Origin: Acidobacteriota bacterium
GTDB taxonomy: Bacteria > Acidobacteriota > Terriglobia > Terriglobales > Acidobacteriaceae
Length of the DNA stretch: 34,533 nucleotides
NCBI GenBank assembly: GCA_019510535.1
Contig: JAEKKE010000084.1
Coordinates: forward strand, 1-34,533
Direction: 5' to 3'
This document shows, one piece after another, positions 1 to 34,533 of this stretch (position 1 is the first letter of the stretch; each line of letters starts with the position of its first letter). Under the pieces are notes generated by a model. It was given only the letters and a program-made list of their open reading frames with translations. It was not told the origin of the DNA and searched no databases. The position numbers and the translations under genes are program-made.

Positions 1-2
1 GC

Positions 3-819
<817 letters not shown>

Positions 820-845
<26 letters not shown>

Positions 846-2772
846 AAGAGGGAGCACTGTCCCCCATCTCCTGATCCTTGTACTGCAACTGGTAGAGCTT
901 CCAGTACAGACCGCGATGCGCCAGCAGTTGCTGGTGCGTGCCTTGTTCGTGCAGGTGCCCCTTGTGCATTACGAGGATGGTGTCGGCCTTCTGGATGGTG
1001 GAGAGCCGGTGAGCAATCATCACCGAGGTGCGTCCGGTGATCATGCGGTCTACTGCGGAGCGAACCAGCAGTTCTGTCTCGGTATCGACGGAGCTGGTCG
1101 CTTCATCCAGGATCAGGATGCCCGGCCGATGGGCCAGTGCGCGTGCAAACGAGATCAGTTGCTTCTGACCGGTGGAGAAGGTGGCTCCACGCTCCACAAC
1201 CGGCTCCTGCAGCCCTTTGGAAAGGCTGCGGATGAAAGCTCCCAAATTTACGTCTTCGACCGCTTGCTGCAGTTGCTCTTCAGTGATCCATTCGCTTCCC
1301 AGGCGAATGTTCTGGGCAATGGTGCCAGTGAACAGGAATGGGTCCTGCAGCACCACGCCAAAACGTCTGCGCAGGCGATTCAGATCCTGTAGCCGCACGT
1401 CTACGCTATCCACAAGGACCTCGCCGCGCTGCACGTCGTAGAAGCGCATCATCAGGCTGGTAATGGTGGTCTTGCCCGCGCCGGTGTGACCAACAATAGC
1501 GGCGGTCTCATCTGGAGCGATGATGAAGGAGACTCCCTTCAGAATCCATTCAATCTGTGTGTCGGCAGCCAGCTCTTCGTCCGTAGCGGAGGAGACGAAG
1601 ACTTGCTGGGCCTCGGTCAGGCGCTGATAGGTGAACCAGACGTTGCGGAATTCGACCGCGCCGGAGTTATCGCCGGCAATCGGTTGTGCAGGTGACTGGA
1701 TCGTGGGAGCGGTATCCAGCAACTTGAAGATGCGCTCCGCGGCTGCCATCGCTGCCTGCAGGATGTTGTACTTTTCGCTGAGGTCCTGGATGGGGCGGAA
1801 GAACCGCTGTGCATACTGCATGAAAGCGATCAGCACGCCCAGAGTGACATACCCGGAGAGGACGCCGGCTCCGCCGCGCCAGATCACCAGTGCGATGGCT
1901 GTCGCTGAAAGCAGTTCAACGGCCGGGTAATACAGCGCATAGGCGAAGATTGCATCGGTCCACGCCTGTTTGTTTTCATCGTTGACGGCGGAGAAGTCAC
2001 GGAAGGCGCGCTTCTCGCGGTTGAACATCTGTACAACCGCCATGCCCGAGACATACTCCTGCGTGAAGGAGTTGATGCGCGCTGTCGCGCCGCGCTGGCG
2101 CCTGTAGCTGTTCCGCACATGGTCGCGGAACAACTTTGTACAGTAGATGATGGCCGGAATCACCGAGAGCGTCATCAGCGCCAGCAGGGGATTCATCTGA
2201 ACCATCACAATCACAATGAACAGCAGGACGAAGACGTCCTCGAAGATGGCCAGTACACCCGAGGTGAACATCTCGTTCAGGGCATCGACGTCGCCGGTGA
2301 CGCGCGTAACCAGCCGGCCCACGGGGTTGTGGTCGTAAAAGCTGACGTCCATGCGCTGCAGATGACGGAAGATCTGGCTGCGCAAATCGAACATCACGCG
2401 CTGCCCGGTCCACTGCATCAGGTAGGTCTGCATGAACTCCAGCCCATAGCTCACCAGCAGAGCGATGAGATACAGGGCCGCAAGCTGCGAGATACCGGTA
2501 ATCGGGTCGTGGCTCAGATAGCGGACGATCCAGGCCGGCTTGTGCCCCGGTTCGGGAGTCATATAGGCATCGACGCCTACCTTGACCAGGAACGGTCCTG
2601 CCACGTCCGCCCCTGCCTTCAACAGGATCGCCAAAGCGGAGATCAGGGCATGACCGGTGTATGGCCGCAGATAGGTCAGCAAACGCCGCATCAGGCGTGA
2701 ATCGAATGCTTTACCCGCCGGATCGTCGTCATGTGCCGACTTTTTCTTCTTGTCTTCTGCCTTGGCCGCCAT
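820..2772 (-). CDS. ABC transporter, fused permease and ATP-binding protein (MsbA/MdlB-like exporter)
   Basis: TM domain followed by NBD with Walker A GHTGAGKTT, Q-loop VVLQDPFLF, signature FSTGQKQL, Walker B ILILDEATSSVD. ORF track starts at 2838, but the internal Met at 2772 (MAAKAEDKKKK) leaves a more plausible divergent gap to hemW. Confidence 0.9.
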
Positions 2773-2839
2773 CTGGATAGATTGTAGATGCGGAGCCACC
2801 CGTCTCCGGTTCACCCTTTCCAGTGAAACAATAGACAAG

Positions 2840-3985
2840 ATGCCCTCCGTCGGTCTCTATCTTTCGGTTCCGTTCTGCCGCGCCAAGTGCAGTTACTGCA
2901 ACTTCGCGTCCGACGCCTTCGGCCCCGCCCGGATGGATGCTTATGTGGAGCGCCTCTGCGAAGAGATCGCCCAGGCGCCGGCAAAGGCTTCCGGTATGGG
3001 GGCGACGTTACCCCGGGATGTGGATTCGGTCTACTTCGGCGGAGGGACGCCGAGCCTGCTCTCTTCCGCTCATTTTCAGCGCATCTTTGAGGCCCTGCGG
3101 GCTGTTTTCTCGCTGCAAACCGATGTGGAGTTCACTCTGGAATGCGCTCCGGGGCAGCTTGTGGACGATACCCTCGCAGAATTGCTGCGTCACGGCCTCA
3201 ACCGGGTCAGCCTGGGAGTACAGTCTTTTGTCGACCAGGAGTCGCGCGCGGTCGGCCGCTTCCACACAAAGGATGTCTGCCTGGCCGAGATCGCCCGCCT
3301 CCGCTCCGCCGGCCTGCAGGAGATCAATGTCGATCTGATCGCGGGTCTGCCGCACCAGACTCACGAGAGCTGGCGTATCTCCCTGGAGCAGGCCGCTGCG
3401 ACAGGTGTGCCTCATGCCAGTGTCTACATGCTGGAGGTCGATGAGGAGTCCCGGCTGGGAAGGGAACTCATCGCCGGCGGTGTCCGCTATCACGCCCACC
3501 ATGTGCCGGATGATGGCCTGGTGGCGGAGATGTATCTTGAGGCCTGCGAGTTCCTGGGGAACAATGGCATTCCTCAATACGAGATCTCGAACTTCGCCCG
3601 TCCTGGCCAGGCCTCCCGCCACAACCTTAAGTATTGGAAGCGCCTTCCATACCTCGGTCTGGGGCTGGACGCACACTCTATGCTTGGCGATTGGCGCTTC
3701 CAGAACACAGACGATCTGAATGCCTATCTCGAGGGCAAAGCATCGCCGGATCCGGTTGCTGTGTCACCGCATGAGGCATCGGAGGAAGAGGTCTTCCTCG
3801 GCCTGCGGCTGAATGAGGGGATTCTTCTTCCTAAAGAAGGTCCCGTCGTTCCCGTGCTGCAGCAGTTGGTTCGAGAGGGTCTGATGCAGCTTCATGGAGA
3901 CCGCGTCGCTTTGACCCCGAAGGGGCGTCTTCTCTCGAACGATGTCTTCACCGAGCTTCTCGGTGCTGGAGCATTTTCCCTGTAG
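2840..3985 (+). CDS. hemW: Radical SAM protein HemW-like (coproporphyrinogen III oxidase-like)
   Basis: N-terminal MPSVGLYLSVPFCRAKCSYCNFASD with the CxxxCxxC radical SAM motif; VYFGGGTPSLL; RVSLGVQSF; HNLKYWKRLPYLGLGLDAHS. Start chosen at the internal Met 2840. Confidence 0.88.
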   Translation: MPSVGLYLSVPFCRAKCSYCNFASDAFGPARMDAYVERLCEEIAQAPAKASGMGATLPRDVDSVYFGGGTPSLLSSAHFQRIFEALRAVFSLQTDVEFTLECAPGQLVDDTLAELLRHGLNRVSLGVQSFVDQESRAVGRFHTKDVCLAEIARLRSAGLQEINVDLIAGLPHQTHESWRISLEQAAATGVPHASVYMLEVDEESRLGRELIAGGVRYHAHHVPDDGLVAEMYLEACEFLGNNGIPQYEISNFARPGQASRHNLKYWKRLPYLGLGLDAHSMLGDWRFQNTDDLNAYLEGKASPDPVAVSPHEASEEEVFLGLRLNEGILLPKEGPVVPVLQQLVREGLMQLHGDRVALTPKGRLLSNDVFTELLGAGAFSL

Positions 3986-4081
3986 GTGTAGAGCGGGGCT
4001 TCCCCATCTATGGGCGTTTTCCGCAACGAAAACGCGGCTGTACTCCTCTTCCGGGATACCCATCAACAGGGAAATGCTCTA
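3967..4081. mobile_element. Short palindromic element with terminal inverted repeats (MITE/REPIN-like, copy 1)
   Basis: Left end TGGAGCATTTTCCCTGT and right end ACAGGGAAATGCTCTA are inverted repeats (one mismatch, one indel); internal hairpin GCGTTTTC-CGCAAC-GAAAACGC at 4014-4035; closely similar to the reverse complement of 18821-18939. Confidence 0.7.
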
Positions 4082-4102
4082 CTGCCTGAGACAATACAGG
4101 GC

Positions 4103-5140
4103 ATGGAGATTATCGAGCTTCGCAGCGATACGTTGACCAAACCCACCGCCGCTATGCGCCAGGCTATGGCTACCGCCGATGTTGGCGACGATGTATACGG
4201 GGAAGACCCCACGGTCAACCGGTTGGAAGCGCGAGCCGCGCAGGTCTTCGGTAAAGAAGCTGCGATCTTCGTTCCCACCGGATCGATGGGTAACCTCACT
4301 TCCATCATGGTTCACACGCGGCCGGGGCAGGAGGTTATCTGCGAATCGCGCGCCCACATTCTGGATTGGGAGATGGGATCGATGGTCTCCGTTGCCGGAA
4401 CCGTGCCGCGCACCATCTTTGGGGACCGCGGCGTGCTTACCTGGTCTCAGATCCGCGAAAAGATCGTTCTCAATACTGCCGCATACTATCGCGCGCGTAC
4501 GGGACTGATCGAGCTCGAGAACTCGCACAATATGGCAGGGGGAACGGTCACGCCGCTCGATGTCTTTGAGGAGATCTGGGCTGGAGCCAAGGAGTGTGGC
4601 ATTCCGACGCATCTGGATGGAGCCCGCGTCTTCAACGCTGCTACTGCGCTTGGTGTTTCCGTCTCGCGGCTGACCAGTGGCTTCGACACGGTCATGTTCT
4701 GTCTCTCCAAAGGCCTGGCCGCGCCTGTCGGATCGATGATCGTCGGTAGCCGTGCATCCATCGACCGTGCACGTGTCATTCGCAAGACGCTGGGTGGTGG
4801 TATGCGGCAGGCAGGTGTGCTCGCCGCTCCCGGCTTGATTGCCCTGGAGGAGATGTCCAAACGACTCGCGGAAGACCACGCGAATGCACGTCTGCTGGCG
4901 GAGGCGATCGCTACTTCTCCAGCCGCGGAGATCGATCTTTCAGGCGTACAAACCAATATCGTGATCTTCCGTTTGGCCGGCCAAGGGGATGCCATAGGGT
5001 TTGTTCGCCGCTTGGAAGCGAAGGGCGTTCGTTGCAGCGCCATCGGTCCGCACGCGGTGCGGCTGGTAACGCACAACGATGTTTCGCACACGCAATGCGA
5101 AACCGCCGCGAAGCTGATTGTGGAAGAGCTGAACGCCTAG
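4103..5140 (+). CDS. ltaE: Low-specificity L-threonine aldolase (beta-eliminating lyase family)
   Basis: MEIIELRSDTLTKPTAAMRQAMATADVGDDVYGEDPTVNRLE; THLDGARVFNAA; FCLSKGLAAPVGSM (PLP lysine region). The upstream 31 codons in the ORF track are encoded by the repeat element, so the start is placed at 4103. Confidence 0.9.
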   Translation: MEIIELRSDTLTKPTAAMRQAMATADVGDDVYGEDPTVNRLEARAAQVFGKEAAIFVPTGSMGNLTSIMVHTRPGQEVICESRAHILDWEMGSMVSVAGTVPRTIFGDRGVLTWSQIREKIVLNTAAYYRARTGLIELENSHNMAGGTVTPLDVFEEIWAGAKECGIPTHLDGARVFNAATALGVSVSRLTSGFDTVMFCLSKGLAAPVGSMIVGSRASIDRARVIRKTLGGGMRQAGVLAAPGLIALEEMSKRLAEDHANARLLAEAIATSPAAEIDLSGVQTNIVIFRLAGQGDAIGFVRRLEAKGVRCSAIGPHAVRLVTHNDVSHTQCETAAKLIVEELNA

Positions 5141-5153
5141 AACCTGTCTAGGC
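5135..5153. terminator. Short inverted repeat between convergent genes, possible bidirectional terminator
   Basis: GCCTAG-AACCTGT-CTAGGC, a 6-bp stem between ltaE (+) and the histidine kinase (-); no clear U-tract. Confidence 0.3.
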
Positions 5154-6920
5154 AGTCTCTGCCGGTGCGTGTACGACGAACTTCCGTGGCAGAGTGACGG
5201 TGACTTTGACTCCCGTTCCGTCGGGGAAGGCTGGGCTTTCGAGCTCGATCCGGCCCCCATGCTTGCTTAGAATGCCGCGACTGACCCACAGACCAAGACC
5301 TGTGCCTCTTTCTCCCTTTGTCGAGAAGAATGGCTGAAAGAGGCTCTGCTGGGTTTGGTTGTCGATCGCCGCCCCGCTGTTGGTCAATATGACCCGTGCC
5401 CCATCGCCCAGCCTGATCAGTTCCACGCGGACAAATCCTCCGGGGTCGGCGGCTTCGTAGGCATTGGTGATGAGATTGGTGAAGACCTGGCGCAGCTCCG
5501 CTGGATATCCCTCGACCAGTGCGGTCTCAGGCAGGATCTGCTCCAGCGTTACCTGGGCTCGCTGAATCTTATAGGAGATGAGCGAGATGAGGTCCTGAAG
5601 TAGTTCCCGTAGCTCGACCGGCACAGGGGTGCGGGACTCACGGTAAAGGGAGAGCATTGCGCGGCTGATCTGCGTCACCCGCGATAGCTCCTGGTCGGCC
5701 ATCTCCAGCAGGTGACGGCGCTCCTCTTCTTCATAGGAATCGGTGCGCAACAGGTAGAGAATATTGGCCACCGAGTCCAACGGGTTATGAATCTCATGCG
5801 CGATGGTGGCCGCTAGCCGCCCGGTGACAGCAAGTCGCTCATTGGAGATAAGAATCCGCTGTGTCTGCTTCTCATGGGTAATATCGCGGAAGACAATCAC
5901 CACGCCCACCATCAGCCCCTCTGCGTCGCGGATAGGAGCTCCTGAGTCGTCGATGTGAACCTCGGTCCCGTCGCGTCGCCGCAGAATGGTGTGGTTGGCA
6001 AGTCCCATAACGCGGTCCATGCGTTTTACCCTGGCGATCGGGCTTTCGATTGGCAACCGGGTCTCTTCGTTGACGATATCGAAGACATCTTCGATGGGTT
6101 GGCCGAAGGCTTCATCGATCGTCCAGCCAGTCAGCTCCGTCGCAATCGGATTCAGCATAGTCACCAGCCCATGTCCGTCGGTGACGATCACGCCGTCGCC
6201 AATCGAGACCAATGTCGTCCGCAATCGCTGCTCTGACGCAAAAAGCTGATCGGCGCGCTCCTGCAGTGACGTCACCGACGTCTGAAAGCTGAGAGAGACA
6301 CGGTTGAGCTGATGGTTCATGTAGATTGCGATCAAAGTTCCGGTCAGAAGTGAAAGGACAAGCAGGTAGACTCTCGTGACGCGTGCGCGCTCCTGCCAGA
6401 CCCCTACGCTCTGCTGCCGCAGAACGCTGGTCGCCTGCATCGTCTCGGAAAACTGACTGCGGATGATATCCATCTGCGCTTTGCCCCGCAGATTCACCTC
6501 AGCTGGATTCTCATCCTTACCTGTGCGTACAGCCTCTATATGGAGATCAGCGAATTCATGTTTCCACTGCAGATAGGATGACCGGAGAGTACGGACGCGG
6601 ATAGTTTGCGGCAAGCTCAGGCCGGGTGTCTGTTCAACGTCATTCAATCTCTGGACGATCTCGCCTTCATGGCCGCGATACAGATCGAGAAATTGTTCAT
6701 CATGCGTGAGCTGGTAGCCCCGGAGTCCGGTCTCCTGGTCGAGGATGAGCTTTTGTGCCTGCCCAAGCCGTTGCAGATTCCGGTCGATCAGTTGTAGCTG
6801 GTTCACCGCCAGATTGGCGGAACGGATCTGCCATGAAAGAACTCCACTGACGATCAGCAATGCGGCAATCGGCAGCAGAAATGTCAGGAGAAGGATCCGT
6901 CGAAATTCACGAATGTCCAA
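5148..6920 (-). CDS. Sensor histidine kinase with CHASE3-like N-terminal domain, PAS domain, HisKA/HATPase_c
   Basis: TM-flanked region with LDQETGLRGYQLTHDEQFL (CHASE3-like); PAS VSIGDGVIVTDGHGLVTMLNPIATELTGW; H-box ATIAHEIHNPLDSVANIL; GTGLGLWVSRGILSKHGG. Confidence 0.88.
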   Translation of the reverse strand: MDIREFRRILLLTFLLPIAALLIVSGVLSWQIRSANLAVNQLQLIDRNLQRLGQAQKLILDQETGLRGYQLTHDEQFLDLYRGHEGEIVQRLNDVEQTPGLSLPQTIRVRTLRSSYLQWKHEFADLHIEAVRTGKDENPAEVNLRGKAQMDIIRSQFSETMQATSVLRQQSVGVWQERARVTRVYLLVLSLLTGTLIAIYMNHQLNRVSLSFQTSVTSLQERADQLFASEQRLRTTLVSIGDGVIVTDGHGLVTMLNPIATELTGWTIDEAFGQPIEDVFDIVNEETRLPIESPIARVKRMDRVMGLANHTILRRRDGTEVHIDDSGAPIRDAEGLMVGVVIVFRDITHEKQTQRILISNERLAVTGRLAATIAHEIHNPLDSVANILYLLRTDSYEEEERRHLLEMADQELSRVTQISRAMLSLYRESRTPVPVELRELLQDLISLISYKIQRAQVTLEQILPETALVEGYPAELRQVFTNLITNAYEAADPGGFVRVELIRLGDGARVILTNSGAAIDNQTQQSLFQPFFSTKGERGTGLGLWVSRGILSKHGGRIELESPAFPDGTGVKVTVTLPRKFVVHAPAETA

Positions 6921-6930
6921 TGAGCGGCAC

Positions 6931-7302
6931 CTATTGCGGACTGCGGTCCGAGAACAGGCGCTTCAAATTTGCCAGCAATGCAGGCGCGCCCTCTCCCTTG
7001 GTCATGTAAAGCGAGACATTCGCGGTTGCGTCTGCCGGCAGACCAACATAGGCAGAGAGTAGCAAAATAGGAAGGTCTGGACGCATAGTCCGCATCTGCC
7101 GTGCTACCTCATCCCCATCCATGCCCGGCATGGAGTAATCCAGAATTACAGCCTCTACCGGATGAGCCTCCAGCAGCGACAGACCGGAGGCGCCATCAGG
7201 AGCGCACAGCACACGGTAGCCGGCACGCTCGAGCAGCATGCTCCGAATCCGAAGCCCAACGGATTCATCATCGACACATAGGATCAGGGGTGAGTTCTGC
7301 AT
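6931..7302 (-). CDS. Stand-alone response regulator receiver domain protein
   Basis: LILCVDDESVGLRIRSMLLERAGYRV; phospho-acceptor VILDYSMPGMDGDE; LLLSAY; conserved Lys YMTKGE; no output domain. Confidence 0.85.
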   Translation of the reverse strand: MQNSPLILCVDDESVGLRIRSMLLERAGYRVLCAPDGASGLSLLEAHPVEAVILDYSMPGMDGDEVARQMRTMRPDLPILLLSAYVGLPADATANVSLYMTKGEGAPALLANLKRLFSDRSPQ

Positions 7303-7458
7303 CAGTGGGCCTGTGTGCCCACACTACACCATCACCTTCGTAGATGGCTCGTAAATCCGTTGCGAATCAACAGATCAGATGAGCAGATTCACATTATTTT
7401 TGCATTCCAGACCTTCGGTTGCGATAGCCTAAGGCCGAACACAGGAGAAAAACGCTCT

Positions 7459-8157
7459 GTGAGCCAGACCATCTTTCTGCTGGAAGACGATCTCGATATC
7501 CAGCGGCTGGTACAGTACCACCTGGAAGCTGCGGGCTTCACCGTCCGGGCTTTTAACGCGGCTACGAATGTAGCCTCTGACGCTGAGCGGCAACCCCCGG
7601 CCCTCTTCCTGCTGGACATCATGGTGCCCGGCGGTGACGGTCTGGATCTTTGCCGTCGTCTGCGCTCCAACCCCGCGCTGTCGACGATCCCCATCATCTT
7701 CCTCACCGCGCGCGCCAGCGAGAACGATCGTGTGCTCGGTCTGGAATTGGGAGCCGATGACTACATCACTAAGCCTTTTGGCACCCGGGAGCTGTTGGCT
7801 CGTGTGAAGGCCGTGTTGCGCCGCTTTGAACGTCCTACTGCGCCAAGCATTGTCAGCTTCGACAATATTGAGATTGATCAGGCTGCCATGCAGTTGAAGG
7901 TAGGCGGGCACCTGCAGACGACAACGGCGACTGAGTTTCGTCTGCTGGACTATCTGGCCCGCCATCCAGGCCGTGTCTTTACCCGCGATCAGTTGCTTGA
8001 CGCCGTGTGGGGCGACGCTCGCTTCGTCACCCCGCGTTCGGTCGACGTCTATGTACGGCGAATTCGCGAGAAGATTGAAGCCGATCCGGAAAACCCGCGT
8101 TACCTTAAAACCATGCGCGGCGCCGGTTATCGTTTCGAAATGCCGAAGACCGTCTGA
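7459..8157 (+). CDS. phoB: Phosphate regulon response regulator (OmpR/PhoB family)
   Basis: Receiver domain (LLEDDLDIQRLVQYHLEAAGF; LLDIMVPGGDGLDL; TKPFGTRELLARV) plus winged-helix output (TATEFRLLDYLARHPGRVFTRDQLLDAVWG; YVRRIREKIE). GTG start at 7459 preceded by AGGAG; adjacent to phoR and pst genes. Confidence 0.85.
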   Translation: MSQTIFLLEDDLDIQRLVQYHLEAAGFTVRAFNAATNVASDAERQPPALFLLDIMVPGGDGLDLCRRLRSNPALSTIPIIFLTARASENDRVLGLELGADDYITKPFGTRELLARVKAVLRRFERPTAPSIVSFDNIEIDQAAMQLKVGGHLQTTTATEFRLLDYLARHPGRVFTRDQLLDAVWGDARFVTPRSVDVYVRRIREKIEADPENPRYLKTMRGAGYRFEMPKTV

Positions 8158-8166
8158 GGGAACGCC

Positions 8167-9513
8167 TTGAAGCGGACCATCACTGGAATTGTGGTGCTGC
8201 TGTGCGTGGTTACGGCGCTGGCTGCATTTGGCGCTGGTTGGGCCTTGTCCGGCTCGCCTGTGTGGCTGCGCTTCATCACGCTTGCCGCCATCATGCTGGG
8301 TATCTCTTTGCTTGCCATCGCAATTATTAGCGGTGCGCTGCGGAGAGATGCCTCCAGCCTTCGTCTGGCTATCGTGGCCTCCACTCCGGAGCAGCAGGCC
8401 AGTCGGCCCGATCTGGGTGATTTCCAGGACCTCTGGCCTGCGTTTGACGCAGCGCGGCAGAAGGTTCATTCCCAGATCGCAGCGATTGAAGAAGAGCGGG
8501 CTAAGCTCGCAGCCGTCCTGGATTCCATGCAGGACCTTGTCGTTGCTGTGGATTCAGCGGGGCGCATCCAGTGGGCGAATGAACCCATGCGCCGCGAACT
8601 CGAAGGTGCAGTCCGCCATGGACAGGCGATTGTGCATACCATCCGTGATCCCGAGGTGCTGCTCTGTTTGCAGGTGGCGCTTGACGATGGTTTGGTGACA
8701 CAGCGCCGCTCTACTTCTCTCAAGCCCGGCCGCATCTTTGAAGTGAACGCCGGTCCCATCCCCGGTGGCGGCGCTGTTGCCGTATTACACGACCTGACCC
8801 GCATCGAGCAGGTGGAACGTACCCAGCGTGAGTTCATTGCTAACGTCTCACACGAGCTGCGCACTCCGCTGACCTCCATCTCCGGTTACGTCGAAACCCT
8901 GCTGGACTTTGAACGCTCGCTGTCTCCTCAGTCCAGGGAATTTCTTGAAACGATCCTGAAGAACGCCACCCGCATGACCCGCCTGACCGAGGACCTTCTG
9001 GTTCTGGCCAGGGTTGAAAGCGGTGAGAATCCCATCCATCCGACGGTCGTCCCCGCAGAGAAGCTGGTACGCGATGCAGTCGCTGCTGTCCGCGGGATTG
9101 TGCGCGACGCAGGGGCCAAGCTCGACATCGGCACCATGGACTCGATCAATGTGATGGCGGATGCCGATGCCACGACCCAGGTGCTCTCCAACCTGATCGA
9201 AAACGCGACGAAGTATGGCCGCGCTACGACCGGGGAGCCCGCCCGGATCGAGGTCTCTGTCGAACAAAAGGGAGCCCATGCGGAGTTCCGCATCCGGGAC
9301 TGGGGTGCGGGTATCGCCTCGGAGCATCACGACCGCATCTTCGAGCGCTTCTACCGTGTGGACAAAGCACGTTCGCGCGAGACCGGCGGTACAGGTCTCG
9401 GGCTCGCCATCGCGCGCCATATCGTGATGCAGCATGGCGGAAATATCTGGGTGGAGAGCCGCCTCAACCAGGGAAGCACCTTCGCGTTCACCCTGCCCGT
9501 GGTGCAGGGCTGA
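8167..9513 (+). CDS. phoR: Phosphate regulon sensor histidine kinase
   Basis: N-terminal TM segments, PAS-like region, H-box FIANVSHELRTPLTSISGYVETLL, N-box NLIENATKYG, GTGLGLAIARHIVMQHGG; TTG start per ORF track; between phoB and pstS. Confidence 0.85.
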   Translation: MKRTITGIVVLLCVVTALAAFGAGWALSGSPVWLRFITLAAIMLGISLLAIAIISGALRRDASSLRLAIVASTPEQQASRPDLGDFQDLWPAFDAARQKVHSQIAAIEEERAKLAAVLDSMQDLVVAVDSAGRIQWANEPMRRELEGAVRHGQAIVHTIRDPEVLLCLQVALDDGLVTQRRSTSLKPGRIFEVNAGPIPGGGAVAVLHDLTRIEQVERTQREFIANVSHELRTPLTSISGYVETLLDFERSLSPQSREFLETILKNATRMTRLTEDLLVLARVESGENPIHPTVVPAEKLVRDAVAAVRGIVRDAGAKLDIGTMDSINVMADADATTQVLSNLIENATKYGRATTGEPARIEVSVEQKGAHAEFRIRDWGAGIASEHHDRIFERFYRVDKARSRETGGTGLGLAIARHIVMQHGGNIWVESRLNQGSTFAFTLPVVQG

Positions 9514-9514
9514 T

Positions 9515-10570
9515 ATGGTGAGGGGTGTGCGCTCTGTTGTGCCCATCCTGCTCTCGTGTGCCCTGTTGAACGGCTGCAAATCATCACTGCAGACAGGCGC
9601 TCCTGCTGCAGACCCCGGCATACTGACGATCAACGGTGCCGGAGCCAGCTTTCCCAATCCCATCTATTCCAAGTGGTTTGCCGAGTATGGCCGGTTGCAT
9701 CCGAATGTGCGTATTAATTACCAGCCCATTGGCTCCGGGGGCGGCATCCGCCAGGTTTCCCTGGGTATCGTCGATTTCGGCGCGTCCGATGATCCCATGA
9801 CCGATGCGCAGTTGCAGCAATCGTCCCATCCACTGCTGCATATCCCCACCGTGCTCGGAGCAGTGGTTCCGGTCTACAACCTGCCTGGTATCTCCGCGGA
9901 GGTGCGGTTTTCTCCGGAGGTTCTGGCGGGGATCTATCTCGGTACGATTACTTTCTGGGACGACCAGAAGATCATTGCCGATAACCCTGGCGTGAAGTTT
10001 CCGCATGAAGAGATCCTGCCGGTGTATCGCTCCGATGGCTCCGGCACAACCTTCATCTTCACCGACTATCTCACCAAGGTGAGTCCAGTCTGGGCGAAGC
10101 AGGTGGGTAACTCCACTTCGGTGAAGTGGCCGGTCGGCATTGGACAGAAGGGCAATGAAGGCGTTGCCGGCATGGTGCGTGAGGCTCCTTACGCCTTCGG
10201 TTATGTGGAGCTGGTTTACGCCCTGCAGAACCACATGACCTTCGGTCTGGTACGGAACGGTGCGGGCCAGTGGATTAAGGCCAGTCCTGCGGCTGTCACG
10301 GCCGCTGCTGAGGCTCAGGCCGATACGATTCCCGCCGATTTCCGGGTCTCCCTGGCGAATGCCGGCGGAACGGCCAGCTACCCGATCTGTTCGTTTACCT
10401 GGCTGCTCGTTCCGCAGCAATCGGCTGACGCTACCAAAGGCAGACAACTCCACGACTTCCTGCTCTGGATGCTCTCTGAGGGAGAGCAGGAGGCTGCCGC
10501 TATGGGTTACGCTCCTTTGCCTCGGCCTGTGGCAGAGCGTTTAAAAAATACCGTGGCCAGTATCCGGTAG
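9515..10570 (+). CDS. pstS: Phosphate ABC transporter substrate-binding protein
   Basis: Lipobox-like LLNGC; ITINGAGASFPNPIYSKWFAEY; YQPIGSGGGIRQ; VYRSDGSGTTFIFTDYL, characteristic of PstS. Start chosen at ATG 9515. Confidence 0.93.
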   Translation: MVRGVRSVVPILLSCALLNGCKSSLQTGAPAADPGILTINGAGASFPNPIYSKWFAEYGRLHPNVRINYQPIGSGGGIRQVSLGIVDFGASDDPMTDAQLQQSSHPLLHIPTVLGAVVPVYNLPGISAEVRFSPEVLAGIYLGTITFWDDQKIIADNPGVKFPHEEILPVYRSDGSGTTFIFTDYLTKVSPVWAKQVGNSTSVKWPVGIGQKGNEGVAGMVREAPYAFGYVELVYALQNHMTFGLVRNGAGQWIKASPAAVTAAAEAQADTIPADFRVSLANAGGTASYPICSFTWLLVPQQSADATKGRQLHDFLLWMLSEGEQEAAAMGYAPLPRPVAERLKNTVASIR

Positions 10571-10597
10571 CACACGCAAAGCCTTATTAATCAAGCC

Positions 10598-10615
10598 GTT
10601 CATTCCGCGTTCACA
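10598..10615 (+). promoter_or_regulatory. Candidate Pho box (PhoB binding site) upstream of pstC
   Basis: Direct 7-mers GTTCATT (10598-10604) and GTTCACA (10609-10615) separated by 4 bp, the 11-bp periodicity known for PhoB sites; lies in the pstS-pstC gap. Confidence 0.5.
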
Positions 10616-10657
10616 CATATTCCAGATACTCTAGGAAGGGGATTCTGGAAGAGCCGG

Positions 10658-11653
10658 GTGACGATACAGCACTCAGAGATGCAGGAGGCACGGGCTGCCT
10701 CAGAGGTACGCCGCTTTTTGATGCAGCGCGGGAGTGGTGGTGTGGCTGACCGCACCTTTGCAGCCCTGATGCTGGGCTGTGCCCTGAGCATCTTTGCTAT
10801 CGTTGCCCTCATCCTGGGAATTCTGATCCTCCGCTCCAGGCTCAGCCTGCATGAGTTTGGCTTCAGCTTCTTTCTGCGTTCAGACTGGGATCCGGTGCGT
10901 GGCAGCTTCGGTGCGGTTCCATTCATCTGGGGAACGCTGGCCTCCGCCTTCCTGGCGCTTTTGATTGCGGTGCCCCTGGCTCTTGGCGTGGCAGTCTTTA
11001 TCAACGAGATGTGTCCCCGTGCTCTGCGTGCGCCGATTTCGTTTCTTACCGAGCTCTTGGCTGCGATTCCTTCAGTGGTCTATGGCCTGTGGGCTATCTT
11101 CGTCCTGGTGCCGATCATGCGGAGAAGTGTCGGGCCGTTTCTGAAGAAGTTTTTCGGCTGGACAGGCCTCTTTCATGGACCTAACTTCGGCATCGGTCTG
11201 CTGACGGCCAGCATGATTCTGGCGATCATGGTGTTGCCGGTCATCTCCTCCATCGCCCGAGATGTGATCAAGGCCGTGCCCAATACGCAGCGCGAAGGTG
11301 TGCTGGCGCTGGGAGCCACCCGGTGGGAAATGGTGCGTATCGGTGTGTTGCGCAATGCGCGCATCGGGATTGTCGGAGCCGTCATCCTTGGCCTCGGCCG
11401 GGCTCTTGGCGAGACGATGGCGGTCACCATGGTGATCGGCAACCATGCGGCGATTCCGAAGAGTCTCTTCGCACCGGCCTATACGCTGGCTTCTGTCATC
11501 GCGAATGAATTTACTGAGGCGACCGGCGACCTCTATCTCAGCGCGTTGATTGAGATCGGTCTGGCGCTCTTTCTCGTCACCATTGTCGTGAATGCCATCG
11601 CTCGTCTGCTGGTCTTCATGGTGACGCGTGGCAACACAGCGAGGGCGGTGTAG
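10658..11653 (+). CDS. pstC: Phosphate ABC transporter permease PstC
   Basis: Multi-TM; PVRGSFGAVPFIWGTLASAFLALLIAVPLALGVAVFINEM; ELLAAIPSVVYGLWAIFVLVP; ALGATRWEMVRIGVL; LGRALGETMAVTMVIGN. Confidence 0.93.
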   Translation: MTIQHSEMQEARAASEVRRFLMQRGSGGVADRTFAALMLGCALSIFAIVALILGILILRSRLSLHEFGFSFFLRSDWDPVRGSFGAVPFIWGTLASAFLALLIAVPLALGVAVFINEMCPRALRAPISFLTELLAAIPSVVYGLWAIFVLVPIMRRSVGPFLKKFFGWTGLFHGPNFGIGLLTASMILAIMVLPVISSIARDVIKAVPNTQREGVLALGATRWEMVRIGVLRNARIGIVGAVILGLGRALGETMAVTMVIGNHAAIPKSLFAPAYTLASVIANEFTEATGDLYLSALIEIGLALFLVTIVVNAIARLLVFMVTRGNTARAV

Positions 11654-11654
11654 A

Positions 11655-12524
11655 GTGCCACATCGTCCATCGCGTGCGAATGTTGGCCGCCGCCAGGCGG
11701 CCAATCACCTATTTAGCGTGCTGGCGATATTGAGCACGGTGCTGGTGATTGCTCCATTGTTCGCGATCCTGGTGTATCTGCTGTTTCAAGGTGTCCGCTC
11801 GCTCAACGTGGCCTTCTTTACACATCTGCCGCGGCCCGTGGGAGAACCCGGGGGCGGTATGGCCAACTCGATTGTCGGCTCGGGCATCATCCTTGCGCTA
11901 GCCAGCCTTCTTGGAATTCCGGTTGGCATCGGTGCAGGTATCTATCTGCAGGAGTTTGGTGGCGGCAAAACTCTGGCAAATGCGATCCGCTTTACCGCTG
12001 ATGTGCTGAACGGCGTGCCATCCATCGTGATGGGCATTGCGGCCTACTCGCTGATCGTTGTTCCACAGAGGCACTTTTCGGCGTTTGCCGCAGGCGTGGC
12101 GCTGGCCATCATGATGGTGCCGACGGTGACACGTACTACGGAAGAGATGCTGGCAACGGTGCCTAATGCCGTGCGCGAGGCAGCATTGGGTCTTGGCATT
12201 CCCAAGTGGCGCACGGTCATGACGGTGAGTCTGAAGACCGCTTCGCCTGGCATTATCACCGGTTGCATGCTGGCGTTTGCGCGTGTTGCCGGAGAGACGG
12301 CGCCGTTGCTCTTTACTGCCTTCGGCAACCAGTTCTGGCCCACCAGCCTGAATGAGCCGATTGCGGCGCTGCCGCTACAGATCTTTGTTTATGCGGTCTC
12401 ACCATATGACGAGTGGCATCGTTTGGCCTGGGCTGGCGCTCTGGTGCTGATTGTGCTGATTATGGTCTCCGTCACGCTGGTCCGGGTGGTGACCGGGCGT
12501 GGCATGCTCAATGGAGGGCACTGA
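11655..12524 (+). CDS. pstA: Phosphate ABC transporter permease PstA
   Basis: GGMANSIVGSGIILALASLLGIPVGIGAGIYLQEFG; DVLNGVPSIVMGIAAYSL; AALGLGIPKWRTVMTVSLKTASPGIITG; RVAGETAPLLFTAFGNQFW. GTG start at 11655. Confidence 0.92.
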   Translation: MPHRPSRANVGRRQAANHLFSVLAILSTVLVIAPLFAILVYLLFQGVRSLNVAFFTHLPRPVGEPGGGMANSIVGSGIILALASLLGIPVGIGAGIYLQEFGGGKTLANAIRFTADVLNGVPSIVMGIAAYSLIVVPQRHFSAFAAGVALAIMMVPTVTRTTEEMLATVPNAVREAALGLGIPKWRTVMTVSLKTASPGIITGCMLAFARVAGETAPLLFTAFGNQFWPTSLNEPIAALPLQIFVYAVSPYDEWHRLAWAGALVLIVLIMVSVTLVRVVTGRGMLNGGH

Positions 12525-13283
12525 GTGGGCGTCGGTATTGAAGTCGAAGACCTGAATGCGTGGTACGGCCAGACTCACACGCTGAAGGGCATCAATCTGC
12601 AGATTCCCGCCAACTCGGCGACGGCGCTGATCGGCCCGTCCGGCTGCGGTAAGTCCACCTTTGTGCGCTGCCTGAACCGCATGCATGAGACCAACCCGGT
12701 TGCTCGGGCAGAAGGAACGGTCCGCGTCGGCAATGTTGATGTCTACAAAGATGCTTCTCCAGTTGAGGTTCGCCGGCGCATTGGCATGGTCTTCCAGCGG
12801 CCGAACCCTTTCCCGACGATGTCGATCTACGACAACGTAGCCAGCGGCTTGAAGCTGAACGGATTCCGCAATAAGCGCGTGCTTGATGAGGTTGTCGAAC
12901 GTTCGCTGCGGCAAGCAGCGCTGTGGGATGAAGTAAAGGATCATCTGAAGTCCAAGAGCGGAGCCTCGCTCTCCGGTGGCCAGCAGCAGCGTCTCTGCAT
13001 TGCCCGAGCGATTGCCGTTGATCCTGAAGTGTTGCTGATGGATGAACCCGCGTCGGCGCTCGATCCGGTCTCGACCGCGAAGATTGAAGACTTGATCTTT
13101 CAGCTCAAAGACGAGTACACCATCGTCATCGTGACCCACAACATGCAACAGGCGGCGCGTGTGGCGGAGAAGACGGGGTTCTTTTTAAGCGGACATCTTG
13201 TCGAGTTCGATTCGACTCACAAAATCTTCACAAACCCGAGCGACAAACGGACCGAAGATTACATCACGGGCAGGTTCGGCTAG
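12525..13283 (+). CDS. pstB: Phosphate ABC transporter ATP-binding protein PstB
   Basis: [22 protein letters not shown]; Walker [18 protein letters not shown]; signature [53 protein letters not shown]. Confidence 0.96.
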
Positions 13284-13434
13284 AGCATTTCTCCTAAAGA
13301 TGCAGAGCGGAGGCTCGGGGTCCCCAGCGAACTCGTTCGCTGGGGTGAAGTCTTGGCTGTCTGCGCCGTTTTCCGGCGAAGAAAACGGCATTCGCAGGTT
13401 TATCCAAAGTTACAGTATTAGGAGAAGTGCTCTA
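13281..13434. mobile_element. Short palindromic element with 17-bp terminal inverted repeats (MITE/REPIN-like, copy 2), filling the pstB-phoU gap
   Basis: Left end TAGAGCATTTCTCCTAA (13281-13297), right end TTAGGAGAAGTGCTCTA (13418-13434): inverted with one mismatch. Internal hairpins CCCCAGCGAAC-TC-GTTCGCTGGGG (13322-13345) and GCCGTTTTC-CGGCGAA-GAAAACGGC (13365-13389). Confidence 0.75.
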
Positions 13435-14100
13435 ATGCGTATCCGGTTTCATCAGAGTCTGGACGAGTTGAAAGAAAAGCTGCTGGTCATGGCGGGCATG
13501 GCCGAGCAGGCGATTCAGCGTTCCATTGAGGCATATCGCACGCGTGATTTAGAGATCTGCGAACTGGTCTTCAAATCGGAGCCGGCCATCAATCGGCTGG
13601 AGCGGGAGATCGACCAGGCAGCGCTCGACCTGCTCGCGATGGAACAGCCCATGGCCATTGATCTGCGGTTCATTCTTTCTGTCATTCGCATCAATGCTGA
13701 CCTTGAGCGCGTCGGTGACCAGGCTGTGAACATCGCTGTTCGCGTGCGAGAGATGGGGGCTTATTCGAATGTCGACCTCCCGGTAGACATTCCACGTGCC
13801 GCGTCCCTCGCTTCGGCTATGGTCCGCAAGGCGCTGCAGGCGTTTATCGAAGGCGATGCCGAGTTGGCACGTTCGGTGCTCGCGATGGACGATGAGGTGG
13901 ATGCGATGAACGACGCTGCCTTTACGGCGTTGAGCGCGCTCATCAAGCGTCAGCCGGAACTAACGCCGCAGGCCCTAAATGCCTTGATCATTTCGCGCAA
14001 TCTGGAGCGCGTCGGAGACCACGCAACCAACGTCGCCGAAGACGTAATTTTCTGGGTTCGGGGCGCCGACGTGCGGCACAAAGGGTCCGTAGCAAGCTAA
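13435..14100 (+). CDS. phoU: Phosphate transport system regulatory protein PhoU
   Basis: MRIRFHQSLDELKEKLLVMAGMAEQAIQRSIEAY; DLRFILSVIRINADLERVGDQAVNIA; NLERVGDHATNVAEDVIFWVRG. Start at ATG 13435 directly after the repeat element; the 79 upstream codons in the ORF track are not PhoU-like. Confidence 0.93.
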   Translation: MRIRFHQSLDELKEKLLVMAGMAEQAIQRSIEAYRTRDLEICELVFKSEPAINRLEREIDQAALDLLAMEQPMAIDLRFILSVIRINADLERVGDQAVNIAVRVREMGAYSNVDLPVDIPRAASLASAMVRKALQAFIEGDAELARSVLAMDDEVDAMNDAAFTALSALIKRQPELTPQALNALIISRNLERVGDHATNVAEDVIFWVRGADVRHKGSVAS

Positions 14101-14167
14101 TCGTTCTCTTTTGTGTAAGTTACAGGTGGATAACCATCCAAGGGTCTGGTCAATCTAACCTAGAACG

Positions 14168-16612
14168 ATGAGCCAGTTTGTTCGACTCCTCTCTCTTGCC
14201 GCACTCTGTGCTGCTACGGCGGTCCAGGCGGACCCTGCCCGCTTCGATCTGACCGGCCCCAAAGTCGATATCCGCGTTACGCGCGGCAGCCGGACGCTCC
14301 CGATCGCACAGGTTGCGAATCTGCAGCCCGGAGATCGGCTCTGGTTGCGTCCGGAATTGCCGGAGACCCAGTCCGTGCATCTGCTGCTGATTGCGGCGTT
14401 TCTGCGAGGCACCACCAACCCTCCACCGGATGAGTGGTTTACCAAGATCGAGAGCTGGAACAAGAAGGTGAAGGAAGAGGGAGTCTTCGTCACTGTGCCG
14501 AAAGACGCGCAGCAGGCGCTGCTCTTTCTCGCTCCTGAGACGGGCGGAGACTTCGGAACGTTGAAGTCGGCTGTGCGTGGCCGTCCCGGCATCTTTGTCC
14601 GCGCCTCGCAGGACCTGACGGAGCTTGGCTTCGAGCAGGCTCGCATCGAGCGTTATCTGGCAGGAATGCGCCAGATTCCGGCGACGAATGATACCAAGCT
14701 GCTTTCGGAGCGCTCTGAGGCTCTGGCTCGGACACTCGCTCTGAAGCCCAACTCCGATTGCTTCAACCAGCCGGCGGAGCAGCAGATCGTCTGCCTGACG
14801 CAGAGCGGGAATCAGACCCTGCTCGATGATGGCCATGGCGCCAGCATCGTAACGGAGCTGGCCAACAATGGCGGCGCCGACCTGGCCGGTGCTGCCGCTT
14901 CAACAGCGCCATTTGGTGGTGGCGCCTACAGCGCATACGTCGGTGCAGTGGTGGATCTGACCAAACTGCTGACCAACATGCATACCGCGCAGTACCAGTA
15001 CATTCCTGCGGTAGCGTTTCCTGATACCGACCACTTCAATCTCCGCCTCAATGCCGCTCCTTCGTTTCACAATCCAAAGTCGGTGATCGTGATTGCGCTG
15101 CCGGGCATTCAACCGACGAAGCTTCCACCGCTGCAACCGGCCAACCCGAAGGAAGTGACCTGTCTGCTCAAGCCGGAGGTAGTGCTGCATCTACAGAACG
15201 CGCCACTGGTCTTCTCGACCGGTATCGCCCATGACCTGGTGCTGCACGTAAATACCCAGGAAGGAAAGGATATTCCGCTGGTTGCCGATGCCTCCAAGGG
15301 AGGTCTCGTGTTGACCACTGCTGTGGAGGGACGGCGGTCGATGACAGATGATGACACCCCCTCGGCATCCAATCCTGTCCCCCCTTCACCTGACGGATTG
15401 ACTGGTACTGTCCATGGTCAGTGGGGTTTTGATTCCTTCGATGGCCCTACCTTGCCACTGCAGAATGAACCCGGCAAGGGCTGGAAGCTCGTGTCGGAAG
15501 ATGGCGTGATCGTCGGCCGCGAACACTCCTTTACTTTGGCTTCCACCGGCGCCGGTTGTGTTGAGAAGGTGCAGGTTGTCAGCGGTCCGAAGAAGATCAA
15601 TGCGGACTTTCAGCCCGGAGTTCAATCACGGCAGATCATTGCAAAGGCGGTACTCAAGGATGTGAATCCCGGCGATCTGCGGGTCGAAGTAGAGCAATAT
15701 GGCGACCAGCCGCCGCAACAGGTTGAGACCAAGGCCTACACAGAAGCTGCGAAACTTACTTCATTCAAGCTGCACGCCGGCGATACCACCGCCATCCTGG
15801 AAGGAACCTCTCTGGATCAGGTGCAGTCCGTCGAACTTAACGAGCTGACGTACGCACCTACCGGCGAACCAGACCGCATTCTGAACCTGGGTCTCCCGAA
15901 GGATGCCGCCGCACCGAAGCTCAAGGCGGGGGATGCGGCTACAGCCCATGCGCATCTGAAGGACGGGCGTACCGTCGATGTGCAGGCCACGGTCCTGGAG
16001 GCGCGTCCCACGGTGACCCTGGTGAATCGGTATATTACAGCGCCGAACGGTGGTACACCGTCGATTCGTTTGTCCAATAAAGATGACCTTCCTCTTTCAG
16101 ATAGGCTGACCTTCTTCTTGAAAGCAAACGGGAACTTTCCACGCAACCAGAAGATTGAGGTGGCCACTAAAGATGGATCTTTGAAGACGCAGCTCAGCTT
16201 CGAAGACGGCACGCTGGTGCTGCAGGACGTGTCCACCGCGATTGCGAACCTTGATCCATCAAAGGCGCTTGGGGCGTCTGCTTTCGGCAAGCTGCAGTTT
16301 CGCGCCGTGGGAGCCGATAGTTCTCAGGGAGACTGGCAACCGCTTGCCACACTGGTTCGAACGCCGACGCTGAAGGAGATTCGCTGCCCAATCGATGACA
16401 CCAAACCGTGCCATCTGGTGGGGAGCAATCTCTATCTGCTCAAGTCTGTAGCGGCAACCAGCAAGTTTGACAACGCGAAGGATGTACCGCCGGGCTTCGG
16501 CGACAGCCAGCTTGAAGTGCCGCGCCCCTATGGCACCGTGCTTTTCGTCAAGCTGTTGGATGATCCTGAGAGTGTCAACGCAGTCGCATTGCCGGTAACG
16601 CCGGAGTTCTAG
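14168..16612 (+). CDS. Large secreted/exported protein of unknown function
   Basis: 814-aa ORF with signal peptide-like N-terminus MSQFVRLLSLAALCAATAVQADPARF; extracytoplasmic beta-rich style; no family recognised. Confidence 0.7.
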   Translation: MSQFVRLLSLAALCAATAVQADPARFDLTGPKVDIRVTRGSRTLPIAQVANLQPGDRLWLRPELPETQSVHLLLIAAFLRGTTNPPPDEWFTKIESWNKKVKEEGVFVTVPKDAQQALLFLAPETGGDFGTLKSAVRGRPGIFVRASQDLTELGFEQARIERYLAGMRQIPATNDTKLLSERSEALARTLALKPNSDCFNQPAEQQIVCLTQSGNQTLLDDGHGASIVTELANNGGADLAGAAASTAPFGGGAYSAYVGAVVDLTKLLTNMHTAQYQYIPAVAFPDTDHFNLRLNAAPSFHNPKSVIVIALPGIQPTKLPPLQPANPKEVTCLLKPEVVLHLQNAPLVFSTGIAHDLVLHVNTQEGKDIPLVADASKGGLVLTTAVEGRRSMTDDDTPSASNPVPPSPDGLTGTVHGQWGFDSFDGPTLPLQNEPGKGWKLVSEDGVIVGREHSFTLASTGAGCVEKVQVVSGPKKINADFQPGVQSRQIIAKAVLKDVNPGDLRVEVEQYGDQPPQQVETKAYTEAAKLTSFKLHAGDTTAILEGTSLDQVQSVELNELTYAPTGEPDRILNLGLPKDAAAPKLKAGDAATAHAHLKDGRTVDVQATVLEARPTVTLVNRYITAPNGGTPSIRLSNKDDLPLSDRLTFFLKANGNFPRNQKIEVATKDGSLKTQLSFEDGTLVLQDVSTAIANLDPSKALGASAFGKLQFRAVGADSSQGDWQPLATLVRTPTLKEIRCPIDDTKPCHLVGSNLYLLKSVAATSKFDNAKDVPPGFGDSQLEVPRPYGTVLFVKLLDDPESVNAVALPVTPEF

Positions 16613-16619
16613 AGAAAAA

Positions 16620-16643
16620 GGGGTACGGCAAGCGCCGTGCCCC
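16620..16643 (+). terminator. Rho-independent-like terminator after the unknown secreted protein gene
   Basis: GGGGTACGGC-AAGC-GCCGTGCCCC stem-loop (one G:U) followed by TTCCTT. Confidence 0.6.
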
Positions 16644-16661
16644 TTCCTTGTATGCGGAAAA

Positions 16662-17129
16662 TTAGATTGATCGCTTCTCGCGATGGAGTAGCTCTTCGAG
16701 CTCTTCCTTGAACTCGCGCACATCCTTGAAATCACGATAGACGCTAGCGAAGCGGATATAGGCCACTGTATCCAGCTCTTTGAGGCGGGACATGATGAGT
16801 TCTCCGACCTCGGAGGTGCTGCGCTCGCGCTCCGGCGAGTCGACAACATAGGCTTCGGTCTCATCGACCACGCGCTCCAGCTTGGCCGCCGAAACCGGAC
16901 GCTTTTCGCAGGCTCGCAGAATGCCGGAAAGAACCTTCTGCCGGTCGAACTTCTCGCGGCGGCCGTCTTTCTTTACGACCATGTAGGGGATCTCGTCGAT
17001 GCGCTCATAGGTGGTAAAGCGCTTATTGCAGCGCTCACATTCGCGCCGTCGACGTATGGAGTCGGCTTCTTTGCTTTCGCGGGAGTCAACGACCTTGTCT
17101 TGCGTAAATCCGCAGTAGGGACACTTCAT
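16662..17129 (-). CDS. nrdR: Transcriptional repressor NrdR
   Basis: MKCPYCGFTQDKVVDSRESKEADSIRRRRECERCNKRFTTYERI, diagnostic Zn-ribbon start plus ATP-cone VVKKDGRREKFDRQKV. Confidence 0.97.
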   Translation of the reverse strand: MKCPYCGFTQDKVVDSRESKEADSIRRRRECERCNKRFTTYERIDEIPYMVVKKDGRREKFDRQKVLSGILRACEKRPVSAAKLERVVDETEAYVVDSPERERSTSEVGELIMSRLKELDTVAYIRFASVYRDFKDVREFKEELEELLHREKRSI

Positions 17130-17147
17130 CGGGATAACTTGATTTTA

Positions 17148-18083
17148 TCAAGCCGATGTCTCGGCTGCGTGCTCGCTGGCCTCAGTAACTTTACCGATAG
17201 AGATGCTTTCGATGCGCGAGAAGACCAGGCCGACGGGAATAATGCTGAGCGAGGTCACGATCAGAAGCAGGGCTCCACAGGCTGTAGAGGCCTCGATCGG
17301 CGCGCCATAAAAGGCCTCCATGGAGGCGGCGGTGGCGGCAATCTGGGTGAACCAGCCAATGACGGGAAGCTGCAGGAGCGATCCGCCGAGCGATGCGGCC
17401 ATCAACAGCATCACGCTGGCAAAGGTGAGTGTTCCAAGCTGCGGCGTATGTACGAACGCATGGGCCGTCTGCAGGTACGCTCCGGCGATCATCGCCCACA
17501 TGACGATGGAAAGGATGATGGTGACGATCAACGAGCCAACGCTGGGAATGGCGCCCAATCCGTCGCGGAAGCCAAGGATCTTTTCGGCAACGGTTTCACC
17601 GAGCCCCTCCGAGAGCCGGCCCAGAACTGCTTTGGCCATGGCTGCCAGTGCAGAACCGGCGATCCGAATGGCTATTGCGAAGATAGCGATTGCGATGGTT
17701 GCGGCCAGCGAGAACGCGCCAACCCGGACAAAGGTCTCGTGGTGCGGCATGTTCTTAGGCAGAAACAACAGTGCTGTCGAAAAGACGAGCGCTGCTGAGC
17801 CCAGATCGAACATGCGCTCCAGGGTATAGATCGCGATCTGAGGCGAGATCGAGGTCCTGGTACGCTTCGCGATGATGTAGGGCCGCGACAGGTCCGCGAG
17901 GCGTCCGAAGATGGCAACTGCGGTAAAGCCGATGAAGTGCGAGCCCGTCAGCGAGAGCGGTGAAACCTTGCGGAGTTTCCCCAGCAGGATGGTCCATCGC
18001 CAGGAACGGAAAAGATAGGTTCCCCAGATCAGGCCAACACCGGCAGCGACGTGCCTGTAGTCGATCAGGCGAAGCTGCCGCAC
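17148..18083 (-). CDS. Lysylphosphatidylglycerol synthase TM region / UPF0104-type flippase-like membrane protein
   Basis: Multi-TM protein with GTYLFRSWRWTILLG, FTAVAIFGRLADLSRPYIIAKRT, LERMFDLGSAAL, typical of the family; GTG start overlapping the end of the upstream transglycosylase gene. Confidence 0.72.
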   Translation of the reverse strand: MRQLRLIDYRHVAAGVGLIWGTYLFRSWRWTILLGKLRKVSPLSLTGSHFIGFTAVAIFGRLADLSRPYIIAKRTRTSISPQIAIYTLERMFDLGSAALVFSTALLFLPKNMPHHETFVRVGAFSLAATIAIAIFAIAIRIAGSALAAMAKAVLGRLSEGLGETVAEKILGFRDGLGAIPSVGSLIVTIILSIVMWAMIAGAYLQTAHAFVHTPQLGTLTFASVMLLMAASLGGSLLQLPVIGWFTQIAATAASMEAFYGAPIEASTACGALLLIVTSLSIIPVGLVFSRIESISIGKVTEASEHAAETSA

Positions 18084-18772
18084 AAACAGCGCGAAATCGA
18101 AGTGGATCTTCGACCGGAAGAGAGTTTACGCCGGTTGAATTCACGGATGACGCGGGCTACGTAGGCACGGGTCTCCCGGTAGGGAGGAATGCCATGATAG
18201 CGATCTACCGCTCCAGGACCAGCATTGTAGGCCGCCAGCGCCATGGCCATATTGTCGTGATAACGGGTCAGCAGTGTGTCCAGGTAGGCCGAGCCTCCAT
18301 TGACGTTTTCGCCAGGGTGGAAGCTGTTGTGTACGCCAAGCTCGCGAGCAGTGCCGGGCATGAGCTGCATGAGTCCCTGCGCTCCGGCGCGAGATACTGC
18401 GGCAGGCCGGTTGTTGCTTTCGGCACGAACGACCGCGGCCAGCAGGTCAGCGTCCACCCGATGTGTCGCCTCGGCTGAGGCCAGCAACTGGTGTAGCTCA
18501 GCGGGTGTCAGCGATGTCTCGTCTTTTGCCACTATTTCTTTCAGCTCCGGTCGAATAGACGGCGCCGGAAGCTCGAAGAATTCAGCCTGAGAGATGGCTT
18601 CCTGTGGAACTTCGAGGTAGCTCTGTTCGCTGGTGTAAAGCCGTACCCGGCCGGGCTCTGCCGCTGCTTCACGGCGGACGCAGTCCAGCGTAAAGCCTGT
18701 GCGCAGCGTGATGTGCTCGGCGGCAAAGGCGGTGGCGCTGAGCAGGCAGAGAGTTAGGACGCGGACGAGCAC
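18065..18772 (-). CDS. Lytic transglycosylase, SLT domain
   Basis: VRAESNNRPAAVSRAGAQGLMQLMPGTARELGV ... NVNGGSAYLDTLLTRYHDNMAMALAAYNAGPGAVDRYHGIPPYRETRAYV; N-terminal signal-like MLVRVLTLCLLSATAFA. Confidence 0.92.
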   Translation of the reverse strand: MLVRVLTLCLLSATAFAAEHITLRTGFTLDCVRREAAAEPGRVRLYTSEQSYLEVPQEAISQAEFFELPAPSIRPELKEIVAKDETSLTPAELHQLLASAEATHRVDADLLAAVVRAESNNRPAAVSRAGAQGLMQLMPGTARELGVHNSFHPGENVNGGSAYLDTLLTRYHDNMAMALAAYNAGPGAVDRYHGIPPYRETRAYVARVIREFNRRKLSSGRRSTSISRCLCGSFA

Positions 18773-18820
18773 TTGCTTAAGCCTACCGAATTTCGCGGGA
18801 AACGTCGCTTAAGAAAGCAT

Positions 18821-18939
18821 TTAGAACGGTTTTCCCGGTTGCTTGGTATTCCGGAAAGGGCGTGCAGCAGCGTTTTCATTGCGGAAAACGCCCACAGATG
18901 CGGATGCTCTGGACGAAGTCACCGGGAAAACGCTCTTAA
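18821..18939. mobile_element. Short palindromic element with terminal inverted repeats (MITE/REPIN-like, copy 3, reverse orientation to copy 1)
   Basis: Ends TTAGAACGGTTTTCCCGGT and ACCGGGAAAACGCTCTTAA are inverted repeats; internal hairpin GCGTTTTC-ATTGCG-GAAAACGC (18870-18891); its reverse complement aligns with 3967-4081 over the core GGGCGTTTTCCGCAAYGAAAACGC...TTCCGGRATACC. Confidence 0.7.
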
Positions 18940-19661
18940 CCGGCGAGGAGACGAAGTAAAAAGAAGATCGCGACGCCGGCAAAGAAGACAAGTGCCATGC
19001 GAATGCCAGGCTCACGGTTCACCTCGGGGACTAGGTCTGTGGCGGCCACATAGATGGTGACACCCGCAGAGACGGGCAGGCCGATGTGCACCCACGAGGG
19101 GAAGATATTGATAAGAAAGACCCCGGCCAGAGTAGCCAGACCCAACGATAGGGCAGCATTCAGCGCGGTCTTACGGGATTGCCCGCTGGCCAGCATGACC
19201 GAGGCCACGGTGAACCCCTCAGGCAGCTTGTGCAGGAAGACCGCCAGAAACACGATGTAACCCAGCCAGTTCGAGATCAGGAAGCCTGAGGCAATAGCCA
19301 CGCCGTCGAAGAGCGTGTGGACGCCGAGGCCCAGCAGCACGGAGTACGACTTGTAGCGGGCGATGAACTCGTCGTGGTGAGTCTCTTCGCCGAAGTGGAA
19401 GTGCGGGGTGATCGTGTGCTCAATCAGATGGACGCCGCAGTAGCCCACCAACACCAGCATGGGAGCCCAGGTCGGAGCCAGGTTCAGGCTTTCAGGGAGC
19501 ATCTCCAGAACGGCGGCCGCCAGCATGAAGCCCGAACCCAGAGCGACGAAATAACGCAGCGAGCGCGTTGTTGGCGAACGGCGCACGAGCAACAGGCCGC
19601 CGAGGAAGTCGGCGAGACCGGCAACAGTACCGAGAGCAAGGCTTAGGGCAAAGGCAGACAT
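18936..19661 (-). CDS. ZIP family divalent metal transporter
   Basis: TM helices with HTLFDGVAIASGFLISN and FLAVFLHKLPEGFTVASVML, HLIEHTITPHFHFGEETHHDE loop. Confidence 0.87.
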   Translation of the reverse strand: MSAFALSLALGTVAGLADFLGGLLLVRRSPTTRSLRYFVALGSGFMLAAAVLEMLPESLNLAPTWAPMLVLVGYCGVHLIEHTITPHFHFGEETHHDEFIARYKSYSVLLGLGVHTLFDGVAIASGFLISNWLGYIVFLAVFLHKLPEGFTVASVMLASGQSRKTALNAALSLGLATLAGVFLINIFPSWVHIGLPVSAGVTIYVAATDLVPEVNREPGIRMALVFFAGVAIFFLLRLLAG

Positions 19662-19747
19662 CAGGAGGGTTCAGTTAAATGCTTTCCATTCAATAGTCTC
19701 TCATTGGATGGGGCCGCGACGGAAAGGGTGCAGCGGTTAGAAGGGTC

Positions 19748-20266
19748 TTAAACTCTATGATCCTGCGGCAGATCTTCGCTCGCCATGGCCAACGTAACGC
19801 CAAGGGCGCAGAGCAGAACGATCTGCTCCAGGCGCGTTGAGACCTGGTGCAGACGGTCGAAGTCTGCTCTTTCGGGATTAGTGAGGGGTAGGTTTGTAAA
19901 ATCGCCGCCGACGAGCTGACGGTCATGCTCCATCAGCGGCATGACGTGGAAGCCGATATACATCGTCAGGCACAGCATCAATCCGGCAAGGCTGACGATG
20001 GCCAGCATCTGCACTCTGTTGCGGTGGCTGCGCTGATAGAGCAGAACCGTGGTCAGCAGAAGAGCAATGCCGCAGCCAAGACCGACCCAGTGCAACCGTG
20101 TAAGGCATAGGCCGACGATGATGCCGGGAATCCGTGTGTTGCCTTGCGTCATCTCCAGCACTTGCGGAGAGAAGATCGCAGGTGCGGCGATGGCGCCGAA
20201 GAAGACGATGCCGCCCATCCAGGCGACGAGCGAGAGAAGCCGGAGGGCACGAAGAAACGCAACCAT
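19748..20266 (-). CDS. Small membrane protein, DUF4149-like
   Basis: Four predicted TM segments with LLSLVAWMGGIVFFGAIAAPAIFS and YIGFHVMPLMEHDR; family assignment by style only. Confidence 0.55.
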   Translation of the reverse strand: MVAFLRALRLLSLVAWMGGIVFFGAIAAPAIFSPQVLEMTQGNTRIPGIIVGLCLTRLHWVGLGCGIALLLTTVLLYQRSHRNRVQMLAIVSLAGLMLCLTMYIGFHVMPLMEHDRQLVGGDFTNLPLTNPERADFDRLHQVSTRLEQIVLLCALGVTLAMASEDLPQDHRV

Positions 20267-20306
20267 GCTTCAAGTGTCGTCGCAGCAGCCTATTGGAGCA
20301 AGTTAG

Positions 20307-21161
20307 TTAAATCCGCTCGCGGCCGATGAGGCGCTCCACGCGCTTTTCCATCGGCGGATGTGTGCTGAAGAGGCCGGCCAGATCGCTGGCGCGCAGGCGC
20401 GGCGCAGAGATGAACAGATGTGCGGTCGACGGTGTCGCGTCCATCGGCAGGCGACGGGAGTATGCATCGATCTTCTGCAGCGCGCGTGCCAGGGCATGCG
20501 GGTTTCCCGTCAGCTCTGCTCCGGAGGCATCCGCGGCATACTCCCGCGAACGCGAGACCGCAAGCTGGATCAGGGTGGCTGCGATGGGCGCAAGAATCAG
20601 CATCAGAAGCGCACCGATGCCACCGCCGCCGCGCTCACGACCGTCCCGGTCGCCATAGCCGCCAAAGATCATGGCAAAGCGGCCCATCTGCGCCAGCAAG
20701 GTAATAGCTCCGGCGATGGTGGCGGCAATCGAGCTGGTCAGGATATCGCGGTTCCGCACATGGCCGAGCTCGTGCGCGAGTACGCCCTCCAGCTCCTCAT
20801 CGTCCAGCAGATCCAGAATGCCCGCGGTTACGGCGACAGAGGCGTGCTTGGGATTACGCCCGGTTGCGAAGGCATTGGGAGATTCGGTAGGGAGCAAATA
20901 GATCTTCGGCACAGGCAGACCTTGCTTGTAAGCAAGCTGCTCCACGATGGAATACACACGGGGAAGCTGTTCCTGGGTCGCCGGCTGCGCACGGTACATC
21001 GCCAGGGCGATCTTATCCGAGAAGAAATAGCTGACGAAGTTCATGACGGCGGCCAGCAGAAATGCCAACACCATGCCATTCTGTCCGCCGAAGTACCCTC
21101 CCACGAACATCATCAGCAGGGTCAGGGATGTGAGCAGCATGGCAGTTTTTAACGTGTTCAT
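20307..21161 (-). CDS. htpX: Membrane zinc metalloprotease HtpX (M48)
   Basis: [28 protein letters not shown] (HExxH); [42 protein letters not shown]. Confidence 0.94.
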
Positions 21162-21258
21162 GGCGGTTCTCGTCCTTCTTCCTATTAGACGTGGTGGGAT
21201 CGGCAGACGATGCGGGGGCAGTCACCCGGCGTTCATACGCCAGTGATATACCAGGCGT

Positions 21259-22278
21259 ATGGAAAACCTGCACCTCGATCGTCGCCGCTTCCTGCGGCAG
21301 AGTTTTGCGTTCAGCGCTACAGCACTGTGGGCTTCGCGCCATGGCCTGGCCAAGATGATGCCGAAGGATCCGGCAGCAGCCGAGCTGCTGATGCTGGGGG
21401 ACTGGGGATATCTGAATCCTGCTGCACAGCAGGTCGTCGCCAAGGGGATGGCCGATTACACGCTTCGCGAAAAGCTGAAGCCGCAGGCGCTGCTGATGCT
21501 GGGTGACAACTGGTACGAAGCCCTGGAGGGTGGTGTGGACTCCGAGCGCTGGAAGACCGGCTTTGAAGAGATGTATCCGAAGAACGTCTTTGATTGCACC
21601 GCATACGCTGTGCTGGGCAACCATGACTACCAGTACTTTCCGAAGAGCAAGGTCGATGCAGAGCTGGAGTATGCTCGCCGCGGTCACAGCCGCTGGACCA
21701 TGCCGGCAAAGTGGTACACCTTCGAGTTCCCGAAGAAGAATCCGCTGATCACCTTCATCGCCCTCGACAGCAACATGCCGCATCCGATTGCTCCGCGGAA
21801 GGACGGCAAGCCGACGATCGATTTTACGCTCACGGAAGAGGAACGCATCGCACAGCTCGCATGGCTTGAGGCGGAGCTGCAGAAGCCACGCAAAACTCCG
21901 TTTACGGTCGTAATCGCGCACCATCCCGTCTTCTCCGATGGGCCTCACGGTGACCACAAGCTACTGATTCGCGACTGGGATCCACTCTTCCGCAAGTATG
22001 GTGTGCATGCGTATCTGGCCGGGCATGACCACGACCTGCAGCATCTGGAGTTCGAAGGTCATCCGACGACTTACTTCCTCTCAGGAGGCGGTGGCGCGGA
22101 CCTGTATGACCTCAAGGTCGATCCCACGGTGCGCGGACCGTACGCACACAAGGTCTACGGCTTCAGCCGCCTCTCGGTCACACCAAAGAAGCTGACGCTG
22201 CAGCACCTGGACGGTGATGGCCGCCTGCTGCACGCCATCGAGAAAACGCCGGAAGGGAAGCTTACGGTTCTGAGCTAA
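21259..22278 (+). CDS. Metallophosphoesterase (acid phosphatase-like) with Tat-type signal
   Basis: N-terminal RRRFLRQSFAFSATALWA (Tat-like); metal motifs GDWG, GDNWY, GNHDY, VVIAHHPVFS, AGHDHDLQH. Confidence 0.85.
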   Translation: MENLHLDRRRFLRQSFAFSATALWASRHGLAKMMPKDPAAAELLMLGDWGYLNPAAQQVVAKGMADYTLREKLKPQALLMLGDNWYEALEGGVDSERWKTGFEEMYPKNVFDCTAYAVLGNHDYQYFPKSKVDAELEYARRGHSRWTMPAKWYTFEFPKKNPLITFIALDSNMPHPIAPRKDGKPTIDFTLTEEERIAQLAWLEAELQKPRKTPFTVVIAHHPVFSDGPHGDHKLLIRDWDPLFRKYGVHAYLAGHDHDLQHLEFEGHPTTYFLSGGGGADLYDLKVDPTVRGPYAHKVYGFSRLSVTPKKLTLQHLDGDGRLLHAIEKTPEGKLTVLS

Positions 22279-22296
22279 GCCAAGAGCCACGAAACA

Positions 22297-22324
22297 CTTG
22301 AGGCTGCCTTTAGGCAGCCTCAAG
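22297..22324. terminator. Bidirectional stem-loop terminator between convergent genes
   Basis: CTTGAGGCTGCC-TTTA-GGCAGCCTCAAG perfect 12-bp stem followed by TTATTT, between genes ending at 22278 (+) and 22329 (-). Confidence 0.8.
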
Positions 22325-22328
22325 TTAT

Positions 22329-23597
22329 TTACGACCGGTTGATCGCGCGTTTGAGTACGACTTCTAACGCGGCCTTCTGTTCCGTGTATTCCGCCTCGGT
22401 CAGCTTTCCGGTTGCGCGATCCGTTTCCAGGGCGAAGAGCTCGTCCTTGAGGGTCTGCAACATGGAAGGAGCGGAAGGTGCAGCCGGTGCGGTTGGCACA
22501 GTTCCTGCCGTTGCAGCAGCGGGCTGCGCGGGCTTGCCGCTGAGGAAGAAGCCTGCTGCAACTGCGAGCAACAGCGCCAGACCGCTCAAAATCCACCACT
22601 TGTACTTAGTCAACGGATCGGGTGTATCGATCGGAGTTCCAAGTCCACCACCTGGCTTGGTATCGGTCGCTGCCGATCCGCCTGGTGCTGCTGCCTGGCT
22701 GTCGCCGCCACCCGCTGCTGGCTGACCATCAGCGCTTGTCTGTGCAGCATCGCGCGGCAGTTGGCCGGCACCGGAGACCGTGAATCCAAGCTTGGCGCCG
22801 GGAGCGATGTCACGCGCCACATAGGTCTGCGCGTTCAGCTCCTCGACAAGGTTGTACTGTGCTCCCCCGGCTGCCTCGAACTTGAAGGTCTTGGGCATCA
22901 TCAGAGCAATGGTGCCTGTCTTCATCGTCGGGCGTGGTCCGAGTGTCAGCGTTCCGCTGTACGGAAGTTCATAGGAGACCTGGAAGCGCGTCTCACCGGG
23001 ACGGATGGGGAAGACGAAGGCGTAGTGGCCCTTTTCTTCCAGAGGCATCGGCGCCGACTGTACCGGCATACCGCCCGGTCCAAGCGCGGCAGAGCCCGAG
23101 ATGGTGGCGTCGGCCGGCAGCCAGAAATCAAAGGGGCGATCAGAGTACTGCGTCTTCTTTGGGTTGGAGTCATTCTTCACAAAGAAGTTCTCGACGATAC
23201 GCATCCGCTTTCCGCTCTCGTCTGTCTGCAAACGCATCACGTCAGCCTCCCACTCGATGCCGCTTACCTTGGGAGCGCTGTCGAAGACCTCCACCTCAAC
23301 GGACTCGGTTCCCGGAGGCGCGGGCCGGAAGTACGGCGTTTTGTCATGCGTGACGCGCACCAGATGAATGCCGGCATCCGGCACCTGAAGCGTGAATTTG
23401 CCTTTGGCGTCGGTGGTGGTCTTAGTGGACTCCTGCATGCCCTGCTGCAACCGGATCAGCGTTACCTCGTCGCCGGCGGAAGGCTTATTGCGCGTCGAGT
23501 TCATGACGGTGCCGGTGATGGTGCCCTGCGCGGCAGCAATGGCAGGGATCGCGAAGAGAAGGGAAGCGCACAGGCGCTGAAACTTAGAGGAAGTCAC
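22329..23597 (-). CDS. Carboxypeptidase regulatory-like (Ig-like) domain membrane protein with C-terminal TM and coiled tail
   Basis: Signal-like N-terminus; GTITGTVMNSTRNKPSAGDEVTLIRLQQG...TTDAKGKFTLQV; single C-terminal TM WWILSGLALLLAVAAGFFL; tail LKDELFALETDRATGKLTEAEYTEQKAALEVVL. Confidence 0.65.
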   Translation of the reverse strand: MTSSKFQRLCASLLFAIPAIAAAQGTITGTVMNSTRNKPSAGDEVTLIRLQQGMQESTKTTTDAKGKFTLQVPDAGIHLVRVTHDKTPYFRPAPPGTESVEVEVFDSAPKVSGIEWEADVMRLQTDESGKRMRIVENFFVKNDSNPKKTQYSDRPFDFWLPADATISGSAALGPGGMPVQSAPMPLEEKGHYAFVFPIRPGETRFQVSYELPYSGTLTLGPRPTMKTGTIALMMPKTFKFEAAGGAQYNLVEELNAQTYVARDIAPGAKLGFTVSGAGQLPRDAAQTSADGQPAAGGGDSQAAAPGGSAATDTKPGGGLGTPIDTPDPLTKYKWWILSGLALLLAVAAGFFLSGKPAQPAAATAGTVPTAPAAPSAPSMLQTLKDELFALETDRATGKLTEAEYTEQKAALEVVLKRAINRS

Positions 23598-23669
23598 CTC
23601 TTCAGGATAAAACGGACGGCCCCGGCTGCACGGTATTCGTACAGCCGGGACCTAAAACACACGTTAGAT

Positions 23670-25934
23670 CTATTGCAGGGCGTCTCGTTTTTCCAGGTTG
23701 CCTTCCACTTCCTTACGGCTGAGCCACAGATCGCGCCACTGTTTGTCGCGCATCAGCGGAAGCTGGTCCGTGTGATGCTTGCACCCCGGCTGTGAGCAGT
23801 TGCCATAGCTGACCAGCACCTTGGCATGCGGTACTTTGGTGAACTCCACCGCCATGGTGATGGTGTCGCCGTGCACTGGTGTCTTGATTCCATTGGCAAT
23901 CGGCCCGAAGGTGACCACACGGAAGATTCCCAGGTTGCCGTAGCCTCCGTTGCCCGGAAAGTCCACCCCGTCGATCGGCGCGCCACGTTCCGCTGTAGTG
24001 TTGCCGTCGGACTGTCCATTGATCTGGAAGCGCATGACCTCGCCCCAGGGACGATCGATCGCGCCATAGGTCTTGACGGTCTCGTCGATAGCCTCGTCCA
24101 GCAACTGCACGGCGTACTTCGGGTCCTTCAGGCCGCGCGGCGTGGTCAACGGTTCCTCCAGCTTGTAGGGAACGGCAAAGTTGCGCGAGCCGGAGGCAGT
24201 GGAGATGGTCAACTGCGCGTTGGTGAACTTCTGCGCCCAGACGTAGAAGAGCAGGGCTCCCCGCGAATTGGCTTCGGCGTTGCGGTCCCAGCTCTTCAGC
24301 AGATCAGCAGCCTTCTTCGTGCCGTCACTGCCGAACTGGTTGACGGCCTCCAAAAGCTCGGGCAGCATGCGGTCGGCAAGCTCCATGTGGGTCGAGAGCT
24401 TCTTGGCGGTCAGCGCCTCGAAGTTGATCTTCTTGTCCTCCGAAAGCATGCGCAAACCGCGGTCGGAACGGAAGTGCGGGAACTTCGGAGCGACGTAGGC
24501 GGGATACTCCGCCGGATCTAACATCGTCGGCCAGCCCGCATCCCACGGCGGCTGGTTGGAGTTCTGCACATAGCCGGACGGCGGATCAATCAGCTTTGGC
24601 AGCTTCTCATAGGGCAGGTATTCGTTCCACAGATACTTCGATTCGTCGCCGGGAACCACGCCGCCCCAGAAGGCATAGTCACCCTCGCTGCGCTTTGGCA
24701 GGGTGGAGGCAAAGAAGTACATGATGTGCCCATCGCGGTCAGCGTACATCACGTTATACATGGGCAGTTGCAGGCGCTTGAGTTGTGCTTCGTACTCGGC
24801 AAAGGTATGGGCCGTGTCCATGTGCCAGTACTGATCCAGCATCTGCGGCTTATCGAGACCGGCGACGCGTAGAGCGATAGGTGATCCATTGTCAGTTCGA
24901 ACGATGGGACCGTGGACAGTGGACTTAATGGTGAGCTCCTGCTCTTTGGTGCTGCCATCCGGCTGCAGGACCTTCAACATATGTGTCTCCACCTTGAAGG
25001 GAAGCACCTTGCTGTCGAAGAGATAGCCGTCGTCCTTGAGAACAATTTTGTAGAGGTCGGCGCCGTCGTTGGTATTCACTGTGTTGGTGATGGCGTTGTA
25101 GGGAGAGAAGCTGAAGCGCAGGACTGGCAGGCCGATCTGTGTGGCGCCTGAGAGATCAATGCCCGGTGCTGTGAGCTGCACCTGGAAGTAGCTCTGCTCG
25201 CCTGCCCAGGCCAAATGCGGATTCATCAGCAACATGGCTTTGCCACTGGCGGAGTGCGATGGCCCGATGGCCCAGCCGTTGGAGCCGTCTTCCATGTCCA
25301 TATTCGGAGCAGCGGGATCATCATCCGCAAACGGCGCCATGCGAGGATCCAACGCGGCATCGGATGTGCCTGCATTGCGCGTCGGGAACATCAGACGCTG
25401 ACCCGCCACGAAGGTGAAGTTCACGAACTTCTCTTCATGCGTGATGATGTCCAGCGTCGTTACGGGCAGGACACGTTTGGCTTCCACGCTCAGCATGTCG
25501 CCGTGGGCGGCAGCATAGGCATTGATACCGGCAGCAAAAGCGTCCAGGTATTTGCGGAACTCAGGCGTCTGCGCCGCCAGCCACTCCTCGCCGCGCTGCG
25601 GAATCCCGTTGGTCCACACCCAGGTGTCGTTGTTGAGGTTATTCGCTGCCGGGCTGATCGGGTTTCCTTTCGGCCCCCAGTACTCTGCGGCCCTACCCCG
25701 TGAGTTGCCATAGACCGTAAGCAGCAGATTGCCGTGAGCTGCCGTCTGCGCCCATCCATAGGCGTAGAACATGTCTGCGACAGACTTCGCATAGATGTGC
25801 GGAACACCCCATGTATCCCAAAGGATCTCGGTGCCCTTCTGCGGGGTGTACTTCGGCGGCTCATGGCCGGCCGCCAGCAGGGGAGAGGAGAGAAGCGAAG
25901 ACACGACCAGCAAAGCGGTGCGGCGCAGACTCAC
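23670..25934 (-). CDS. Penicillin acylase family protein (Ntn hydrolase)
   Basis: ILWDTWGVPHIYAKSVADMFYAYGWAQTAAHGNLL; internal processing/nucleophile region DGSNGWAIGPSHSASGKAMLLMNPHL; GVVPGDESKYLW...PPSGYVQNSNQPPW. Confidence 0.92.
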   Translation of the reverse strand: MSLRRTALLVVSSLLSSPLLAAGHEPPKYTPQKGTEILWDTWGVPHIYAKSVADMFYAYGWAQTAAHGNLLLTVYGNSRGRAAEYWGPKGNPISPAANNLNNDTWVWTNGIPQRGEEWLAAQTPEFRKYLDAFAAGINAYAAAHGDMLSVEAKRVLPVTTLDIITHEEKFVNFTFVAGQRLMFPTRNAGTSDAALDPRMAPFADDDPAAPNMDMEDGSNGWAIGPSHSASGKAMLLMNPHLAWAGEQSYFQVQLTAPGIDLSGATQIGLPVLRFSFSPYNAITNTVNTNDGADLYKIVLKDDGYLFDSKVLPFKVETHMLKVLQPDGSTKEQELTIKSTVHGPIVRTDNGSPIALRVAGLDKPQMLDQYWHMDTAHTFAEYEAQLKRLQLPMYNVMYADRDGHIMYFFASTLPKRSEGDYAFWGGVVPGDESKYLWNEYLPYEKLPKLIDPPSGYVQNSNQPPWDAGWPTMLDPAEYPAYVAPKFPHFRSDRGLRMLSEDKKINFEALTAKKLSTHMELADRMLPELLEAVNQFGSDGTKKAADLLKSWDRNAEANSRGALLFYVWAQKFTNAQLTISTASGSRNFAVPYKLEEPLTTPRGLKDPKYAVQLLDEAIDETVKTYGAIDRPWGEVMRFQINGQSDGNTTAERGAPIDGVDFPGNGGYGNLGIFRVVTFGPIANGIKTPVHGDTITMAVEFTKVPHAKVLVSYGNCSQPGCKHHTDQLPLMRDKQWRDLWLSRKEVEGNLEKRDALQ

Positions 25935-25980
25935 AGCAGGACTCCTGGATGGATTGTTCGGCTTTAAAAGGAATGTAACA

Positions 25981-25997
25981 TTCGAGCGAAGCTCGAA
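25981..25997. repeat. Perfect short hairpin in the VOC-acylase gap
   Basis: TTCGAGC-GAA-GCTCGAA. Confidence 0.5.
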
Positions 25998-26028
25998 CCC
26001 TGATTCAATTCTTCAATCATTCAGTTCT

Positions 26029-26394
26029 TTAATTCGCCATCGGTTGTCCGAAGGTGATCCAGAAACGATTGCAATCGCGCAGGATGAACTCTCGCATGCC
26101 GTAATGCGTGTCATGGGGCGGTTCAACGATGTCCACGCGTTCGTGAAGACGCTCATAGAGCGCATCCACGTCCGAGGCGTAAAGATAGAGATCAACTTCA
26201 CGCCGGAACGCATCGCTGGGGCGGCCTTCGATATTCAACATGATCTCGCTGGCGCCGTAACGCAGACGGGCCCAGTTCATCTCGCCGCACTCAATGTTTT
26301 CGCCTGTTTTAGTAAAGCCGAGGACGGAGACGTACCACTCCACTGTCGCTCGAACGTCCGGCACATGGATCATCGGGAAGATCGACTGGGTCAT
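26029..26394 (-). CDS. Glyoxalase/bleomycin resistance (VOC) family protein
   Basis: MTQSIFPMIHVPDVRATVEWYVSVLGFTKTGENI...MLNIEGRPSDAFRREVDLYLYASDVDALYERLHERVDIVEPPHDTHYGMREFILRDCNRFWITFGQ; start chosen at internal Met 26394. Confidence 0.85.
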   Translation of the reverse strand: MTQSIFPMIHVPDVRATVEWYVSVLGFTKTGENIECGEMNWARLRYGASEIMLNIEGRPSDAFRREVDLYLYASDVDALYERLHERVDIVEPPHDTHYGMREFILRDCNRFWITFGQPMAN

Positions 26395-26454
26395 ATCCCC
26401 TCCGCGAGTGCCACTATCGTAGCGCGGAAGGTCTGTGAAACCAATCTCTAAGAG

Positions 26455-26718
26455 AGAGCCGATAGCCTCGTTACCCATTCTTCGCGGTTTTATCGCGAAG
26501 GGTGGGGTCCCCGGCGAACTTGTTCGCTGGGGTTAGCGTGGGGTATCGCGCTGTGCGCGACCGCTCCTTCGTTTTTAGTGGCGGCGAGGCAGAGGGGTGA
26601 AATTTCGATACTTCCCAGAAATATGATCTCGGCCCTGGAGACCAAGGACGGTCTCGCTTCGCTCGATACCCCACCCTTTCGCTTCGCGAAAGAATGGGGC
26701 AACGAGGGTATCGGCTCT
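26455..26718. repeat. Large imperfect palindromic intergenic element with roughly 54-bp inverted arms and internal hairpins
   Basis: Left arm AGAGCCGATAGCCTCGTTACCCATTCTTCGCG...GCGAAGGGTGGGGT (26455-26508) and reverse complement of right arm AGAGCCGATACCCTCGTTGCCCCATTCTTTCGCGAAGCGAAAGGGTGGGGTAT (26666-26718); internal CCCCGGCGAAC-TT-GTTCGCTGGGG (26509-26532) and GAGACC-AAGGAC-GGTCTC (26638-26655). Confidence 0.75.
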
Positions 26719-26748
26719 GTTGACGAGGTTCCTGTCGATTATTGGGCG

Positions 26749-27015
26749 TTATGCGCGTTCCAGGCGTTCCATCTCGCCCATGATCTCTGCCGCTTCGTTC
26801 TCCAGCAGAGACCGCTGGGTGACGTAGTCCTCTTCCGGATATTTGCCGGCCTTGTACTCGAAGTTCAGGTCGCGCAGATTTTCGTATACGGCTTCTTTGC
26901 GCTCACGGAGATAGTCGAGCTGCGACTTGGCACGTTGCGAAAAGGGATTCTCGGCTGGCCAGAAGATGTAGGCCAGTGAGGCAAGGGTCAGAACAGCAGC
27001 GGCAACCAGTCCCAT
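26749..27015 (-). CDS. Small membrane-anchored CcmI-like/cytochrome c maturation-associated protein
   Basis: N-terminal TM then helical tail LDYLRERKEAVYENLRDLNFEYKAGKYPEEDYVTQRSLLENEAAEIM; start overlaps the ccmH stop (ATGA). Confidence 0.6.
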   Translation of the reverse strand: MGLVAAAVLTLASLAYIFWPAENPFSQRAKSQLDYLRERKEAVYENLRDLNFEYKAGKYPEEDYVTQRSLLENEAAEIMGEMERLERA

Positions 27016-27533
27016 CAGTACTCCGTCTCCCGGCGAATGCGTTCGCGCACGGCGTCGTTCTCCGGCAACTGAACCGGAATGCCCTCTGGTGTGGTCACCG
27101 TGTTTCTACGACGGCGTACCCAGGCGCGTACCAGAAAAGCAGTTCCGATCGTCGCCAGCAGAAAGACTGCGACAGGAGTAATCCAGGCAACCGTATCGAA
27201 GCCGCCGCGGATTGGTGCAGCCAGAACCGTGGGGCCGTACTTCGCGGCAAACCAGTTGAAGATCGGAGTATCGCCGTCGCCGCTGGCAAGCCGCGTTCGC
27301 AGTTCGCCGATCATCCGGTCAGAGTCCGGGCATCCAACGTGGTTGCACTCCAGCAGAATCTGGCCGCAACTACAGACGCATATCATGGCGTGGCCAAGCC
27401 TGTTGAAGCGAGTGCCTGTGTCGTCTGCAGCCGCCATCAGCAAGACTGTGCCCAACAAGACCACGCAGAGCTGCGCCATGCGGTGACGTAAGGTGTGTAT
27501 AACGAAGGCAGGAACAATAGAACGAATACGCAT
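27015..27533 (-). CDS. ccmH: Cytochrome c-type biogenesis protein CcmH-like
   Basis: C-rich ICVCSCGQILLECNHVGCPDSDRMIGELRTRLASGDGDTPIFNWFAAKYG then TM segment; located directly downstream of ccmF with ATGA overlap. Confidence 0.75.
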   Translation of the reverse strand: MRIRSIVPAFVIHTLRHRMAQLCVVLLGTVLLMAAADDTGTRFNRLGHAMICVCSCGQILLECNHVGCPDSDRMIGELRTRLASGDGDTPIFNWFAAKYGPTVLAAPIRGGFDTVAWITPVAVFLLATIGTAFLVRAWVRRRRNTVTTPEGIPVQLPENDAVRERIRRETEY

Positions 27534-29584
27534 CAGTCACCACTCCCAACTGCGACGGCTTCCGTATGGGAGACGCGCGATGTCGCCAGTGCAGGTTTGA
27601 TGGCCGGTGCAAGAGCGACGAAGGTTCCGACGATGATGATGAAGACACCGATCCAGATCCAGATCACAAGAGGATTGAGGAATGCTTTGATGATCGGGCG
27701 ATTGGTCTCTGGATTGTTCCCCATGTAGATGACATAGAGATCATGCTGTAGGGTCGAATAATTGGCGACGACCGTGGAGTTCGTCTGGCTGGCAGCGTAG
27801 AAGCGACTCTCGGGCGAAAGCTGCGTCACAAACTTTCCGTTCTTGTAGACGTCAAGAAGTGCATACTTCGTGTCGTAGACAGGGTTGGAGTCTTCCGTGT
27901 AGGACTGGCAGCGCAATTCGTAAGGACCCACCGAAAACCTGTCACCGAAGCCAACTTCTTTTTCCATTGACTGGTTGAACGCTCCGCCAGCGATACCGAC
28001 AATGATCACGACAACGCCAAAGTGGACAATGTACCCGCCATAGCGTCGCGTATTGCGCTGGATCAGTTGCAGTGAGGCGGTGAAGAGGTTCTTGCCGGTC
28101 TGTGTGCTGACAACGTTGGCGCCGCGCAGAAACTCCGAAAGGATCGCCGCGATGACCCCGGCGCCCAGGGAGAAGGCCATCAGGGAGTAGAGCTGTGACT
28201 GGTCTTCCCAGGGACGGACATGCGCGATCATCAGGCCGATCGCGTTGGCGACGGTCGCAATGGAGGGCAGAATAAAGTTCCGGCGGATGGTTCGCAGCGT
28301 GGTGCTGCGCCATGCCAGCAGTGGCCCCACACCCGTCAGGAACAGCAGGAAGAGGCCGATCGGCAGAGCGACGCGGTTATAGAACGGAGCGCCGACTGTC
28401 GCCTTGGACCCCTGCACATACTCGCTCAGGACCGGGAAGAGCGTGCCCCACAGCACGGTAAAGCAGGCGACCAGCAGGATGAGGTTATTGAAAAGGAAGC
28501 TGGACTCGCGGGAGACGATCGACTCGAGCTTGTTCTCCGTCTTCAGATGATCGCGCTGCCGTACGAAGACGAAGAGGCATACACAGAAGACGAGGACCAG
28601 GAAGCCGTAAAACCAGTTCCCGATGCTGGACTGTGCGAAGGCGTGGACGGAGCTGACCAGGCCGGAGCGCGTCAGCAGCGTTCCCAGCACGGTAAGCATG
28701 AAGGTGGAGAAGATGAGCCAGACATTCCAGCTCTTCATCATGCCGCGCTTCTCCTGCATCATGACCGAGTGCAGGAACGCTGTGCCTGTCAGCCATGGCA
28801 TCAGGCTGGCGTTCTCAACCGGGTCCCATCCCCAGTAGCCGCCCCAACCGAGTACCGAGTATGCCCAGTGCGCGCCCAGGAAGATGCCGACGGTCAGGAA
28901 GAGCCACGTCACCATCGTCCAGCGGCGGGTGATGTGGATCCACTTCTCGCCGGGGTAGCGCATAATCAGGGCGCCGAGCGCGAAGGCGAAGGGGACAGTG
29001 AACCCTACGTAACCCAGGTAAAGCATCGGGGGATGGATCACCATCTCCGGATACTGCAGCAGGGGATTGAGACCGAAGCCGTCCGGAGGAATCTCGCCCG
29101 GCTGGATGGAAAAAGGCGGAGCGGCAAAGACCAGCAGAAGCAGGAAGAAGACCTGAACTCCAGACAGGATGGTGGAGGCGTGGGCGGTCAGCCGGACGTC
29201 GACCTTATGGCGGAGCCGGAGGACGAATCCGTAGGCGGCCAGCAGCCAGCTCCACAGCAGCAGCGAACCCTCCTGCCCGGACCATAGAGCGGAAAATTTG
29301 TACGCCGGATGCAGGTCGCGGTTGGTGTGGTGGAGGATATAGGCCACCGAATAGTCATTGGTGAATGCCGCCCATACCAGCGCAAAAGCCGCGCAGGAGA
29401 CGGCGGCGAAGGTCATGATGCCGGCACGGCGGGCAGTCTCCGAGAGGCGCTCAGGGGCAATGCGTCCGGAACGGCCGGTTGCCATCTGCCAGAGCGATGC
29501 TCCGCCCATAGCCAGGGAGTAGACAGCAAGCACGAGGGCCAGCAGCAGGGAGAAACTGCCAAAGGTAGGCATGGGGTGCGGCAT
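27533..29584 (-). CDS. ccmF: Cytochrome c-type biogenesis protein CcmF (heme lyase, CcmF/CcsA family)
   Basis: WWD-type motif GWGGYWGWDPVENASLMPWLTGTAFLHSVMMQEKRGMMKSWNVWLI; LWSGQEGSLLLWSWLLA; multiple TM segments. Confidence 0.94.
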   Translation of the reverse strand: MPHPMPTFGSFSLLLALVLAVYSLAMGGASLWQMATGRSGRIAPERLSETARRAGIMTFAAVSCAAFALVWAAFTNDYSVAYILHHTNRDLHPAYKFSALWSGQEGSLLLWSWLLAAYGFVLRLRHKVDVRLTAHASTILSGVQVFFLLLLVFAAPPFSIQPGEIPPDGFGLNPLLQYPEMVIHPPMLYLGYVGFTVPFAFALGALIMRYPGEKWIHITRRWTMVTWLFLTVGIFLGAHWAYSVLGWGGYWGWDPVENASLMPWLTGTAFLHSVMMQEKRGMMKSWNVWLIFSTFMLTVLGTLLTRSGLVSSVHAFAQSSIGNWFYGFLVLVFCVCLFVFVRQRDHLKTENKLESIVSRESSFLFNNLILLVACFTVLWGTLFPVLSEYVQGSKATVGAPFYNRVALPIGLFLLFLTGVGPLLAWRSTTLRTIRRNFILPSIATVANAIGLMIAHVRPWEDQSQLYSLMAFSLGAGVIAAILSEFLRGANVVSTQTGKNLFTASLQLIQRNTRRYGGYIVHFGVVVIIVGIAGGAFNQSMEKEVGFGDRFSVGPYELRCQSYTEDSNPVYDTKYALLDVYKNGKFVTQLSPESRFYAASQTNSTVVANYSTLQHDLYVIYMGNNPETNRPIIKAFLNPLVIWIWIGVFIIIVGTFVALAPAIKPALATSRVSHTEAVAVGSGD

Positions 29585-29692
29585 GAGGAGGCTCCACCGC
29601 TCATTTTCTCAGGCTATAGGCATGCCGGGCAATGAGCTTGCGCGGTTAGCGGACTGATCGACCGGAAATCGCGCGTCTGGAGCTTCGTCCAG

Positions 29693-30115
29693 CTAGGCGA
29701 TATCGCGCTTTTCGTCCCCGTCGCCAGGATTGATCAACCTGTGAACGCTGGCCAGAAGGTTATCCGGTAGAAGAGGTTTCAGGCGAAAGTTCACGTTCAG
29801 GTCCACGTATTCGTCTTCCGCCTCTTCCATGCCGCTGATAACCAGCACCGGCAGGGCAGGAGCAAAGGTACGAAGCTCGCGCACGAACTCCGCCCCGGTC
29901 ATGCCGGGCATGATGTGGTCTGTAATCACCAGGTCGATGACTGCGGGAAACTCGTTGGCCCGAAACTGTTCCAGGGCGCGCTGCGGATTTAAAGCGGGGA
30001 TCACAAAGTAGCCGGCACGCTTCAGGATCGTCTGGCGGGTGGCTGCCTGTACCGCGTTGTCGTCAATCAAGAGAACCGTGGATTGCATACGTTTGTTCGG
30101 CAGGAAGTGAAGCAT
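29693..30115 (-). CDS. Stand-alone response regulator receiver domain protein
   Basis: VLLIDDNAVQAATRQTILKRAGYFV; DLVITDHIMPGMTGAEFVRELR; VISGMEE; FRLKPLLPDNL; no output domain. Confidence 0.82.
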   Translation of the reverse strand: MLHFLPNKRMQSTVLLIDDNAVQAATRQTILKRAGYFVIPALNPQRALEQFRANEFPAVIDLVITDHIMPGMTGAEFVRELRTFAPALPVLVISGMEEAEDEYVDLNVNFRLKPLLPDNLLASVHRLINPGDGDEKRDIA

Positions 30116-30367
30116 AAGTACCGCAATCTTTCAGGGGCCTGTTCCCGAACAGCGGAGGACACCGAGCTTCATATTAGCCTGACCGTCGTCCCGGGCCAGG
30201 GGGGCACGCGGCGCAGCCGAACTCTCCTGGTTAACGACGTACGATGCACCTCCCCCTCGGTAAGGTTGCCGACACCGAAGGAAGAGGCTTCCGTGAGATA
30301 TCAGTAATCCGGTTAGAATGAGCGCGATGACGATGTTGCCCAAAATCGTCAGGACTGGATTGCATAC

Positions 30368-32143
30368 GTGACCCTGACCTTCATTGACTGGCTGATCATG
30401 CTGGTCTATTTCGTTTTCGTGCTCGGCATCGGATTTACGCTGAAGCGTTACATGCGGACCAGCAACGACTTCTTCCTTGCCGGCCGCTCCATTCCGGCCT
30501 GGATCTGTGGTCTGGCCTTCATCTCAGCCAACCTGGGAGCCCAGGAAGTCATCGGCATGGGCGCCTCCGGCGCCAAGTACGGCATCGCCACCAGCCACTT
30601 CTATTGGATCGGCGCCGTCCCTGCCATGGTCTTTGTCGGCATCTTTATGATGCCCTTTTACTACGGCTCCAAGGCCCGTTCCGTCCCGGAGTACCTGCGG
30701 CTGCGCTTCGATGAGAAGACCCGGGCGGTCAACGCCTTCAGCTTCGCCATCATGACGGTCTTCAGCTCGGGCATCTCCATGTATGCCATGGCGCTGCTGA
30801 TCCAGACGCTGGGTCTGTTCCACGGCATTATTCCCGACCAGTACATCTTCCATGTCTCGGTCCTGCTCAGCGCTGTCATCGTGCTGGCTTATATCTTCCT
30901 GGGCGGACTCACCTCGGCCATCTACAACGAAGTGCTTCAGTTCTTCCTGATCGTGGCTGGTTTCGCTCCGCTGGTCTGGGTCGGCCTGAAGAATGTCGGT
31001 GGATGGCATGGTATTCAGCAGCGCCTGCCCGGCCCGATGACCCATTCCTGGCAGGGCATGACCCATGCCAACACCAACCCGCTTGGCGTGGAGTGGTTCG
31101 GTCTGGTCATGGGACTTGGATTTGTACTCAGCTTTGGCTACTGGTGCACGGACTTCCTCGTCGTCCAGCGCGCCATGGCGGCTAACTCTGAGGAGAGCGC
31201 ACGCCGCGTTCCCTTGATCGCGGCCATCCCCAAGATGTTCTTCCCCTTCCTGGTCATCTTGCCCGGCCTGATCGCGGTCAGCATTCCTGTCGCGCAGCAC
31301 GCCGCGCAAAACCATCTTGTCGGCGCCAGCACGGCGGGAACGAGCCTCGGCATTATTCCGCAGAAGGTGAACCCGGTCAGCGGAGCTCCGATGCTGGACG
31401 ATAAGGGCCAGCCGGTCTACAACTATGACCTGGCCATCCCGGCGCTGCTGCTCCACTACTTCCCCTCGGGAATCCTTGGCCTGGGACTCACCGCTCTGCT
31501 AGCCAGCTTTATGTCAGGCATGGCGGGCAATGTAACCGCCTTCAACACGGTGTGGACATACGACATCTATCAGAGCTATATCAACAAGCGCGCTACCGAT
31601 GCCCACTATCTGATGATGGGACGCATAGCGACTGTCGGCGGTATTCTGCTATCGATTGCAGCGGCGTATGCAGCGACCAGCTTCAACAACATCATGGACG
31701 CGCTGCAACTGGTCTTCAGCTTTGTGAACGCGCCGCTCTTCGCCACCTTCCTTCTGGGAATGTTCTGGAAGCGCACTACCGGACACGGCGCCTTCAGCGG
31801 TCTGATCCTCGGCACCAGCGCGGCTTTGCTGCATCATGGCCTGACGCTGCCACAGGATGCAGCTCCTGGTCTCCATGGCGCCTGGATCAAGCTCGTCCAC
31901 ACCTATCCCAGCGACATGGCGCAGAACTTCTGGACCGCAATTGTGGCCTTCTCCGTCAATCTGCTGGTGACCGTCGCCATCAGCCTGATGACGAAGCCAC
32001 GGCCTGAGCCTGAACTGGTCGGCCTGGTCTATTCACTCACACCTAAGCCAGTGGAGGAGCACCTCGCCTGGTGGCAGAAGCCGGCATCGCTGGCGATCGC
32101 CGTGCTGGTCTTGCTGGTGATTCTCAACCTGGTATTCGCATAG
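30368..32143 (+). CDS. Sodium:solute symporter (SSS) family transporter
   Basis: Many TM segments; RYMRTSNDFFLAGRSIPAWICGLAFISANLGAQEVIGMGASGAKYG; YYGSKARSVPEYLRLRFDEKTR; GTG start. Confidence 0.9.
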   Translation: MTLTFIDWLIMLVYFVFVLGIGFTLKRYMRTSNDFFLAGRSIPAWICGLAFISANLGAQEVIGMGASGAKYGIATSHFYWIGAVPAMVFVGIFMMPFYYGSKARSVPEYLRLRFDEKTRAVNAFSFAIMTVFSSGISMYAMALLIQTLGLFHGIIPDQYIFHVSVLLSAVIVLAYIFLGGLTSAIYNEVLQFFLIVAGFAPLVWVGLKNVGGWHGIQQRLPGPMTHSWQGMTHANTNPLGVEWFGLVMGLGFVLSFGYWCTDFLVVQRAMAANSEESARRVPLIAAIPKMFFPFLVILPGLIAVSIPVAQHAAQNHLVGASTAGTSLGIIPQKVNPVSGAPMLDDKGQPVYNYDLAIPALLLHYFPSGILGLGLTALLASFMSGMAGNVTAFNTVWTYDIYQSYINKRATDAHYLMMGRIATVGGILLSIAAAYAATSFNNIMDALQLVFSFVNAPLFATFLLGMFWKRTTGHGAFSGLILGTSAALLHHGLTLPQDAAPGLHGAWIKLVHTYPSDMAQNFWTAIVAFSVNLLVTVAISLMTKPRPEPELVGLVYSLTPKPVEEHLAWWQKPASLAIAVLVLLVILNLVFA

Positions 32144-32152
32144 GAGGAATGC

Positions 32153-32401
32153 ATGGGACTCGATATCCGTTTTCCGCTTGGCCTGATGTTTCTTGTGACC
32201 GGCGGCCTGATGACCGTCTATGGATTCTTCACCCGCGGCTCAGCCATCTATCAGAAGTCGCTGGGCGATAATCTGAACATCGAATGGGGAATCGTGATGT
32301 TCCTGTTCGGCGCGCTGATGTGGTACCTCGGCAAGCGCCAGAGCTGGAAGAACGATCCGGTGAATCCGCGTCCATGGGAGCGGCCGCAGTATCCGCACTA
32401 A
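32153..32401 (+). CDS. Small two-TM protein encoded directly after the symporter
   Basis: MGLDIRFPLGLMFLVTGGLMTVYGFFTRGS...IEWGIVMFLFGALMWYLGKRQSW; SD-like AGGAGG upstream; 9-bp gap to the symporter stop. Confidence 0.7.
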   Translation: MGLDIRFPLGLMFLVTGGLMTVYGFFTRGSAIYQKSLGDNLNIEWGIVMFLFGALMWYLGKRQSWKNDPVNPRPWERPQYPH

Positions 32402-32407
32402 GGTAAG

Positions 32408-32435
32408 AGTTAAAAGTTGCAAGTTGAAAGTTGAA
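32408..32435. repeat. Heptanucleotide tandem repeat (about 4 units)
   Basis: AGTTAAA AGTTGCA AGTTGAA AGTTGAA. Confidence 0.7.
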
Positions 32436-32444
32436 GAGGTACAG

Positions 32445-32476
32445 CATGGGCGGGCGAAGTGATTTGCCCGCCCATG
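32445..32476 (+). terminator. Strong stem-loop, likely terminator of the symporter operon
   Basis: CATGGGCGGGC-GAAGTGATTT-GCCCGCCCATG perfect 11-bp stem followed by TTGTCTTT. Confidence 0.6.
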
Positions 32477-32555
32477 TTGTCTTTCGCGATGACACACCCT
32501 AGGCATGACCCTGTGTCGGAGTAAAGTTCCACAGCCGACTTGCGATAATCAAGAT

Positions 32556-34533
32556 ATGAAGCAACGACAGGTGGAGCAATATGAGATTGTCCGGAAGCTG
32601 GGTGCGGGCGGTTCCGGCGTCGTCTATCTTGCCACGGACACCCTGCTGCAACGTCCGGTCGTTCTCAAGCTGATCAAGCGTGGAGCCCTGACCGTCGAGC
32701 AGATCCGTTCGACCGTTCTGCGCGAGGCCCGGCTCGCCTCCGCCATCGATCATCCCAACGTCTGTGCGATCTACGACACAGGCGAGACCGAGGATGAGGC
32801 ATTCATTGCCATGCAATACATCCCCGGCAAGAGCCTGGACAAGGTCATCGGCGAGGGACCTGCGAGCCTGCAGCTCATCCTCTCGGCAGGTATGCAGATG
32901 GCCGACGGCCTCGCCGCCGCGCATGCGCTCGGCATCTTCCATCGCGACCTCAAGCCCGCCAACGTCATGCTGACGGATGGCGGCTTGATTAAGATCCTCG
33001 ACTTCGGCCTCGCTCGGCGGCTCTCTGCAGAAGATATGCACTTTGACCCCGTGAAGCCCGGTGACAAGCGCGATGTGAATGCTCCGGTAGGACCGACATA
33101 CACCGCTCGTGGCGGTACTGTGGCCTATATGGCTCCCGAGCAGTTCGTGACCGGGCAGTCGAGTGTGCAGAGCGATATCTTTGCGTTGGGACTCATTCTG
33201 TATGAGCTGGCCGCCGGCCGCCATCCGTTCCATCGTCCGGATGCGCCGGAGTTCCAGTCCATTCGAGCCATTCAGTTTTCTGATCCGCCGCCGTTGCGCG
33301 AGATTGCGCCCTCGCTTCCGCAGGAGCTTGAGAGTGTCATCCTCCGCTGCCTGGAGAAGCAGCCGTCGGCCCGCTTCGGATCAGCACTAGAGCTGCGCGA
33401 AAGCCTGAAGACCATTCTGACCACGATGCAGCTTGAAGCTGTCGTTGTGCCGGGAGGCTCGCCGCTCGCCCGTCTGGAGACGCCGCAGGAGGAAGAGAAG
33501 CGCTCCACCGGCATTCTGTCGATGCTTGCCGAGCGTTTCCGCGACAGCACCGAGACTCCTACCAAGGAAAACTCGATCGTCGTTCTCCCCTTCGTGAACT
33601 TCGCTCCGGCAGGTGATGTCTCTCCGCTCTATGGGCATGCACTTGCCGATGCTATGTCGGCCAGGTTGGCGCGTATCTCGGATCTCGTCGTGCGTCCCAC
33701 CAGCTCCCTGATGAATGTGCCGGTGCAGCAGCTTGATCCGCTGGCTATCGGCCGGAAGCTGCTGGTGCAGTTTGTGCTGGCCGGGAACTTCCTGCGGTCG
33801 GAGAAAGGCTTTGACCTGAACTGGCAGCTATTGGACGTCGCCGGGCAAAGCATTCTCGCCGGCGGCGCCATCAGTGTGGCATCGTTCGATCTGGTTGCCG
33901 TGCAGACGGAGATCAGTAACGAGGTCTTCGCCTCACTACAGGGCTTTGGTGGTCTGAAACGCAAGCGTGCCACAGGCGTCCCCAGTACCTCTGTACCGCT
34001 GACGGAAGATACCTCGGAAGACTATCTTCAGGGCCGCGCGATTCTTTCCAGCTTCATGCAGACGACCGGATCGCGCGACGATCTTGATCGGGCTCGCACC
34101 CTGCTGGAGGCGGTCGTAACGCGGAACCCGAACTTTGCTCCGGGATGGACTGGTCTCGGTATCGCCCAGTTGCAGTATGCCCGTCATGGCCTGGGTGGCC
34201 AGATGCATCTGCTGGAGGCACGCCGTGCTTTCGACAAGGCGTTGTCGCTCGATCCCGGATCGATTGAGGCGAATCTCTATCGCGTTTACATGCTGCTCTC
34301 ACGCGGTGAGAAAGAGAGCGTCCGTCACGGGATCGAGAATCTGCTGCAAACCGCGGAAAATGAATGGAACGTGCACACTATCGCCGGTATTACGTTGCGG
34401 CTCGATGGCATGTACGAAGAAGCGCTCGATCAGTTCTCGACCGCCCTCCGCCTCAATCCCTCGGGAGCCCCGAATATCTACAACCATCGCGCCCGCGTGT
34501 ATCAATACCAGAACCAGTTGGAGCTGGCCGGTG
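32556..34533 (+). CDS. Serine/threonine protein kinase with C-terminal TolB/FlgO-like and TPR-like region (3' partial)
   Basis: Not in the ORF track because it has no stop in the window. Translation from ATG 32556: MKQRQVEQYEIVRKLGAGGSGVVYLATDTLLQRPVVLKLIK; FHRDLKPANVMLTDGGLIKILDFGLARR; GTVAYMAPEQF; later IVVLPFVNFAPAGDVSPLYGHALADAMSARLARI and TPR-style repeats (ARRAFDKALSLDPGSIEANLYR, YEEALDQFSTALRLNPSGAPNIYNHRA). Confidence 0.9.
   Translation, partial: MKQRQVEQYEIVRKLGAGGSGVVYLATDTLLQRPVVLKLIKRGALTVEQIRSTVLREARLASAIDHPNVCAIYDTGETEDEAFIAMQYIPGKSLDKVIGEGPASLQLILSAGMQMADGLAAAHALGIFHRDLKPANVMLTDGGLIKILDFGLARRLSAEDMHFDPVKPGDKRDVNAPVGPTYTARGGTVAYMAPEQFVTGQSSVQSDIFALGLILYELAAGRHPFHRPDAPEFQSIRAIQFSDPPPLREIAPSLPQELESVILRCLEKQPSARFGSALELRESLKTILTTMQLEAVVVPGGSPLARLETPQEEEKRSTGILSMLAERFRDSTETPTKENSIVVLPFVNFAPAGDVSPLYGHALADAMSARLARISDLVVRPTSSLMNVPVQQLDPLAIGRKLLVQFVLAGNFLRSEKGFDLNWQLLDVAGQSILAGGAISVASFDLVAVQTEISNEVFASLQGFGGLKRKRATGVPSTSVPLTEDTSEDYLQGRAILSSFMQTTGSRDDLDRARTLLEAVVTRNPNFAPGWTGLGIAQLQYARHGLGGQMHLLEARRAFDKALSLDPGSIEANLYRVYMLLSRGEKESVRHGIENLLQTAENEWNVHTIAGITLRLDGMYEEALDQFSTALRLNPSGAPNIYNHRARVYQYQNQLELAG

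Follow-up and report, generated by a model that had tools for sequence, protein, structure and literature searches.

The locus raises the question of how a conserved gene comes to end inside a repeated palindrome, and of what kind of element that palindrome is. In the window (the whole 34,533-nt stretch of DNA that was analysed), the forward-strand hemW gene for the radical SAM heme chaperone (2840-3985; TIGR00539 HemW of NCBIfam, 231.8 bits, above cut-off) enters the left end of such an element and stops at an element-supplied TAG within the left repeat (3983-3985), its last residues, GAFSL, being repeat sequence. This is what the sequence-only reading had described, including the inverted ends and the central CGCAAC hairpin of a copy at 3967-4081, and the boundaries proved exact: a TG (3967-3968) as the left copy of a duplicated TA target, recognized by comparison with an empty site carrying a single CA, then 111 bp without coding capacity (3969-4079) and the right copy of the TA (4080-4081), all on the forward strand. 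The left terminal inverted repeat, GAGCATTTTCCCTGT (3969-3983), also encodes the HemW residues AFSL; the right one, ACAGGGAAATGCTC (4066-4079), is one A shorter than the consensus; and the hairpin GCGTTTTC-CGCAAC-GAAAACGC (4014-4035) is the best-conserved portion of the family. Downstream on the same strand lies an ltaE-like gene for a PLP-dependent aldolase of the GntG/L-threonine aldolase type (4103-5140; NF041359, 387 bits; PF01212; PRK10534, 280 bits, below its cut-off of 312). Its conserved start is the ATG at 4103, 21 bases past the element's TA, in agreement with the earlier estimate of about 20 bp, and the longer open reading frame from 4010 (MGVFRNENAAVLLFRDTHQQ...) is translated repeat, as had been suspected. 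What that reading missed was the class of mobile element, the transposase family, the distribution of the family and stop-codon landing as its commonest mode of insertion.

A filled-versus-empty comparison supports insertion as the cause of the rewritten hemW 3' end, as had been proposed. Terriglobus albidus DSM 26559 (L032; the same sequence as G009:C28) has an empty hemW site despite 327 copies of the element in its genome, reading GAGCTTCTTGGAGC-CA-CTGCCTGAGACAAT (also given as GGAGC-CA-CTGCCTGA), where the window reads GAGCTTCTCGGTGC-TG(element)TA-CTGCCTGAGACAAT and the three carriers (the window, G015 and G002) read GGTGC or GGCGC-TG(element)TA-CTGCC or CCGCC. The HemW C-terminus differs accordingly between relatives, ELLGATA-stop in T. 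albidus without the element versus ELLGAGAFSL-stop in the three carrier genomes, and the gap between hemW and the aldolase gene is about 6-12 nt when empty (T. albidus, from sequence) versus 117 nt with the element. Since the carriers are 92-96% identical to each other at this locus and 88-89% identical to T. albidus, a single gain in the carriers' common ancestor would be the parsimonious reading, and loss in T. albidus the less parsimonious one. With a left flank of TG in the carriers and CA at the empty site, one later substitution is required for each; most simply, the ancestral target would have been GC-TA-CT, with a T to C change in T. albidus that is synonymous (GCT/GCC) and an A to G change in the carriers that replaces R by G as the first added residue. 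Because HemW tails are highly variable among more distant relatives, the altered C-terminus is probably tolerated or near-neutral. Through its empty site, the locus documents how a conserved gene can receive a new end from a MITE.

The element belongs to a large family. Searching for the core GGGCGTTTTCCGCAATGAAAACGCC with at most three mismatches gave 224 matches in the soil acidobacterium from which the window comes and 253, 327 and 226 in the close relatives G002, G009 and G015, compared with 0 for a reversed-pattern control; of the 15 further members of this genus that were searched, 14 lacked any core match and G011 had one, at the three-mismatch limit, while G010 gave one short BLAST match to the element. 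The genome-wide BLAST search suggested by the sequence-only reading likewise returned many further copies in the own genome, at least 42 matches (40 scored candidates) and 273 at first look. A second, diverged copy lies in the window itself on the reverse strand (18822-18937; inverted match I1, 83%), with ends CGGTTTTCCCGGT and ACCGGGAAAACGC that carry partly matched changes. Across 300 genomes of the Acidobacteriaceae, other genera have related copies, up to 60 per genome, that combine the core ...CCCCAATG... with the same ends. Viral contigs and plasmid collections gave no match to the element, and within the collections searched the family was seen in the Acidobacteriaceae only. Measured between the TA dinucleotides, copies are most often 112 bp long, and derivatives with internal deletions and nested elements exist. 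One family copy in G002 (L163, 3745-4116), for example, is 370 bp long, bounded by the terminal inverted repeats and split by a nested palindrome that starts with GAGGGTGTGTCATCAAACTC and ends in its inverse. Tandem copies about 115 bp apart were seen at L012 1500-1730, G009:C18:57269-57408 and G009:C39:265536-265675, and the neighbours at L012 have one CTAG in common.

Several features place the family among MITEs. TA is found on both flanks in 70 of 123 distinct copies, the left dinucleotide being TA in 83 and TG in 20 of the 123. On the same strand, the right dinucleotide is TG or CA in only five of 123, versus 20 with TG on the left, an asymmetric decay of the target duplication. Joining the flanks of copies revealed empty sites elsewhere with a single TA (L108 versus L167, L022 versus L165), and L011, which sits in another repeat, also matched a single-TA empty site. 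The units are shorter than 400 bp and carry terminal inverted repeats; three of their six frames are mostly open, 112 bp is too short for a transposase, and their ends match those of IS630-family elements, found in other species. A matching autonomous element in the own genome, which is usual for MITEs but not required, was not found. Comparing sequences, we regard the element as very probably a non-autonomous MITE of the IS630/Tc1-mariner type, pasted into TA by an IS630 transposase acting in trans.

High copy number, palindromic form, a location mostly outside genes, GTAG words and the presence of Y1_Tnp genes in these genomes are also what would be expected of a REP/BIME-type element mobilised by a RAYT (Y1 tyrosine transposase). 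Such elements leave no target duplication, however, whereas here the TA duplication is clear and the inverted ends are common to IS630 elements; the unit is 112 bp long with a covarying terminal stem, and the Y1_Tnp loci are not bounded by the element's ends. We therefore consider this origin scarcely credible. A further reading is that of a conserved structured RNA, or a regulatory or terminator element of the hemW-ltaE operon, that is not mobile at all. The fold of the window copy as a single strand is strong (-56.6 kcal/mol, z -4.65, with 0 of 200 shuffles as good), and across an alignment of 179 copies the central hairpin hardly varies and the 17-bp inverted ends covary between subfamilies, as at column pairs 14/103 (CG 168, GC 10), 13/104 (CG 154, AU 11) and 15/102 (UA 164, CG 14), these counts being of sequences and not of independent events. 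This covariation fits inverted ends kept alike for transposition, and an RNA stem would look the same; the DNA reading is favoured since copies occur in both orientations relative to genes (34:34 to the upstream gene, either end facing it) at 140 independent sites. Against a fixed RNA also stand its absence from the hemW locus of T. albidus, the empty sites and the TA duplications, a scan of the window with 0 matches to Rfam families, and the position of the sole terminator-like match (3955-3972), away from the central hairpin and near chance at one per 400 bases. A non-mobile RNA or operon element is accordingly very improbable.

If the MITE reading holds, which transposase moved the family? 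The own genome (G000, a fragmented, 94%-complete draft) has no PF13358/DDE_3 (IS630) gene, and G002, G009 and G015 have one or two DDE_3 genes each, without the element's ends; the end of a distant IS630-type cousin in G015 is TAGAGCAAAG. Neither the own genome nor the complete G002 genome yielded a transposase with matching ends, and RAYT (PF01797) and IS4/IS5-type (PF01609) candidates in the element-rich genomes likewise lacked them. Longer elements with the exact end and another interior were also sought, and the matches inspected were MITE copies with one altered base, in a search blind to any autonomous element sharing with the MITE the base that follows the 17-bp end. Given this lack of a matching transposase, the family looks orphaned at present both in G002, with its complete genome, and in the own genome. 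In another genus, an IS630 remnant of G268 continues into GAAAATGCTCTA, and searching with the C-terminus of this remnant led to IS630 elements of about 1.02 kb (1016-1033 bp) in other Acidobacteriaceae with TAGAGC... at both ends, mostly TAGAGCATTTYYCC-like. Six were delimited (L316, L320, L331, L333, L337 and L328), of which L333 is from the same genus (G014); the six were picked by IS630 transposase similarity, and the open reading frames of the two tested by HMM match DDE_3 (1e-34 to 1e-35). A shorter upstream frame in L333 matches HTH_Tnp_IS630 just above cut-off. End for end, the MITE is identical to these six elements at 17-21 of 27 positions at both ends (for example, IS630 left TAGAGCATTTCTCCTGATGGTGTATAG and right TAGAGCATTTCTCCTATTGCTGTAG, MITE left TAGAGCATTTTCCCTGTAGGTGTAG and right TAGAGCATTTTCCCTGTTGCTGGG), a level of 17/27 that is reached by 31 of 10,433 TA-anchored positions in 400 kb of G002, the MITE's own ends being possibly among the 31. 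By sequence similarity the MITE is thereby linked to the IS630 group through its ends, and it would have been mobilised in trans by an IS630 transposase that is now absent.

At hemW, an IS630-family transposase acting in trans would have pasted the element into a TA spanning the codons GCT-ACT, two codons ahead of the native TGA, and duplicated the TA. The frame would then have run into the left end as GGA GCA TTT TCC CTG TAG, HemW losing Thr-Ala and gaining Gly-Ala-Phe-Ser-Leu with its stop inside the element. Between hemW and the aldolase gene, formerly in close tandem, there now stands an approximately 110-nt hairpin, presumably co-transcribed with the hemW-ltaE pair.

The hemW case is uncommon, and in nearly half of the independent insertions the upstream protein would be left as it was. 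Both element ends read TA followed by G, and when the TA that is hit belongs to a TAA or TAG stop codon a TAG is rebuilt, by which the upstream protein would remain unaltered. Around the copies, genes were predicted by a simple hexamer-based finder whose training set was 400 kb of G002, for about 140 independent sites sampled from more than 1,000 copies in four genomes. The 3' end of a gene coincides exactly with the element's TA+G 74 times (next commonest distance, 4). Deleting the element from the sequence while leaving a single TA gives a TAG or TAA codon for 62 of the 65 clade copies, which indicates insertions into native stop codons rather than truncations, and two stop landings are directly visible against empty orthologues (L108, L167). 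After clustering of orthologues, 46% of the independent sites (63 of 138) lie exactly in a native stop codon, compared with an expected 9.4% of TA sites outside genes, or 12.8% weighted by the element's flanking preference (p ~3e-21). The share is lower in other genera (5 of 25 copies, a small sample). Only three of 146 copies are inside predicted genes, and in-frame peptide insertion as in the Rickettsia RPE (here 112+2 bp, or 38 codons) is not a main mode. In the rare class to which hemW belongs together with L223, the TA is split across codons and five residues are read to an internal TAG; in the hemW variant the TA lies two codons upstream of the stop, with five residues added. Such positions are hardly used, although 340 genes offer 239 TAs within their final 30 coding nt. 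Among related IS630 right ends, five of 26 close a long opposite-strand open reading frame at TAG with a TAR codon restored (L316, L319, L323, L332 and L338); there is a hint that the parent IS630 elements land in stop codons too.

This stop-codon bias is the unusual part of the pattern, and it asks whether a TA-only transposon is steered to gene ends or merely survives there. In pure survivorship, the element would insert at any TA and the insertions that rebuild a stop would best escape selection. The near absence of copies within genes and the TAG-regenerating ends that make stop landings silent speak for this, and selection on short 3' regions is a possible contributor. On the other side, TAs 0-30 nt past the stop, also outside genes, are used 6.5 times less per site than stop codons, and the excess persists in convergent gene pairs (16:8 inserted versus 80:421 background TAs, odds ratio 10.5) as well as in tandem pairs (odds ratio 7.9). 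Weighing these, we hold pure survivorship to be about equally likely right or wrong. Sequence preference as the cause was rejected, its prediction of 12.8% being far from the observed share, and slow trapping of older copies in stops was ruled out since stop and non-stop copies are equally diverged (p 0.63). Active preference of the transposition complex for stop codons, through the DNA or the transcription or translation state at gene ends and beyond sequence and selection, is possible but rather unlikely; if true, it would be a safe-landing strategy of a bacterial TA-targeting MITE, with a logic comparable to insertion at att sites or tRNA genes.

The Correia/NEMIS and ERIC sequences differ from those of the present family. 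They too are short, palindromic, TA-flanked MITEs with many copies, which fold as RNA and sometimes alter genes, in different hosts (PMC2229807; PMC10969869). In size, TA target and inverted ends that match an IS630-family element, the family resembles RUP of Streptococcus pneumoniae (107 bp, about 100 copies, linked to IS630-Spn1, whose transposase is thought to act in trans; PMC2229807). All six frames of RUP contain stops, and the IS630 partner of RUP is present in the same species, whereas three frames of the present element are mostly open, its partner is missing from its own genome and, unlike RUP, its copies land in stop codons. The parts of the BOX study considered here describe 36 S. 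pneumoniae elements from which the preceding gene takes its stop codon, with no evident truncation, in a modular element linked to another IS, and, unlike the present family, describe no exact insertion into a native TAA or TAG (PMC3049150). In the portions of the QMITE2 reports drawn on here, this Coxiella burnetii element lies mostly in gene 3' regions and in one case, that of enhC, supplies the protein C-terminus, as the hemW copy does in its own, different host, with no rebuilding of stop codons reported, unlike the present family (PMC5896051; PMC10969869). We found no report in the open-access papers searched of an acidobacterial IS630-linked MITE or of quantified stop-codon insertion. 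The present family is thus a new one of a known kind, IS630-linked MITEs, with an unusual and testable insertion pattern, and it adds a large MITE family and its likely parent IS630 group, neither of which turned up in those papers, to the Acidobacteriota. For annotation it calls for caution, as the repeat in these genomes contains the stops of many genes and also some of the predicted starts.

A second, related MITE-like family, with ends TAGAGCAATTCTCCT...AGGAGAAATGCTCTA and a central hairpin GCCGTTTTC..GAAAACGGC, is present in the window at 13349-13436 and at L011, L138, L147, L148 and L164, and at L011 a copy of the present family sits at a TA inside an element of this second family. The hairpin GGGGTCCCCAGCGAACTCGTTCGCTGGGG occurs twice in the window (13317-13346 and 26504-26533, 93% alike), its copy at 13.3 kb adjoining the second MITE-like family.
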